From positions 806,001 through 870,000 of the forward strand of contig NZ_AP017470.1 in assembly GCF_016592575.1 (NCBI RefSeq): a stretch of DNA of 64,000 nucleotides, given 5' to 3'. This document shows, in pieces, positions 1 through 64,000 of this stretch (its first letter is position 1; every line of letters starts with the position of its first letter). The translations under genes were made by a program, and so were the position numbers. The notes beneath the pieces were generated by a model, which saw only the letters and a list, made by a program, of their open reading frames with translations, was not told where the DNA came from and did no database searches. Source of the stretch: Thermotomaculum hydrothermale. GTDB lineage: Bacteria; Acidobacteriota; Holophagae; Thermotomaculales; Thermotomaculaceae.

Positions 1-1008
1 GAAAGGCTTAAAGGCCTTGAATTGGTGGATATGTTTGTAGAAGAGTACGAAATTGATAAAAGAGATATTTTTGTCGATCCCCTTGCTTTAACTTTGGGTA
101 CAGGGGTTGAAAACTACCATTATGTTGAGGAGATAATTGAAAAATCAAAATATAAAACAATTGTTGGTTTATCTAACTTTTCCCACGGTTTACCTGATAG
201 AAGCAGGCTTAATTCATTTCTTCTAACAAATTTAATTAGAAGGGGCTTAACTGCCTCTATATTAGATATTTCTGACCCAAATATTGCTTCAGTTATTTTT
301 AATAACGAGGCTATTTTTGAAGGGAAAGGTTTTTCTCTGGGAGAAAAGAATGGCTTGGTTTTTAAAGGGGAATTTTCCAAATGGGGCGAGTATCTGATTA
401 AAGGGGATATTGAAAATTTAACCAGAGAGATTATTTCAAGGCTTGAAAAAAGGGATAAAGCCACATTTTTACTTGAAAAAGGGTTAATTGAAAATATGGA
501 AAAAATCGGGAGCTATTTTGAGAAGGGAGCAATTTACCTTCCTCAATTACTCTCTTCAGCAGAAACAATGAAAAACGCTTTTGAGACATTAAAGCCTTAT
601 CTTGAAGAAGAGTTAGCCGGGGAAAATAAAAATAAAAACATGGATAATGCAAGAATACTTCTTTTTACTGTTCAAAACGATGTGCATGATATAGGGAAAA
701 ATATTGTTTTAACAGTTTTAAAGAGTTTTGGTTTTTCTGTCTTTGATGGTGGTATTGATAAATCTCCTGATGAGATTATTGAGGAAATTAATTCAACAAA
801 TGCAAGAGTTGTTGGTTTATCCGCTTTAATGACAACAAGTTTACCTTATATGAGAGAAACAGTAAAAAAAATAAAGGAAAGTCTGCCAGAGGTTAAGGTA
901 ATTGTAGGTGGGGCTGTTGTAACGAAAAGGTTTGCAGAGGAAATTGGAGCCGACGGTTATGGAAAAAATGCCTTTGATGCAGTTAACCTTGTAAGGAATC
1001 TGTTATGA
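1..1008 (+). CDS. metH: Cobalamin-dependent methionine synthase, C-terminal part (5' truncated)
   Basis: The reading frame is open to the first base of the window, so the start lies upstream. The visible part holds the end of a pterin-binding (methyltetrahydrofolate) domain, with the GLSN-F-GLP-R segment typical of MetH, a helical cap, and a cobalamin-binding Rossmann domain with the DVHDIGKN motif; its histidine, the lower axial cobalt ligand, is encoded at 685-687. The protein ends right after the B12 domain, so the S-adenosylmethionine activation domain of long MetH proteins is absent, as in short MetH forms from Thermotoga-like bacteria. It would transfer the methyl group of methyltetrahydrofolate to homocysteine in the cytoplasm. 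The homocysteine domain is expected upstream but is not visible. The stop overlaps the next start by 4 nt. Confidence 0.9.
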   Translation, partial: ERLKGLELVDMFVEEYEIDKRDIFVDPLALTLGTGVENYHYVEEIIEKSKYKTIVGLSNFSHGLPDRSRLNSFLLTNLIRRGLTASILDISDPNIASVIFNNEAIFEGKGFSLGEKNGLVFKGEFSKWGEYLIKGDIENLTREIISRLEKRDKATFLLEKGLIENMEKIGSYFEKGAIYLPQLLSSAETMKNAFETLKPYLEEELAGENKNKNMDNARILLFTVQNDVHDIGKNIVLTVLKSFGFSVFDGGIDKSPDEIIEEINSTNARVVGLSALMTTSLPYMRETVKKIKESLPEVKVIVGGAVVTKRFAEEIGADGYGKNAFDAVNLVRNLL

Positions 1009-1634
1009 AAAAAACTATATTTTTTCTGTTTATAATATTTATTTCATTTTCTGCATTTAGTGATGTTTACAAGTACAAAGACGAAAAAGGGAGGGTTTAC
1101 TTTGTTGATTCAATCTATCAGGTGCCTTTGAATTATAGAAAAAATATGGAGATTTTACCCTCTGGAAAGGATGTAAATAGAGAAGAAAAATTTTTTGCTG
1201 ATATTTTTCTTAACAAAGATACGGTAGTTAAAGCAGGTAATTTTTACTACAATTTTATTTTTTCTAAAATAAAACCTTTATTGGTTTTCTGGCTCATTGT
1301 TTTTGTGATTTTTCTGATTTTAATGTTTAAAATAAAAGATTTTTTATGGATTTTAAATTTGCTTTTGCTATTTTTAATTTTAACTGAAGGAATATATTTA
1401 TTTGGAGTATATCCTGCAGTAAAAAGGGGAACTATAGTTTATTCATATTTAACAACAAGATTTTTTAATAAAAGTATGAGCGTTTCCGAGAGAGTGAAGA
1501 AGTATGCTCTGGAAAATGCAGTTGCAAAAAATCCCTTACCTTTAAATCCTTATTCTTATTATTTGAAAACAAAGAGATTAAAAGAATTCTACAATAAAAT
1601 ATCTTTAGAGGTTTCTATTGGAAATAAAGAATAA
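1005..1634 (+). CDS. DUF4124 domain membrane protein
   Basis: This 209-aa protein begins with a signal peptide (hydrophobic to about residue 18) followed by a short DUF4124 module, recognised by the Y-KYKDEKGRVYFVDS segment. Two closely spaced hydrophobic stretches at about residues 88-130 look like membrane helices, so the DUF4124 module should face the periplasm and the last 80 residues lie after the helices. The function is unknown. A second protein in this window, the lytic transglycosylase at 17.7 kb, carries the same module, suggesting an envelope role. The start codon overlaps the metH stop (ATGA), so the two are translationally coupled. Confidence 0.7.
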   Translation: MKKTIFFLFIIFISFSAFSDVYKYKDEKGRVYFVDSIYQVPLNYRKNMEILPSGKDVNREEKFFADIFLNKDTVVKAGNFYYNFIFSKIKPLLVFWLIVFVIFLILMFKIKDFLWILNLLLLFLILTEGIYLFGVYPAVKRGTIVYSYLTTRFFNKSMSVSERVKKYALENAVAKNPLPLNPYSYYLKTKRLKEFYNKISLEVSIGNKE

Positions 1635-2730
1635 TTTTCAGGGATTGTATGTCCACATCCCGTATTGTATTCAAAGGTGTAAGTATTGCTCTTTTTATTC
1701 AAGAACTGGAAAGATAGAAGAGGATAAATACCTTAACTCATTGACAAATCACTTTAATTTTTTGATAGAAAAATTTGATTTTGTTCCACGCTTTGAAACT
1801 CTTTACTTTGGAGGAGGTACTCCCTCTTTAATGAGTTTGAACTTTTTTGAGAGCTTTCTCGTAAACTTAAATAGATTTATGGATATTTCAAATTTTAAAG
1901 AAATTACAATTGAGGCAAACCCTGAAACATTAACCCAGGATTATTTAAAAGGGTTAAAAGGGCTTGGAGTTAACAGAATAAGTATTGGAGTGCAAAGCAC
2001 AGATGATAATATTTTAAAAAAGCTAAATAGGGTGCATAACAGTAAGAAAGCAGTGGATTCTGTTGAACTTGCTCTGAGGTATTTTAACAATGTATCTGTT
2101 GATTTTATTATTGGGATAAAAGGCCAGGAAGAAAAAAGTGTTAAAGAAATATTTAATTTTCCGTTATTAGATGAACTCAAACATATATCTGTTTATATGC
2201 TCGAAGGGGATAAAAATATTCATTTGAAAGCAGATGATGATTTTTCAGCATTGCTATATAAAAACACAATTGATTTTCTTGGAAGTAAAGGCTTTTATCA
2301 ATATGAAATATCAAATTTTGCAAAAAATGGTTTTCAATCCCTTCACAATTCCCTTTACTGGACTGGAAATAATTACCTTGGGATAGGTGTTTCAGCCCAC
2401 TCATACAAATATACGAAAGAAAATAAAAAAGGAAAGAGGTTTTCAGAGTTGCCAGATTACAATAATTTTGTAAAAAGCAATTTTAAAGCAGAAGTTATTA
2501 ATCTGGAATTTGAAGATTTAGTAAAAGAATTTTTTATGCTTGGATTAAGGATGAAAAAAGGGGTGGATAGGAATGAATTTAAAGACAAATGGGGAGTTGA
2601 TCCGTTTGATTACTTCAAACCTGTTATAGAAAAATTCATTGAGTTTTTTATATTTGATGGGAATAGAATCAGTTTGACAATTGATGGTTTTCTTCTTTCC
2701 AATGAGATATTTGAGGAGATTATTTTTTAA
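1618..2730 (+). CDS. hemW: HemW-like radical SAM protein (heme chaperone family)
   Basis: The protein starts at TTG 1618, supported by an AGAGG ribosome binding site 6 nt upstream inside the preceding gene. The radical SAM cluster motif HIPYC-xxx-C-xx-C uses Cys17, Cys21 and Cys24, followed by FY where oxygen-independent coproporphyrinogen oxidase HemN has another Cys. This pattern, the GGGTPSLM SAM-binding segment and the 370-aa length point to HemW rather than HemN. HemW binds heme and a 4Fe-4S cluster and delivers heme to target proteins; in older annotation it is called a coproporphyrinogen oxidase. It overlaps the DUF4124 gene by 17 nt. Confidence 0.88.
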   Translation: MEIKNNFQGLYVHIPYCIQRCKYCSFYSRTGKIEEDKYLNSLTNHFNFLIEKFDFVPRFETLYFGGGTPSLMSLNFFESFLVNLNRFMDISNFKEITIEANPETLTQDYLKGLKGLGVNRISIGVQSTDDNILKKLNRVHNSKKAVDSVELALRYFNNVSVDFIIGIKGQEEKSVKEIFNFPLLDELKHISVYMLEGDKNIHLKADDDFSALLYKNTIDFLGSKGFYQYEISNFAKNGFQSLHNSLYWTGNNYLGIGVSAHSYKYTKENKKGKRFSELPDYNNFVKSNFKAEVINLEFEDLVKEFFMLGLRMKKGVDRNEFKDKWGVDPFDYFKPVIEKFIEFFIFDGNRISLTIDGFLLSNEIFEEIIF

Positions 2731-2773
2731 TATGATAAAATTTTTGAAATAAATTCAAATGGAGTAAAGTTAA

Positions 2774-4456
2774 ATGGAGAATTGGTCAACAGTAATGGTT
2801 CCAACATTTTACGATGAAACAAAAGAACTTGATAGAGAAAAGCTTAAAAAAATTGCTGATATTTCAGGTTACGATGTTGTCACCCTAAAAAATGTTTTTA
2901 CTGGTAGGGGGCTTGGTTTTATATCAAAAACACCTGATATTGAAAAGATAAACAGAATAACAGCCGGATTGAAAAGTGCAGGCATTCCATTTCTTCCAGC
3001 AAATTATGTTGATGTTGTAAATGAAATAAAGGAAATAAACGCAAAAAGGATAAACCTTGCTAACGATGGGATAAAAGTTGTTTCAAATGAAGGGGATTCA
3101 TACATTATCAAAGATACTATAATTGTAGTGTCTGACATTAAATCACAGGAAGTGTTAACCTTAAAAAAAGCAATTATAAGTGCTGAAAAAATTGCAATAG
3201 TCACAAAGGAAGCTGCTTTTGTAATTGATTTTTCAAATACAGTTATTTTGGATTTAGATGGGAAAAAGGGGGTCTCCAGGAAAGCAAATTTAATTAATAC
3301 TCTGGAAAAATTTAAAGAAAAAAATGAGGTTGTACTTGATTCAACCTTTTTTTATCAAAGCGGTTTTTTTAAAGGGGATTTGGTTTTAATGTCAAGGTTT
3401 ATTGCGTATGCTTTAAAATATGGGTTATATTCACAGAAACTTCCAGATTCTCTTTTTAAAAAAGTGTCATTTAAACAAAAGCCAGTTTACAATCATAAAA
3501 TAATAAATAATTCATTTAAGATTATGTCGCATTTATTAAAGAAAAACTTTAAAGACAATATTGTTTATCTTCCTGCGTTTACCTTAACGGTTATGTTCAT
3601 TCTTATCTATTTCTCATTCAGAACAGGGGACGGGTTATATCTCTTTTTTGCTACTTTGTTAGGATTTATTGTCTTTACTTATAAAATGTTTAGAGTGTGG
3701 AAAATAAAACAGATTATAGAGGATACTCCAACATCAAAACTAAGGTCAATTGCTGCTGGTTTTGTTGAGGTTTCTGGAAAGATTACTTCCCCAAAACCTG
3801 TTATTTCCCCTATTTCAGGTTCTCCCTGTGTCTTTTTTAGATATACTAAAGAAAAGTTTGTAAGAAGTGGTAGAAATTCTCGCTGGGTAACTGTTGAAAT
3901 TGGTGAAGGGTGTGCAGAAAATTGTGTATTAAGAGATGAAACTGGTGAGATAGGGGTAAATGTAAAAAATGCTTCATTCTTTTTGACAAATCTCTATACA
4001 ACAAACACAACCTTCAATGAAATGCAATATGGTTTATTTGGTGCTGACAATGTAAGGTATAAAGAAGAGTATATCCTTGATGGACAGAAGGTTTATGTTC
4101 TTGGTACAGCAAAACCAATTTCTAAAAGTATAAGTTATGGAAAGTTTTTGTCTGAGATAAAGAAAGATAAAGAAAAGATGAAAAAATTTGATTTAGATGG
4201 AAATGGGGTTATTGATTTTGAAGAGTGGGAAATTGCCCAAAAAAAGTTAAGGGATGAATTTCTTGAATATAAGCAATTAAAAGGACAGGCGGCTGATTTG
4301 TTGATAGACTATGATAGAAATAATGGTATTTTTGTTATTTCTAATGAAAAAGAAAGAAGTATTTTAAAAAGGTTAAAGATAGCCCTGCCTTTATATTTTA
4401 TTGGAAGTTTGGTATGTTTAGTATTAACATTATGGTTAACAGTAAATATTTTTTAG
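2774..4456 (+). CDS. GIDE-domain membrane protein with EF-hand loop
   Basis: A 560-aa protein in several parts. Residues 1-260 form a soluble domain I do not recognise. Two membrane helices follow at about 262-305. Residues 320-460 resemble the GIDE/MUL1-type domain found in bacterial membrane proteins beside LemA (PVISPISGSPCVFFRY, then an IGEG stretch). A perfect EF-hand loop, D-L-D-G-N-G-V-I-D-F-E-E, lies at about 472-484, and a last membrane helix ends the protein (536-559). GGAG at 2761-2764 supports the ATG start. LemA follows 9 nt downstream, a pairing known for this family. There is no RING finger, so ubiquitin-ligase activity as in eukaryotic MUL1 should not be assumed. A calcium-responsive role is an inference from the EF-hand only. 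Confidence 0.65.
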   Translation: MENWSTVMVPTFYDETKELDREKLKKIADISGYDVVTLKNVFTGRGLGFISKTPDIEKINRITAGLKSAGIPFLPANYVDVVNEIKEINAKRINLANDGIKVVSNEGDSYIIKDTIIVVSDIKSQEVLTLKKAIISAEKIAIVTKEAAFVIDFSNTVILDLDGKKGVSRKANLINTLEKFKEKNEVVLDSTFFYQSGFFKGDLVLMSRFIAYALKYGLYSQKLPDSLFKKVSFKQKPVYNHKIINNSFKIMSHLLKKNFKDNIVYLPAFTLTVMFILIYFSFRTGDGLYLFFATLLGFIVFTYKMFRVWKIKQIIEDTPTSKLRSIAAGFVEVSGKITSPKPVISPISGSPCVFFRYTKEKFVRSGRNSRWVTVEIGEGCAENCVLRDETGEIGVNVKNASFFLTNLYTTNTTFNEMQYGLFGADNVRYKEEYILDGQKVYVLGTAKPISKSISYGKFLSEIKKDKEKMKKFDLDGNGVIDFEEWEIAQKKLRDEFLEYKQLKGQAADLLIDYDRNNGIFVISNEKERSILKRLKIALPLYFIGSLVCLVLTLWLTVNIF

Positions 4457-4465
4457 GAGGATTAA

Positions 4466-5029
4466 ATGGGAGGATTGATATTCTTAGGTGTTTTTATTTT
4501 TCTCGTATTTATTATAGTTGCTTATTTTGTTGGAGTATATAATAGGCTTGTATCTTTAAAAAACCAGGTGCCTCAGGCATTTGCAAACATTGATGTTTTA
4601 TTGAAACAGAGGCATGATGAGATACCTAAACTTGTTGAAACGGTAAAAGGGTATGCTAAGCATGAGAGAGAAACCTTAGAAAATGTTATTAAAGCAAGAA
4701 ATATGTATACAAATGCAAACACAATTGACGAAAAATTGGAAGCAAACAATATGATTACCGCTGCATTAAGGCAACTCTTTGCACTATCTGAAAGGTATCC
4801 AGAATTGAAGGCAAACGAAAACTTTTTAAATCTTCAAAGAAGGATAACTGACATTGAGAATGCACTTGCAGATAGAAGGGAAATGTACAATTTTTCAGCC
4901 ACTGCGTTTAACACTGCAATAGAGCAAATCCCTGAGGTTTTCATTGCAAGGATGTTAAATTATAAGCCTTTTCCTCTTTTCGAGGCAAATGAAGAGGATA
5001 GACAGGATGTTAAGATTTCTTTTAATTAA
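4466..5029 (+). CDS. lemA: LemA family protein
   Basis: A 187-aa protein with one N-terminal membrane helix (residues 3-25) and a long helical domain facing away from it. The conserved LemA core is clear: LVSLKNQVPQAFANIDVLLK, then RHDEIPKLVETVKGYAKHE. LemA proteins form helical bundles at the membrane; their biochemical role is not settled. AGGAGG sits just before the ATG. The upstream neighbour is a GIDE-domain protein, so the two probably act together. The glycosyltransferase follows after 10 nt and may be in the same transcript. Confidence 0.92.
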   Translation: MGGLIFLGVFIFLVFIIVAYFVGVYNRLVSLKNQVPQAFANIDVLLKQRHDEIPKLVETVKGYAKHERETLENVIKARNMYTNANTIDEKLEANNMITAALRQLFALSERYPELKANENFLNLQRRITDIENALADRREMYNFSATAFNTAIEQIPEVFIARMLNYKPFPLFEANEEDRQDVKISFN

Positions 5030-5039
5030 AGGAGTTTAA

Positions 5040-5924
5040 ATGAAGTTATCGTTGATTATTCCTGTATACAACGAAAAAGAAAATATTGATGCGTTTTTAA
5101 GTGAAGTAATAGAATTTTGCAAAAGTTTTAGTTTTCCTTATGAAATTATTGTTGTTAATGATGGTTCAAGTGATGGAACAGAGAGGATTCTAAATGATTT
5201 TAAAGATGAAAAAGTGAGAATAATTCACCATAAGCACAATATCGGAAATGGCGGTGCAGTAAAAACAGGGATAAGAAATGCAAAAGGTGAGTATGTGATA
5301 ATGATTGACGGTGATGGCCAGCATTATCCGAAAGACATTGCAAGAATTTTAGAAAAGCTTGAAGAGGGATATCATTTGGTTGTTGGAGCAAGGGATTCTA
5401 AATCTCAGGCGAGTTTTTTCAGGGCTTTTGGAAACTTTGTTTACAATAAACTTGCAAGCTATGTAGCGGATTTTGAAATAAAGGATTTAACAAGTGGATT
5501 GAGGGGAGCAAGGAGAGAGGTAATATCTAAGTTCCTATATATGTTCCCGAACGGGTTCTCATATCCATCTACAAGTACTCTTGCAATTTTAAAAGCAGGC
5601 TATTCCCTTTGTTATGTATCTATTAAAACGAGAAAAAGAAAGGGGAAAAGCAAGATAAGAATTTTAAAGGATGGGCTAAAGTTTTTCAATATAATAGCGA
5701 AAATTACAACCTTATTTAGTCCCATGAAGATTTTTTTCCCGGTTTCTCTTTTACTTTTTGTAAGTGCTGTTTTGCATTTTCTTTACAGATATTTTGTGTC
5801 AGGTAAATACACCCTTTTTACAGGAATACTTTTACTTGCTTCAATTTTTACATTACTTATGGGATTGATTTCAGAGCAGATTTCTACCCTGTACTATAAA
5901 GATATTGACACGGAGAATGATTAA
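5040..5924 (+). CDS. Family 2 glycosyltransferase, dolichol-phosphate-mannose-synthase-like
   Basis: The N-terminal 210 residues are a GT-A fold glycosyltransferase: SLIIPVYNEKENI at the start, NDGSSDGTE, and DGDGQHYP carrying the metal-binding D-x-D type site. Two membrane helices occupy the last 80 residues (FFPVSLLLFVSAVLHFL and the helix ending in LLMGLISEQ). This is the layout of bacterial polyprenyl-phosphate glycosyltransferases, which load a sugar onto a lipid carrier at the inner leaflet. The sugar cannot be read from sequence. It follows lemA by 10 nt with a GGAG site. No other cell-wall sugar gene is adjacent. Confidence 0.88.
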   Translation: MKLSLIIPVYNEKENIDAFLSEVIEFCKSFSFPYEIIVVNDGSSDGTERILNDFKDEKVRIIHHKHNIGNGGAVKTGIRNAKGEYVIMIDGDGQHYPKDIARILEKLEEGYHLVVGARDSKSQASFFRAFGNFVYNKLASYVADFEIKDLTSGLRGARREVISKFLYMFPNGFSYPSTSTLAILKAGYSLCYVSIKTRKRKGKSKIRILKDGLKFFNIIAKITTLFSPMKIFFPVSLLLFVSAVLHFLYRYFVSGKYTLFTGILLLASIFTLLMGLISEQISTLYYKDIDTEND

Positions 5925-5932
5925 AAAATATA

Positions 5933-5960
5933 TTGGATTTTTGTTTTTTAATGTTAAAAT
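5933..5960 (+). promoter_or_regulatory. Candidate promoter for the zinc-ribbon membrane protein gene
   Basis: TTGGAT at 5933-5938 and TAAAAT at 5955-5960 are separated by 16 nt in the 78-nt gap before the next gene. The background is very AT-rich, so chance matches are common. Confidence 0.35.
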
Positions 5961-6002
5961 TTAATAGAAATTTACAAGTTAAATACGGGGAGTTATTAAA
6001 TT

Positions 6003-7736
6003 ATGGGAAAGTTTAAACTGAATTTAGTTGTTTTTCTGACAGTGACAATTCTTTTTTCACTTCCCACTTTCTCTCAAAACTTTGATTATGAGTTGCAAAA
6101 CTCTTTAACTCGTGTTTATTTAAATCCAGATATTAATCAAGAGGAAGACTTTAATATTTTTAGAAAAACATTCTTTGCGGAGGGTAATTCTTCTTTCAAT
6201 TACCTTTACGGAATATTAGACAAAAATAATGAAATTAAACAAAGGTATTCTCCCTTTTTTTATAAAGTAGACACCAGGCAGTTTGAAATTTATAAAACAA
6301 CTGTTGATAAAATGGTTAAGGATAGAAAATTTGTATCCGCATGGGTTTTTTCTATTGATACTCTTATAAATTACCTTTCCAATGTCAGTAATTTTCTCCC
6401 GTTTGTTTTAAATTGTATGTCAAAAACATACCTTGTAATTTTTTATTTTATTTTAATTTTAGGTGTTATATCTTTTTTAAGGTTTTTCAGGCTGTTGCTT
6501 TACGATGTTAGAAAACTTTTAGAAAAAAAAGGGTGGGATAATTCCCTTGCGCTTTACATAGCTTTTTTTGTAGTTGTGTTTTTACCTGTGTTTTTTACCA
6601 TTCATTTAAAGTTTTTGCCTGTTTACTGGTTGCTCTTATTCTTTATCTATTCAACTAAAAAAGAGAAAGTGATTACCTATTTTGCTATTGCTTTGTTAAT
6701 GATTGTAAGTTTTATAGGGGTATATCTAACTTCTTTTACAAAAAATGTTTATAAAAACAAGACTTTTTATTATGAAAGTTTAGTTGAACCTTTTTCAGGA
6801 ATTTCTAAAGACAAAAAAACCAGAAGCAATTTTGAAAATTTTGTAAAGGCAGTTTCTTTGTTAAGGCAGGGTAATTCTGTTGATAGTATAAAAGTCTTTA
6901 AAGAAATAGATTCAGATTCAAATCTTTATAAATATGCGTTAAACAATATAGGGGTCGCTTATATTTTTCTATCAAGACCAAAATTAGCGCTTAATTTTTT
7001 TGATGAAGCGGTAAAAAATGGTTTAAATTTTGAGCCAAATATCAACAAGTTTTATTTAAACTCCAAGTTGTATAACATTGTTGAATCTGAAGAGGCTTTA
7101 AAGTCTGCTTATTCTTCCAACCCTTTAAAAACTTCTTTGTGGTTGAGGTTGAATATTAAAGAGCCATTCCCTCAAATTTCAGTTCCATCTTTTAATGAAA
7201 TACTATTCCTTTTTCTTAAAGAATTTTCTTTTTCAAAATCTGTCCACTCACTGAAAATTATTGTCTTCTTGTTATGTTTATTGATTTTTTTAATAATTAT
7301 TCATTTTTTCTCCAAAGACATTTCTGTAACAAAAGGTTGCATAAAATGTGGGACGCCATTTAAGGTTTTTGAATCCCAGAATGATAAATTGTGTACTCAA
7401 TGTGCTTTGTTAAGTAAAAATAAAGGAGATATTTCAAGTGATTTAAAGGAAATAAAAAGAAGAGAAGTAAGGTTGTATTTAACTATAAAGAGATTTTTTG
7501 AAGTAGGATTAGGATTAATTTTTCCAGGGTTCTATAATATTTTTGTCTTACAAAAAGTGTTTTCTGGTTTCTTTATATTTTTGGTTTTCTTTGTTTTATT
7601 GTTGGATTCCTTAAATGCTTATAAAATTACGCATAACTTTTACGTAACAGCACCATTATTTGCAATGGTGTTGATGGTATATCTGATTAACCTGATTAAT
7701 GTTTTCTTTGAGAGAGGGGAAGACTCATGGCTTTAA
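6003..7736 (+). CDS. Polytopic membrane protein with internal zinc ribbon
   Basis: A 577-aa protein not matched to a known family. It starts with a signal-peptide-like segment, then a short polar region, about four membrane helices (residues 135-250), a soluble stretch of about 150 residues with helical-hairpin character reminiscent of TPR units (LYKYALNNIGVAYIFLSRPK), another helix near 415-437, a zinc-ribbon-like module with two CxxC pairs at about 446-449 and 464-467, and two or three final helices. GGGGAG lies 12 nt before the ATG. It overlaps the PATAN gene by 10 nt, so the two are made together. Function is unknown; a membrane-bound partner of the PATAN protein is likely. Confidence 0.6.
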   Translation: MGKFKLNLVVFLTVTILFSLPTFSQNFDYELQNSLTRVYLNPDINQEEDFNIFRKTFFAEGNSSFNYLYGILDKNNEIKQRYSPFFYKVDTRQFEIYKTTVDKMVKDRKFVSAWVFSIDTLINYLSNVSNFLPFVLNCMSKTYLVIFYFILILGVISFLRFFRLLLYDVRKLLEKKGWDNSLALYIAFFVVVFLPVFFTIHLKFLPVYWLLLFFIYSTKKEKVITYFAIALLMIVSFIGVYLTSFTKNVYKNKTFYYESLVEPFSGISKDKKTRSNFENFVKAVSLLRQGNSVDSIKVFKEIDSDSNLYKYALNNIGVAYIFLSRPKLALNFFDEAVKNGLNFEPNINKFYLNSKLYNIVESEEALKSAYSSNPLKTSLWLRLNIKEPFPQISVPSFNEILFLFLKEFSFSKSVHSLKIIVFLLCLLIFLIIIHFFSKDISVTKGCIKCGTPFKVFESQNDKLCTQCALLSKNKGDISSDLKEIKRREVRLYLTIKRFFEVGLGLIFPGFYNIFVLQKVFSGFFIFLVFFVLLLDSLNAYKITHNFYVTAPLFAMVLMVYLINLINVFFERGEDSWL

Positions 7737-8872
7737 AAGGCACTTTAAAAGATTTTAGCCTTGCAGATATTTTTCAGTTAATTGCAATTCAGAAAAAAAC
7801 AGGAATTTTATCTTTAAAAAGAGATGATGAGGAAATAGACGTTTTTTTTCAGGATGGAATGATTGTTGGAGCAGAGTCAAAGAAAGGGAAATCTGATCAT
7901 CTTTTAGGTAAATTACTTGTTAGAATAGGAGCAATAAGCAAAGAGGAACTGGAAATAGCCCTTGAAATACAGAAAAATACAATGAAAAGATTGGGACAAA
8001 TTTTAATTGAAAAGAATTTTATTTCACAGGATGATTTGAAGGAGGCTCTTAAAAAGAGAGTTCTTGAGATAGTTTATAGTTTATTCAGGTGGAGAAGGGG
8101 TAGTTACCATTTTAAGCCTTTAACCAGTGTTGACTATGATAAAGAAAACTTTGAGCCTTTATCCACTGAAAGCGTTTTAATGGAAGGCTTGAGAATGATA
8201 GACGAATGGCCTCTCATTGAAAAGAAACTCTCAAAGCCTGACATGGTTTTCAGAAAGACTGGAAAATTAGAGCCTGAAAAAAAACAGGATGTTGACGCTT
8301 TTCTGGTTGAAGATGAATTTTTGATGGAGAATAAGCCTAATTTGCCTTATGAAATGGAGTATGTTTTGGGGCTTGTTGATGGCATGTCATCTCTTTCTGA
8401 AATTGTAGGAAAATCAAAGCTTATTGAATTTTATACATATAGAGCCCTTTATGATTTATTAGAGCAGGGCTTTATTGAGCCTACTGTTATTAGTGCACCA
8501 TCATTTCCTGACTATACTTCAAAAAGAAAGGCAGAAACAAAGAGCGAAAGGATTTTGCTTATTGCGGTAGTTGTTGGGATTATCTTTATAATTACTCTTT
8601 TCTTTTCTTTTAAATCACCTATAAATGAATTGTTTCCATCTTATTCTACTTTTAAAGATGCTGAGTATATTGAATTGAGTAATGAAGTATCAAAAATAAA
8701 AGAGATTAAAGCAAGGGAAATTCAAAGGCTCCTTAATTTTTCTTTTTCTATGAAACCTGCGGTTTTTATTAGGTTAAACGAAAATAGTTATATTATTCCC
8801 GGAAAATATGGATTAGCTTTGCCGGTTTCTTTTTATCTAAATCAGGAGATTAAAGCTACTGATGAAAAATAA
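7727..8872 (+). CDS. PATAN (DUF4388) domain protein with C-terminal membrane anchor
   Basis: The first 60 residues are a PATAN/DUF4388 domain (MALKGTLKDFSLADIFQLI, then KKTGILSLKRDD), followed by a helical region with the LGKLLVRIGAISKEELEIAL pattern that often follows PATAN domains and resembles the N-terminal helical module of type II/IV secretion ATPases. A membrane helix lies near residues 282-302, with a short tail outside. PATAN domains occur in signalling proteins linked to motility, adhesion and surface behaviour. The partner is unknown. A GAGAGG-type site precedes ATG 7727, which lies inside the end of the upstream membrane protein gene. Confidence 0.8.
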   Translation: MALKGTLKDFSLADIFQLIAIQKKTGILSLKRDDEEIDVFFQDGMIVGAESKKGKSDHLLGKLLVRIGAISKEELEIALEIQKNTMKRLGQILIEKNFISQDDLKEALKKRVLEIVYSLFRWRRGSYHFKPLTSVDYDKENFEPLSTESVLMEGLRMIDEWPLIEKKLSKPDMVFRKTGKLEPEKKQDVDAFLVEDEFLMENKPNLPYEMEYVLGLVDGMSSLSEIVGKSKLIEFYTYRALYDLLEQGFIEPTVISAPSFPDYTSKRKAETKSERILLIAVVVGIIFIITLFFSFKSPINELFPSYSTFKDAEYIELSNEVSKIKEIKAREIQRLLNFSFSMKPAVFIRLNENSYIIPGKYGLALPVSFYLNQEIKATDEK

Positions 8873-9467
8873 AAGGTTACTGATAGTTCTATTTCTCTTT
8901 GCCCAATTTTTGTTTATTTATTTTTTTAAACTTGGAAATGTTCAATATTTTTTGCTTGCTGAGAGTATTTTCTTTTACCTGATAATTAAAGATATAATCC
9001 CTTTTGTTGCTTTATTGCCATATTTTTTAATTAATGTTTCAGTTGCTTTTGTGGTTTTACTATTTATTTTTCTTTTTCATTTTCTTAAAGCAAAAGTTAA
9101 AATTCCTGCTAAACTTTCGATTATTTTTTTTCTAATACTTTACTTTTTTACAGCAAGGTATGAGGTTTTTTTAATTAAAGCTGTTATGCCTGGGTTTATT
9201 GCGTTTGTAGCAATTATTTACGCAATTACAAGAATGACTATAATTCAGAGGGATTTATCCCCTGCATTGTTTTTATATACAGTGGTCGGATTTCTTTATA
9301 GTGTTTTGTTTAATTTATTTCCATTTTTTAAATCAGAGCCTTACCTTATGTTTTCTATAGATGCGATTCAGATAGTTATAGCTTTAATTTTGTTTTATTC
9401 GTTTAAAGACTTTTTAGAAAAAAAGTCTCCAGATTCCGATAATAAACATAATGAAAGTAATGCTTGA
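8862..9467 (+). CDS. Small polytopic membrane protein, possibly YhhN-like
   Basis: A 201-aa protein that is almost entirely hydrophobic, with about seven or eight predicted helices and a short charged C-terminus. Its size, helix spacing and the run from AVMPGFIAFVAIIYAI to SIDAIQIVIALILFYS faintly recall the YhhN/TMEM86 lysoplasmalogenase family, but key residues of that family are not clear, so this is a weak suggestion. It overlaps the PATAN gene by 11 nt and its 3' end overlaps the convergent DUF456 gene by 54 nt, which is long for this compact genome. Confidence 0.55.
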   Translation: MKNKRLLIVLFLFAQFLFIYFFKLGNVQYFLLAESIFFYLIIKDIIPFVALLPYFLINVSVAFVVLLFIFLFHFLKAKVKIPAKLSIIFFLILYFFTARYEVFLIKAVMPGFIAFVAIIYAITRMTIIQRDLSPALFLYTVVGFLYSVLFNLFPFFKSEPYLMFSIDAIQIVIALILFYSFKDFLEKKSPDSDNKHNESNA

Positions 9468-9902
9468 TTTAAGAATAATTCCGCCTATTTTTCCTAAGAA
9501 TACTCCAACTAATGATTTTGATATTGTTTTTAAATCTCTTCTTCCCGCAATAAGTTCCCCTAAAATTACTCCAGAAATAAGCCCTATAAAAATAAGGTAA
9601 AACTGTAATATGAAAATAGCAAAGAAAAAGCCTAAAAATAGCCCTATTACAGAGCCATAAACAGCCTGCCTTGAAGCGTCAAACTTTTTTGCTCCAACAG
9701 TACCTGAAAAAAATTCTATTACTTCACATAAAACAGCAAGGATACCCAAAATTACCAGAATGGTAGGAGTGAAATTTTGAAAATGGTTAAAGTAGCCATA
9801 AATTAGAGAGGTTAAAAAAAGGACAACCCCCCCTGCAAATCCTGTAAAGGAAAGAAGCAGGGAGAGTAAATAAAATAGAACAACAATTATTTTCGCTATC
9901 AT
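9414..9902 (-). CDS. DUF456 family membrane protein
   Basis: A 162-aa membrane protein with about five helices and glycine-rich helix patterns typical of DUF456 (GFAGGVVLFLTSLIYGY, FSGTVGAKKFDASRQAVYG, GVILGELIAGR). The AKK-x-GASR-like segment after the third helix is the family hallmark. Function is unknown. Its ATG is one base after the trxB stop, so it belongs to a trxB transcript. The last 54 bp overlap the opposite-strand membrane gene. Confidence 0.78.
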   Translation of the reverse strand: MIAKIIVVLFYLLSLLLSFTGFAGGVVLFLTSLIYGYFNHFQNFTPTILVILGILAVLCEVIEFFSGTVGAKKFDASRQAVYGSVIGLFLGFFFAIFILQFYLIFIGLISGVILGELIAGRRDLKTISKSLVGVFLGKIGGIILKSSITFIMFIIGIWRLFF

Positions 9903-9903
9903 T

Positions 9904-10842
9904 TTATTTCAAATTCTTTTCCTCAAGCCATCTTTCTGCGTCAATTGCAGCCATACATCCAGAACCTGCTGCTGTTATAGCCTGTCTATAAACTTTATCT
10001 CTAACATCTCCTGCTGCGAAAACTCCTTCAACTGATGTGTAAGTTGAGTCAGGTTTTGTGATTATATAACCAGATTCGTCTAATTCAAGCTGTCCTTTTA
10101 AAAATTCAGTGTTGGGTTTGTGGCCAATTGCAACAAAAAATCCATCTATCTTTTTTTCGAAAATTTCTCCTGTTTTTACATTTTTTAGTTTAACACCTTC
10201 AACTGCGTTATTACCTAACACTTCAACAGGAACTGTGTTCCATATAAACTCAATTTTTGGATTGTTTAAAGCTCTTTCCTGCATAGCCTTGCTTGCTCTT
10301 AGTTTATCTCTTCTGTGAACAACATAAACCTTCTTTGCGTGGTTTGTAAGATAGGTTGCGTCCTCCATTGCGGTATCTCCGCCACCAACCACCATAACCA
10401 CTTTATCTTTAAAAAAGAATCCGTCGCAGGTTGCACAGCCGCTAACACCTTTGCCCATAAATTCTTTTTCACCAGGAATCCCCAGCCATTTAGCTGATGC
10501 ACCTGTGGCAATAATTAAAGCGTTTGCAGTAAATTCTTTCCCCAGCATTGTTTTTACTTTAAAAGGATGGGTCTTTAAATCAACCTCTTCCACATGGTCA
10601 GCATCGATAGCAAGGCCAAATTTTTCAGCATGTTCTCTCATTTTAACCATTAACTCAGGTCCCTGAATTGATATAAAACCGGGGAAATTTTCAACCTCAG
10701 TTGTAATTGTTAACTGTCCACCAGGTTGCATTCCTTCAATCATTAATGTATCAATCATAGCCCTTCTTGCATAAATCCCTGCGGTGTATCCTGCTGGACC
10801 ACTACCTATGATAATCAGAGAAAAATGTGTTTTTATAGTCAT
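9904..10842 (-). CDS. trxB: Thioredoxin reductase
   Basis: A 312-aa low-molecular-weight thioredoxin reductase. The FAD-binding GSGPAGYTAGIYA motif lies at residues 13-25, the redox pair is Cys136-Ala-Thr-Cys139, the NADPH-binding glycine motif VVGGGDTAMEDA follows, and the C-terminal FAD motif ends in GVFAAGDVRD. It passes electrons from NADPH through FAD to thioredoxin in the cytoplasm. GGAG sits upstream of the ATG, and a promoter candidate lies at 10881-10909. The DUF456 gene follows after 1 nt. Confidence 0.97.
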   Translation of the reverse strand: MTIKTHFSLIIIGSGPAGYTAGIYARRAMIDTLMIEGMQPGGQLTITTEVENFPGFISIQGPELMVKMREHAEKFGLAIDADHVEEVDLKTHPFKVKTMLGKEFTANALIIATGASAKWLGIPGEKEFMGKGVSGCATCDGFFFKDKVVMVVGGGDTAMEDATYLTNHAKKVYVVHRRDKLRASKAMQERALNNPKIEFIWNTVPVEVLGNNAVEGVKLKNVKTGEIFEKKIDGFFVAIGHKPNTEFLKGQLELDESGYIITKPDSTYTSVEGVFAAGDVRDKVYRQAITAAGSGCMAAIDAERWLEEKNLK

Positions 10843-10880
10843 AAGCCGCTCCTTCTATAAATTTTTAGTAACCGTTTTAT

Positions 10881-10909
10881 AGTATAATCTAACTACAATA
10901 TATCAACAA
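10881..10909 (-). promoter_or_regulatory. Candidate trxB promoter
   Basis: Read on the minus strand, TTGTTG (10909-10904) and TATACT (10886-10881) are 17 nt apart, and the ATG of trxB lies 39 nt downstream of the -10 box with a GGAG site between. Confidence 0.45.
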
Positions 10910-10926
10910 CTTTTTTCCTTTTTTGT

Positions 10927-10932
10927 TATAAT
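10927..10932 (+). promoter_or_regulatory. -10 box of a near-leaderless transcript
   Basis: TATAAT at 10927-10932 lies only 9 nt before the methyltransferase ATG at 10942. Transcription would start at about 10939, leaving a leader of only a few bases, and no ribosome binding site is visible. No good -35 box is seen 17 nt upstream. Confidence 0.4.
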
Positions 10933-10941
10933 CTTTTTGCT

Positions 10942-11541
10942 ATGAGTAATATTGTTGACCCGAAAGAAGGATACAACCTTTACGCAAATAATTATCAAAA
11001 TGATTACAGAAAACTTGAATCGTTTGATAAAGGAGAGTTTTTAAAATTATTGCCTGAAAGGGTAGATATTGCTGTTGATTTGGGAATTGGAGACGGTAGA
11101 ATTGTTGACTATCTTAAAAAAATCTCTGAAAAATTTTATGGTATAGATATCTCTTCAAAAATGCTTGAAAATTGCCTTAAAAATCATGGAAACTTAGATT
11201 TAATAAACGCAGACCTTGATTTTTCAATTCCCTTAAAATCAGAAAGCGTTGATTTAATTACTGCATATTTTTTGTTTGTGCATTTAAAAGACGCGAAAGG
11301 TTTTATTGAAGAGGTTTACAGGGTGCTGAAAAACAATGGTCTTTTTGTTTTTAACCTTATTCACCAGAAAAAACCACCAGTTTTAAAGGCAGGCAAGAAA
11401 AAATTTAAAATTAAATCTTACTATCATATTCCCTCACACATTGAGGAGTATCTTGATTATTATTGGTTTAAATGGGAGAGAATAGATATTTTTGAAGATA
11501 AATTCTGGGTTTCAAAGATTTATAGGGCTGAAAAGGTTTAA
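10942..11541 (+). CDS. Class I SAM-dependent methyltransferase
   Basis: A 199-aa Methyltransf_11-type protein. Motif I is VDLGIGDGRIVDYL, the acidic motif II is YGIDISSKML, and the NADLDF and LITAYFLFVHLKD segments correspond to motifs III and IV. The substrate is not predictable; proteins of this type methylate small molecules, quinones or lipids. The start has no Shine-Dalgarno sequence and sits right after a -10 box, which suggests leaderless translation. The stop abuts exactly the stop of the convergent 617-aa gene. Confidence 0.82.
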   Translation: MSNIVDPKEGYNLYANNYQNDYRKLESFDKGEFLKLLPERVDIAVDLGIGDGRIVDYLKKISEKFYGIDISSKMLENCLKNHGNLDLINADLDFSIPLKSESVDLITAYFLFVHLKDAKGFIEEVYRVLKNNGLFVFNLIHQKKPPVLKAGKKKFKIKSYYHIPSHIEEYLDYYWFKWERIDIFEDKFWVSKIYRAEKV

Positions 11542-13395
11542 TTAAAAGTTATATTCGCTAATTTGGCCGTAATGGGTTATTTTCCACTTGCCTTCTTTAA
11601 AATGGGCGGTTATTTTATAAGTTTCATTATTGTTTACCGTGGCAATAAAAAAACCAATTCCAGTTATTTTAGAGTATTTTTGCAATTCAATCTTTAAGTT
11701 TTCCTGATTGTTATAGAAAAAATCATCCTCCTCAATTAGTAAAGATTTTATTTTGTTTGTGATATGGTTTTTGTTTTTCTGTTTTTTAAGCAAACTACTA
11801 ACAATTTGAGGCTTTATGCCTTCTATTTTCATACTTGATAATAAATCCAGTGCTATTTTGGAGCTTTCTCCCTCTGATAAATCTATGGTTTTCATTAAAA
11901 CAGAGTGTATGAGTTCAGGTTTCTGTCTGGTATTTAAAAGTGTATTTAATGTTTCAAGCAAAGCAGTTTTTATATAGTCTTTTTTTGAGGGATAGAAGTA
12001 TTCATCCTCAAATATAGGTATATTTTTCTCTGCAGCCCTAATTTTATCATTTAGTTCCATAATTGCTGGCTCAACATCTAAGTTGTCCGATATAAATTTT
12101 AATTCTTCTGGGAGCAGTTCTCTTGATGCAGAATAGGTAAAATCTAATTTTTTTTCCTGTGGTTTTTCTTTTAACAGTTCAATAAACTTTGGGTAGTCAA
12201 CTGTAATTTTAAAATTTTCTTTTGAATAAGAGTATATAAAATCATTAATTTCATTTTGATAAATTTCGGTAAATTTCCAGAATTCCTGGTAATCTTTGCC
12301 TATTGTATTTAAGATTTTATTTTTTATAACATCAACAATATCCATTAAATCAGGAAAGTATTTACGGTGGAATTTAAAGGATTTTGTAAGTAATGAATCG
12401 AGAATTTTAAAGGAAGGTAATTCATTATACTGGTGCAGCAACACTATATTCCCTGCAATTGAAGTTGTTATATCTTTAATAAATTCTATTTCTTCATTTA
12501 TAAGTTTTAGTTTCAATCTGTTAATTATTGCCGATACATCCTTTTTCAATAAAGGTTTTAATGGTTCACTAACAAGTGGTTCAAGCTCTCCTTTAACATT
12601 TTTTGTTAGTATAAGTTCAACAAAATCACTGCCCTGAAATTTATCTCCGAAAAGTAGGTTTTTGTCAAAATTTAGAATCTTAATCAATGCAGGGTCGTCA
12701 AAAAGAAAGGTTTTTAGAAAATATTTTTTCCAGTTACTGCATTTTTCTACAAATTCTTGAAGTAAGAATGTAATTGATTCAAGAAGATTTCTTAATAATT
12801 CAGAATTTGTCAAAACAGTTTCTTCTTCGTCTGTAAATTTTACATTTTGTTTATTGTATTCAATAATTTTCTGGATTGTTTGCTCAACTTCACTTGGAGT
12901 TAGCTTATACATGTTTATTAATTCGCTTGAGAGTTTTTGAATCTCGATATCATCTTTGTTAAAAATAGAGGTGTTGGTTTCAGATATTTTTTTGTTTTTT
13001 ATAGCATCCGGATACCTTGATAACACTGTTAAAATAAGTTTGCCAAGTCTGATATCCTGCGTTTTTTTGTAAACTGGGTTATAAAGTTTTATCCTAAAGT
13101 TAACAAAATTCTTTACAAACTCCCTATTTTCACTTTCTTCAACCTCTATGCCGTATAGCCTTGTTCTTATAATTCTGTGTAATTGTTTTTTTAAGTCATG
13201 GTTTAAATTTAAAACCAGTTCTTTAATCTTATTGTAGGTTTCTTCAGGGCTTGATTCTAATTTAATTAAATTAAATTCTTTCCAAAAATCATCAATATCA
13301 AGTATCTCTTTTTTAATCTGTACTTCTTCTTTTTCTTCAATTTGTGCCGGGATGGAGTTTTTTATTTTTGAAACAATCTTTTTGAAAAAACTCAT
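11542..13395 (-). CDS. Large helical cytoplasmic protein of unknown function
   Basis: A 617-aa protein I do not recognise. It lacks a signal peptide or membrane helices, is rich in Lys, Glu, Leu and Ile, and reads as almost entirely alpha-helical, compatible with helical repeats (for example ESSKIALDLLSSMKIEGI followed by LLKK). Only the last 45 residues look like beta strands (KITAHFKEGKWKITHYGQ). It overlaps its upstream partner, a 100-aa Sm-like protein, by 4 nt, so the two are translated together and may form a complex. No catalytic motif is visible. Confidence 0.6.
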   Translation of the reverse strand: MSFFKKIVSKIKNSIPAQIEEKEEVQIKKEILDIDDFWKEFNLIKLESSPEETYNKIKELVLNLNHDLKKQLHRIIRTRLYGIEVEESENREFVKNFVNFRIKLYNPVYKKTQDIRLGKLILTVLSRYPDAIKNKKISETNTSIFNKDDIEIQKLSSELINMYKLTPSEVEQTIQKIIEYNKQNVKFTDEEETVLTNSELLRNLLESITFLLQEFVEKCSNWKKYFLKTFLFDDPALIKILNFDKNLLFGDKFQGSDFVELILTKNVKGELEPLVSEPLKPLLKKDVSAIINRLKLKLINEEIEFIKDITTSIAGNIVLLHQYNELPSFKILDSLLTKSFKFHRKYFPDLMDIVDVIKNKILNTIGKDYQEFWKFTEIYQNEINDFIYSYSKENFKITVDYPKFIELLKEKPQEKKLDFTYSASRELLPEELKFISDNLDVEPAIMELNDKIRAAEKNIPIFEDEYFYPSKKDYIKTALLETLNTLLNTRQKPELIHSVLMKTIDLSEGESSKIALDLLSSMKIEGIKPQIVSSLLKKQKNKNHITNKIKSLLIEEDDFFYNNQENLKIELQKYSKITGIGFFIATVNNNETYKITAHFKEGKWKITHYGQISEYNF

Positions 13396-13694
13396 TTAAG
13401 AATGTCCTTGAGGTTTATTGAGGTTTTTTGCTTAAACTGGGTGCTGAAAGAGGGTACTGGACCAGAGTCTTCGTCAATATAACAACTTAATACCCTGTGC
13501 ATTGGGAAGAACACAGTTGTAGGAGTTATGGAGACTTCGCTTTCTTCATTTAAGAGAGAATTTGTCCAGTCGTTGAAAGAATGTACATCAATTCCTCTAA
13601 TTGTTAAGCCTGCAGTATTAATATCTAACAAAATCCCCAAAACTTTTTCCCTTGGATTTTGTAAGTTAACGATTACTATACTTCCCTTCTTCAT
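13392..13694 (-). CDS. Small Sm-like-fold protein, conserved hypothetical
   Basis: A 100-aa protein. The first 45 residues (GSIVIVNLQNPREKVLGILL, then GLTIRGIDVHSFNDW) have the short alternating strands of an Sm/Hfq-like or SH3-like barrel, and a later VFFPMHRVLSCYID strand completes it. I recall similar PREK...GID...PMHRV proteins in acidobacterial and deltaproteobacterial genomes, with no assigned function. It is followed, with a 4-nt overlap, by the 617-aa helical protein. A strong promoter (TTGATA, 17 nt, TATAAT) lies just upstream. Confidence 0.68.
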   Translation of the reverse strand: MKKGSIVIVNLQNPREKVLGILLDINTAGLTIRGIDVHSFNDWTNSLLNEESEVSITPTTVFFPMHRVLSCYIDEDSGPVPSFSTQFKQKTSINLKDILK

Positions 13695-13724
13695 TAAAAA
13701 CCTCTTACCTATTAAGATAAAATT

Positions 13725-13753
13725 ATTATATAATTAACTTTATGATTTATCAA
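13725..13753 (-). promoter_or_regulatory. Promoter of the Sm-like / 617-aa gene pair
   Basis: On the minus strand, TTGATA (13753-13748) and TATAAT (13730-13725) are separated by the ideal 17 nt. On the plus strand a TATAAT at 13729-13734 overlaps it, so this 86-nt gap may drive both this pair and the symporter gene, possibly with mutual interference. Confidence 0.6.
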
Positions 13754-13780
13754 TAAATTAACTATTTTTAAGGAGTTACA

Positions 13781-15001
13781 ATGAAAAATAAAATTCCTTT
13801 ACATATTCAAATTGTAATAGGGGTAATTTTAGGAAGTTTGGCAGGATTCTTATTCCCTCAATTTTTAAATTTTGTAAAAATTTTTGCAGATTTGTTTCTA
13901 AGATTATTAAAAATGCTTGTTATTCCCTTAATTTTTACCTCAATTGTAAGCGGGACAATATCAAGCAGGGATGCTTCTTCTGTTGGTAAAATAGGGGTTA
14001 AAACCTTTTTTTATTATATAATTACAAGCCTTCTTGCTATTTTAACAGGGCAATTTTTTGTTAATGTTTTAAAGCCTGGGGCAAATGCAAATATAACTCC
14101 CCCTCAAAATTTAGATATAGGGCATCTTGCGTCAAACTTTAAATACTCAGATATCCTATTGAAAATAGTGCCTGACAACATAGTAAAAGCTATGGCAAAG
14201 GGAGATGTTTTACCTGTTATATTTTTTGCCCTTCTAACAGGTTTTTTTATCTTAAAACTTAAATCTAAAAATAGGGATTTTTTAACTGATTTTTTTGAAT
14301 CATTTTACGCTTTAATGATGAAAATAACAGAATTTGTAATTCTTCTTGCACCTTACGGTATTTTTGCTCTTCTCTATAAAGCGACAGCAACAAGTGGATT
14401 TGCTGTATTTAAAACACTTTTATTCTACTTTTTAACTGTTTTAGCAGGTTTATTTGTCCATTTTTTCATAACACTTCCCCTGCTTGCCTATTTGATTACA
14501 AGAAAAAACCCCTATGATTTTATGAAAAAAATGTTAACTCCCCTTTTAACGGCATTTTCAACAAGTTCATCCTCTGCAACACTGCCATTGACAATTCAAA
14601 CAATTGAAAAAAATGTCGGTGTGCCAAATAGGGTGGCCGGGTTTGTTCTTCCCCTTGGGGCGACAATAAATATGGATGGGACAGCACTGTATGAATGTGT
14701 TGCAGTAATTTACATAGCACAGTGTTATGGAATACATTTAACTTTTTCTCAGCAGGCAATTGTCGTTATTACTTCTCTTCTTGTCTCAATTGGGGCGGCA
14801 GGAATACCAATGGCAGGGCTTGTAATGATGTCGATAATTTTAAAGGCGGTTGGATTACCAATTGAGGGGATAGGTTTTATAATTGCAGTTGACAGGTTTC
14901 TTGATATGTTCAGGACTGCAACAAATGTTTTTTCAGATTCAACTGGCACTTTGATTATTTCATATCTTGAGGATAAAGAGAATTGTTGCAAAGAACTGTA
15001 A
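13781..15001 (+). CDS. Dicarboxylate/amino acid:cation symporter (glutamate/aspartate type)
   Basis: A 406-aa DAACS family transporter. The serine-rich reentrant loop (AFSTSSSSATLPL), the NMDGTALYE motif in the seventh helix and the DRFLDMFRTATNV motif in the eighth are all present. The Arg in LDMFRTATNV is the residue that binds the side-chain carboxylate of glutamate or aspartate in this family and is lost in neutral amino acid carriers, so an acidic substrate is likely. The usual NVTGD is replaced by NVFSD. It imports substrate with sodium or protons across the inner membrane. AAGGAG precedes the ATG. It is probably transcribed alone. Confidence 0.92.
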   Translation: MKNKIPLHIQIVIGVILGSLAGFLFPQFLNFVKIFADLFLRLLKMLVIPLIFTSIVSGTISSRDASSVGKIGVKTFFYYIITSLLAILTGQFFVNVLKPGANANITPPQNLDIGHLASNFKYSDILLKIVPDNIVKAMAKGDVLPVIFFALLTGFFILKLKSKNRDFLTDFFESFYALMMKITEFVILLAPYGIFALLYKATATSGFAVFKTLLFYFLTVLAGLFVHFFITLPLLAYLITRKNPYDFMKKMLTPLLTAFSTSSSSATLPLTIQTIEKNVGVPNRVAGFVLPLGATINMDGTALYECVAVIYIAQCYGIHLTFSQQAIVVITSLLVSIGAAGIPMAGLVMMSIILKAVGLPIEGIGFIIAVDRFLDMFRTATNVFSDSTGTLIISYLEDKENCCKEL

Positions 15002-15002
15002 T

Positions 15003-18383
<3,381 letters not shown>

Positions 18384-18387
<4 letters not shown>

Positions 18388-19124
18388 AAATTAGCGTTTT
18401 AGACGCATCCCCCTTTCTCCTTGATGGCGGCAGTATATTTGGTGTTGTTCCAAAAGAAAAATGGGGCAATTTCTTTGAAGTTGACGAAAAAAACAGAATA
18501 AAATTAGGTTTAAATGTTGTTTTAATTGAATCAAAAGATAGAAAAATACTTGTTGATTGTGGTACATTTGATTCAAGGGAAAAGATAAGTCAACAACTCA
18601 AGAATCTTAAAATTTCTCCTGAATCAATTACCGACATAATTTTCACCCACCTTCATTATGACCATTCAGGCGGTGCGTTTGAGAAGAAATACGACACCAT
18701 AATCCCTGTTTTTAAGAATGCAAAGTATTATGTCAATAGAATTGAACTTGAAAGTGCCTTAAATCCAGATGAAAGAACAAGGTATTTTTACAACAGGGAA
18801 ATTGCCTCTTACCTTTCACGGTGTGGAGATACTATTGTTTTTGATAATTCCCTTTCCCTTAATAATGAGATTGAAATAATCCACGCACCGGGGCATACTG
18901 AAGGCCATAGCGTTGTTGTTGCCTATGGAGAGAGGCTTCATTTAATTGCAGGGGATATGTTTCCAACTTTTTATCACTTTGAAAAGCCTTACTTTATGAC
19001 AGCCTTTGATGAAAACCTGAAACAAAACCTTAAAACCAAAAAGAGATTCCTTGAAATGCTTTCAAAGAGAAAATCAAGGGTTTACTTTTACCACCACAAA
19101 GAAAAACCATATATTGACCTTTAG
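18384..19124 (+). CDS. Metallo-beta-lactamase fold hydrolase
   Basis: A 246-aa cytoplasmic protein of the MBL superfamily. The zinc motif THLHYDHSGG, the second-shell histidine in IHAPGHTEGHS, and LIAGDMFP are in order. This set fits quorum-lactonase-like or general MBL hydrolases; the substrate is unknown. Start is GTG 18384, overlapping the stop of the transglycosylase gene. A TTG-TATGTT promoter candidate for the next gene begins just after its stop, so it probably ends the alaS transcript. Confidence 0.87.
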
Positions 19125-19136
19125 TTTAAATTCTCC

Positions 19137-19164
19137 TTGCTTCAAACAAATTTTTTTTTATGTT
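19137..19164 (+). promoter_or_regulatory. Candidate folD promoter
   Basis: TTGCTT (19137-19142) and TATGTT (19159-19164) are 16 nt apart in the 75-nt gap before folD. The match is moderate and the spacer is T-rich. Confidence 0.3.
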
Positions 19165-19199
19165 AAACTTTTTTTGTAATTAAGAATATGAGGTGGTAA

Positions 19200-20108
19200 A
19201 TGGCTGAAATTTTAGATGGAAAGAGTTTTTCAAATAAAATTCTTGATGAGATAAAGGATAGGTGCGAAAGAGAAGGGTTAAAACCGGGATTGGCTGTGAT
19301 TTTAGTTGGAGACGATCCTGCCTCTGCTGTTTATGTTAAGATGAAGGAAAAAGCCTGTAATAAATTGGGGTTTTTATCAAAAAAGTTTAAATTGCCGGCA
19401 GATACAAAAGAGGAAGAGCTGATAAATTTGATTAGTGATTTAAACAATGATAATGAGATTGACGGAATACTCCTTCAACTTCCCCTTCCTTCCCACCTTG
19501 ATTCTAAAAAAATGCTTGAATTAATATCCCCTGAAAAAGATGTTGATGGCTTTCATCCTGTTAATGCAGGAAAACTGTTTACAGGCCAGAAAGCCTTTAT
19601 CCCCTGTACACCGAGGGGAATTATTGAACTTTTAAAAGAGTATAAAATCAAGATGGAAGGAAAGAATGCGGTAGTTTTAGGAAGAAGCAATATTGTAGGA
19701 AAACCTATGGCTCTTTTACTTTTAAACGAAAATGCAACAGTTACAATTTGTCATTCAAGAACAAAAAATATTGCTGAAATTGCAAGGAGTGCAGATATTT
19801 TGATTGCTGCAATAGGTAAGCCTTACTTTGTTAGTGGCGATTTTATTAAAGAGGGTGCTGTTGTTGTTGATGTGGGGGTAAACAGGGTTGATTCTCCTGA
19901 AGAAGGGGAGAAACTATTTGATAAAAACAGCGAAAAATTGAAAAAAATTGAAGAAAAGGGCTATGTTTTAGCTGGAGATGTAAACTTTGAACAGGCAAAG
20001 GAAAAGGCATCTTTTATAACACCTGTGCCAGGTGGAGTGGGGCCTTTAACAATTGCAATGTTGATGAAAAATACCCTTGAATCACATTTAAGGAGAAGAG
20101 GAAAGTGA
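19200..20108 (+). CDS. folD: Methylenetetrahydrofolate dehydrogenase / cyclohydrolase
   Basis: A 302-aa bifunctional FolD that interconverts 5,10-methylene-, methenyl- and 10-formyl-tetrahydrofolate with NADP. YVKMKEKACNKLG carries the catalytic Tyr and Lys. The signature GILLQLPLPSHL, the DVDGFHP segment, the NADP-binding GRSNIVGKP and the closing PVPGGVGPLTIAML are all present. An AGGTGG ribosome binding site precedes ATG. It overlaps the epimerase gene by 4 nt. It supplies one-carbon units used by purine and methionine synthesis, including the metH at the window start. Confidence 0.97.
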   Translation: MAEILDGKSFSNKILDEIKDRCEREGLKPGLAVILVGDDPASAVYVKMKEKACNKLGFLSKKFKLPADTKEEELINLISDLNNDNEIDGILLQLPLPSHLDSKKMLELISPEKDVDGFHPVNAGKLFTGQKAFIPCTPRGIIELLKEYKIKMEGKNAVVLGRSNIVGKPMALLLLNENATVTICHSRTKNIAEIARSADILIAAIGKPYFVSGDFIKEGAVVVDVGVNRVDSPEEGEKLFDKNSEKLKKIEEKGYVLAGDVNFEQAKEKASFITPVPGGVGPLTIAMLMKNTLESHLRRRGK

Positions 20109-20500
20109 AAATAGACCACATTGGAATTGCGGTAAATTCAATTGAAGAGGCAAAGGCTTTTTACGAAGCCCTGGGATTGGTTATTTCTCATATTGAAGTT
20201 GTTGATGAACAGGGTGTAAAAACCGCTTTTTTAAAGGTTGGTGAAAGCAATATTGAATTGCTTGAACCTATTAACGAATCCTCTCCTGTTTACAAGTTTT
20301 TGCAAAAAAGGGGTAAGGGAATTCACCACATAGCAATCAATGTGGAAGGAATTGAAAATGTGTTAGAGCGCTTAAAAGGTAAAGGTGTTAGGCTAATAAA
20401 CGAAAAACCTGTTAAAGGAGCGCATGGAAAACTCGTTGCTTTTGTTCACCCTGCATCAACAGGTGGGGTATTGCTTGAATTGTGTGAAACAAAAAAATAA
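20105..20500 (+). CDS. mce: Methylmalonyl-CoA epimerase
   Basis: A 131-aa vicinal oxygen chelate protein: HIGIAVNSIEEAKAFYEALG at the start, HHIAINVEGIENVLERLK in the second half and VLLELCE at the end. These carry the His, His and Glu metal ligands expected for this family. It interconverts R- and S-methylmalonyl-CoA, linking propionyl-CoA to succinyl-CoA through the B12-dependent mutase, which is not in this window. Start is GTG 20105 inside the folD stop. The ilvE gene follows after 18 nt with its own GAGGAG site. Confidence 0.9.
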   Translation: MKIDHIGIAVNSIEEAKAFYEALGLVISHIEVVDEQGVKTAFLKVGESNIELLEPINESSPVYKFLQKRGKGIHHIAINVEGIENVLERLKGKGVRLINEKPVKGAHGKLVAFVHPASTGGVLLELCETKK

Positions 20501-20518
20501 AGTAAGAGGAGTGAGTTT

Positions 20519-21397
20519 ATGGCATTAAGTGTTTATCTTGACGGAAAATGGGTATCAAGCAGGGAAGAGGCACTTGTCCCTGTTTTTGACCACGGTTTAC
20601 TATACGGTGATGGAATTTTTGAAGGCATCAGGGCTTACAATGGCCTTGTTTTTAGATTGGAAGACCATATTGACAGGCTTTACAATTCAGCAAAGGGAAT
20701 TTCTCTTGAAATTCCAGTCTCTAAAAAAGAAATGATAGATCTGGTTCTTGAATCTGCAAGAAGAACTGGACTTGATGATTGCTATATCAGGCTTTTGGTT
20801 ACAAGGGGAGTTGGAGATTTAGGAATTGATCCACGAAAATGTGCAAAGCCATCTATTTACATTATTGCTACCGGTATTGCACTTTATCCAGAAGATAGAT
20901 ATGAGAAAGGGCTTGATGTGGTTGTGGTTTCAACAAGAAGGGTAAGGCCTGATATGCTCAATCCAATGTTTAAATCTCTTAACTATTTAAACAATATTTT
21001 AGGAAAGATTGAGGCAAACAGAATGGGTGCAGATGAAGGTATTATGCTTAACGCGGAAGGTTATGTTACTGAGTGCACAGCGGACAATATATTTGCTGTA
21101 AAAAACGGAGAATTATACACCCCCCCTGTTTACCACGGAATTTTAGAGGGCATAACAAGAAAGGTTATTATGGAGATTGCAAGAGAGCACGATATACCGG
21201 TACATGAACAGGGAATGGTTGTTCAAAGCTTTTTATCTGCCGATGAGGTATTTTTAACAGGTTCCGGGGCAGAGTTAATTCCTGTTGTTACAATTGACGG
21301 AAAGCCTGTTAACGACGGGAAACCGGGGCAAGTGTTTAAGCAATTGAGAGAATGGTTTAAAGAGAGAACAAAGTATGATGGTATCCCTTTTAAATAA
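20519..21397 (+). CDS. ilvE: Branched-chain amino acid aminotransferase
   Basis: A 292-aa fold type IV PLP enzyme. FDHGLLYGDGIFEGIRAYNG is the family signature near the N-terminus, the PLP lysine lies in FKSLNYLNNILGKIEA, and GYVTECTADNIFAVKNG plus the LTGSGAELIPVV segment complete the active site. It makes valine, leucine and isoleucine from their keto acids with glutamate. A GAGGAG site precedes the ATG. The gene for a small membrane protein begins inside its 3' end. Confidence 0.94.
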   Translation: MALSVYLDGKWVSSREEALVPVFDHGLLYGDGIFEGIRAYNGLVFRLEDHIDRLYNSAKGISLEIPVSKKEMIDLVLESARRTGLDDCYIRLLVTRGVGDLGIDPRKCAKPSIYIIATGIALYPEDRYEKGLDVVVVSTRRVRPDMLNPMFKSLNYLNNILGKIEANRMGADEGIMLNAEGYVTECTADNIFAVKNGELYTPPVYHGILEGITRKVIMEIAREHDIPVHEQGMVVQSFLSADEVFLTGSGAELIPVVTIDGKPVNDGKPGQVFKQLREWFKERTKYDGIPFK

Positions 21398-22028
21398 GTT
21401 TAAAGGGTTGTTTATAACCCTTGCCCCGTCTTTAGGCGGGGCGGTTTTAGTCTTAATTGGTTTTGATTTTTCCTATAAACAGGGGAATCTCTTTACCCCG
21501 AAAGCGGTTGAATTTCTATTTTTTATTTCGCTTTTATTTTTTATTCTCTATGTACTTGCCTACAGAGAAAAAAAGATATTGATTTTATTGTTGTTGCTAA
21601 CTTTTGGTTTTTCGTTGGCATATTTTAATTATAGAGCTTACTCAACCTACTCTTACTGGCTTTCAACTGTTTGCGGGTTATTGAGTTTGCTGTATCTTGT
21701 GTGGTATAGGCGCTATAATTTACCTGTGCTTCTATTACTTTCAGGTTCACTTTCAGGTATGGTTTTTTCCTATGCAAACTTTTTATTCCTTTTAAAGCCG
21801 ATGAATTTTGTAATTTTAATGGGAATGGCTCTTTCATTTTTAGTTACAAAAAAAGAGTACAGGGAAAAAAAGGATATTTCTGTTTACACTTATCAATACT
21901 TTTTTATTGTTTTTCCCGCATTATTTTTCATTTTAATGAAGTATCTTAAACACTACGGTATTTTTTATTTTCTTATGTTTTTGTTTGTTGTAATTGGAGA
22001 AGGCCTGAAAAATATGAAAGAGGAATAA
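21375..22028 (+). CDS. Polytopic membrane protein, unknown
   Basis: A 217-aa protein with about six or seven hydrophobic helices and no recognised motif. It starts at ATG 21375 (ATG ATG), 23 nt inside ilvE, and ends directly at the ATG of the methyltransferase gene. The frame is open and hydrophobic throughout, which supports coding. Two adjacent hairpins fall in codons 10-23. The position before a membrane-tethered methyltransferase hints at a lipid-related job, but this is only context. Confidence 0.6.
   Translation: MMVSLLNKFKGLFITLAPSLGGAVLVLIGFDFSYKQGNLFTPKAVEFLFFISLLFFILYVLAYREKKILILLLLLTFGFSLAYFNYRAYSTYSYWLSTVCGLLSLLYLVWYRRYNLPVLLLLSGSLSGMVFSYANFLFLLKPMNFVILMGMALSFLVTKKEYREKKDISVYTYQYFFIVFPALFFILMKYLKHYGIFYFLMFLFVVIGEGLKNMKEE
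21403..21442 (+). terminator. Two adjacent hairpins just after ilvE (possible attenuator)
   Basis: AAGGGTT/AACCCTT (21403-21409 with 21416-21422) is followed at once by GCCCCGTC/GGCGGGGC (21423-21430 with 21435-21442, one G-T wobble, 4-nt loop), then GGTTTTAG. The second stem is GC-rich for this genome. The T-run is weak and the structure lies in the coding region of the membrane protein, so partial termination after ilvE is possible but not certain. Confidence 0.4.
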
Positions 22029-22700
22029 ATGCTTGAAAAAATTAAGCATTACCTTGATTATTTCCACAGGGATGTTGAAAAAGAGATAGAAAGGTTTGCA
22101 AAATCTATCCCGGAAGGAAGCCTTGTGCTTGATGCTGGTGCTGGTGAGGGTAAGTATAGAGAGTATTTTTCCCATTGCAGGGTTATTGGAGTGGATAATT
22201 GTGTTGGAGATTCTTCCTGGGATTATTCATCTCTTGATGTTGTTGGAGATTTACATTTACTCCCTTTTAAGGATAATTCATTTGATTTTGTAATATGTGT
22301 TGTTGTTTTTGAGCATTTAAAAAATCCTTTTAAAGCTATGAGGGAATTGTCAAGGGTATTAAAAAAAAATGGAAAAATGTTCGCAGTATTCCCCTTTATG
22401 TGGGAATTGCATCAAAGGCCTTACGATTTTTTCAGGTATTCTGAGTATGGCTTTAAGCAAATGGCTGAAGATGTTGAATTAAGTGTTGTTGAAATTAAAC
22501 AGTTAGGTTGTTTTTTTAGAGTACTTCATTACATGGTTGCATCTATGTTAAAAGAATGCAAAAACAATATTTCAGTATTGCTTTTAACTATAATATTTTT
22601 ACCTTATCTTTTGCTGTTTCTTTTTATTTCAGACATAATTGACAGATTGACTGGAATATGCAATTATACTCCTGGATATTCAATTATTTTAAAAAAATAG
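22029..22700 (+). CDS. Class I methyltransferase with C-terminal membrane segment
   Basis: A 223-aa protein with a Methyltransf_11 core: LVLDAGAGEGKYREYF (motif I), VIGVDN (motif II), DLHLLPFKDNSFDFVICVVVFEH (motifs III-IV). The HQRPYDFFRYSEYGF segment is common in methyltransferases from surface polysaccharide clusters. The C-terminal 45 residues hold one long hydrophobic stretch (VLLLTIIFLPYLLLFLFI), which may tether it to the membrane. Its ATG directly follows the stop of the membrane protein gene. The substrate is unknown. Confidence 0.82.
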   Translation: MLEKIKHYLDYFHRDVEKEIERFAKSIPEGSLVLDAGAGEGKYREYFSHCRVIGVDNCVGDSSWDYSSLDVVGDLHLLPFKDNSFDFVICVVVFEHLKNPFKAMRELSRVLKKNGKMFAVFPFMWELHQRPYDFFRYSEYGFKQMAEDVELSVVEIKQLGCFFRVLHYMVASMLKECKNNISVLLLTIIFLPYLLLFLFISDIIDRLTGICNYTPGYSIILKK

Positions 22701-22709
22701 AGGTGGGTT

Positions 22710-23069
22710 ATGAAAAAATTTTTAGTAATTCCTTTAATGTTTTTTTTAGGATTTACTCTCTTTGCTGGTTCTGGTCTAACCGTTATTTCCACATCATCGT
22801 CTTCCAAAGCGACTAAAAAATTAATTAAACAACCTGATGTGAAAGTGATACTTAAAGGAGGTAAATTTTTCTATGCAGAGAGATATTTAGGAGAAAAGGG
22901 GAATTATTATCTCTTTAAAAAAGATGGGAAAAAAGTAATGATTCCAAAATCTGCTGTTGAAGAGATTAAGTTAAGTATTGCTGTAAACAGTGATGGTCAA
23001 GGAGAAAAAGTAGCAATCAAAAAAATTAAAAAAAGGGGAAGACATATAAAAAAGGGGAAAAGAAATTAA
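22710..23069 (+). CDS. Small secreted basic protein, unknown
   Basis: A 119-aa protein with a clear signal peptide ending near FAGSG, a short domain of alternating beta strands (DVKVILKGGKFFYAERYLG, then YYLFKKDGKKVMIPKS) and a lysine-rich tail. Similar short strand patterns ending in a V-x-IPKS-x-V stretch occur in exported proteins of unknown role. GAGGTGG lies before the ATG. The next gene starts 2 nt after its stop. Confidence 0.6.
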   Translation: MKKFLVIPLMFFLGFTLFAGSGLTVISTSSSSKATKKLIKQPDVKVILKGGKFFYAERYLGEKGNYYLFKKDGKKVMIPKSAVEEIKLSIAVNSDGQGEKVAIKKIKKRGRHIKKGKRN

Positions 23070-23071
23070 TT

Positions 23072-23452
23072 TTGACAGATTACAATGTAGAAAAACATAT
23101 TTATGAAAAAGAAACTGAAAACAATAAAGGAGAAAAGGAAGAAAAAAAATCAGCAGGCTTGAGTGTCAAGGTTGAAAATCAGGTTATTGAGAGAAAGAAA
23201 GATACAATCACTTTTAAAGCAAACATAAAAAATGTAACTGGAATGGAAGTTGGCAAACTTTCAATAATTTTAAACATTTATGATAGCAAAGGCAAACTTG
23301 TTGAAAAGAAAAAGGTGTTCCTTGCTAACAGCTTGAAGGATGGGAAATCTGTTCCTTTTACCTACTCTTTAAAAGATCCAGAAGGGAAAATTACTCGATT
23401 TGATTATTCTTTTGAAGGCATTGTTTATAAGCCTGCAAATAAAGAGGAGTAA
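23072..23452 (+). CDS. FxLYD-like beta-sandwich protein
   Basis: A 126-aa protein. After a charged 30-residue lead, residues 32-120 have the pattern of FxLYD domains (ITFKANIKNVTG, then LSIILNIYDSKGKLVEKKKV). These are immunoglobulin-like domains usually found outside the cytoplasm, but this frame has no signal peptide of its own. Start is uncertain: TTG 23072 is the only usual start codon near, GGGG lies 14 nt upstream, and the frame stays open for many codons into the preceding gene. It could be reached by frameshift from the upstream secreted protein. Confidence 0.55.
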   Translation: MTDYNVEKHIYEKETENNKGEKEEKKSAGLSVKVENQVIERKKDTITFKANIKNVTGMEVGKLSIILNIYDSKGKLVEKKKVFLANSLKDGKSVPFTYSLKDPEGKITRFDYSFEGIVYKPANKEE

Positions 23453-23455
23453 AAT

Positions 23456-25153
23456 ATGAAAAAGACACTCTTCATTTTATTTTTTATTTTCTGCGTTTCA
23501 GTTTTTTCTGCTGACTATTTCAACAGCAAGGCTTTGTTTAAGAAAATTGCCTATATGCCAACAGGTTTTACGAACGGGCTTGTATTTGACGGACAATCTT
23601 TCTTTACAACAGATAGGCACAAAGACATTCTTTATGAATTCAAAGGAAATTTTAATGATGGTTTTAAAATAGAGAAGTTTGTTGAATTGCCAGATTATGA
23701 ACCTTCAGCACTTGATTTTAATGGAAAATTGTTTGCTGTTTCAGACCTTGAAAAAGAATTTATCTATTTAATTGATTTTAAAACCGGTGTTTGTGTAAAA
23801 ACATTACCAGCACCATACAAGAGAATTACAGGACTTGCTTTTGATAAAGACGGAAATTTATGGGCTTGTATTTACAGAGGGAAAACAATTGCTAAAATAT
23901 CAAAAAATGACGGTACTACTTTAAGGGAAATCAAATCCCCTTCTCCTACTGTATCTGCTATGTGTTTTATGCCCTCAAAAACGAGAGAAGGATACTTGTG
24001 GGTTGCTGACAGAGGTAAGGATAGGCTATACCTTGTTGATATTCAATCAGGTTTAACAATTTTTTATTTAAAGTCACCTGTGCCGTATCCAACAGGTATT
24101 TTTTATAGGGATGGCAAACTTTATGTTTCATGCTATCAGAAGGATGAAATTTATGTTGCTGATATAAACTCCATTAAAAACAAGTGTGAAAGGTTTGATA
24201 TTAGAGATGCAAAGGTAACTGTGTACTCAACTGTTGAGTGTATGGGTACCGGAGAAATTAAGGATGCAAATGTTTACATAGCAATCCCTGAAAACAGAGA
24301 TAATCAGGAATTAAGAGTTACTAAACTTGATGGCAAGTATGAATTGGTGAAAGACCAGTATGACCAGAAGGTTGCTGTTTATTCTGCCAAAGATATGAAA
24401 AACGGAGATTTTTTAAATTCTAAAATGGAAGTTGAGGGAAGGTTTTACGCAATTTCTTACAAAATTTTCCCTGACGAGATAGGAACAGAGAAAGATATTC
24501 CAGAAGATGTAAAGAAAGTTTATCTAAAAGATGATGAGAAGTATGTTTTAACAAGCCCTGTAATTCAAAATGTAATAAAAAAGGTAGTTGGAAATGAGAA
24601 AAACCTTTACTTTAAAGCAAGAAAACTTTTTGAGTTTCTTGCAGACAGGATAAATTACCAGATGATCGGAGGCTGGGATATAGCGCCTGTTGTAATTACA
24701 AGGGGGACAGGTTCCTGTTCAGAATACACCTTTTCATACATTGCCCTCTGCAGGGCGGCAGGGATACCTGCAAGATATGTTGGTTCTGTTGTTGTAAGGG
24801 GAGAGGATGCCTCTTTTGACAATGTTTATCATAGGTGGGCTGAAATATACCTTCCTCCAATAGGCTGGATTCCTGTTGATGTAAATGCAGGAGACGAAGA
24901 GTGGCAGGGAGATAAATGTTATTCATTTGGAGGCATAGCAAATAGATTTTTAATTACCACTGTTGGCGGTGGAAATTCCAAATATATGAAATGGGACTAC
25001 AATGTTTCGGTTGATTATAAAACCATTGGAAAGGCAAATGTAAGGGTTGAAAGTTTTGCTGAGTGGGATGTATTAAGATCAAAAAAATTGATGAAAACTG
25101 ACTATGATACAAATTTGAAATTTTATAATTTTGAAAAGAGAAGTTGTTTTTAG
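23456..25153 (+). CDS. Secreted beta-propeller / transglutaminase-like protein
   Basis: A 565-aa exported protein with a signal peptide (to about residue 19). Residues 35-240 are NHL/SMP-30-like propeller blades (LAFDKDGNLWACIY, LWVADRGKDRLYLVD, GIFYRDGKLYVSCY). A middle beta region follows, then a transglutaminase-like domain at about 370-500 with the papain-type triad Cys421 (GSCSEYTF), His459 (YHRWAEIYL) and Asp475 (DVNAGD). Such domains usually cleave or remodel peptide bonds rather than cross-link. GAGGAG precedes the ATG. ruvA starts at the base after its stop. Confidence 0.82.
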   Translation: MKKTLFILFFIFCVSVFSADYFNSKALFKKIAYMPTGFTNGLVFDGQSFFTTDRHKDILYEFKGNFNDGFKIEKFVELPDYEPSALDFNGKLFAVSDLEKEFIYLIDFKTGVCVKTLPAPYKRITGLAFDKDGNLWACIYRGKTIAKISKNDGTTLREIKSPSPTVSAMCFMPSKTREGYLWVADRGKDRLYLVDIQSGLTIFYLKSPVPYPTGIFYRDGKLYVSCYQKDEIYVADINSIKNKCERFDIRDAKVTVYSTVECMGTGEIKDANVYIAIPENRDNQELRVTKLDGKYELVKDQYDQKVAVYSAKDMKNGDFLNSKMEVEGRFYAISYKIFPDEIGTEKDIPEDVKKVYLKDDEKYVLTSPVIQNVIKKVVGNEKNLYFKARKLFEFLADRINYQMIGGWDIAPVVITRGTGSCSEYTFSYIALCRAAGIPARYVGSVVVRGEDASFDNVYHRWAEIYLPPIGWIPVDVNAGDEEWQGDKCYSFGGIANRFLITTVGGGNSKYMKWDYNVSVDYKTIGKANVRVESFAEWDVLRSKKLMKTDYDTNLKFYNFEKRSCF

Positions 25154-25726
25154 ATGATTGCCTGTGTTAAAGGTAAGGTTTTTGAAAAAGAGGCCAATGC
25201 TGTCATAGTAATGTGTGGCAGCATTGGCTATAGGCTTTTTGTTTCTTTTCAAACTCTGTCAAAACTTGAAAAAGATAAAGAATATTTATTTTACACACAT
25301 CATTTTGTAAAAGAAGATAGAAATGAACTTTACGGTTTTCTTGAAAAAAAAGAACTATTTTTATTCCAAAAATTGATTTCAATAGGGGGAATAGGTCCTA
25401 AAACTGCCCTTGCAATCCTTTCTCCTTTTAGTGTTGACAAGGTAGAGAATGCAATTTTAGAGGGAAATACAAACTTTCTTGTTAAAATTCCAGGAATAGG
25501 TAAAAAAACAGCTCAGAGAATTATACTTGAACTTAAAGGGCAACTTGTTAAAGACGAAAGTGAAAGGGTTGATATCCCGGATGAGGTTTACCAGATATTG
25601 CTTAATTTAGGTTATAAGAGAAAAGAGATTGATAGGGTATTAAAGGATATTTCTCAGTCAGATTTAGATACAAAGAGTGTTGAGGATATCCTTAAACTAT
25701 GTTTTGAGAGGTTAAGCCCTATATAG
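25154..25726 (+). CDS. ruvA: Holliday junction DNA helicase subunit RuvA
   Basis: A 190-aa RuvA. The OB-fold domain runs from MIACVKGKV to about residue 65, two helix-hairpin-helix motifs follow (LISIGGIGPKTALAIL and LVKIPGIGKKTAQRIILELKG), and a short C-terminal RuvB-binding domain (VYQILLNLGYKRKEIDRVL) ends it. It binds four-way junctions as a tetramer and recruits RuvB. ruvB and ruvC are not nearby. Its ATG directly follows the transglutaminase stop, so it depends on the upstream transcript. Confidence 0.95.
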   Translation: MIACVKGKVFEKEANAVIVMCGSIGYRLFVSFQTLSKLEKDKEYLFYTHHFVKEDRNELYGFLEKKELFLFQKLISIGGIGPKTALAILSPFSVDKVENAILEGNTNFLVKIPGIGKKTAQRIILELKGQLVKDESERVDIPDEVYQILLNLGYKRKEIDRVLKDISQSDLDTKSVEDILKLCFERLSPI

Positions 25727-25810
25727 TATTGAAAAATATAATATTTTTAAAAAAAATATTTGTAATGCTTTGTGATACAATATTTCAGAATTTAGCGTAT
25801 GGGAGGATAA

Positions 25811-27145
25811 ATGTTTAAGGGACATCCGAAAGGTTTAATGGTACTGTTCTTTACTGAGATGTGGGAGAGATTTGGTTTTTACACAATGCTTGCCCTTTTT
25901 ACCCTTTATATGAAGCATTACTTTGGCTGGGATACTGATAAATCAGGCCAGGTTTATGGTTTATATCTTGCTTTTGTATATTTCACCCCTCTAATAGGTG
26001 GGTATATAGCAGATAAATATTTAGGTTATAGAAAGACAATAAATATAGGTGCAGCAATTTTAATGGTTGGTTACGCTTTGCTTGCAGTGCCTAATCCCTC
26101 TGAAATGTTTTTTTACTTTGCACTTATAGTTTTAGTTGTTGGTAATGGGCTTTTTAAAGCAAACATATCTGTTCTTGTTGGGAATTTATATGATAACAAT
26201 TCGCCTTTAAAAGATGCTGCTTACAATATTTTTTATATGGGGATTAATATTGGTGCTTTTCTTGCCCCTCTTGCCGCAAGTTTTTTAAGAAATAAAGCTC
26301 CAATTTATATAAAAAATTGGTTTGGAATTAATGTAAATGGGTTTAATCTTGCATTTGGTGCAGCAGCAATAGGGATGCTTTTATCACTTGTAATTTTTAA
26401 TGTTTATAAAGAGTTCTATCTGGATTCAGATAGGGTTAAACATGAAGAAGCTTCCCTAAACGGAAAAGAGATATCACCTGAGCAGGAAAAAGAAAGGATA
26501 TTTGCTCTTCTTGTTATATTTTTCATAGTTATCTTTTTCTGGATGGCTTTTCATCAAAACGGGTTTGCTCTTACACTATTTGCAGATGAATCTGTAAAGA
26601 GAAGTATAACTATTTTTGGATATACCTTAACCATACCACCTGAACTCTATCAGGTTTTTAATCCTCTTTTTATTCTCATTTTAACTCCTGTTGTTGTAGG
26701 CTTTTTTGGTTATCTTGCAAGAAAAGGCAAAGAGCCTTCTACCCCGGCTAAAATTGGAATTGGAATGCTCTTAACAGGTTTTGCCTTTTTAATAATGGTT
26801 GCAGCATCATTGGCAGGTGGAGATTTAAATAATAACAGCGTATCCCCCATGTGGCTTATCTCAACCTATATGGTTGTAACTTTTGGGGAATTGTGTTTAA
26901 GCCCAATGGGTTTATCTTTTGTTTCTAAGGTAGCACCGCCAAGAATTAAAGGTTTGATGATGGGAGGCTGGTTTGTAGCAACTGCAATTGGAAATTACCT
27001 TGCCGGTTTTGTAGGAAGGTATTACCACAAATGGCCTCACAGTAAATTTTTCTTGCTTTTATCTGTTTTAGCCTTTGTATCTTTTGGGCTTGTTATGTTA
27101 TCATTAAAGAAGTTAAACCATGCGACCAGGGAGGAGATAGATTAG
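25811..27145 (+). CDS. POT family proton-coupled peptide transporter
   Basis: A 444-aa major facilitator of the POT/PTR2 family with about 12 helices. The ExxERFxxY motif (FFTEMWERFGFYTML) in the first helix is the proton-coupling site, and the PTR2 signature FYMGINIGAFLAPL lies in the fourth-fifth helix region. It imports di- and tripeptides, or nitrate-like substrates in distant relatives. GGGAGG precedes ATG. It stands alone between ruvA and a LysM protein gene. Confidence 0.92.
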   Translation: MFKGHPKGLMVLFFTEMWERFGFYTMLALFTLYMKHYFGWDTDKSGQVYGLYLAFVYFTPLIGGYIADKYLGYRKTINIGAAILMVGYALLAVPNPSEMFFYFALIVLVVGNGLFKANISVLVGNLYDNNSPLKDAAYNIFYMGINIGAFLAPLAASFLRNKAPIYIKNWFGINVNGFNLAFGAAAIGMLLSLVIFNVYKEFYLDSDRVKHEEASLNGKEISPEQEKERIFALLVIFFIVIFFWMAFHQNGFALTLFADESVKRSITIFGYTLTIPPELYQVFNPLFILILTPVVVGFFGYLARKGKEPSTPAKIGIGMLLTGFAFLIMVAASLAGGDLNNNSVSPMWLISTYMVVTFGELCLSPMGLSFVSKVAPPRIKGLMMGGWFVATAIGNYLAGFVGRYYHKWPHSKFFLLLSVLAFVSFGLVMLSLKKLNHATREEID

Positions 27146-27172
27146 GGAAAATATTATACAATTTTCCAAATT
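27146..27172 (+). terminator. Weak terminator after the POT transporter gene
   Basis: GGAAAAT (27146-27152) and ATTTTCC (27161-27167) form a 7-bp stem with an 8-nt loop, followed by AAATTTTT. The stem is AT-rich, so stability is modest. Confidence 0.35.
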
Positions 27173-27176
27173 TTTG

Positions 27177-27205
27177 TTGCAAATAAAGTCTTTAATTGTT
27201 AATAT
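27177..27205 (+). promoter_or_regulatory. Promoter of the LysM protein gene
   Basis: TTGCAA (27177-27182) and TAATAT (27200-27205) are 17 nt apart, followed 20 nt later by a full AGGAGG ribosome binding site. With a clean terminator after the gene, this is a well-formed single-gene unit. Confidence 0.55.
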
Positions 27206-27239
27206 TTGAATGAAATTCAATTTTTAGGAGGTGAATTTA

Positions 27240-28112
27240 ATGAAAAGACTATTTGGGTTTATCGGTTTAGTCGGTTTGCTTGTTGTGCTTTCAGGGGTAG
27301 CCTGCTGCACCAAGCCGCCTGAGGAACTTGCCACAGCAAAAGATGCGGTAAAAAAAGCAGAAAACGCTTGTGCTGCTGACTATGTGAAGGCTGAACTTGA
27401 CAAGGCTAAAGAAACTTTGAATAAGGCAACTGACCGCTATGAAAAAGGTAAGAGATGGAAGAAGTGCACTGAGACAAAAGAGCTTTCAATGCAGACCATT
27501 GAACTTGCAAAAAAGGCAGAGCAGGACGCTTTAGCAGAAAAAGAAAAGGCTAAAAAAATGGCTGACGAAGCAATTGCTAATATGGAAAAGTGCATTGAAA
27601 AAGCAAAAGCAGCTGAAGCTAATGTATATGCGAAGGATGAATTTAACAGAGCTCTTGCAAAATTTGAAGAAGCAAAAAAACTTTACGCCTCAAATGAATG
27701 CAAGTACTATCAGGTTAAAGAGATGGTTGAAGATGCTCACAAGGTGTTGAAGAACTCTATTGCTATGGCAAAGGCAGAAAAAGAAAGAATTGCTGAAGAA
27801 AAGAGAAAAGCTGAAGAAGCTGCAAGAAAAGCTGCTGAAGAAGAATTAAAGAGACATCCAAGAGAATGGACTGTTGTTAAGGGTGAATGCCTCTGGAAGA
27901 TTGCTGGATACGAAAAGATTTACGGAGACCCATTCCAGTGGCCACTTATTTACAAAGCAAATAAATCTCAGATTAAAGACCCTGACTTGATTTATCCTGG
28001 ACAGGTATTTAAAATTCCGAGAAATGTTCCTGAAGAAGAGGTAAAACAGGCTATTAAAGAGGCTAAGAATAGACCTTGGCCAGTAGAAAACTTCCTTTTT
28101 GACGGAAAATAA
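27240..28112 (+). CDS. LysM-domain envelope lipoprotein-like protein with coiled coil
   Basis: ATG 27240 is chosen because AGGAGG (27226-27231) lies 8 nt upstream; an earlier GTG overlaps that site. The 290-aa product has a signal peptide ending LSGVACC, a loose lipobox, so lipid attachment is possible but not certain. Residues 30-200 are an alanine, lysine and glutamate-rich helical region in repeated segments (AKDAVKKAENACA, ELDKAKETLNKATDRYEKGK) like DUF4398 proteins, with regularly spaced single Cys residues. A LysM domain (WTVVKGECLWKIAGY to IYPGQVFKIP) follows, which should bind peptidoglycan. It is likely an abundant periplasmic cell-wall protein. Confidence 0.85.
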   Translation: MKRLFGFIGLVGLLVVLSGVACCTKPPEELATAKDAVKKAENACAADYVKAELDKAKETLNKATDRYEKGKRWKKCTETKELSMQTIELAKKAEQDALAEKEKAKKMADEAIANMEKCIEKAKAAEANVYAKDEFNRALAKFEEAKKLYASNECKYYQVKEMVEDAHKVLKNSIAMAKAEKERIAEEKRKAEEAARKAAEEELKRHPREWTVVKGECLWKIAGYEKIYGDPFQWPLIYKANKSQIKDPDLIYPGQVFKIPRNVPEEEVKQAIKEAKNRPWPVENFLFDGK

Positions 28113-28127
28113 TTTATACGAGGTTAG

Positions 28128-29129
28128 ATGACGGCGAAGGTATATATGCCTTCGCCTTTTTCTATTGCTATGAGTAAATTTGAAATAGACCCACAAGTTG
28201 TTCCTCAATTTTATTCCAAAAACAACGAAATTATTAAATTTATTGAGAAATTTTATAATGTGAAAATTTCAGCAAGGGGACAGACTTTTAAAGTTTTAGA
28301 TGCTGAAAAAGAGAATGAGATTGTCAATTTGCTGGAAATTATTGAAGTTTATATCTTAAAAAAAGGGAAAGTAACAAACGATGAGATTATTTCCCTGATT
28401 AGAATTAAAAAAGATGCACCGGATATTTCTCTTGATGAGATACTTGAAGTAAGTTCTATTGTCCCGTATTCAAGAAAACCAATTTACCCGAAAACCTTGA
28501 ACCAAAAGCTTTATGTGCACCATATACAGCACAACCATGTTGTATTTTCAATAGGACCAGCTGGAACTGGAAAAACCTATCTTGCAATGGCTGTTGCTAT
28601 AAAATACCTTGTTGAAAAAGCGATAAACAAAATAATTTTAACAAGGCCTGCTGTGGAGGCAGGAGAAAGCCTTGGATTTTTACCTGGTGATTTGCAGGCT
28701 AAAATAGACCCCTATTTAAGGCCTCTTTACGATGCCCTATTTGACATTTTGCCTGGTGATTTAGCCAACAGGTTCCTTGAAAGAGGACAAATAGAGGTTG
28801 CACCTCTGGCTTATATGAGGGGAAGAACCTTAAATGATGCATTTTTAATCTTGGATGAGGCACAGAATTCAACCTCTGAACAAATGAAAATGTTTTTAAC
28901 AAGAATTGGATTTAACTCTAAGGCTGTTATTACTGGTGATATTACACAGATTGACCTTCCTTCGAGAAAACGCTCAGGTTTGGTTGAGGCACAGAGAATT
29001 TTAAAGGGCATTAATGGAATTAAGTTTGTGTTTTTTAATGAAAAAGATGTAGTAAGGCATGAAATAGTGCAAAAAATAATAAAGGCTTATCAGATTTATG
29101 AAGAAGAACAGGAAAAAAAGAAAAGTTGA
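28128..29129 (+). CDS. phoH: PhoH family ATPase
   Basis: A PhoH-type P-loop protein. Walker A is GPAGTGKTYLA (about residue 143), Walker B is AFLILDEAQN, and the PhoH motif ILTRPAVEAGESLGFLPGD lies between. It is related to the helicase core and is often linked with RNA metabolism. It heads the phoH, HD-phosphodiesterase, ybeY, corC-like, era cluster. The start is ambiguous: ATG 28128 has GAGG 4 nt upstream, but the terminator at 28133-28161 would then be inside the gene; ATG 28170 (MSKFEIDPQ) lies after the terminator but has no ribosome binding site. The second fits the usual PhoH N-terminus better. Confidence 0.92.
   Translation: MTAKVYMPSPFSIAMSKFEIDPQVVPQFYSKNNEIIKFIEKFYNVKISARGQTFKVLDAEKENEIVNLLEIIEVYILKKGKVTNDEIISLIRIKKDAPDISLDEILEVSSIVPYSRKPIYPKTLNQKLYVHHIQHNHVVFSIGPAGTGKTYLAMAVAIKYLVEKAINKIILTRPAVEAGESLGFLPGDLQAKIDPYLRPLYDALFDILPGDLANRFLERGQIEVAPLAYMRGRTLNDAFLILDEAQNSTSEQMKMFLTRIGFNSKAVITGDITQIDLPSRKRSGLVEAQRILKGINGIKFVFFNEKDVVRHEIVQKIIKAYQIYEEEQEKKKS
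28133..28161 (+). terminator. Rho-independent terminator after the LysM gene
   Basis: GGCGAAGG (28133-28140) pairs perfectly with CCTTCGCC (28149-28156) around an 8-nt loop and is followed by TTTTTCT. This is a classic terminator placed 20 nt after the LysM stop. It lies between the two possible phoH starts. Confidence 0.85.
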
Positions 29130-31449
29130 ATTTTCTTTTATAGATTTTATAAAAAAGTTTCATTCGGTTGATTTTTATTCAGCCCTTATTTTTGTCATAG
29201 CAACTCTATTGATTTTGTTGAATTTTTTCTCTGTCCAGACAAAAATCAAGTTAAAAGTAGGAGATGTTGCAGAACACGATATATACGCGTATACAGATTT
29301 AGAAGTCCCTGATGAGGTTACAACTTTAAAGAAAAAAAGGGAAGCAATTGAAAAAACCCCTAATGTGTACAGGTATTTATCAGACAAAAAAGATTTTGTA
29401 ATTGAAAAAATTAATGCAATTAGTGTTTTAATAAATGAATATGAAGCTGCCAAAAAAGGTTTAAACAAAATAAACAATGTGGAGTTATCAGCACTTGAAG
29501 CACAAAAGCAGGGTTTGTTAGAGAAAATTACATCTATGGTGCCTATTGGTGAAGAGTATTTACCTGCATTAATTAATTTTTTTTCGAATGAAGAAAATCT
29601 AAATAAATTAAGAGATTTTGTATCATACATTTATTCAAGAGGCCTTGTGGAAAACAAAAGCCTGTTTGTTTTAAAGAATAATGAAGCAATTTTATATGAT
29701 GTAAACAGGAACCAGGAGTTTCTAATAAGACAAAAGCCTGCTGTCATTGATAAAAAACAGTTAAAATCTTTAATAAAGGATTTTTTGACAACGGTAAAAA
29801 TAAAAAAAAGTGATAGGAAATATATAAGGGATTTTCTATTTAACCTGTTTGAGCCAAATTATATTTTTGATTCAGAAAAGACGAAAGAAAACATTGAAAA
29901 GTCCCTAAAATCGGTGGAGGTTAGTTATTTAAGAAAAAAAAGGGGAGAAATTATAGTTAGAAAGGGAGAAAGAGTTAATGAAATAGCATATAAATTTATT
30001 GAGCAGCAAAACAAGGTTTTTAAAAACAAGATCACTTTAACAAGATTTCTGGCTAATCTATTAATTCTTACCTTGCTTACTTTTTTAGGTTACAGACTAA
30101 CAAGATTATACAGGCAGAAAATAGGAAAAGATAAAAAATATGTTTTCCCTTTAATAATGGCGGTAAACACATTGGGAATAATTGTAATTAAAGGCTCTAT
30201 ATTTATTTTTGGCCTTGTAGAAAGATCTCTTCAATTTCAGTCATTATTACAAAATGGGATAATTTTCTTTGCTATTCCTTTTGTTTTTCCTGTATCTTTA
30301 ACAGCTGTTTTAGTTGACGGTTTTGCTGCTTTAATTGTCTCATTTTTCTTAACTGTACTGGTAATTCTTTTAACAGCTGGAAATATTAAGCTTGTTCTTT
30401 TTACTATCTTTTCTTCCATTACTGTTATTTATCTTTTAAGAAAAACTACAAGAAGCAGTTCATTAATGCTTGCTTCTCTTATTTTAGGTTTTTTTAATTT
30501 TGTAATTGCTTTTCTAATACTCTTTTATTATGGCTTGGAAATTAGTTCAGGGTTGGTAATATCATTACTTTTAATAACGGTAATTGGCTCAATATTTTCA
30601 GGTGGGCTTGTAAGCACCTTTTCACCTCTGTTTGAGTCTATGTTTAAGATAGTTTCCGATATGAAGTTATCAGAATTATCAACTATGGATAATCCACTTT
30701 TAAAAGAATTGTCAATGTCTGCTCCAGGCACATACCAGCATTCAGTTAGGGTTGCGAATCTTGCAGAAGCTGCTGCTCAAAGAGTAGGTGCAAATGCTTT
30801 GCTTGTTAAAGTTGGCGCATATTACCATGATATTGGTAAAACAAAAAAGCCTGATTACTTTATTGAAAATTTACGACCGGGAGAAGAAAACAAACACACA
30901 AGACTTGCACCTAAAATAAGTGCTTTAATCTTGAAGAACCATGTAAAAGATGGTGTAGATATGGCTGAGGAGTATGGTTTACCTGAGGTTGTCATAAGTT
31001 TTATAAAAGAACATCATGGTACAAAATTAATGACTTTTTTCTACAACAAAGCCTTAAATATGGCTGAAGAAAGTGGGGAAGAGGTTGTTGAAGAAGAATA
31101 CAGATATCCTGGGCCAAAACCATCCTCAAAGGAGACAGCAATTTTAATGATTGCTGATGCAATTGAAGCTGCATCAAGAACTTTGAATTCCCCCGCTACA
31201 CCTGGGAAAATACAGCACCTTGTTGATAGAATTGTTAAGGATATAATTGATGACGGGCAACTTTCAGATAGTGATTTAACATTCAAGGAGTTGACTGAAA
31301 TAAAAAATAGTTTTGTGGAAAGTCTAACTGCTTATTTTCATACAAGGGTTGATTATCCAGGATTTGATTTTAATAAACAACAAGATGAAGATAAAAACGA
31401 GGCTGAAAATAAGCATAATGAAAAAGAGGGCAAAAAGGGAAATAAATGA
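29098..31449 (+). CDS. pgpH: 7TM-HD family phosphodiesterase, PgpH-like
   Basis: A 783-aa membrane protein. One N-terminal helix (about 20-43) is followed by a large extracytoplasmic 7TMR-HDED domain to about 305, a bundle of seven helices (about 310-520) and a cytoplasmic HD domain. The HD motif YHDIGK lies at about residue 576, with HSVRVANLAEAAA before it and the EHHGT segment after. PgpH proteins of this layout hydrolyse cyclic di-AMP. The C-terminal 25 residues are highly charged. The ATG lies 32 nt inside phoH, and the stop overlaps ybeY by 4 nt. Confidence 0.9.
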   Translation: MKKNRKKRKVEFSFIDFIKKFHSVDFYSALIFVIATLLILLNFFSVQTKIKLKVGDVAEHDIYAYTDLEVPDEVTTLKKKREAIEKTPNVYRYLSDKKDFVIEKINAISVLINEYEAAKKGLNKINNVELSALEAQKQGLLEKITSMVPIGEEYLPALINFFSNEENLNKLRDFVSYIYSRGLVENKSLFVLKNNEAILYDVNRNQEFLIRQKPAVIDKKQLKSLIKDFLTTVKIKKSDRKYIRDFLFNLFEPNYIFDSEKTKENIEKSLKSVEVSYLRKKRGEIIVRKGERVNEIAYKFIEQQNKVFKNKITLTRFLANLLILTLLTFLGYRLTRLYRQKIGKDKKYVFPLIMAVNTLGIIVIKGSIFIFGLVERSLQFQSLLQNGIIFFAIPFVFPVSLTAVLVDGFAALIVSFFLTVLVILLTAGNIKLVLFTIFSSITVIYLLRKTTRSSSLMLASLILGFFNFVIAFLILFYYGLEISSGLVISLLLITVIGSIFSGGLVSTFSPLFESMFKIVSDMKLSELSTMDNPLLKELSMSAPGTYQHSVRVANLAEAAAQRVGANALLVKVGAYYHDIGKTKKPDYFIENLRPGEENKHTRLAPKISALILKNHVKDGVDMAEEYGLPEVVISFIKEHHGTKLMTFFYNKALNMAEESGEEVVEEEYRYPGPKPSSKETAILMIADAIEAASRTLNSPATPGKIQHLVDRIVKDIIDDGQLSDSDLTFKELTEIKNSFVESLTAYFHTRVDYPGFDFNKQQDEDKNEAENKHNEKEGKKGNK

Positions 31450-31901
31450 GTGAACTGGATTTTTCCATAAATACTTCTGATTGTAAAAATATAGATGAAG
31501 TAATTTCCGAATTCTGGGAAAGCCTGAAAAAAGAAATATCACATCTTTTACCAGATAGATTTTTAATTGAAGTTTCAATAGTTAGTGATGAGGAGATTAG
31601 GAGACTAAATAAAGATTACAGAGGGAAGGACTATGTGACGGATGTACTAAGTTTTGAAGACGGAGACACACTTCCAGATGGCAGAGTTTTTCTGGGAAGT
31701 ATAGCGATTGCATGTGAAAGGGCAAAAAAACAGGCTGAAGAAATAGGAAATTCTTTTGAAGAAGAGCTGAGGTTTTTGTTTATGCACGGGGTTTTGCATC
31801 TTTTAGGCTTTGACCATGAAACAGACAATGGTGGAATGCTGAATTTACAAAAAGTTTTAAAAAACAAGTTAAAACCTTTTTTTACAATTTTGGAGGAGTA
31901 A
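31446..31901 (+). CDS. ybeY: Endoribonuclease YbeY
   Basis: A 151-aa YbeY. The zinc motif H-xxx-H-xxxxx-H is seen as HGVLHLLGFDH, His114, His118 and His124. The family segments NKDYRGKDYVTDVLSF and LGSIAIA precede it. It is a single-strand-specific metalloribonuclease needed for 16S rRNA 3' end maturation and ribosome quality control. It sits in the standard order after phoH and the HD-phosphodiesterase; its ATG overlaps the previous stop by 4 nt, and the next start directly follows its stop. Confidence 0.96.
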   Translation: MSELDFSINTSDCKNIDEVISEFWESLKKEISHLLPDRFLIEVSIVSDEEIRRLNKDYRGKDYVTDVLSFEDGDTLPDGRVFLGSIAIACERAKKQAEEIGNSFEEELRFLFMHGVLHLLGFDHETDNGGMLNLQKVLKNKLKPFFTILEE

Positions 31902-33107
31902 ATGGAAAATATTTTTTTAGTTTTTATTATAATTTTCCGTTTAATCAGTGTTGCATTAAAGTTTGCATACAATAATTTAACTTTAATTGATTTGAAAAAA
32001 ATTTCAGAAAAAGAGGAAGATGTAGAAAAGATACTTGAAACAAGGATTTCAATGCAATTTGTTTCTTCTTTTTTAAACGAATTAACTGTTATATTTTTAG
32101 GGTTGTTATTCTATTTGAAAATTTCTGATATTAAAAAAGCAATTTTGTTAGTGGTTATATACCTTTTAATTGAGAAAGTGATTGTAGGTTTATTGGGGTT
32201 TATTAGCAGGGAAAAAATAGTAAAAATGCTAATGCCTGTTTTATCCCCCTTATACTTTGTTGTAAAGGTTTTTGTTTTCCCAGCATACAAACTTTCTTTA
32301 TTTTTGATAAAAAAAGAAGATATAAGGCTTGACGATGAAGAGGACAAAGAAGACGAAGAAAGGGCTTTTATAGATGTTGCAACAGAAGAGGGAATTATTG
32401 AAGAGGGAGAGAAAGATTTAATTAAGGGAGTTTTGGAGTTTGGAGACACAATCGTTAGAGAGGTTATGACTCCACGAACTGATATAATTGCGGTACAGGA
32501 AAGTATTTCTTATGAAAGTTTAATTGAAAAGTTTAAAGAAGCAAAGCATTCAAGGTTACCAGTTTTCAGGGATTCAATTGATAATATTATTGGGATAGTG
32601 CATTTAAAAGACATTCTTGCAAGTGAAAAAGAAAAATTTAATTTATCAAAAATAATTCAAAAGCCTTATTTTATTCCTGAAACAAAAAAGGTTCTTGAGT
32701 TGTTAAGGGAGATGCAAAACAATAAACTAAAAATGGCTATTGTATTAGATGAATACGGTGGGACTGCTGGAGTGGTAACTATTGAAGATCTTGTAGAAGA
32801 GATTGTTGGAGAGATAGATGACGAACATGATATAGCCAGAAATGTTATTCAGAAAATAAATGAAACAACCTACATCGTTGATGGAAGTTGTAATATACAC
32901 TTTTTTGCCGAAGAGACAGGGATTGAACTTGATTTTGAGGATGTTGATACATTGGGCGGCGTGGTTTTTACTATTTTTGGGAGAATACCACAAGAGGGGG
33001 AAAGTGTAGAATATGAAAATATTAAAATAACTGTTGAAAAAATGACAAATAGACGAGTAAAAACAATAAAAGTAGAATTATTAAATAAGGAGAATGAAAA
33101 TGACTAA
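31902..33107 (+). CDS. CorC/HlyC-type CBS-domain membrane protein
   Basis: A 401-aa protein. The first 140 residues hold about three or four hydrophobic helices of a divergent CNNM (DUF21) domain, shorter than the usual one. A paired CBS domain follows (VREVMTPRTDIIAVQES, SRLPVFRDSIDNIIGIVHLKDIL, MAIVLDEYGGTAGVVTIEDLVEEIVGEI), then a CorC_HlyC transporter-associated domain. This family is linked to magnesium and cobalt homeostasis. The gene lies between ybeY and era, its usual place. GGAGG precedes the ATG. Its last 14 nt overlap era. Confidence 0.9.
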   Translation: MENIFLVFIIIFRLISVALKFAYNNLTLIDLKKISEKEEDVEKILETRISMQFVSSFLNELTVIFLGLLFYLKISDIKKAILLVVIYLLIEKVIVGLLGFISREKIVKMLMPVLSPLYFVVKVFVFPAYKLSLFLIKKEDIRLDDEEDKEDEERAFIDVATEEGIIEEGEKDLIKGVLEFGDTIVREVMTPRTDIIAVQESISYESLIEKFKEAKHSRLPVFRDSIDNIIGIVHLKDILASEKEKFNLSKIIQKPYFIPETKKVLELLREMQNNKLKMAIVLDEYGGTAGVVTIEDLVEEIVGEIDDEHDIARNVIQKINETTYIVDGSCNIHFFAEETGIELDFEDVDTLGGVVFTIFGRIPQEGESVEYENIKITVEKMTNRRVKTIKVELLNKENEND

Positions 33108-33972
33108 ATTTGGAGAAGTTGCTCTAATAGGAAGGCCTAATGCAGGCAAATCAACACTATTAAACTATCTTTTAGGGAGAAAAATATCAATTGTTTCAGA
33201 CAAACCTCAAACAACAAGGCATAGAATATTAGGTGTATTAACTGAAAAGGACTACCAGCTGGTCTTTGTTGATTTACCAGGCTTTCATAAACCGGTTTAT
33301 GAAATGAATAAAGTGATGATGCAAAATGTTTACAGTGAACTTGATACTGCAGATGTAATACTTTACATAATTGACGCTTCTGTTCCTATTGGAAACGGAG
33401 AAAGGTTCTTAATGAATACCTTAAAAGAGGTCAATAAACCTAAGGTTGTTGCCTTAAACAAGATTGATGTAATTAAAAAATCACGAGTATTACCTTTAAT
33501 TGATGAGTTAAAGGATATGGGCTTTGAGGAGATTGTGCCTATTTCTGCATCTGCAGGAATAAATATTGATGATTTGCTTGAGGCTGTTTTGAAGTATGTT
33601 CCGGAAGGTGAATTTCAATACGATACGGAATACATTACCAACATAAACGAGAGGCTTTACATTGCCGAAATAGTTAGAGAAAAGGTTTTAAAGTATACGA
33701 GAGATGAATTACCTTACACCACTTATGTTGAAGTCAGACAGATTAACCACTATGAAGAATATATTGAAATTTTCTGCGATATAATTGTGGAAAAGAAATC
33801 TCAAAAGCCAATCCTGATAGGTAAGGGCGGTAGTATGATTAAAAAAATCAGGGTAGAGTCAGAGGCTGAACTTAGAGAATACTTTGGGAAAGAGGTTTCA
33901 CTTGAATTATTTGTCAGGGTTGAAAAAATGTGGAGACAAAAAGGTAAATACCTTCAGCAGTTTAATATTTAG
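33094..33972 (+). CDS. era: GTPase Era
   Basis: A 292-aa Era. G1 is GRPNAGKST, the switch II segment is FVDLPGFHKP, G4 is NKID, and the C-terminal half is a type II KH domain with the GKGGSMIKKI motif. It binds the 3' end of 16S rRNA and guides small-subunit assembly. It ends the phoH cluster and overlaps the preceding gene by 14 nt. A second Met lies two codons in, and a GGAG ribosome binding site fits either. Confidence 0.97.
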   Translation: MKMTKFGEVALIGRPNAGKSTLLNYLLGRKISIVSDKPQTTRHRILGVLTEKDYQLVFVDLPGFHKPVYEMNKVMMQNVYSELDTADVILYIIDASVPIGNGERFLMNTLKEVNKPKVVALNKIDVIKKSRVLPLIDELKDMGFEEIVPISASAGINIDDLLEAVLKYVPEGEFQYDTEYITNINERLYIAEIVREKVLKYTRDELPYTTYVEVRQINHYEEYIEIFCDIIVEKKSQKPILIGKGGSMIKKIRVESEAELREYFGKEVSLELFVRVEKMWRQKGKYLQQFNI

Positions 33973-34161
33973 GGGTTTAGGGTTCAAGATTTCAGGTTTT
34001 GGGTATCTCGTCCTGAAAAAAGTGGGACATTGATTTGCAGATGTTAAAGCTTAACTTTTTAATTTATATAACCATTTTTCTTACTCTTTACAAGAATGTT
34101 AAGACATGCTAAACTATTTTGTCCCATTTAGGGCATAGTATAAAAAATTTGGAGGTGGCTG
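33973..34161 (+). other. Intergenic leader region upstream of rpsO
   Basis: This 189-nt gap holds no gene. It has a TTTCAGG/CCTGAAA stem (33990-33996 with 34012-34018), a TGGGACA/TGTCCCA pair about 90 nt apart (34023-34029 with 34120-34126), a promoter candidate at 34087-34115, and a GGAGGTGG ribosome binding site. The far TGTCCCA arm lies downstream of the promoter, within the predicted rpsO leader. Confidence 0.4.
34087..34115 (+). promoter_or_regulatory. Candidate rpsO-pnp promoter
   Basis: TTTACA (34087-34092) and TAAACT (34110-34115) are 17 nt apart. Transcription would begin near 34122, leaving a leader of about 40 nt in which S15 could act on its own mRNA, as in other bacteria. Confidence 0.45.
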
Positions 34162-34428
34162 ATGCTTACGAAAGAAAGAAAATCGGAGATTATCGGCGCC
34201 TTCGGGAAACACGATAAAGACACGGGTTCCCCCGAGGTGCAGATAGCTTTAATTACTGAGAGGATTAACTATTTAACAGAACATTTTAAGGTACACAAAA
34301 AAGACTTTCATTCAAGAAGAGGTCTTTTAAAGCTTGTATCTCAAAGAAAGAAATTGCTTGAATACCTAAAGAGAAAAGACTTTAACAGGTATAGAGACAT
34401 TGTTAACAAATTAGGTTTAAGAAAATAA
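34162..34428 (+). CDS. rpsO: 30S ribosomal protein S15
   Basis: An 88-aa protein of the standard S15 length. The conserved core [22 protein letters not shown], the [22 protein letters not shown]-binding segment and the end [11 protein letters not shown] are present. It binds 16S rRNA early in assembly of the small subunit platform. GGAGG lies before the ATG. It is followed by pnp after 26 nt, the widely conserved rpsO-pnp order. The first 90 bases are more GC-rich than nearby genes. Confidence 0.98.
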
Positions 34429-34454
34429 TAAAAATTGAAAAAGAAGGTAAAAGT

Positions 34455-36665
34455 ATGAAAAAGCAGGTAAGCGTTTCCATAGGTGGAAAGACAATTACCA
34501 TGGAAACCGGCGTTATAGCCAAGCAGGCTGACGGCGCAATTTTGATTAGTAGTGGAGATACAAAGGTTTTAGTTACAGCATGTATGTCAGATGAGCCGAG
34601 GGAGGGAATTGATTTCTTCCCTCTGGTTTGCGATTATAAAGAACACACATTTTCTGCCGGAAAAATCCCGGGCGGTTTTTTCAAAAGGGAGGGCAAGCCT
34701 TCCACAAAAGAGGTTTTAACAAGCAGGCTTATTGATAGGCCTTTAAGGCCATTATTCCCTGATAACTTCTTTAATGAAGTTCAGGTTATAGCAAATGTTT
34801 ATTCATTTGATAGTGCAAATGAACCTGAGGTTTTAGCTATAACAGCTGCATCATGTGCTCTTTATATATCCAAAATCCCTTTTACAATTCCAGTTGGCGC
34901 TGTAAGAGTGGGGTATATTGACGGTGAATTTGTTGTAAACCCAACTCACGAAGAGAAGGAAAAATCATTGTTAGACCTTGTTGTTGCAGGGACTGAAGAA
35001 GCAATAGTTATGGTTGAAGCAGGAGCAAAAGAGGGTTCAAATGAATTGATGGTTGAGGCTCTTGAGTTTGCCCATAATCATATTAAGGAGCTTGTAAAGG
35101 CCCAAAAAGAACTTTTTGAAATGATTAAACCAGAAAAAGTGGAAGTGGAAGAGAGATTTGTTGACCAGGTATTATTTACCGAAGTTGAAAAAGAAATATC
35201 CCAAAAGCTTCTTGATGCTTTGAGAATAAAGGGCAAGTTAGAGTCTTATGCTGAAGTGAAAAGGTTAAAAAAAGAACTTGTTGAAAGTTATGAGGAAGAA
35301 TTGCAACCAGATGTTTCATACATGTTTGATCAGATTAAAGAAAAGCTTTTCAGGAATTATGTGCTTAACGAGGGTAAAAGGCTTGACGGAAGGGCTTTTG
35401 ATGAAATAAGGCCTGTAAGTGTTGAAGTTGGAGTAATGCCAAGAACCCATGGTTCAGCTCTATTTACAAGGGGAGAAACTCAGGCTTTAGTTACAACAAC
35501 ACTTGGCACATTTGGAGATAGCCAGTTAATTGACGGACTTGAAGGAGAAGAAGAAGAAAAGTTTATGCTTCATTATAACTTCCCGCCTTTCAGTGTTGGG
35601 GAAGTGAGGCCTTTGAGAGGCCCTGGAAGAAGGGAAATTGGACATGGTGCTCTGGCTAAGAGGGCAATTGAGCCAATGATTCCTTCGGAGGATGAATTCC
35701 CTTACATTATAAGAGTTGTTTCTGAAATTCTTGAATCAAACGGCTCTTCTTCAATGGCAACAGTATGTGGCGGCACTCTTTCCTTAATGGATGCTGGTGT
35801 TCCTATGAAAAAGCCTGTTGCTGGAATTGCTATGGGGCTTGTGAAAGAGGGAGAGAAATATGCAATTTTGACAGATATTGCTGGAGCAGAAGACCATTAC
35901 GGCGATATGGATTTCAAGGTTGCAGGAACAAAAGATGGAATAACCGCTTTGCAGATGGATATCAAAATCAAAGGATTAACAAAAGAGATAATGGCTGAAG
36001 CATTAAACCAGGCAAGGAGAGCTATAGATTTTCTCCTTGATAAAATGACAGCAGTTATTCCGGAACCTAAAAAGGAACTTTCTCCTTATGCGCCGAGGAT
36101 TACTGAAATAGAAATCTCTACCGATAAAATCAGGGATTTAATCGGCCCAGGCGGAAAGACAATTAAAGAAATTGTTGATTCCACAGGAGTTAAGATTGAA
36201 ATTAAACAGGATGGCAAAGTTCTAATTGCTGCTACAAACGAAGAAGCATCAAACAAGGCTATTGAACTGATTAAAACAGTTACTGCCGTGCCTGAAGTTG
36301 GCAAAGTTTACGAAGGTGTGGTTAAAAGAATAGAAGACTATGGTGCTTTTGTTGAGATTCTTCCTGGTAAGGAAGGATTGTTGCATAAAAGCGAAATAGC
36401 CAACCATTTTGTTAGAAATGTGGCAGACGAATTAAAATTGAACCAGAAAGTTCTTGTTATTGTTAAAGATATTGATAATCTGGGCAGGGTTAATTTAAGC
36501 AGGAAGCCGTTGCTAAAAGATGAAGATGGTAATGATAGCGATAATAGAGGTAGAGACAGAGGCGGAAACAGACAGGGTGGTTACAGAGACAGAAATCGCA
36601 ATTATAACAGGGATAACAGACATAATAGAGATAGAAACAGTAATAGGGAAAATAATAACGAATAA
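34455..36665 (+). CDS. pnp: Polyribonucleotide nucleotidyltransferase (PNPase)
   Basis: A 736-aa PNPase. Two RNase PH domains (about 10-215 and 310-540) flank an all-helical domain; FFKREGKPSTKEVLTSRLIDR and EEEEKFMLHYNFPPFSVGE mark them. A KH domain (LIGPGGKTIKEI, about 555-610) and an S1 domain (about 615-690) follow. The last 45 residues are a low-complexity tail rich in Arg, Asn, Asp and Gly, with RGG-like steps, longer than usual; it may bind RNA or RNase partners. The enzyme degrades RNA 3' to 5' with phosphate. It follows rpsO. Confidence 0.98.
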   Translation: MKKQVSVSIGGKTITMETGVIAKQADGAILISSGDTKVLVTACMSDEPREGIDFFPLVCDYKEHTFSAGKIPGGFFKREGKPSTKEVLTSRLIDRPLRPLFPDNFFNEVQVIANVYSFDSANEPEVLAITAASCALYISKIPFTIPVGAVRVGYIDGEFVVNPTHEEKEKSLLDLVVAGTEEAIVMVEAGAKEGSNELMVEALEFAHNHIKELVKAQKELFEMIKPEKVEVEERFVDQVLFTEVEKEISQKLLDALRIKGKLESYAEVKRLKKELVESYEEELQPDVSYMFDQIKEKLFRNYVLNEGKRLDGRAFDEIRPVSVEVGVMPRTHGSALFTRGETQALVTTTLGTFGDSQLIDGLEGEEEEKFMLHYNFPPFSVGEVRPLRGPGRREIGHGALAKRAIEPMIPSEDEFPYIIRVVSEILESNGSSSMATVCGGTLSLMDAGVPMKKPVAGIAMGLVKEGEKYAILTDIAGAEDHYGDMDFKVAGTKDGITALQMDIKIKGLTKEIMAEALNQARRAIDFLLDKMTAVIPEPKKELSPYAPRITEIEISTDKIRDLIGPGGKTIKEIVDSTGVKIEIKQDGKVLIAATNEEASNKAIELIKTVTAVPEVGKVYEGVVKRIEDYGAFVEILPGKEGLLHKSEIANHFVRNVADELKLNQKVLVIVKDIDNLGRVNLSRKPLLKDEDGNDSDNRGRDRGGNRQGGYRDRNRNYNRDNRHNRDRNSNRENNNE

Positions 36666-36689
36666 ATTTAAAAATTAATCGGAGGAAAT

Positions 36690-37979
36690 ATGCCTGTGAT
36701 TCTTGCTAAATACATGGGGGATTATGTTGGTCAAGAGGTTACTCTTCAAGGTTGGGTCAGGCTTAAAAGAAAACACGGAAAGATAAGGTTTGTTGAGTTA
36801 AGAGATGGTTCAGCCTTTGTCCAGTGTGTCTTCATAAAGGGTGAAACATCAGACCAGGCAATGGAAGACTTTAAAAAGCTAACACAAGAAAGCTCAATTG
36901 AAGTCACAGGAGTTGTTCAACAAAACCCAAGAGATGGAAGCTATGAACTCCTTGTGAAAGAGATGAAAATTTATCAAATTTCAGAGCCTTTTCCAATAAC
37001 CCCCAAAGAGCATGGAATTGACTTTTTAATGGATCACAGGCACCTCTGGTTGCGCTCAAAAAGACAGTGGGCAATTTTAAGGGTAAGGGCCGAGATAATT
37101 AAGGCATGCAGAGATTTTTTTGATGAAAGGGATTTTGTTTTAGTTGATTCCCCTATTCTAACTCCAAATGCTGCCGAAGGATCAACAACTCTGTTTAAAA
37201 CAGACTATTTTGGTGAAACGGCATATTTAACACAAAGTGGGCAACTATATTCAGAAGCTGCTATAGCAGCATTTAAAAAAGTATATTGCTTTGGTCCCAC
37301 ATTCAGAGCAGAAAAATCAAAAACAAGAAGACATTTAATGGAATTCTGGATGGTTGAGCCTGAAATGGCTTTTGCTACACTTGAAGATGTTATGAATCTT
37401 GCTGAGGAATTTGTTGAATACATTGTTGCAAGGGTTTTAGATAAAAGGATGGAAGAGTTAAAAATTCTTGAAAGAGACATTTCGAAGCTTGAAAAAATAA
37501 AACGACCTTTTATTAGAATGACTTACACTGAAGCTGTGGAACAGCTGCATAAGTTAGGTTCAGATATTGTTTGGGGTGATGATTTTGGTGGAGATGACGA
37601 GACTATTCTAACCAAACAGTATGACAAACCTATTCTTGTTCATAGATTCCCGGCAAGCTTTAAAGCCTTTTATTTTGAATTAGACAAAGAAAACCCTGAG
37701 CTTGCTCTTGGAGTTGATGTGCTGGCACCTGAAGGTTACGGAGAAATTGTAGGTGGTGGTGAAAGGTCTGCAGACATAAAACATCTTTTAGAAAAGATTA
37801 GGGAAGAGGGAATCCCAGAAGAAAATTACAAATGGTACCTTGATTTAAGAAGATATGGTTCAGTGCCTCATGGCGGTTTTGGCCTTGGTATAGAAAGAAC
37901 TGTTGCCTGGATCTGTGGGTTACACCATGTAAGGGAAACAATACCATGGCCAAGAATGCTTAACAGGCTTTATCCATAA
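36690..37979 (+). CDS. asnS: Asparaginyl-tRNA synthetase
   Basis: A 429-aa class IIb synthetase. An N-terminal OB fold ([25 protein letters not shown]) binds the anticodon. The core has motif 2 in [26 protein letters not shown] and motif 3 in [14 protein letters not shown]. The MEFWMVEPE and [14 protein letters not shown] patterns are those of AsnRS rather than AspRS. Direct charging of tRNA-Asn means the cell need not use the amidotransferase route for Asn. GGAGG precedes ATG. rimO follows after 5 nt. Confidence 0.95.
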
Positions 37980-37984
37980 AATTT

Positions 37985-39301
37985 ATGCCTAAATTTATTT
38001 TTATAACATTAGGTTGTCCTAAAAATACTGTTGATTCTGAGGTTATGGCAGGTTGCCTTTTAGAAAGGGGTTTTGAACCTGTTGCAACTCTTGATGAGTA
38101 TGTTGACTATGCCATTGTAAATACCTGTGGGTTTATCCTGCCTGCAAAAGAGGAATCAATAGACAGAATTCTTGAACTTGCTGAATACAAACAACAGGGC
38201 AAAATAGGGAAGCTTGTTGTTGCCGGGTGCCTTGTTCAAAGATATATAAATGATTTAAAGAAAGAAATTCCAGAAATAGATTACTTTGTTAGCCTTGATG
38301 ATATTGAACAAATTGTTGATATTTTAGAAAATAATAAAGACTCTCAATTTAAAATGCCCCAGTATGTTTATTCAGAAAAATCACCAAGAATCCTTTCAAA
38401 TTCCGTCTATGAATATGTGAAGATATCGGAAGGATGTAATCACTCCTGCTCTTTCTGCGCTATACCTGGTATTAGGGGAAGGCTAAGAAGCAGGAGTATT
38501 GATTCTATTGTTAACGAAGTTAAAAACCTTGTAGATAACGGTTATAAAGAAATAATTTTAATCTCCCAGGATTCAACCATGTATGGGGCAGATTTAGGTA
38601 TGAAAGACGGTCTTGCAAAACTGCTTGAACAACTTGACAAAATTGAAGGTGATTTCTGGATAAGGGTAATGTATCTATTCCCTGGAGAAATTACAGATTA
38701 TTTGTTAAAAGTTATGGCTAACAGCGAAAAAATTTGTAATTATATTGATATTCCACTTCAGCATGCCTCAAAAAGAATTTTAAAATCAATGAGAAGGCCT
38801 GGGGATGGGAAAGAGTATTTAAAATTAATAGATAAAATCAGAGATATTTTTAATGATGATGTATTTATAAGAACAGCTTTAATAGTAGGATATCCGGATG
38901 AAACGGAAGAGGAATTTTATGAATTGAAATCATTTGTTGAAAAGGCTAAATTCAATCATTTAGGAGTTTTTACCTATTCTCATGAGGAAGATACTCCCGC
39001 TTTTTCTCTCAATGATAATGTGAGTGAAGACACAAAAGTAAAAAGAATGAATGAAATTATGGAAATGCAGAAGGAGATATCTTACAATATTAATAAACTT
39101 TTTGAGGGGCGTACTCTTGATGTTGTAGTTGAAGGCTATTACGAAGAAACAGAATACCTTTTAAAGGGAAGACACAAAGGGCAGGCCCCTGATATTGATG
39201 GGGTTACTTTGATAAACGAAGGATTTGCGGATGTAGGGGACTTTAAAAGGGTATTAATAGAAAAAGCTATGTATTATGATATTTTAGGAAAAATTTTATA
39301 G
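37985..39301 (+). CDS. rimO: Ribosomal protein S12 methylthiotransferase RimO
   Basis: A 438-aa methylthiotransferase. The N-terminal MTTase domain starts LGCPKNTVDSEVMAG, with further cluster cysteines in VNTCGF and VAGCL. The radical SAM motif CNHSCSFCAIP lies near residue 150, and a TRAM domain fills the C-terminus. CPKN-x-VDSE with IRGRLRSRSI is typical of RimO rather than MiaB. It adds a methylthio group to an aspartate of ribosomal protein S12. The gene starts 5 nt after asnS. Confidence 0.95.
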   Translation: MPKFIFITLGCPKNTVDSEVMAGCLLERGFEPVATLDEYVDYAIVNTCGFILPAKEESIDRILELAEYKQQGKIGKLVVAGCLVQRYINDLKKEIPEIDYFVSLDDIEQIVDILENNKDSQFKMPQYVYSEKSPRILSNSVYEYVKISEGCNHSCSFCAIPGIRGRLRSRSIDSIVNEVKNLVDNGYKEIILISQDSTMYGADLGMKDGLAKLLEQLDKIEGDFWIRVMYLFPGEITDYLLKVMANSEKICNYIDIPLQHASKRILKSMRRPGDGKEYLKLIDKIRDIFNDDVFIRTALIVGYPDETEEEFYELKSFVEKAKFNHLGVFTYSHEEDTPAFSLNDNVSEDTKVKRMNEIMEMQKEISYNINKLFEGRTLDVVVEGYYEETEYLLKGRHKGQAPDIDGVTLINEGFADVGDFKRVLIEKAMYYDILGKIL

Positions 39302-39318
39302 AAGAAAGGAGAAAGATT

Positions 39319-40260
39319 ATGAAAATCTTTAAATTTTTAACAGTATTTACACTTGTACTTGTTTTTACAGTTAAATCATTAGCGGGAATTACTGCGGGAA
39401 TGATTATTTTCAAGGTTGTTGATGAGAACAACAAACCTCTTGAAGGAGTTAAAATCACAATTACAATGAAGAAGAGGCAATCATTTAAAAAGGTACTGGA
39501 AACAAATAAAAAGGGAATTGCAAAGGTGACCTTAAACATTGCAACTTATACTGTAAAGTTTGAAAAAGAAGGATATGTGGCATATGAAACTTTGACAAAG
39601 CCTATTATCAGTGATAAAAAGGTTGAAAATATTAAATTAATGAGTATGAAAGCTGCTGCTAAACAAGAAGAAAGCAAATTATCTCCAGAAGACAGAGGAG
39701 CTCTTTTATTCAATCAGGCAGTTGAATACTTAAAAAAGAAAGACGACAAAGGTGCTTATCCATTATTGAAGCAGGCTGTTGAATTAAACCCTGACCTTGC
39801 TTTTGCATGGTTCCATTTAGGAAGAATTGACTTAATGAATAATAAACTTGACGATGCTGAAAGGGAGCTTTTAAAGGCAATTGATTTAAACAGCAGCATG
39901 GGGCCTGCATTTGCTTTACTTGCAGATGTTTACAAGAAAAAGGGCGATGAAGAAAATTACAAAAAGTATCATAAAAAGGCGGAAGAGATGGGCGCTATTG
40001 ACCCAGCGGAATACTACAATAAAGCGGTTGAATACATAAATGCAGGTGATGATAAAAATGCGAAAGTTTATCTTGAAAAAACTTTACAGGTAGATGCCAA
40101 GTATGCTGATGCTTACTATCAGTTAGGTCTGCTGTATTTAAGACAGGGTGATATGAACAAGTGTGTTGAAATGCTAAAAAAATACCTTGAACTTGCTCCT
40201 AATGGCAAATATGCTGGTGATTGCCAGGGATTAATTCAGGGTTTAACAGCAGGTCAATAA
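39319..40260 (+). CDS. Exported TPR protein with carboxypeptidase-regulatory-like domain
   Basis: A 313-aa protein with a signal peptide (to about residue 23), a beta-sandwich domain like CarboxypepD_reg or PEGA (MIIFKVVDENNKPLEGVKIT, ending in YTVKFEKEGYVAYE), then four or five tetratricopeptide units (FNQAVEYLKKKDDKGAYPLL; AWFHLGRIDLMNNKLDDAE; AYYQLGLLYLRQGDMNKC). It should be a periplasmic scaffold. AAAGGAG precedes the ATG. It lies 48 nt before the secreted protease gene, which may share its transcript. Confidence 0.82.
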   Translation: MKIFKFLTVFTLVLVFTVKSLAGITAGMIIFKVVDENNKPLEGVKITITMKKRQSFKKVLETNKKGIAKVTLNIATYTVKFEKEGYVAYETLTKPIISDKKVENIKLMSMKAAAKQEESKLSPEDRGALLFNQAVEYLKKKDDKGAYPLLKQAVELNPDLAFAWFHLGRIDLMNNKLDDAERELLKAIDLNSSMGPAFALLADVYKKKGDEENYKKYHKKAEEMGAIDPAEYYNKAVEYINAGDDKNAKVYLEKTLQVDAKYADAYYQLGLLYLRQGDMNKCVEMLKKYLELAPNGKYAGDCQGLIQGLTAGQ

Positions 40261-40308
40261 TTGAAATTGCGTGTAAACTTTTAAATTTTCTATATGGGGG
40301 TGTCTTTA

Positions 40309-43300
40309 ATGAAAAAATTTGTTTCATTGTTGGTATTGTTATTTGCGGTTGGCAACCTTATGGCTGCTGACAGATATATTGTTGTCCTTGATAAGCAGCC
40401 TGTAATTAAAGTTGCTAAAAGGGCTGTGAAAACTAAAGCTGCCAAAATGTACAGGCAGGAAGTACTTGAACAGCAAAAGGATTTTATAAACTTTGTGGAA
40501 AAGAATTTAAAAGGGAAGACGTTTGGCTCTATACAAACTGTTTTAAATGCAGTTTTTGTTGAGATAGATGCTAATAAGGTCGAGAAGTTGAAGGAATTTC
40601 CCGGGGTTAAATATATTCAAAAAGACAAAATCTATAAACTGGAATTAGACGGTGCAAACAGGGTTTGCGATAATGTTGCAGTTTATAGAAGGTTGGGCAT
40701 GTCAAACCTTGACATAGGAAAGGGAGTTAAAATAGCAATACTTGATACAGGTATTGATATATCAAATCCAATGTTTAATGATGAGGGGTTTGAATATCCA
40801 GAAGGGTTTAACCCTGGTGATGACAACGAACAGGACTACACAAACAACAAAGTAATTGTTGCCAAAAACTTTGGTTCAGACCAGAATGCATCAGACCAGT
40901 ATGGCCATGGTACCGCTTGTGCAGGATGTGCAGCAGGTAGGTATGTAGAGGTTCAGGATGGTTTATTCCTTTATAAACTTTTAGGTGCTGCTCCAGGTGC
41001 TTATTTAGGTAACTATAAGGTTTTTACTATGGGTCCCCAGGGTCCCAGCGCTTATCAATCTTCAATATTAAACGGTATAGATGCAGCAGTTAACGATGGT
41101 ATGGATATTATTTCAATGAGTTTAGGGGGAGATATAAGCGGAAGCGCTTCAGATGATGCAGAAGTTCAGGCAATTGAGAACGCAATAGATGCTGGAGTAG
41201 TTTGCCTTGTTGCTGCAGGAAATGAAGGTGATAATTTTGAAGATTTAATTTCTAAGTATTGTGGAAATGACCCAACTTGTGATGAATGGAGAAATCACCT
41301 TGATGAATTTTCTCTTGTTCCAATGAGTGTTGCCGCTCCAGGTAATGCACCGGATGCAATTACAGTTGGTGCTGTCGACAATGAAAGGAATTATTCGGCA
41401 GTCAGACATGCTACTTTCTATATTGATGATGAGCCAATAAGTGAACTATCAGATATCCAGTATGGTGTGGATACTCAGGTAGGTGCAAATCTTACAGAAT
41501 TTTCAAAGACAGAGGTTGTTGACCTTGCTGATTACACCACAGACGATGAAGCATGCAATCCGCTTGACGGAATTGATTTATCAGGTAAGGCGGTTCTTGT
41601 AAAAAGGGGAGATTGTTATTTCTGCCAGAAGATTAAGCATTGCCAGGATGCTGGTGCTGCGGCTGTAATTGTTTACAATAGTTACCCTGACGATGACCCT
41701 GACCATGGTGGAATAATAAATATGGATGTTGGACCAAGCCAGAATTGTCCATATGCTTTAAACATTCCTGGATTTTTTATTAAAAACAGTGATGGCGTTG
41801 CCTTAAAACAAGTTCTTGCATCTTCAACAAGCCCTGTTTACTTTTCAATCTGGGTTGAAACTGAATACCAGAAAGTAGCATCAGGTTACAAAACATGGTT
41901 TTCTTCAACAGGGCCAACAAAGAATGATTATTTTTTGAAACCTGATGTTGCTGCTCCTGGGCAGAGGATTATGGCTCCTACTCAGGATGACAATAACTCA
42001 AGTGATATGTACAGTGCAACTGGTTTTGCTGAAACACAGGGTACAAGTTTTTCCACACCTTATACGGCCGGTATTGCTGCAGCATTTAAGTCATTGTTTC
42101 CTGATTTAAGTCCTGCGGAGATTAAGGGAGTTTTGTGTACTGCAACTGGGTTTGGTTACGATTTGTATCAGTCAAAAAATGGTATTAACAACATCTTTTA
42201 TACAAATGGATACGCAACTCCAGCATTTTTAGGTGGCGGAATTGTAAATATGGAGAATGCTGTAAATGCTAAATTAACATTGATGCCTTCAAACATTAGT
42301 TTTGGTAATGTTGACACATCAAGTGTTAGTTCAATATCAAAAACTTTTACAGTTAAAAACATTACTAATTCAACAATTTCTTTTATCCCTTCATTGTTAA
42401 ATATTTGTGCAAATGACAGGGTTAATGCAAGCATATCACCGACAACCAAACAAACATTAAATCCAGGTGAAAGTGTGGATATAACTTTAACAGCGCATTA
42501 CACAGACCCTGCAGCAACTCATCTTATGGGTTTTGTAGTTCTCACAGATAACTATGGAAATGAGTATAAGCTTCCATTCTATGGCAGGTTTGTTTCAAGC
42601 GATGTATTAAATCATGGTGATACAGAAGACGAAGATGGTGACGGAATTAACCATGGTACAGAGTTGGGAGCATGGAGTGATGTTTACCTGACAGATACAG
42701 ATAATGATGGAATGAGTGATGCTGATGAAATAAATGGAATAGATGTTAACGGAAAAACTATCCATTACAACCCTGCAAATGCAACTTCTGTTTACTATGA
42801 TCCATTTGCTGATACTGAACTAACAGTAGAAACATATGTTCCTGTTTTTAATAACGATTATGATGAAGATGAATTTACTCAATGCACTCTTTACCTTTCC
42901 AATCCGAATAGTGAAAGTGTATATTTAAGGGTTTTACCTCTTGCACCTGACGGCACTATAACAACAACAGTGAGAAAACTTAAATTAGAACCTCATGGAT
43001 GGAAAGGAGTAAAGATTGATAAAGGAATGTTCCCGGTAGGCGGTGGCTGGATTTTAGTAAAATCTTCTAATACTGTTAAAGCTGTTATGAATTTTGAAAC
43101 ACTTGAATTCAACAGAAAGAAACCTGGAAAAGAAGCAAATTATTACATTGAAAACTCTGCAGCAATTGCTGGTACAGACAGATTGTATTCAAAAGTATAT
43201 GTCCCGCACATTGCTGAACAAACTGAGCAGTGGGATACATTTGTATCTGTTGCTAACCCCGGTTCTGCTTCTATAGCTCCAAAGTTTGTTGTTCCAGGCT

Positions 43301-44223
43301 CAACTCCAGTTGACCTTGGAAGTGTTGGCAAACTGGGATTGTATGCTGCGGAAGATGTTTATTCTGATGTATTCAATGAAAACTTCCCTTATTCACCTGA
43401 TGATAAAGCTCACTGGTGGGCAACAATTGACGGTAACGGTTCACAGTTTGTTGCTATGGAAGCTTTCAGCCAGTTAAGGTTTGAAGATATGAGCGATCCT
43501 ACACCATTAATGGATCAGGTAGGAGCTTTGCTTCTCACCGATGATGCATCAACAACTGTTATAATTCCTCATGTTGATACACACTGGTTGTGGTGGACAG
43601 GGGTTGTAATCAACAATGTAAATGATGCTGATGTTAATGTTACCATGACTCCTTACGACAGCAATGGGAACGCTTTAACACCTGTAACATTTACACTTGC
43701 TGCAAATAGCAAGGCAGTTAACCTTGTTCAGGGGTTCTGGACATCAAACAATGCACAGTATCCAGAGGATACAGCCTGGATTAAAATAACCGCAGACCAG
43801 CCTATTACAGGTTATGAGTTGTTTGGCATAGACCCAACAAAAGGAAGCAACAACAATGGTGAAGACGCACTTGCTGGTGTAAGGCCAATTATGAATCCGT
43901 CTAACTCAATTGCATTCCCGTATGTATTTACTCAGACATCCAGTGAGTGGTGTGGAATTGTTGTAATAAATGCAAACGAAGAGACTGCAAACTTAACTAT
44001 TGAAGCATACAATGCTTTAGGTGAAAAGGTAGGCGAGTTAAATGAAAACTTAGGCGCTAACCAGAAGTGGGTTGGAGTAGTAAGCAGCGATTTAATACCA
44101 GGGCTTACAGATGATGTTAGGTGGATTAAGGTTACCTCTAATGTCCCTGTAGGTGGATTTGCGTTGTTTGGTGACCTTGACAGGTATTACATGAGTGGAT
44201 ACAAGGCAGTTGATGTTGAATAA
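40309..44223 (+). CDS. Secreted subtilisin-like serine protease with four C-terminal repeats
   Basis: ATG 40309 is chosen because GGGGGTG (40296-40302) fits as ribosome binding site and a signal peptide follows at once; an ATG at 40294 overlaps that site. The 1304-aa product has an I9-type propeptide (about 23-110), an S8 catalytic domain with Asp146 (ILDTGID), His200 (YGHGTAC) and Ser580 (GTSFSTP), and a protease-associated domain inserted at about 415-520. A beta sandwich, then an Asp-rich calcium segment with DxDxDG steps (about 774-815), lead to four related domains of about 110 residues. It should be exported and active outside the cell. A strong terminator follows. Confidence 0.93.
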   Translation: MKKFVSLLVLLFAVGNLMAADRYIVVLDKQPVIKVAKRAVKTKAAKMYRQEVLEQQKDFINFVEKNLKGKTFGSIQTVLNAVFVEIDANKVEKLKEFPGVKYIQKDKIYKLELDGANRVCDNVAVYRRLGMSNLDIGKGVKIAILDTGIDISNPMFNDEGFEYPEGFNPGDDNEQDYTNNKVIVAKNFGSDQNASDQYGHGTACAGCAAGRYVEVQDGLFLYKLLGAAPGAYLGNYKVFTMGPQGPSAYQSSILNGIDAAVNDGMDIISMSLGGDISGSASDDAEVQAIENAIDAGVVCLVAAGNEGDNFEDLISKYCGNDPTCDEWRNHLDEFSLVPMSVAAPGNAPDAITVGAVDNERNYSAVRHATFYIDDEPISELSDIQYGVDTQVGANLTEFSKTEVVDLADYTTDDEACNPLDGIDLSGKAVLVKRGDCYFCQKIKHCQDAGAAAVIVYNSYPDDDPDHGGIINMDVGPSQNCPYALNIPGFFIKNSDGVALKQVLASSTSPVYFSIWVETEYQKVASGYKTWFSSTGPTKNDYFLKPDVAAPGQRIMAPTQDDNNSSDMYSATGFAETQGTSFSTPYTAGIAAAFKSLFPDLSPAEIKGVLCTATGFGYDLYQSKNGINNIFYTNGYATPAFLGGGIVNMENAVNAKLTLMPSNISFGNVDTSSVSSISKTFTVKNITNSTISFIPSLLNICANDRVNASISPTTKQTLNPGESVDITLTAHYTDPAATHLMGFVVLTDNYGNEYKLPFYGRFVSSDVLNHGDTEDEDGDGINHGTELGAWSDVYLTDTDNDGMSDADEINGIDVNGKTIHYNPANATSVYYDPFADTELTVETYVPVFNNDYDEDEFTQCTLYLSNPNSESVYLRVLPLAPDGTITTTVRKLKLEPHGWKGVKIDKGMFPVGGGWILVKSSNTVKAVMNFETLEFNRKKPGKEANYYIENSAAIAGTDRLYSKVYVPHIAEQTEQWDTFVSVANPGSASIAPKFVVPGSTPVDLGSVGKLGLYAAEDVYSDVFNENFPYSPDDKAHWWATIDGNGSQFVAMEAFSQLRFEDMSDPTPLMDQVGALLLTDDASTTVIIPHVDTHWLWWTGVVINNVNDADVNVTMTPYDSNGNALTPVTFTLAANSKAVNLVQGFWTSNNAQYPEDTAWIKITADQPITGYELFGIDPTKGSNNNGEDALAGVRPIMNPSNSIAFPYVFTQTSSEWCGIVVINANEETANLTIEAYNALGEKVGELNENLGANQKWVGVVSSDLIPGLTDDVRWIKVTSNVPVGGFALFGDLDRYYMSGYKAVDVE

Positions 44224-44231
44224 TATGTGTA

Positions 44232-44280
44232 ACTTTTTCAACAACTGTGTAAAAAATTACACAGTAAATTTTGAAAAAGT
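44232..44280. repeat. Nested double hairpin after the protease gene
   Basis: Outer arms ACTTTTTCAA (44232-44241) and TTGAAAAAGT (44271-44280) are perfect complements. Inside them CTGTGTAA (44245-44252) and TTACACAG (44257-44264) form a second perfect stem with an AAAA loop. The element is separate from the terminator that starts 21 nt later. Confidence 0.8.
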
Positions 44281-44300
44281 GTAAAAATTTTCAATAGTGA

Positions 44301-44328
44301 AAAGGGTGCCTATTTTGGCACCCTTTTT
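44301..44328 (+). terminator. Strong rho-independent terminator between the protease gene and lpxC
   Basis: AAAGGGTGCC (44301-44310) pairs with GGCACCCTTT (44317-44326) around a 6-nt loop; the T-run is TTTTT at 44324-44328. It is a near-symmetric stem and could also work on the opposite strand. Confidence 0.93.
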
Positions 44329-44345
44329 GCATTAAAAGAGGAGTG

Positions 44346-45254
44346 ATGAGGCAGATAACTATAAAGAAGTCGGTAAAAACGTCTGGTATAGGGTTGCATT
44401 CGGGGAAGAAAGTTAATTTAGAGTTTCACCCTGCCCCTGAAAATACGGGGATTGTTTTTAGAAGGGTGGATAAAAATCACTTTCCTATAAAGGCAGATAT
44501 ATCCTATGTATCTAAGCTTGCATATGCAACCAATTTGACTAAAGATAAAGTTTCTATTGCCACAACAGAACATTTATTGGCAACTCTCAGGGGGTTAGGA
44601 ATAGATAATATCTATGTGGACATTGATGCTGAAGAGACTCCTATAATGGATGGAAGTGCTTCTGCATTTGTCTATCTGTTAAAGGAAGCTGGAATTAAAA
44701 AACAGAGAGCAGAGAAAAAATATTTAAGGATTAAAAAACCAAAACACTATTTGAATGGTGATAGAAGAATTTCTATTTATCCTTATGATGGTTTTAAAAT
44801 TACCTATACCATTGAATTTGACCATCCTCTAATAAGGCGACAAACAAGAACCCTTGAGTTAAAATCTGATGATGATTTTGAAAACGAGGTTTCTCCTGCA
44901 AGGACATTTGGTTTTTTAAAAGATGTTGAGATGTTGAGAAAAAATGGGCTGGCTTTAGGGGGTTCACTTGAAAACGCCATAGTTATTGATTCGGATAAAA
45001 TTTTAAACGGGCATTTAAGGTTTTCCGATGAATTTGTAAGACATAAAATTCTTGATGTAATTGGAGACCTTGCTCTTTTAGGATATCCAATTTTAGGCCA
45101 TGTGGTAGCATACAAGGCAGGACATGAGATTCATACAAGCCTTGCCAGAGAGATAAAAAAAGACCCTGAAAGCTATGAGATTGTTAATGCTGGAGAACTT
45201 GATTTTATTGCAAAAGAAGACAAAGCTATTCAGGTTGCGGAAGAACTTGCATAA
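44346..45254 (+). CDS. lpxC: UDP-3-O-acyl-N-acetylglucosamine deacetylase
   Basis: A 302-aa LpxC, the committed zinc enzyme of lipid A synthesis. The zinc ligands are the His in ATTEHLLATL and the HKILDVIGD His and Asp; the catalytic His is in KAGHEIHTS. The family opener TIKKSVKTSGIGLHSGKKV is present. ATG 44346 is preferred over GTG 44343 because GAGGAG overlaps the GTG. It shows the organism makes lipopolysaccharide. It lies right after a strong terminator and has no visible promoter box of its own, so some read-through may feed it. Confidence 0.96.
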   Translation: MRQITIKKSVKTSGIGLHSGKKVNLEFHPAPENTGIVFRRVDKNHFPIKADISYVSKLAYATNLTKDKVSIATTEHLLATLRGLGIDNIYVDIDAEETPIMDGSASAFVYLLKEAGIKKQRAEKKYLRIKKPKHYLNGDRRISIYPYDGFKITYTIEFDHPLIRRQTRTLELKSDDDFENEVSPARTFGFLKDVEMLRKNGLALGGSLENAIVIDSDKILNGHLRFSDEFVRHKILDVIGDLALLGYPILGHVVAYKAGHEIHTSLAREIKKDPESYEIVNAGELDFIAKEDKAIQVAEELA

Positions 45255-45260
45255 ATTAAA

Positions 45261-45380
45261 GATTGTAAATTTTTGATTCTAAATTTTAAATTTTATATTA
45301 TGGATTGAGGAAAAATCTTTTAATTTAAAAATCCTTTCCTCAATTCAAAATCCAAAATTTTTAATCCAACATTTACAATC
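45261..45380. repeat. 120-bp imperfect inverted repeat between lpxC and the DUF3187 gene
   Basis: Outer arms GATTGTAAAT (45261-45270) and ATTTACAATC (45371-45380) match exactly, and inner arms ATTGAGGAAA and TTTCCTCAAT match exactly. The part between arms is imperfect but similar in both (TTGATT/AATCCAA, AAATTTT). It is AT-rich and lies between convergent genes. It may act as a two-way terminator or be a decayed small mobile repeat. Confidence 0.75.
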
Positions 45381-45400
45381 AAAAATTAGGTATTCCAAAC

Positions 45401-46384
45401 CTAAAACCTAATCTTTTTTGTTACAGTTACGGTTATATCAGGTGCTGTGTATGTGAAAACATCTTCTGTAAAGCTTACCTGATAGTCTCTGTATTGAATT
45501 CCTAAAGCAAACATTGCCATGTAATCATCCATTCTGTCAAATCCTGTGTTGTATGGGGAAGATTGAAGATAAAGCTGGCCAATTGCTTTAAAATCCTCAT
45601 TAATTTTGTAGGAAAGTCCAAAATATATGTACCCGCTTTCATCAAGGCTTGTTACATATTTTTTGTCTGGATTTCCATAGTTTAAATATCCCAGGCCATA
45701 GAATAGATTGAAATTATTAAATCTATTTTCTCCATTAAACCCGAAGCCGAAATCAAATGAGCCTGATGATAGGCCATCAGACACAGAAGCAACAGGAAGT
45801 TTACAAAATATTGAAAAATTAAACCTGAAATTACTAATGTCTCTGACTTTATAAATATTATAGCCTAATGTAATATCTCCTATCCCTGCAACTGATGTTG
45901 TTTTGTTTATTTCACCTATTCTAAACACAAATTGATTATTTTCTACAAGCTCCCTTCCCCCATTGTTAAAACCTACATAGTCATGGTAATCTTCAATAAT
46001 AGAATCAAACATTCCCTTCCAGTGATAAATTGCAGGGATTTCAATATAGATGCTTGAAAATGCTGTTAGCCTTCTTTCAATTTTTGTTGTAATTGATAAA
46101 GTTTCCATGTCAAATGCAATGTTTTTATCTAATTCAGGGTTGTCAATAAATGAATAGGCAAAAATATTTGAATACTGTGTCGTGAATGTTATGTTATACT
46201 TTTTCCCATTGTAAAAGTCAAATTGCTCAAAATCAGGCTGGAGTATATTAAGGTAAAAAGGAGCATTATTTTTTATAAAAAGAGATTGGGAAAATAAATT
46301 AGTGGTTAAAAAAAATGTGAAAATTAAAAAAGCCGACAGGAGGCTTAGCTTCCTGTCAGCTGATATTCTCTTTTTCCTTCTTAG
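45401..46384 (-). CDS. DUF3187-type outer membrane beta-barrel protein
   Basis: The frame opens at a TTG at 46417, but ATG 46384 gives a sound signal peptide (MLRRKKRISADRK, then a hydrophobic core ending in NLFSQS). The mature protein has alternating aromatic-rich strands through its length (YNITFTTQYSNIFAYSF, FSIYCKLPVA-like steps, YGLGYLNYGNP) and ends with Phe in VTVTKKIRF, the terminal aromatic expected of barrel proteins inserted by BamA. This fits DUF3187. The start overlaps the upstream gene and a terminator hairpin. Its function is unknown. Confidence 0.75.
   Translation of the reverse strand, partial: LRRKKRISADRKLSLLSAFLIFTFFLTTNLFSQSLFIKNNAPFYLNILQPDFEQFDFYNGKKYNITFTTQYSNIFAYSFIDNPELDKNIAFDMETLSITTKIERRLTAFSSIYIEIPAIYHWKGMFDSIIEDYHDYVGFNNGGRELVENNQFVFRIGEINKTTSVAGIGDITLGYNIYKVRDISNFRFNFSIFCKLPVASVSDGLSSGSFDFGFGFNGENRFNNFNLFYGLGYLNYGNPDKKYVTSLDESGYIYFGLSYKINEDFKAIGQLYLQSSPYNTGFDRMDDYMAMFALGIQYRDYQVSFTEDVFTYTAPDITVTVTKKIRF
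46326..46360 (-). terminator. Terminator-like hairpin at the end of the YfgM-like gene
   Basis: On the minus strand GCTGACAGGA and TCCTGTCGGC pair around a 9-nt loop with one wobble, followed by TTTTTT. The stem contains the stop codon of the YfgM-like gene and lies within the signal-peptide codons of the DUF3187 gene, so it may limit expression of that gene. Confidence 0.75.
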
Positions 46385-47072
46385 CATCTGTAGCAAAAGC
46401 TGAATCCGGAAAATCAAGTATTAACTGGTTTAACAACTCTTTTGCTTCCTCTAATTTGCCCTGTTTAACAAGGATTTTGCTCTTTTTGAGCAATTCATAG
46501 TCTTTAACAGGATTTTTAAAAGTGTCCTGTTTCATTAAATTGTCCAAAATTGCTATTGCTTTATCCAATTCACCGCTATTTGATTTAACATTTACCAATG
46601 TTAAAGCGACGGTTGTTTTAAAGGGATAAGGAGCACTGTTATAAAGATTTTCAAGAATTTTTTCCGCTTCCCCAATGTTGTTTAAATTAAGGTAGCAAAG
46701 TGCTTCATAGAATTTTGCTCTCAATTTAACTGATTTTGTTAAATTTTCTTTTTCAAGTTTTTTAAACTCTTCTAATGCTTTGTTGTACTGTTCTTCTTTG
46801 TTTTTGTATTTAGGTGCTTCATTTTTCTTTGGTTTGTAGTAAAAAATTTCTGTTGCCTTTGAAAAAGCGAGTTCTGATTTTTCTGTTTTGTTTGTGCTAT
46901 AAGAGGTTACAGCAACATAAATTGCTATTGCTGCAAAAATTGCAATAACAATGCCGTAAACCAATGTTTTGTTTTCTTTCCCCCATGAAAGTACCTTATC
47001 AACAACGCTTGCAACCTCGTCTTCTTTCATTAATTTTTTCATTTGCTTGTGTGAATACTTCTTTTCAGCCAC
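46356..47072 (-). CDS. YfgM-like membrane-anchored TPR protein
   Basis: A 238-aa protein with a short charged cytoplasmic start, one membrane helix (about 39-59) and a periplasmic TPR region (LRAKFYEALCYLNLNNIGEAEKILE; LLKKSKILVKQGKLEEAKELL). This is the layout of YfgM, an accessory factor of the SecYEG translocon. GTG 47072 is preferred to TTG 47075 because AGGAGG ends 5 nt before it. It is the last gene before a terminator in the minus-strand cluster, 57-60 nt after the deaminase gene. Confidence 0.72.
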   Translation of the reverse strand: MAEKKYSHKQMKKLMKEDEVASVVDKVLSWGKENKTLVYGIVIAIFAAIAIYVAVTSYSTNKTEKSELAFSKATEIFYYKPKKNEAPKYKNKEEQYNKALEEFKKLEKENLTKSVKLRAKFYEALCYLNLNNIGEAEKILENLYNSAPYPFKTTVALTLVNVKSNSGELDKAIAILDNLMKQDTFKNPVKDYELLKKSKILVKQGKLEEAKELLNQLILDFPDSAFATDAKKEKENIS

Positions 47073-47131
47073 CAATACCTCCTTTTATGCTTTAAAATTC
47101 TCTAAAATCTTCTCAAAAATGCCCTTTAAAG

Positions 47132-48385
47132 TCAAGCAAAGAGCCTGTTTATAACCTTAAAAAAGTTTTCTTTTATCTCTTCTTCCCCTTTAATGTGTCC
47201 GTTTTCCATTAGCACTTTACCGTTACATACAACTGTATCGGTTAATATTCCGCTTGCGGCATAAACAAAGTTTGAAATAGGATTGTGGAGCGGGGTAATT
47301 GTCTCGTGCATTTTCAATAAAATAAAATCTGCCGTATCTCCTTCTTCAAGTTTATTAACATTAAGGCCTAAGATCCTGAATCCCTCTGTTGCTCTGTACA
47401 CAACATCGTATGCGTTAGGAATTTCAGCGTCGTTGTTTCTCCATTTTTGTAAAATAGCTGCAACCTTCATTTCTTCTGTCATGTCAAGGTTGTTGTTTGA
47501 TGCAGCCCCATCTGTACCAAGACAAATTCTAACACCTTTTTCTCTCAATTCTTTCTTTGGCATAATGCCGCCAACTGCAAGTTTCATATTTGAAATTGGG
47601 GTATGGATTGCTATAGAGTTTCTTTCAGCAAGCAAATTTATTTCTTTAGGGTTAAGCCATATACAGTGTGCAAGCAAGGTTTTGTCAGTCAATACCCCTA
47701 ACTCGTCAAGGTATTCTGGAGGCCTTTTGCCTGTTTTCTTAACGCATTCTTCAACTTCTGTTAATGTCTCAGAGAGGTGAATATGCAGGTATGTGTCTTT
47801 TTCCTTTCTAAGTTCAGCAGCAAATCTTAACCCTTTGTCCGATACTGTGTAAACTGCATGAGGTCCCAATCCAACTTTTATTAAAGGATTTTTTTCATAG
47901 TATTTATCAAATATTTCAAGAGTTCTTTTTTCGTTAAACTTCTGCCTTTCAATGTCAAACATATCAATCATTACAGCATTTAAAATTGCCCTCATTCCCA
48001 TTTCTTCAACTGCCTGAAAGCAGGCGTCAAAGTGCCAGTACATATCGTTAAAAAGGGTAGTCCCTGTTTTTATCATTTCAAGGCAGGCAAATTTTGTTCC
48101 CCAGTAAACATCCTCTTCAGTCAGTTTTGATTCAATAGGCCATATTTTTGTTTGCAGCCATTCCATTAATTTTAAATCGTCAGCATAGCCTTTAAAAAGA
48201 ACCATGGCTGCATGAGTGTGCATATTTGCAAGAGCAGGGTATAGTATTTTATCCGTTCCGTCTATTACTTTGTCTGCCTGAATATCAAGGTTTTTCCCTA
48301 TTTTTTTAATCTTCCCTTTATCAACAAAAACATCTATTTTCTCATTTTTGAAAGAATGGATAACATTTTTAATTAGAATTGACAT
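47132..48385 (-). CDS. mtaD: 5-methylthioadenosine / S-adenosylhomocysteine deaminase
   Basis: A 417-aa amidohydrolase. The metal motif MHTHAAM lies near residue 57, the later metal ligands are in YLHIHLSET and LLAHC, and the final Asp is in LGTDGAASNN. The FKGYADDLKLMEWLQTKIWP segment and the SNNNLDM end are typical of MTA/SAH deaminase rather than guanine or cytosine deaminase. It would turn methylthioadenosine into methylthioinosine, or S-adenosylhomocysteine into the inosyl form. It overlaps the phosphorylase gene by 13 nt, which supports a shared pathway. Confidence 0.9.
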   Translation of the reverse strand: MSILIKNVIHSFKNEKIDVFVDKGKIKKIGKNLDIQADKVIDGTDKILYPALANMHTHAAMVLFKGYADDLKLMEWLQTKIWPIESKLTEEDVYWGTKFACLEMIKTGTTLFNDMYWHFDACFQAVEEMGMRAILNAVMIDMFDIERQKFNEKRTLEIFDKYYEKNPLIKVGLGPHAVYTVSDKGLRFAAELRKEKDTYLHIHLSETLTEVEECVKKTGKRPPEYLDELGVLTDKTLLAHCIWLNPKEINLLAERNSIAIHTPISNMKLAVGGIMPKKELREKGVRICLGTDGAASNNNLDMTEEMKVAAILQKWRNNDAEIPNAYDVVYRATEGFRILGLNVNKLEEGDTADFILLKMHETITPLHNPISNFVYAASGILTDTVVCNGKVLMENGHIKGEEEIKENFFKVINRLFA

Positions 48386-49062
48386 TTTACAAGCTCCTTT
48401 AACATTTTATCCACAGTCTTTTGATTTTGAAGGACAAGCCTGTTAAATTCGTCAAAGTCTATGTTTGTTTCTGATATCCCGTTTGCGTAATTGTCAACAA
48501 CGCAGATTGATGCATACTGCAACCCTAATTCGCAGGCAATAGTGCATTCACTTGCCATAGTCATTCCAACAACATCGGCATATTGTGCCATTAGCCTGAT
48601 TTCTGCCGGGGTTTCAAACCTTGGTCCTGTTGTCTGCCAGTAAATTACCCTTTTAAACTTCTCTCCAAGGCAGTTTTCAATTTTCTGGTTTATCGTTTCT
48701 GAAAGCACAGGAGTAATATGAATTCTTTTGTCGGCGTCAACAGTTATAATATTGTAAAAAGAGATAAAATCGCTAACAAGACAAACCTCACCTGGCTTGA
48801 TGTAAGGCTTGAGAGAGCCGACTGAATTTATTGCAATTATTTTTTTAAAATCCCTTGATTTAATGGCATACAGGTTTGCTTTGTGATTTATTGCGTGGGG
48901 AGGCACATTCTTTTTCCCGTGCCTTTGAATTAGCATTGTTTTTTCATCAATGAATACTTCAACAGTGCCGAATGGGGTTATAATCCTTTCCTCTTTCATA
49001 TCCTTTACAAGCTCTGAATTAAAGAGATTACTCCCCCCTATAATTGCAATTTTATTTGGCAT
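48373..49062 (-). CDS. Methylthio-nucleoside phosphorylase, probably methylthioinosine-specific
   Basis: A 229-aa MTAP/PNP family member. IAIIGGSNLFNS holds the phosphate loop, QRHGKKNVPPHAINHKANL and TTGPRFETPAEIR are standard, and GMTMASECTIACELG carries the ribose-binding Met. In the purine-binding loop VVDNYANG an Asn replaces the Asp that reads adenine in MTA phosphorylases. Asn at this place prefers 6-oxopurines in this family. With the adjacent deaminase, a methylthioinosine phosphorylase role is likely, though guanosine or inosine use is possible. It overlaps both neighbours. Confidence 0.85.
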   Translation of the reverse strand: MPNKIAIIGGSNLFNSELVKDMKEERIITPFGTVEVFIDEKTMLIQRHGKKNVPPHAINHKANLYAIKSRDFKKIIAINSVGSLKPYIKPGEVCLVSDFISFYNIITVDADKRIHITPVLSETINQKIENCLGEKFKRVIYWQTTGPRFETPAEIRLMAQYADVVGMTMASECTIACELGLQYASICVVDNYANGISETNIDFDEFNRLVLQNQKTVDKMLKELVKCQF

Positions 49063-49882
49063 GGATAACCCCCATACATTCTCTAATTAGTTTGCATACT
49101 GTAATGGTTGAAATTTCCGTATTGTCAATGTCGGGAGATAATTCCATAAAGTCAATCCCGACAATATTCAAATTTTTAAATCTTGAAATTGTGTCAATAA
49201 GGGTATTGAAATCAATACCGCCAGGTTCTGGGGTGCCTGTTCCTGGAAAAACAGACGGGTCTAATACATCCATATCAATTGTAATATAAACAGGAGCTTT
49301 TTCCCCAATAAGCCTGACAACATTTTCCGGGTTCTTCTTCAATGTTTTATTTTCTTTCATAAAGTTAAACTCATCTTTTGTCCCTGAGCGGATAAAAAAC
49401 TGGTGAAACCTATTGGCAGGAAGGAAGTCCAAAATCCTTCTCATCACTGTTGCATGGGATAATTTTTCCCCAAGGTATTCTTCCCTTAAATCAGCGTGTG
49501 CGTCAAAGTGAATTAGGTGTAAATCTGGATAAACTGAATAGCATGCTTTAACTAAAGGCAATGTTACAAGGTGTTCCCCTCCAATTCCAAAAAGTATGCG
49601 CCCCTGTTCAAAGTATTTTTTTGAGTCTTCCTCAATAAGCTGTAACGCTTTTTCTGTATTTCCAAATGGAAGGCTTAAATCCTTTGCATCGTAAAAGTTT
49701 ATGTCCTGTTCAATGTCAACATCAAAAAGCGGGGAGTAGGTTTCAATCCCTTCAGAGTTTAATCTTACATCGGCAGGGGCAAACCTCTGCCCTGACTTGA
49801 AAGACGCTGTCCCGTCAAAGGGATATCCCCTTAAGACTATTTTACAGTTTTCAATAGATTTTTTGCTTCCCATAAACCTCAT
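49052..49882 (-). CDS. speB: Agmatinase family ureohydrolase
   Basis: A 276-aa arginase/agmatinase superfamily enzyme. The two-manganese site motifs are [23 protein letters not shown] and [23 protein letters not shown], with SHATVMRR between. The length and the GTGTPEPGG signature fit agmatinase, which forms putrescine and urea. Guanidino-acid hydrolases look alike, so the substrate is tentative. ATG 49882 overlaps the queF stop; a Met at codon 4 with GAGG in front is an equally good start. The polyamine link suits the MTA salvage genes that follow. Confidence 0.88.
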
Positions 49883-50307
49883 TTTTCAACCTCGTGTACA
49901 TATTTTTTCAATGCTTCTTCTTCGTTTTCCGTTTCAATATAGCACTCCGCTTCAATGCCACCTCTTATGTTGTACTTTGTATAAACGCTTAAGAATTTTG
50001 GGTTAAGTAATTCTTTTAAGTCATTGAAAATAATGGAAGTGGCCTCTTCCTGATAAACCCCAACATTCCTGAAAGAGATGAAATAATACTTGAGAGATTT
50101 AAGTTCAACAATCTTTCCATCTGGAATATACTTAACCACAACTTCTGCAATGTCAGGCAACCCGGAAAAAGGGCATACTGCGGAAAACTCATCGGTAGAG
50201 TAGGCAATTAATTGAGGTTTTCCGTCAAAATCTATTGTTTCAAGGTAATCCTTTCTAATTTTATCTTTTCCGTCAAACGGCAAAATCAATCCTTCAGCCT
50301 GCGGCAT
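49879..50307 (-). CDS. queF: NADPH-dependent 7-cyano-7-deazaguanine reductase
   Basis: A 142-aa single-domain QueF. Cys45 in [12 protein letters not shown] is the catalytic nucleophile and Asp52 the acid; the NADPH motif [23 protein letters not shown] follows. It reduces preQ0 to preQ1 in queuosine synthesis. The other queuosine genes are not in the window. It starts a group of overlapping genes (queF, ureohydrolase, phosphorylase, deaminase). A 60-nt gap separates it from radA. Confidence 0.96.
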
Positions 50308-50367
50308 AAATCCCCCTTAAAATTTTTTAGGTAATTATTTTATCACATAAGAAAAAATAAAATTTAT

Positions 50368-51723
50368 TCAAAAAACAAGGTCAAATGCCTGTTTTAAAGA
50401 TTTAACCTTTATAAGTTCAATTTTTCTATTTACCTTTGAATCAATCTTTTCCCTTGTGTCAGGGATAATCGCTTTTTTAAATCCTAAATTTGCGGCCTCA
50501 TTTAGCCTCTGGTTTATTGCTGAGACGCTTCTTATCTCCCCTGAAAGCCCTATTTCCCCAATAAAAACAGTATGCTTATCAAGTGGTTTATTTAAAAAAC
50601 TTGACACAACGGCAAATGCAATACCTAAATCAACCGATGGTTCGTTTATTGTTAATCCTCCTGCAACATTAATGTAAACATCGTCCCTTCCAATAAGGTA
50701 ATCAAGCCTTTTTTCAATTATTGCAAGCAAAAGGTGAAGCCTGTTTATATCAATCCCTATTGCCATTCTTCTCGGGGTACCAAATGCGCTTTCAGTAACC
50801 AGAGCTTGCAATTCAACAAGCAATGCCCTTGTCCCCTCAACTGCGCAGACAATTGCAGAGCCTGTTGTGTCGTCCGGCCTTTCCCCTATAAAAAACTCTG
50901 ATGGATTTCCAACAGGCAAAAGCCCCTTTGATGTCATTTCAAAAAGCCCCAATTCATTTGTTGAACCAAATCTGTTTTTAATTGCTCTTATAAGCCTTCT
51001 GGATTGAAATCTATCCCCTTCAAAGTACAAAACTGTATCAACTATGTGTTCCAGTGTTTTTGGCCCTGCAATGGCTCCCTCTTTTGTTATATGGCCTATT
51101 ATCAGCACAGGTATGCCTGAATTTTTAGCTTCAAATAAAAGCCTTGTGGTAACTTCTCTTATCTGGGAAACAGTGCCAGGTGCCGATGTTAACTCAGAAG
51201 AGAACATTGTTTGAATTGAATCTATAACAACAAATAAAGGATTAACACTTTTAATCTGTTCAACTATGTTTTCAAGTACAACCTCTCCTGAAAGCAGAAT
51301 ATTTTGATTAATTGAACCTATCCTTTCCGCTCTCAGTTTTATCTGGGAAGGGGATTCCTCTCCTGAAAAGTATAAAACCTGCCCTTTTACAGCAATGTTA
51401 TTTGATATTTGAAGCATTAATGTTGATTTCCCTATTCCCGGTTCTCCCCCTAAAAGGGTTAACGAGCCTGGAACAAATCCTCCCCCTAAAACCCTGTTAA
51501 ACTCCTCAATTCCAGTGTCAATTCTTGAATACTCGGCAGAATTAATCTTATTTATAGGCTTTGGAGAGGATAAATTACTTGCAAGCGAGCGCTTATTTAT
51601 TTTTTTTGATTGCTCTTTTACCTCTATAAATGAATTCCATGAGCCACAATCTGGACATTTTCCAAGCCATTTTCTTGATTTATATCCACAGTGTTCACAT
51701 TCAAAGAAACTGTTTTTAGCCAT
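50368..51723 (-). CDS. radA: DNA repair protein RadA
   Basis: A 451-aa RadA/Sms. The zinc finger is Cys9-x2-Cys12 and Cys23-x2-Cys26, the Walker A motif GGEPGIGKSTL follows, IKNRFGSTNELG is the RadA-specific KNRFG motif, and the C-terminal Lon-like domain is inactive in this family. It helps RecA-driven branch migration. It starts 4 nt after mlaD, an unusual neighbour for RadA, so it is probably transcribed from the mla promoter. Confidence 0.97.
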   Translation of the reverse strand: MAKNSFFECEHCGYKSRKWLGKCPDCGSWNSFIEVKEQSKKINKRSLASNLSSPKPINKINSAEYSRIDTGIEEFNRVLGGGFVPGSLTLLGGEPGIGKSTLMLQISNNIAVKGQVLYFSGEESPSQIKLRAERIGSINQNILLSGEVVLENIVEQIKSVNPLFVVIDSIQTMFSSELTSAPGTVSQIREVTTRLLFEAKNSGIPVLIIGHITKEGAIAGPKTLEHIVDTVLYFEGDRFQSRRLIRAIKNRFGSTNELGLFEMTSKGLLPVGNPSEFFIGERPDDTTGSAIVCAVEGTRALLVELQALVTESAFGTPRRMAIGIDINRLHLLLAIIEKRLDYLIGRDDVYINVAGGLTINEPSVDLGIAFAVVSSFLNKPLDKHTVFIGEIGLSGEIRSVSAINQRLNEAANLGFKKAIIPDTREKIDSKVNRKIELIKVKSLKQAFDLVF

Positions 51724-51727
51724 TAAG

Positions 51728-53203
51728 TTATCTTATACTTACATTTGAAAGCAATGTTTTGAAGTAATCGTCTCTGAATCTTATACCAACACCTAAAAAG
51801 TACTGTGAATAATCACTTTCAAGAACATCGTCTGCACCTGCTGTGAGGAAAAAGTCTTTGTAAAATTTATACCTTACAAACAACTTAACATGCGGGTCAA
51901 GATTATTTTCCCTGCTGAAATCCCAAGCGTCAACGGTGAAAGAGAGTTTGCCGTCGAATCCCTTAGGCAGATAGGAAAGTCCAAAACCTCCCTTTGATTC
52001 AATCATTCCTACTTTAACGAGGAAATCGCCAAATTGCTGTCCAATTGTTGCAGAGAATTTTAAAGAATCCCTTGTTGAGATAACTGTTTCTGTGTAATGG
52101 TCTCTAACAGTACCGTCATCATTTGTTATTATGTGTTCAAATGTGTTTTCTTTAACCTTTCCGTATGGGCTGTCAATAATCTGAACCTGATAATATCTCT
52201 TTGTGTTAGGTACAATGTCAATTGTAAAATAACTTTTTGAATCCTCAACATCAAACATGTATTCACTCTTAAATCCCAGATAAACCCCTGTGTCTCTGAA
52301 TGCGCTTAAATAGTCTGTTGCTGCATCCATTGCATTTTTGAAAGATACAAGGGTTTCATCAAAGTGTTTTCCTATCTTTTCATCGTTTACAAGCATTCCG
52401 ATTGTGCCTTTGCCCTCGTCAATTTTCTTTGAAATACTTTCAACATAGTCGAGGGTTTTGCTTAACTTTTTGGTGCTTTCTTTTGCATTGACAATGGTTT
52501 CCCTGAAATCCTGTTTGTTTTCGGTAACTACACTGTCTAAATGAGTCATAAGGTTGTCAAGTTTTTTGGACAAAACAGGAATTTCCTTTCTTAAATCCCC
52601 TGTAAAAGCCTTTATATTGTCAATTGAATCGGTTAAATTATCTTTATTTCTTGAAGTAATTTCCCTTAAATCTTCGGTAATTTTTTGAATATTTTCAATT
52701 ATCTCGCCTATCTGCTGTTCACCCTTTTTGGTGCCAATTGTATTGCTTAAGCTATTGGTGATTTTTTTCAAATCTGATGCGACACTATAGACAATAGTCA
52801 TAATGTCATCAACGGTAACTGATTTTTCTGTTGGAAGGGTGGAGTTGGCTGCAACCTTGCCTGCACCATGCCCAGGTAATATTTCAATATACTTATCTCC
52901 TAAAATTCCCTTTGATGTTACTTTTACAATTGAACCTTCAGGAAGGGTTACATCGCTGAAAATATCCATAATTACAAGAGCTTTTCCGTCTTTAAGTCTT
53001 ATATCTTTTACAGTGCCTATCTTTACTCCTGCCATTCTAACATCAGTGTGATTGTCAAGCCCTGATGCTGTATCAAGTATGGCGCTTATCTGGTAAACTT
53101 TTTTCCCACCGAAAATTTCAAACTGGCCGGTTTTGATAATAAGAAAACAAATAATAATTAAAGCAATAACAAAAAATAAACCGACTTTTGCCTCACTGTT
53201 CAT
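51728..53203 (-). CDS. mlaD: MlaD-type MCE protein with beta-rich C-terminal domain
   Basis: A 491-aa protein. One N-terminal membrane helix (about 5-24) precedes an MCE domain at 38-120 (AILDTASGLDNHTDVRMAGVKIGTVKDI, LGDKYIEILPG). A long helical region with amphipathic repeats follows (about 130-290), as in MCE tunnel proteins. The last 160 residues have alternating strands with aromatic residues (VKLFVRYKFYKDFFLTAGADD), resembling part of an outer membrane barrel or a periplasmic sheet; ordinary MlaD proteins lack this. The gene overlaps mlaF by 4 nt. It should bind and pass phospholipids across the periplasm. Confidence 0.9.
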   Translation of the reverse strand: MNSEAKVGLFFVIALIIICFLIIKTGQFEIFGGKKVYQISAILDTASGLDNHTDVRMAGVKIGTVKDIRLKDGKALVIMDIFSDVTLPEGSIVKVTSKGILGDKYIEILPGHGAGKVAANSTLPTEKSVTVDDIMTIVYSVASDLKKITNSLSNTIGTKKGEQQIGEIIENIQKITEDLREITSRNKDNLTDSIDNIKAFTGDLRKEIPVLSKKLDNLMTHLDSVVTENKQDFRETIVNAKESTKKLSKTLDYVESISKKIDEGKGTIGMLVNDEKIGKHFDETLVSFKNAMDAATDYLSAFRDTGVYLGFKSEYMFDVEDSKSYFTIDIVPNTKRYYQVQIIDSPYGKVKENTFEHIITNDDGTVRDHYTETVISTRDSLKFSATIGQQFGDFLVKVGMIESKGGFGLSYLPKGFDGKLSFTVDAWDFSRENNLDPHVKLFVRYKFYKDFFLTAGADDVLESDYSQYFLGVGIRFRDDYFKTLLSNVSIR

Positions 53204-53970
53204 ACTTCACCTCTTATATTTTGATTTTCATTTTCTTCACAAATCCTTCCCTTGAGGAAGCCCTTAATTACCTCAAGGTCGCTTTTCATAAACTCTTCAG
53301 GTGTGCCTTTAAAAATAATCTCACCTTTGTAAAGCATTGCTATTTTATCAGCAATATCAAATGCTGAAACCATATCGTGGGTAATTGTAATGCAGGTAAC
53401 ATCAAGTGAGTTTCTCAAATCATTTATTACAGTGTCTATCTGGTCTGTAAGGATTGGGTCTAACCCTGTAGTGGGCTCGTCAAACAGAAGTATTTCAGGG
53501 TTTAAAGCAATAGCCCTGGCAAAGCCAGCCCTTCTTCTCATACCACCTGATAATTCAGATGGAAGGAGTTTCTCATTTCCCCTTAATCCAACTAATTCAA
53601 GACATTCTAAAACCCTTTTTTCAATTTGTTTTTCGGTGTAATTTGTGTGCCTTCTCAATGGAAAGGCGACATTTTCATAAACATTCATAAAGTCAAAGAG
53701 AGCCGCTTCCTGAAAAGCCATTCCAAAGCGTTTTCTAATCTCATACCAGTCTTTTTTGGTAAAGTTTGTAACATCTTTCCCGTCTATATAAACCTTGCCT
53801 TTGTCAGGCTTTAATAATCCGATTATATGCTTTAAAAGAACTGATTTACCTGTACCTGAACCGCCTAAAATTACAAGTGATTCTCCCTTATCTATCTCAA
53901 GGTTTAATCCGTTTAAAACCTTTTTTTCGCCAAAGCTTTTGTAAACATTTTCAAGTTTAATCAAACTCAT
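53200..53970 (-). CDS. mlaF: Mla-type ABC transporter ATPase
   Basis: A 256-aa ATPase. Walker A is GGSGTGKSVLLKHI, the signature is LPSELSGGMRRRAGFARAIA, Walker B is LLFDEPTTGLDPI, and the switch His is in ITHDM. The SGGMRRR form and GLDPI are typical of MlaF. It powers MlaE in phospholipid trafficking between inner and outer membranes. It lies between mlaE and mlaD, with 9 nt and an overlap. Confidence 0.95.
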   Translation of the reverse strand: MSLIKLENVYKSFGEKKVLNGLNLEIDKGESLVILGGSGTGKSVLLKHIIGLLKPDKGKVYIDGKDVTNFTKKDWYEIRKRFGMAFQEAALFDFMNVYENVAFPLRRHTNYTEKQIEKRVLECLELVGLRGNEKLLPSELSGGMRRRAGFARAIALNPEILLFDEPTTGLDPILTDQIDTVINDLRNSLDVTCITITHDMVSAFDIADKIAMLYKGEIIFKGTPEEFMKSDLEVIKGFLKGRICEENENQNIRGEV

Positions 53971-53979
53971 AATTCCCGC

Positions 53980-54747
53980 CTAAAAAAGAAGTTTTGATAG
54001 GAAGAAGTCAGCAATTAAGATTGCTAAAGATGCAAGAACAACTGCTTCGGTTGTTGATTTACCAACGCCTTCTGCACCGCCTTTTGTTCTCAATCCCTTA
54101 TAACAGCCAACAGATGCAATAATATACCCAAAGGCAAATGACTTAATTAACCCGCTTACAACATCCCATGTTTCTGTGTACTGGTAAACATTTTTCATAT
54201 AAAGGTAAGGATTTTCGTGGAACAGGTTTACAACTAAAAAGTATCCGCCGTAAATACCAATTAAATCCGCCAATCCAACAAGGAGAGGAAGCATTAAAGT
54301 GCCTGCAAAAACCCTCGGCACAAAAAGGTAATGAACAGGGTCAACCCCCATTACTTCAAGGGCATCAATCTGCTCTGTAACCTTCATTGTGCCTATCTCT
54401 GCTGCAATTGAGGAGCCAATCCTTCCTGCAACCATTAAGCCTGTTAAAACAGGTGCAAGCTCTCTTGATAACGCTATTCCAACAATAGCCCCCACCATTG
54501 ACTCTGCCTGAAACCTTTTGAACCCGCCATAGATTTGCAATGCTAAAACCATTCCAGTGAAGAGAGCGGTGAGGAAAACAACAGGAAGTGAATTTACCCC
54601 GATTCTCTCCATCTGTTTAAACCAGTTTTTAATATCAAAAGGCCTTTTAAATGTGTATTTTAAGGTGTTGAAGTTTAGAATTGCATAATCACCGCTGGCG
54701 CTAATCCCTTTTAAAACCCATCTTCCAATTCTCTCAAAAAACTTCAT
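53980..54747 (-). CDS. mlaE: Mla-type ABC transporter permease
   Basis: A 255-aa MlaE permease with about five helices. Family segments FLTALFTGMVLALQIYGG, VGIALSRELAPVLTGLMVAGRIGSSIAAEIGTMKVTEQIDALEVMGVDP and GCYKGLRTKGGAEGVGKSTTEAVV are intact. It is the first gene of the minus-strand cluster with a GAGGGG ribosome binding site and an upstream promoter candidate. MlaB and MlaC are not in the window. Confidence 0.96.
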   Translation of the reverse strand: MKFFERIGRWVLKGISASGDYAILNFNTLKYTFKRPFDIKNWFKQMERIGVNSLPVVFLTALFTGMVLALQIYGGFKRFQAESMVGAIVGIALSRELAPVLTGLMVAGRIGSSIAAEIGTMKVTEQIDALEVMGVDPVHYLFVPRVFAGTLMLPLLVGLADLIGIYGGYFLVVNLFHENPYLYMKNVYQYTETWDVVSGLIKSFAFGYIIASVGCYKGLRTKGGAEGVGKSTTEAVVLASLAILIADFFLSKLLF

Positions 54748-54778
54748 CTATCCCCTCTGACAAAATTTTCTTTTTATA

Positions 54779-54807
54779 AGAATACCTCTTTTTAAATTTC
54801 GTTACAA
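54779..54807 (-). promoter_or_regulatory. Candidate promoter of the mla-radA cluster
   Basis: On the minus strand TTGTAA (54807-54802) and TATTCT (54784-54779) are 17 nt apart, 31 nt before mlaE. Confidence 0.45.
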
Positions 54808-54916
54808 CAATTTTATCCTTTTTAATCATAAACTTCAAAAAAATGTGACAGAGTTAACGGAATTTGAGGATTTTTTAAAAATTTTACGCTAAATATAGAT
54901 TTTATAATTTTTCTTT

Positions 54917-54944
54917 TTGCACAACAGCCTTTGTTTTGTATAAT
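54917..54944 (+). promoter_or_regulatory. Promoter of the 11-residue-repeat membrane protein gene
   Basis: TTGCAC (54917-54922) and a perfect TATAAT (54939-54944) are 16 nt apart, with ATG 54976 about 31 nt downstream. A TTG start at 54931 proposed by the open frame would fall inside the promoter. Confidence 0.55.
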
Positions 54945-54975
54945 TTTTACAAATAAAGAATTACAGCGAGGGAAT

Positions 54976-57582
54976 ATGGGATACAAAGCGGTATTTTTAG
55001 ACGGAACAGATGGTTTACCGTTAGTTGAATGCGAAGTCTGCAAAATAATTGAAAGGAATGTGATTGAACCAGCAGTAATTTATGTTAATGAAAACGAGGA
55101 TATTTCTAACCTAAGTGAAAAAAGAATTAACCAGCTAATAGGAGAAAGCAAAAAATTAAATAATGGACAATTACGCTGTATATTCCACTGCGAAAAAGAA
55201 AATGAAATCTGGATAGAGAATATTGATGAGTACAAAGAATGGAAAGAGAAGCGTGAAAAAGCCAGAGAAGAGAAAAGAAAATTTAATGAAAAATCTCCTG
55301 CGGAATGGAAAAAAAACCTTGTTGATGAGTTCTGGAAAAGAATAAGGGCTTACAGATTTGCAGTTGATTATTCAATTAGCACTCCTATTAACATTTTAAA
55401 TGATGTTAAATTTGACTCTATCCTAGTTTCTTACTATAGAAAAAAGTTGACAAACCAACAAAAAAATTATTATAGCTTTAATTCAGTCATTTTCCCAAAA
55501 TTCAATAGATTTCAAGGGAATGAAAAAAATGAAAACAAAATTTTAAAAAAAGATTTCAATTTTTGGTATTTTAAAGAAGAGTATAAATTATTAAAAACTG
55601 CATATTTTCAAGGAGCAAAATTTGTAGAAGAAGCTTATTTTAGGGGATCAATATTTCAAAATAAAACATATTTTCAAGGAGGAAATTTTCAATTATTAGC
55701 AGATTTCACAAGTTCAGAATTTCAAGAATATGTTTCTTTTAGTGGGCAAAGATTTCAAGGAGATGCATCTTTTGCAAGTGTAAAATTTCAAAGTAACTCC
55801 TCTTTTACAAATACAGAATTCCAAGAAGAGGCGTATTTTGTAGGAGCAAAATTTATTGGGGAAATAAATTTTGAGAAGACACTATTTCAAAAACATACAT
55901 ATTTTAATAAAGTGGTTTTCCAAGGAGATACAAATTTTTGGAAAACAAAATTTGAAGGAGATGTAAATTTTTGGAAAACAAAATTTGAAGAAGATGTAAA
56001 TTTTTGGGAAGCAGAATTTAAAGAGAGTGTAAATTTAAAAGAAGCAAAATTTCAAAATAAAACATATTTTTGGATAGTTAAATTTAAAGGGAATATATCT
56101 TTTGTAGGAACAGAATTTCAAAGAGATGTTTATTTTTTCGATTCTATTTTTGAGAAATCACTAGTTTTTAGATTTGTTACAATAACTTCAAAATTTGTTA
56201 TAGAATACAACCACATTAGTCGCATTAAATCAATAATTAATACCGTAGGTTCCAGGAATCTTAAAAAATATTTAAATAAATTTCAAGATAAAAATTCTAG
56301 AAGCCATATAAGTGAAATTGTTAAAGAAGTAGAGTCAAAAATTTTAGAAAGGCTTTCAAAAGAATTTGAAAATAATAATTCTATTAAATGTATTTATAAA
56401 ATTATTTATGAAGAAAAGGAAAAAATTTTTGAAGAATCTCAAAATCACCAAATTTTTGATAAGCATATTTACGAAATTATTGAAAAAATATGTTCAGAAA
56501 TTTCAGAGGAACTTTCGAAATATAATCCTTTAACATGTCTCGAATTTTTTAATCCACAATTTTCCCCAGAGGCACAGGTGGAATTAAGAAATTTGAATCT
56601 TGAGGTTTTAAAGTTTAATAACTTAATTAACCATTCAAAAGAATTTATTATATTCAATCTTAAAGTAAAAGAAGATGAAAATAATAAGAAAAATAAGGAT
56701 GGAGGAGACCCACTTCTTGAAATAAATAATTCTCTTCTTAACAGAATGCGTTTTGTAAACTGCGATTTTTCAGAGGCTAAAATTAAAATAAAGAACAGTT
56801 CTTTAACAGATTGTGAATTTGTCAATGTTGATTGGGGAGAGATTCCAGAAGAAAGAATTTGCCCTAATTTGTTTGAAAGCAATCCTAAAAAAGCGCAGGA
56901 TATTTACAGGCAGTTGAAACTTGCGCATGATAATCAAAAGGATTTTATACACGGAAATGATTTTTATGCCCTTGAAATGAGGGCTTATGATAAGTATTTA
57001 ACAGAAAAAAGAAAGTTTTTAAAAACTAAAAAAGAAAAGAATAATTTTAATATTCTGAAAGATTTAATTATTTTTAAAATTTCAAAAATAGCATCAAACT
57101 TTGGACAAGATTGGGTTAGGGTTTTAAAATGGATATGCATTTTAGTAACTTCCTTAACAATTATAAATTTAGTGGATACTAATAAGATGCCTTCTTTAAG
57201 TTATTTGATTTTTATTATTTTTTTAAGTGGCATTATTTTTTTATTAATGTTGGAAGAGTGTGACGATACAAAGCATTGTTTCAAAATAAAAGCTTTAGTT
57301 TTTAGTTTGTTTGTGTATGTATTGGGTTTTTTCTCTTTTTCTCAAAATAATACACAAAGGATTTTCAACATCTGGGAATTTTTTGTTACAAAGCCATTAC
57401 AAATTGTAGATTTTATAGCTGTGACTATTTCCAAAATTATTAATCCTTGGAAAACAATTTTTTCATCAAATAGTTTAAAACATATTCACGGTTATGAGGC
57501 GTTTTTTGTTTTTTCTTGGATTATACTTTCTTATCTTGTTTACCAACTCATTATTTCACTTCGCAGGAAGATTAGGCGCTAA
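54976..57582 (+). CDS. Membrane protein with sixteen 11-residue pentapeptide-type repeats
   Basis: ATG 54976 has a GAGG site and follows a promoter, so it is preferred to the TTG at 54931. The 868-aa product has an N-terminal region with CEVC and CIFHC cysteines, a charged segment with an ER-rich helix, then sixteen near-perfect 11-residue units (residues about 217-392) of the form Q-x4-F-x4-F, like Pentapeptide_3. Mixed helical and beta segments follow, a short second region (NSLLNRMRFVNCDFSEAKI) with pentapeptide look, and four or five C-terminal helices (about 715-860). Such repeats fold as a four-sided right-handed beta-helix. Its role is not known. It appears to be a single accessory gene between two housekeeping operons. 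Confidence 0.75.
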   Translation: MGYKAVFLDGTDGLPLVECEVCKIIERNVIEPAVIYVNENEDISNLSEKRINQLIGESKKLNNGQLRCIFHCEKENEIWIENIDEYKEWKEKREKAREEKRKFNEKSPAEWKKNLVDEFWKRIRAYRFAVDYSISTPINILNDVKFDSILVSYYRKKLTNQQKNYYSFNSVIFPKFNRFQGNEKNENKILKKDFNFWYFKEEYKLLKTAYFQGAKFVEEAYFRGSIFQNKTYFQGGNFQLLADFTSSEFQEYVSFSGQRFQGDASFASVKFQSNSSFTNTEFQEEAYFVGAKFIGEINFEKTLFQKHTYFNKVVFQGDTNFWKTKFEGDVNFWKTKFEEDVNFWEAEFKESVNLKEAKFQNKTYFWIVKFKGNISFVGTEFQRDVYFFDSIFEKSLVFRFVTITSKFVIEYNHISRIKSIINTVGSRNLKKYLNKFQDKNSRSHISEIVKEVESKILERLSKEFENNNSIKCIYKIIYEEKEKIFEESQNHQIFDKHIYEIIEKICSEISEELSKYNPLTCLEFFNPQFSPEAQVELRNLNLEVLKFNNLINHSKEFIIFNLKVKEDENNKKNKDGGDPLLEINNSLLNRMRFVNCDFSEAKIKIKNSSLTDCEFVNVDWGEIPEERICPNLFESNPKKAQDIYRQLKLAHDNQKDFIHGNDFYALEMRAYDKYLTEKRKFLKTKKEKNNFNILKDLIIFKISKIASNFGQDWVRVLKWICILVTSLTIINLVDTNKMPSLSYLIFIIFLSGIIFLLMLEECDDTKHCFKIKALVFSLFVYVLGFFSFSQNNTQRIFNIWEFFVTKPLQIVDFIAVTISKIINPWKTIFSSNSLKHIHGYEAFFVFSWIILSYLVYQLIISLRRKIRR
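55624..56151 (+). repeat. Tandem 33-bp coding repeats (11-residue units)
   Basis: Sixteen units of 33 bp each encode the Q-x4-F-x4-F pattern. Units ten to twelve (from about 55921) are nearly identical at DNA level, while others are diverged, which suggests recent duplication within an old array. Confidence 0.85.
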
Positions 57583-57633
57583 TTTCTCGTTTCTTTTTCT
57601 TTTTTTCTCTCATATAATCGTGATGAGGTGGGT

Positions 57634-58686
57634 ATGTTTAAGATTGAGTATATGCAGAGGGCTTTATACCTTGCGGAAAGGGGTAAAGGCTTTGTTTCTC
57701 CAAATCCCCTTGTTGGATGCGTAATTGTTAAAGACGGCAAAGTTATAGGAGAAGGGTGGCATAAGAGATTTGGGGAGGCGCATGCTGAGGTAAATGCGGT
57801 TTTAGATGCAGAGAGCAAAGGCTTTTCTGTTGAAAATTCAGATGTTTATGTAACTTTAGAGCCGTGCAGCCACTTTGGAAAAACTCCCCCGTGTGCAAAT
57901 ATGCTTGCAGAAAAGAAGGTTAAGCGGGTTTTTATTGCAACCCTTGACCCAAATCCCCTTGTTGCAGGAAGGGGGGTTGAGATTTTAAAGAGTGCGGGAA
58001 TTGAGGTTTTTCACGGATTTTTAGAAAATGAGGCAAAAAACTTGAATAAGTTTTTCTTTTACCACATAAAGAACAAATTGCCTTATGTTATTTTAAAGCT
58101 TGCAACAACCCTTGACGGCTTTATTGGTGATATTGATGGAAATTCAAAGTGGATTACAAATGAGAAAAGCAGAAAAAAGGTTCATGAATTGAGGAGTGAG
58201 GTTGACGCTGTTTTAGTTGGAAGTGGCACAGTTCAGGCCGATAACCCATCTTTGACTGTAAGGCTTGTTGAAGGGAGAAATCCAAAAAAGGTTGTGCTTG
58301 ATTTTAGCGGAAGGCTAAACGGTGATTATAATGTTTTTGATGAAAACTGTTTCCTTGTTGTTTTAAAAGACAGGTTAACAGAAGAGAAAAGGGAATTTTA
58401 CTTAAAAAAGAGGGTTAAAATTGTTGAAGTTGAGAATAAAGATATTAAACTTGTTCTTGAAGCCCTTTACAAAAACAATATTGCTTCAATTTTGGTTGAA
58501 GGGGGAAGCAGGGTTGCCGGAATGTTTGTTGAAAGCGGTTTTATAAACGAGTTAATGCTTTTTGTTGCGCCAAAGATTTTGGGAGAGGGCAAGAGGGCTT
58601 TTTCCATTTCAAAAGTTTTTAAAATGGATAATCCCCTTGAATTAAACGGGGAAGACGGCTTTTTTAGTTTTAAATTCAGGAGTTGA
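57634..58686 (+). CDS. ribD: Riboflavin biosynthesis deaminase/reductase RibD
   Basis: ATG 57634 follows GAGG by 5 nt; a GTG at 57628 overlaps that site. The 350-aa product joins an N-terminal deaminase (zinc ligands in HAEVNAV and LEPCSHFGKTPPCANML) to a C-terminal reductase (ILKLATTLDGFIGD; VDAVLVGSGTVQADNPSLTVR; LVEGGSRVAGMFVE). It carries out two steps from the GTP-derived pyrimidine to the ribitylaminouracil phosphate. TATAAT at 57613-57618 may be its -10 box. No FMN riboswitch is visible in the 51-nt gap upstream. Confidence 0.95.
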   Translation: MFKIEYMQRALYLAERGKGFVSPNPLVGCVIVKDGKVIGEGWHKRFGEAHAEVNAVLDAESKGFSVENSDVYVTLEPCSHFGKTPPCANMLAEKKVKRVFIATLDPNPLVAGRGVEILKSAGIEVFHGFLENEAKNLNKFFFYHIKNKLPYVILKLATTLDGFIGDIDGNSKWITNEKSRKKVHELRSEVDAVLVGSGTVQADNPSLTVRLVEGRNPKKVVLDFSGRLNGDYNVFDENCFLVVLKDRLTEEKREFYLKKRVKIVEVENKDIKLVLEALYKNNIASILVEGGSRVAGMFVESGFINELMLFVAPKILGEGKRAFSISKVFKMDNPLELNGEDGFFSFKFRS

Positions 58687-58687
58687 T

Positions 58688-59301
58688 ATGTTTACAGGCA
58701 TTGTGGAAGAGGTTGGAAAGGTTGTTTCAATTAAAACAAAGGGAGATGGAAGAATAATCTCAATTGAGGGGAAAAGGGTTTTTGAGGATTTGAAGGTTGA
58801 AGACAGCATTGCAGTTGACGGGGTTTGTCAGACTGTTTTTGAGATAAATGGAAATGTTTTCAGCGTCTTTGCAATGAATGAAACTTTAAAAAAACAACAT
58901 TGAAGAATTTAAAAACAGGGGATAGGGTAAACCTGGAAAGGGCTTTAACATTGTCAACAAGGTTAGGGGGACACCTCGTTCAGGGTCATGTTGATTGCGT
59001 TGGAATTGTTGAAGGGGTAAAAAAGCAATCAAACACCTATTTAATTGACATAAGAATTTCAAAAGAGTTTGAAAAGTTCACTGTTTTGCACGGTTCAGTT
59101 GCAATAAACGGTGTTTCCCTTACAATTGCAAGGAAAAGCGGGGTTATTATAACCGTGTCTTTAATCCCATATACCCTTGAAAACACTTCGCTTAAATTTT
59201 TAAGAAGGGGAAGTGCTGTAAATATTGAAACAGACATAGTTGGCAAATACCTTTATCAATTTTTTAAAAATCAAAAAACTTACGACAATTTAAGTGAATA
59301 A
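58688..59301 (+). CDS. ribE: Riboflavin synthase split by a frameshift at an A7 run
   Basis: Two frames together spell one riboflavin synthase of about 203 aa. The first (58688-58903) begins MFTGIVEEVGKV and stops at TGA just after NETLKK; the second continues TTLKNLKTGDRVNLERAL to the end, with LGGHLVQGHVD and VSLIPYTLENT. The frames meet at AAAAAAA (58888-58894): a slip of one base back, or one extra A, restores the expected ETLKKTTLKNL sequence. The break lies within the N-terminal barrel, so two separate functional parts are unlikely. A TTG at 58900 overlaps the stop (TTGA) and could restart translation. ribE is essential for flavin synthesis and sits in an otherwise intact operon. Confidence 0.9.
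58888..58903 (+). other. Candidate -1 slippery site in ribE
   Basis: In the first frame the codons are TTA AAA AAA CAA CAT TGA. The A-AAA-AAA heptamer is in the right phase for -1 slippage, and the stop comes three codons later. A downstream stimulating structure was not found by eye. Confidence 0.55.
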
Positions 59302-59312
59302 GTGTTCACTTT

Positions 59313-59321
59313 TGATATAAT
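59313..59321 (+). promoter_or_regulatory. Extended -10 promoter before ribBA
   Basis: TGATATAAT (59313-59321) is a full extended -10 box. Just before it AAGTGAA/TTCACTT (59292-59298 with 59305-59311) forms a 7-bp stem across the ribE stop. ribBA may therefore be read from its own start as well as from ribD. Confidence 0.5.
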
Positions 59322-59350
59322 GAGTTTGAATAAACTTTGGAGTGTATTTT

Positions 59351-60544
59351 ATGAGAATTTCAATAGAAGAGGCAATTGAAAGGTTTAAAAGGGGCGAGTT
59401 TTTAATTGTTGTTGACGATGAGGACAGGGAAAACGAAGGGGATTTTATTATTGCGTCTGAAAAAATTTCCCCTGAAGCGATAAACTTTATGGCAAAAGAG
59501 GGCAGGGGGCTTATCTGCGTTGCAATTACTCAGGAGATTGCTGATAGGCTTGATTTAAAGCCAATGGCTCAAAAGAACACTGCAAGGCACTCAACAGCTT
59601 TTACAGAAAGCGTTGATGCGCTTGAAGGGACGACGACTGGTATTTCTGCGCAGGACAGGGCAATTACAGTTAAGGTTTTAATTGACGAAAATTCAAAACC
59701 GGAGGATTTGGCAAGGCCTGGCCATATTTTCCCCCTTATAGCAAAGAAAGGCGGGGTGTTAAAGAGGGCAGGGCATACCGAGGCTTCAGTTGACCTTGCA
59801 AGGCTTGCTGGATTAAAGCCGAGCGGTGTTTTGTGCGAGATTATGAACGATGACGGCACAATGGCAAGGATGCCTGAGTTGGAGAAGATTTCAGAAAAAT
59901 TCAACATCCCCATAATCACAATTGCAGATTTGATTGAATACAGGAGAAGGTTTGAAAAATTAGTTCACAGGGTTGCCGAGGTTGACTTTCCAAACAAATA
60001 CGGCCACTTTAAACTGATTTATTACGATTGTGATATTGATCCTAAAGATTACCTTGCAATTGTTAAGGAATTTGACCCTGAAAAGCCTGTTTTGGTTAGA
60101 ATGCACTCTGAGTGTAAAACTGGAGATGCATTGGGCTCATTAAGGTGTGATTGCGGTGACCAGTTGGCAGAGGCATTGAGAATGATTGAAAAAGAAGGCG
60201 GTGTTGTTGTTTACCTTCCCCATGAGGGCAGGGGAATTGGATTGAGGAACAAAATACTTGCCTATAAACTTCAGGACGAGGGGCACGACACTGTTGAGGC
60301 AAACTGCAAATTGGGATTTAAACCTGATTTAAGGGATTACGGAATAGGCGCTCAAATTTTAAAAGATTTGGGGATTAAAAAAATAAGGCTAATGACAAAC
60401 AATCCAACAAAGGTAATTGCATTAAACGGGTATGACCTTGAGATTGTGGAGAGGGTGCCTATTGAAATAAAGCCTAATCCTGCAAATTACAAATATTTAA
60501 AAACAAAAAAGGAAAAAATGGGGCATAAACTATCAATTGATTGA
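59351..60544 (+). CDS. ribBA: Bifunctional DHBP synthase / GTP cyclohydrolase II
   Basis: ATG 59351 has GGAG 8 nt upstream (59339-59342). The 397-aa protein joins RibB ([14 protein letters not shown]; the active-site RHSTAFT and [11 protein letters not shown] segments) to RibA ([23 protein letters not shown] with the zinc cysteines; [14 protein letters not shown]). Both halves keep their catalytic residues. It supplies both starting materials of riboflavin: dihydroxybutanone phosphate and the GTP-derived pyrimidine. ribH follows after 14 nt. Confidence 0.96.
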
Positions 60545-60558
60545 TTCGGAGGATTTTT

Positions 60559-61023
60559 ATGAAGGTTAACGAAGGCAAGTTAAATGCCAGCGGCAAAAGG
60601 TTTGCAATAGTTGTTTCAAGGTTTAACGATTTTATTTCAACAAGGCTTTTAGACGGGGCTTTAGATTGCTTGAAGAGGCATCACTGCGAAGAGAACGATA
60701 TTGAGATTACCTGGGTGCCCGGAAGTTTTGAAATTCCATTAACAGCAAAGGTTTTGGCAGAGAAGGGAAATTTTGACGCTATTATCTGCCTTGGTGCAGT
60801 TATAAGGGGAGAAACCCCTCACTTTGACTATGTATCAGCGGAGGTTTCAAAGGGGATTGCAAATGTTGGGTTGCAAACTGAAAAACCTGTTATTTTTGGA
60901 ATAATTACGGCAGACACTGTTGAGCAGGCAATTGACAGGGCAGGAACAAAGGCTGGAAACAAGGGCTGGGCTGCAGCATTAACTGCAATAGAGATGGCTG
61001 ATTTAATGTCTAAAATTGGATAA
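60559..61023 (+). CDS. ribH: 6,7-dimethyl-8-ribityllumazine synthase
   Basis: ATG 60559 follows CGGAGG by 6 nt; an earlier TTG at 60541 precedes that site. The 154-aa protein has [40 protein letters not shown] with the catalytic His, and [17 protein letters not shown]. It forms the substrate of riboflavin synthase, often in icosahedral shells. Its stop shares one base with the btuF start, so the transporter genes are coupled to the riboflavin operon. Confidence 0.97.
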
Positions 61024-61826
61024 TGAAAAAAATATTTATTCTTTTTCTCTTTTGTTTTTTTGCATTTCACTCTTTTTCAAAAGGGGTTGTTTCACTTCTT
61101 CCATCAATTACAGAGATAATTGTTGAATACGGCTGTGCAAACAGGCTTGTGGCGGTTTCAGATTATTCTGTTGTTCCGCCTGATTTAAAGGTTGAAAGAA
61201 TTGGTTCCCTTTACAACCTAAACATTGAAGAGTTGATAAAACTAAATCCAGACATTATTTTTGCCGAAGTTTCCTATAAATCCCAATTATCAGATATTCC
61301 TCTTTTAAGGGATAAAGTTGTATATCTCTCTTTCCTAAAACTGAATGGTGTTTTTGAAAGTTACAGGGTAATTGGAGAAAAATTAGGTGTGAAAAAGGGT
61401 AAAATTCAGCAAAAGGTTGATGAGATTAAGAATTTGCTTGAAAAATTGAATAGTTTAAACAAATGCAAAGGTAAAAGGGTTCTGCTGATTTTAAACTCCC
61501 AAAGCAATAGATTCTTTGCCTGCGGAGACAATTACTTTTCAGAAATTTTCAATGCAATAGGCTTTAGAAATGCCTTGAAAACTAAAATTCCATATCCAGA
61601 CATATCCTATGAATCTTTTTACAAAATCAATCCTGATTTTGTAATTGTTCTCTCTGCCGAAAAGCCTGAAAAATTTTTGTGTCAGAGAGAAGCCTTAAAA
61701 AAGTTAAATGCCTGTGTGGGCAAAAGGGTATTTTATATTTATGGGGAAAAGGTTTTGCACGCTGGAAGCGGGCTTAAAGATTTGTTGAATCAGGTTGAAG
61801 TAAAGTTGGAACAATGCTTCAAGTAA
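61023..61826 (+). CDS. btuF: Cobalamin/siderophore ABC importer binding protein, BtuF-like
   Basis: A 267-aa periplasmic protein with a signal peptide ([19 protein letters not shown]) and no lipobox. VVSLLPSITEIIVEYGCANRLVAVSDYSVVP and IEELIKLNPDIIFAE are the markers of the helical-backbone binding proteins for vitamin B12 and iron chelates. B12 is favoured because the cell has a cobalamin-dependent MetH, but siderophores are not excluded. It starts in the ribH stop codon and overlaps the ATPase gene by 13 nt. Confidence 0.88.
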   Translation: MKKIFILFLFCFFAFHSFSKGVVSLLPSITEIIVEYGCANRLVAVSDYSVVPPDLKVERIGSLYNLNIEELIKLNPDIIFAEVSYKSQLSDIPLLRDKVVYLSFLKLNGVFESYRVIGEKLGVKKGKIQQKVDEIKNLLEKLNSLNKCKGKRVLLILNSQSNRFFACGDNYFSEIFNAIGFRNALKTKIPYPDISYESFYKINPDFVIVLSAEKPEKFLCQREALKKLNACVGKRVFYIYGEKVLHAGSGLKDLLNQVEVKLEQCFK

Positions 61827-62512
61827 AAGATTTAACTTATAGAAAAATATTAAAAAAACTATCTTTTAAAATTAGAAAAAAGGAATGCGTTTCAATTATT
61901 GGCAAAAATGGAAGCGGTAAGTCAACCCTGTTAAAGTGCATTTCAGGGATTTTAAGGGATTACAAGGGCTTGATTGAAATTAACGGGAAAGATTTGCAAA
62001 ATCTTTCAATGAGAGAGATTGCATCTTTGGTTTCCTATGTCCCTCAATTAATTGAAAAGAGAATAGAATTAAAGGTCAGGGAATTTTTAAGCCTTTCACT
62101 TTTTCCGTATAGTGTGAAACTTTCAGATAAGGAAGCAAAGGATAAGATTTTTGAAACTGTTAGAGAGCTGGATATTGAAGAATTGCTTGATAGAAAAATG
62201 TACACACTAAGCGGGGGAGAGGTTCAGAAGGTCTTAATTTCAGGGGCTGTTTTGCAGGGGGCGGATTTTATTCTCCTTGATGAACCGACAAGCCACCTTG
62301 ATATTTACAGAAAAAAAGAGGTTATAGACTTTATTTTTAAACTTAAAGAAAAGGGGAAAACCCTTGTTTTTGTTTCACACAACCTTGATGAGGTAAAAGA
62401 GTTGTCAGACAGGGTGTTTGTAATGGTTGACGGGGAAATAGTGAAGGATATTGAGAAAAAGGATATTGACTTGCTGTTTGATAAAGAGTTTCAGGAAAAT
62501 GTTTATGCGTAA
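61814..62512 (+). CDS. btuD: ABC importer ATPase, BtuD-like
   Basis: A 232-aa ATPase. Walker A is GKNGSGKSTLLKCI, the Q-loop is in VSYVPQ, the signature is LSGGEVQKVLI, Walker B is FILLDEPTSHLD, and the switch is VFVSHNLDEV. LSGGE-x-Q with TSHLDI is typical of the B12/Fe-chelate importer class. It overlaps both neighbours and is the energy subunit of this importer. Confidence 0.92.
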   Translation: MLQVKDLTYRKILKKLSFKIRKKECVSIIGKNGSGKSTLLKCISGILRDYKGLIEINGKDLQNLSMREIASLVSYVPQLIEKRIELKVREFLSLSLFPYSVKLSDKEAKDKIFETVRELDIEELLDRKMYTLSGGEVQKVLISGAVLQGADFILLDEPTSHLDIYRKKEVIDFIFKLKEKGKTLVFVSHNLDEVKELSDRVFVMVDGEIVKDIEKKDIDLLFDKEFQENVYA

Positions 62513-63458
62513 TGCTTTGAATTTTGTTGCTTTAATACTTCTAATTTTTGTTTTGTTTATTGCAGTTATTTTGTATTTTCCTGAAAGGCTGAATTACCCA
62601 TTTAGTGATACTGATTTGTTTATCCTTAAAAGCATAAGGTTTCCAATGTTTATAGTTGCCTTTTTAGTTGGCGGTTCTCTTTCAATTTCAGGCCTTGTTT
62701 TTCAGACAGTTTTTGATAATCCCCTTGCAACACCATACACCCTTGGGGTGGCAAGCGGTGCAAGTTTAGGGGTTGTAATTTACACTGTTTTTCTTGCAAA
62801 AGTTATCCACATTCCCCTGATTTTTTTCAGCCTTTTAGGGGGGTTACTATCTGTTTTTGTAATCTTTTTAATTGCAAAAGTTGTAAATTATTATTCCTCG
62901 CAGACAATTTTGCTTTCAGGGGTTGCTTTAAATTTCTTTTTTGGAAGTTTAATACTTTTTTTTCAATACTTTGCAAACAGATTTGACACATTTGAGATTT
63001 ACCGCTGGCTTTTAGGCGGAATAAAGCCTGAAAAACCGTCTCTTTTATTGTTGCTTGCAATTGTTTCCCTCATTGTATTGGTTTTGCTTATGCTTCTATC
63101 AAGAAAACTTGACCTATTCCTTTTAGGAGACACAATTGCAAAAACAAAGGGGCTTGATACTGAAAAGTACAGGCTTATATTTATCACTCTTGTAAGTGTT
63201 TTAACTGCATTCTGCGTATCCATTGCAGGGCCAATTGCCTTTGTGGGAATAATTGTCCCTCACATTGTGGTAAGGCTATTTGACGGCTTGCACAGGGAAA
63301 GATTATTGTTTTCTTTTCTTTTAGGTGGGGTATCCCTGGTTTTGTGCCAGGCTCTTTCAGTAAAGATACTTTACCCATCAATCCTTCCAATAGGGGTTTT
63401 AACTGCAATAATAGGGACACCGATTTTTATTTATATTTTAATTTTAAGAAACAAATAG
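62499..63458 (+). CDS. btuC: ABC importer permease, BtuC-like
   Basis: The frame opens at 62451, but ATG 62499 follows AGGA and gives a normal start (MFMRNALNF) overlapping the ATPase gene by 14 nt. The 319-aa protein has about nine or ten helices. Family segments are RFPMFIVAFLVGGSLSISGLVFQTVFDNPLATPYTLGVASGASLG, FAGPIAFVGIIVPHIVVRL and GVLTAIIGTPIFIYIL. It forms the membrane channel with BtuD. It ends 1 nt before the convergent gene. Confidence 0.93.
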   Translation: MFMRNALNFVALILLIFVLFIAVILYFPERLNYPFSDTDLFILKSIRFPMFIVAFLVGGSLSISGLVFQTVFDNPLATPYTLGVASGASLGVVIYTVFLAKVIHIPLIFFSLLGGLLSVFVIFLIAKVVNYYSSQTILLSGVALNFFFGSLILFFQYFANRFDTFEIYRWLLGGIKPEKPSLLLLLAIVSLIVLVLLMLLSRKLDLFLLGDTIAKTKGLDTEKYRLIFITLVSVLTAFCVSIAGPIAFVGIIVPHIVVRLFDGLHRERLLFSFLLGGVSLVLCQALSVKILYPSILPIGVLTAIIGTPIFIYILILRNK

Positions 63459-63459
63459 T

Positions 63460-64000
63460 TTACGGCACAAAGATAAATAGAGGCTCAATAACCTCTTTAT
63501 CCCTGTCAAAGGCCTCTAAAATATCCCTGAACATTCTTCTCTTTAACTCTGCGTAAATTCCCCTTGATTTGTTAAACATTTTTGCAAATTCAAAGGTTGT
63601 TGATTTTAATTCATCAAGGTTTTCAGTGGCTTTAACAATTATCCCTGCTTCTTCTAACTCTTTTGCTGTGTACCTTTTTCCTGTAAACACCATTTCCTGA
63701 TACTTTTGATATGGGATAGCCTTTTTTGCAAATGCAATCATTGAAGGCAAGAATGGAATCTTAACATCAACCTCTGGAAAACAGAAAAATCCTCTGTCAT
63801 TTCTCATAAATCTAAAGTCGCAGCAGCAGGCAAGCAAAGCGCCATTTCCGAAGGCATGCCCTGTTATCTCTGCAATTACAGGAAAGGGTGAAAATATAAT
63901 CTTTTTGAAAACCTCGTCCATTTTATAGAGAAATGCCTTAACATTATCAAAGTTTTTTAATGCAAACTCTTTTTGAATCCACTCAACATTTACCCCCTGC
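63460..64000 (-). CDS. Enoyl-CoA hydratase/isomerase (5' truncated at window end)
   Basis: The frame is open from the last base of the window to its stop at 63460, so the N-terminus lies outside. The visible 180 residues fit the crotonase fold: VIAEITGHAFGNGALLACCCDFRFM forms the oxyanion hole, and FCFPEVDVKIPFLPSM is a motif of the delta3,delta2-enoyl-CoA isomerase subgroup. It probably acts in fatty acid breakdown. It is convergent with btuC. Confidence 0.88.
   Translation of the reverse strand, partial: QGVNVEWIQKEFALKNFDNVKAFLYKMDEVFKKIIFSPFPVIAEITGHAFGNGALLACCCDFRFMRNDRGFFCFPEVDVKIPFLPSMIAFAKKAIPYQKYQEMVFTGKRYTAKELEEAGIIVKATENLDELKSTTFEFAKMFNKSRGIYAELKRRMFRDILEAFDRDKEVIEPLFIFVP

What the first reader, a model, noticed from the sequence alone, without database searches (positions are those of the whole stretch)
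58688..59301. ribE is split at an A7 run that forms a -1 slippery heptamer
Seen: the two frames join into a complete riboflavin synthase if the ribosome slips back one base, or the polymerase adds one A, at 58888-58894. The heptamer A-AAA-AAA is in the correct phase and the zero-frame stop comes three codons later. Known: dnaX uses A-AAA-AAG and some low-GC bacteria decode A-runs by polymerase slippage. Inference: this is programmed recoding of an essential gene, or an assembly error in a homopolymer. A true knockout is unlikely since ribD, ribBA and ribH are intact.
Basis: partly seen in the sequence, partly recalled or inferred. Interest (0 to 1): 0.62.

Follow-up and report, generated by a model that had tools for sequence, protein, structure and literature searches.

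The report
ribE frameshift: probable homopolymer sequence error
The vitamin B2 gene ribE is interrupted by one missing A in a run of A's, most likely because that run was miscounted when the genome was sequenced, and the evidence is against a special frame-switching mechanism.

Summary
ribE is split at 58888-58894 (A7): a 71-aa N-terminal half and a C-terminal half in the -1 frame together match riboflavin synthase end to end. It is the only ribE in the 2.32-Mb single-contig genome. The interpretation "programmed recoding" is not supported. The same-genus relative G004 reads TTG-AAA-AAA-ACA through this site; here the leucine codon is TTA, so an intact frame would need eight A's and seven are recorded. 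None of five family relatives has the heptamer in phase, and all are intact. In-phase A_AAA_AAA is ordinary in this genome (223 in 404 kb of genes, 258 expected) and A7 runs are not avoided. Avoidance starts at nine A's, so A7 is not effectively slippery for ribosome or polymerase. There is no downstream hairpin. In a 464-kb sample (20% of the genome) I found about seven other genes broken by single-base indels in both directions, some in short runs no slippage could rescue; recJ, maeB and two signalling genes are intact in same-genus relatives. The best reading is a homopolymer-length error in the assembly. A real single-base deletion in the strain is second. The family's genuine recoding candidate is a conserved A10 in dnaX.

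The parts
58688..58903 (+). N-terminal half of ribE (riboflavin synthase), 71 aa, zero frame
   Evidence: TIGR00187 positions 1-70, E 3.8e-19
58888..58894 (+). A7 run at the frame break; eight A's would keep the frame
   Evidence: sequence; alignment with intact relatives
58882..59301 (+). C-terminal half of ribE in the -1 frame; its only nearby start is a TTG overlapping the stop of the first half
   Evidence: TIGR00187 positions 74-200, E 6.9e-38; PF00677 over cut-off
57628..58686 (+). ribD, intact, same operon
   Evidence: TIGR00326 1.8e-105
59342..60544 (+). ribBA, intact, same operon
   Evidence: PRK09311 3.1e-182
60541..61023 (+). ribH, intact, same operon
   Evidence: TIGR00114 3.5e-55

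Best explanation
The real gene is most likely an ordinary intact riboflavin synthase whose homopolymer has eight A's. The deposited sequence records seven, a run-length undercount left in the assembly. The gene needs no special decoding. Shown: the frame break, its place in a run, intact relatives, and other single-base breaks across the genome. Inferred: that the break is in the record and not in the organism.
For: Relatives: G004 (same genus; protein halves 83% and 79% identical) reads TTG AAA AAA ACA ACA TTG; this genome has TTA in place of TTG, so the expected run is A8. Of 55 genomes with ribE among this one and its 60 relatives, only this one is interrupted. Differences from G004 sit mainly at third codon positions on both sides of the break (7/4/20 and 24/11/60), so both halves were under selection until very recently. 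Genome-wide: the 464-kb sample holds about seven other single-base breaks, both surplus and missing bases: recJ, maeB, receiver-Ser/Thr kinase, MCP/solute-binding protein, Mutator transposase, a kinase-like gene, a TPR membrane protein. Same-genus orthologues of recJ, maeB, the Ser/Thr kinase and the MCP gene are uninterrupted. Only one candidate in-frame stop was found. An excess of indels, mostly in runs, is the profile of consensus error. PMC3711429 expects singleton frameshifts with protein homologues to be sequencing errors rather than true indels.
Against: No reads could be inspected and the sequencing platform of this genome was not found. One broken gene (TonB-type receptor) lacks 13 bases relative to relatives, which is not a homopolymer error. 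The control MAG G004 is not free of breaks: one likely single-base break in 322 kb against eight in 464 kb, a modest contrast.
Confidence: 0.76

Rival explanations
1. The deletion is real: replication slippage in an A8 run removed one A in the sequenced strain, recently inactivating ribE. The strain survives on riboflavin from a rich medium, or the culture is mixed at this run.
For: A synonymous difference makes an eight-A run at this site, and such runs are mutable. A 13-base deletion in a receptor gene suggests that real knockouts are present. No decay beyond the single base fits a very recent event. Two same-genus MAGs (G001, G003) show none of ribB, ribE or ribH, so riboflavin auxotrophy in the genus cannot be excluded, although these are incomplete assemblies.
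Against: ribD, ribBA and ribH are intact. Single-base breaks far outnumber nonsense breaks in the sample, which points to sequencing. ribE is needed unless riboflavin is imported, and no importer was looked for.
Confidence: 0.17
2. Programmed -1 ribosomal frameshifting at A-AAA-AAA fuses the two halves and may regulate RibE level.
For: The heptamer is in phase, the stop is near, and the -1 product is complete.
Against: No family relative has the heptamer in phase. The downstream RNA is not more structured than shuffles (z -0.38). In-phase A_AAA_AAA occurs 223 times in 404 kb of genes against 258 expected, so the organism does not treat it as dangerous. In E. [quoted passage not shown]).
Confidence: 0.03
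3. RNA polymerase slippage on the A7 run adds an A in some transcripts and rescues ribE, as described for endosymbiont and IS genes.
For: The run is at the right place and one added A restores the frame.
Against: In this genome A7 runs in genes are more common than expected (336 against 287) and A8 near expectation (90 against 107), while runs of nine or more are strongly avoided (6 against 50), so slippage seems to matter from nine, the commonest threshold (PMC1088944). Breaks in short runs elsewhere, such as maeB, could not be rescued this way.
Confidence: 0.04

Closest known systems
Homopolymer run-length errors in assemblies (singleton 'Error' class of frameshifted genes, PMC3711429)
   Same: isolated single-base frame break at a homopolymer in a conserved gene, intact in relatives, with other such breaks in the genome
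   Different: reads not available, so the error is inferred
dnaX -1 ribosomal frameshift (E. coli, A_AAA_AAG)
   Same: an A-rich heptamer in -1 phase
   Different: in dnaX the shifted product is the shorter one; here the longer product needs the shift, the heptamer is A_AAA_AAA, there is no stimulatory hairpin and no conservation
Thermus thermophilus dnaX and 'pseudo pseudogene' transcriptional slippage (runs of nine A's; PMC1088944)
   Same: an A run where one added base restores or changes a frame
   Different: seven A's, below the avoidance threshold of this genome

Membership tests
Riboflavin synthase (RibE, TIGR00187/PF00677) | two lumazine-binding domains covering the whole family profile | tested here: met
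   the two halves match consecutive profile parts, 1-70 and 74-200 of 207
Programmed -1 ribosomal frameshifting | slippery heptamer X_XXY_YYZ in phase | tested here: met
   A_AAA_AAA at 58888-58894, but in-phase copies are common in this genome
Programmed -1 ribosomal frameshifting | conserved shift site in orthologues | tested here: not met
   0 of 5 family relatives carry it in phase; all have an intact zero frame
Programmed -1 ribosomal frameshifting | downstream stimulatory structure | tested here: not met
   81 nt after the run fold at z -0.38
Programmed transcriptional slippage | homopolymer long enough to slip in this organism | tested here: not met
   strong avoidance in genes only for runs of nine or more A's; A7 is over-represented. 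Indirect: slippage itself was not measured
Homopolymer sequencing error | other single-base breaks, mostly at runs, in genes intact in close relatives | tested here: met
   recJ, maeB, receiver-kinase and MCP/SBP genes
Homopolymer sequencing error | reads show a different run length | not testable with these tools
   no raw reads held

The most novel reading that the evidence does not exclude
The seven A's are real and an essential biosynthetic enzyme is made only by recoding at an unusually short A run in a free-living bacterium.
Probability: 0.05. Interest if true: 0.5.

Novelty: not a real feature. Interest (0 to 1): 0.1.

Why it matters
It is a caution. In an AT-rich genome with hundreds of in-phase A_AAA_AAA heptamers, a base lost from an A run easily leaves something that looks like a slippery site. 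The genome's own run-length statistics and the conservation of the site decide the question. The same statistics point to a real slippage candidate, the conserved A10 in dnaX. Users of this genome should treat its split genes (ribE, recJ, maeB and others) as suspect annotation, not as metabolic gaps.

Tried and rejected
A second intact ribE elsewhere: none. Stimulatory RNA structure: none. RNA families in the window: none at gathering score. Frameshift calls beside a credible start codon, or between unrelated genes (overlapping genes such as folD and its neighbour, thiL, tgt/yajC), were discarded as ordinary gene overlaps. A sample-to-sample BLAST gave mostly shadow-frame noise; ribE was the only clear frame break in it. 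holB and a tadA-like gene, flagged with a stop inside, proved to be whole reading frames. The genome-contig scan with ribBA returned no close relative. A search of plasmid records found nothing. Papers on the presumed species gave no sequencing platform.

Full report
What is there. The window lies in a 2,317,141-base single-contig genome. Its kinship pattern and size suggest Thermotomaculum hydrothermale or a very close relative in the Holophagae; this naming is inference. The riboflavin operon ribD-ribE-ribBA-ribH runs from 57628 to 61023 on the + strand. ribD, ribBA and ribH are intact. ribE is in two pieces: 58688-58903 in the zero frame and 58882-59301 in the -1 frame, meeting at an A7 run at 58888-58894. 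The pieces match consecutive parts of the riboflavin synthase family. No second ribE exists in the assembly.

Comparison with relatives. Of 55 genomes that hold ribE among this one and its 60 relatives, only this one is interrupted. The same-genus genome G004 encodes an intact 204-aa protein and reads ACA TTG AAA AAA ACA ACA TTG at the site. Here the corresponding bases are ACT TTA followed by a run that leaves the frame one base short. The A in place of G in the leucine codon lengthens the expected run from seven to eight A's, and seven are recorded. Four same-family genomes have no such run. The slippery heptamer is thus not conserved. Differences from G004 are concentrated at third codon positions before and after the join (7/4/20 and 24/11/60), so the protein was under selection over its whole length.

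Is A7 slippery in this organism? I tested this with 391 genes (404 kb) from the window and 20 spread 20-kb stretches, shuffling synonymous codons within genes. A7 runs are over-represented (336 observed, 287 expected) and A8 near expectation (90 against 107). Runs of nine or more A's are strongly avoided (6 against 50), and T runs of nine or more are absent (0 against 21). In-phase A_AAA_AAA is near expectation (223 against 258). So the length at which slippage appears to be selected against is about nine, as in a large proportion of bacteria (PMC1088944), and the heptamer in ribE is one of hundreds. RNA after the run is not unusually structured. In E. [quoted passage not shown]

Is the break isolated? 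A frameshift-aware coding model was run over the same 464 kb. After removing ordinary gene overlaps, about seven other genes are broken by one base: recJ (one base too many in an A run), maeB (one short in a short G/A stretch), a receiver-Ser/Thr kinase gene, an MCP/solute-binding protein gene (one short in a T run), a Mutator transposase, a small kinase-like gene (one too many in an A run) and a TPR membrane protein. The first four are uninterrupted in same-genus relatives (alignments). For the MCP/SBP gene and the transposase, consecutive family matches show the two pieces belong together. The last two rest on the coding model and reading alone. A TonB-type receptor gene lacks 13 bases relative to relatives and looks like a genuine deletion. 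Only one candidate in-frame stop was found. The control genome G004 gave one likely single-base break in 322 kb against eight including ribE in 464 kb here; the contrast is modest in statistical terms. Both directions of error, a preference for runs and few nonsense breaks fit residual consensus errors. Breaks outside long runs cannot be explained by slippage.

Positive control. This lineage does have a credible slippage site. dnaX carries ten A's just after its conserved domain in this genome and in six relatives with a complete dnaX, and both shifted frames stop within two to five codons. It is the only A10 inside a gene in the sample. The credible recoding site of this family is therefore long-run and conserved; ribE is neither.

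Verdict. Sequence error is the best explanation (0.76), a real recent deletion the second (0.17), and recoding of either kind is unlikely (together about 0.07). No raw reads could be inspected; they would settle it.

Noticed in passing
L118 minus strand (G000:C1:1151388-1152428:-), codon ~374; also L192, L193, L195, L196, L197, L198: dnaX carries an A10 run just after its conserved N-terminal part in this genome and in six relatives with a complete dnaX; both shifted frames stop within 2-5 codons. Probable conserved tau/gamma slippage site of the Thermus type, in a lineage where A runs of nine or more are otherwise strongly avoided.
   Followed up: partly
L132:19508-20000 (G000:C1:759580-761182): recJ is split by one surplus base in an A run; intact in G004 and G005.
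   Followed up: yes
L134:59-2262 (about G000:C1:1040059-1042262): maeB (malic enzyme-phosphotransacetylase) is split by one missing base in a short G/A stretch; intact in G001, G002 and G004.
   Followed up: yes
L126:726-3688: TonB-type receptor gene lacks 13 bases relative to three same-genus relatives, between short direct repeats; looks like a genuine deletion.
   Followed up: partly
L139 minus strand, around position 6752 of the reverse complement: An in-frame TGA interrupts a 570-aa plus 144-aa reading, the only candidate nonsense break in the 464-kb sample.
   Followed up: no
G001, G003 (same-genus MAGs): Neither shows ribB, ribE or ribH, and no ribD match passes the family cut-off; could be assembly gaps or riboflavin auxotrophy in part of the genus.
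   Followed up: partly
391 genes of the 464-kb sample: In-phase A_AAA_AAG heptamers are 1.6 times more common than under synonymous shuffling (165 against 103), while A_AAA_AAA is near expectation.
   Followed up: no
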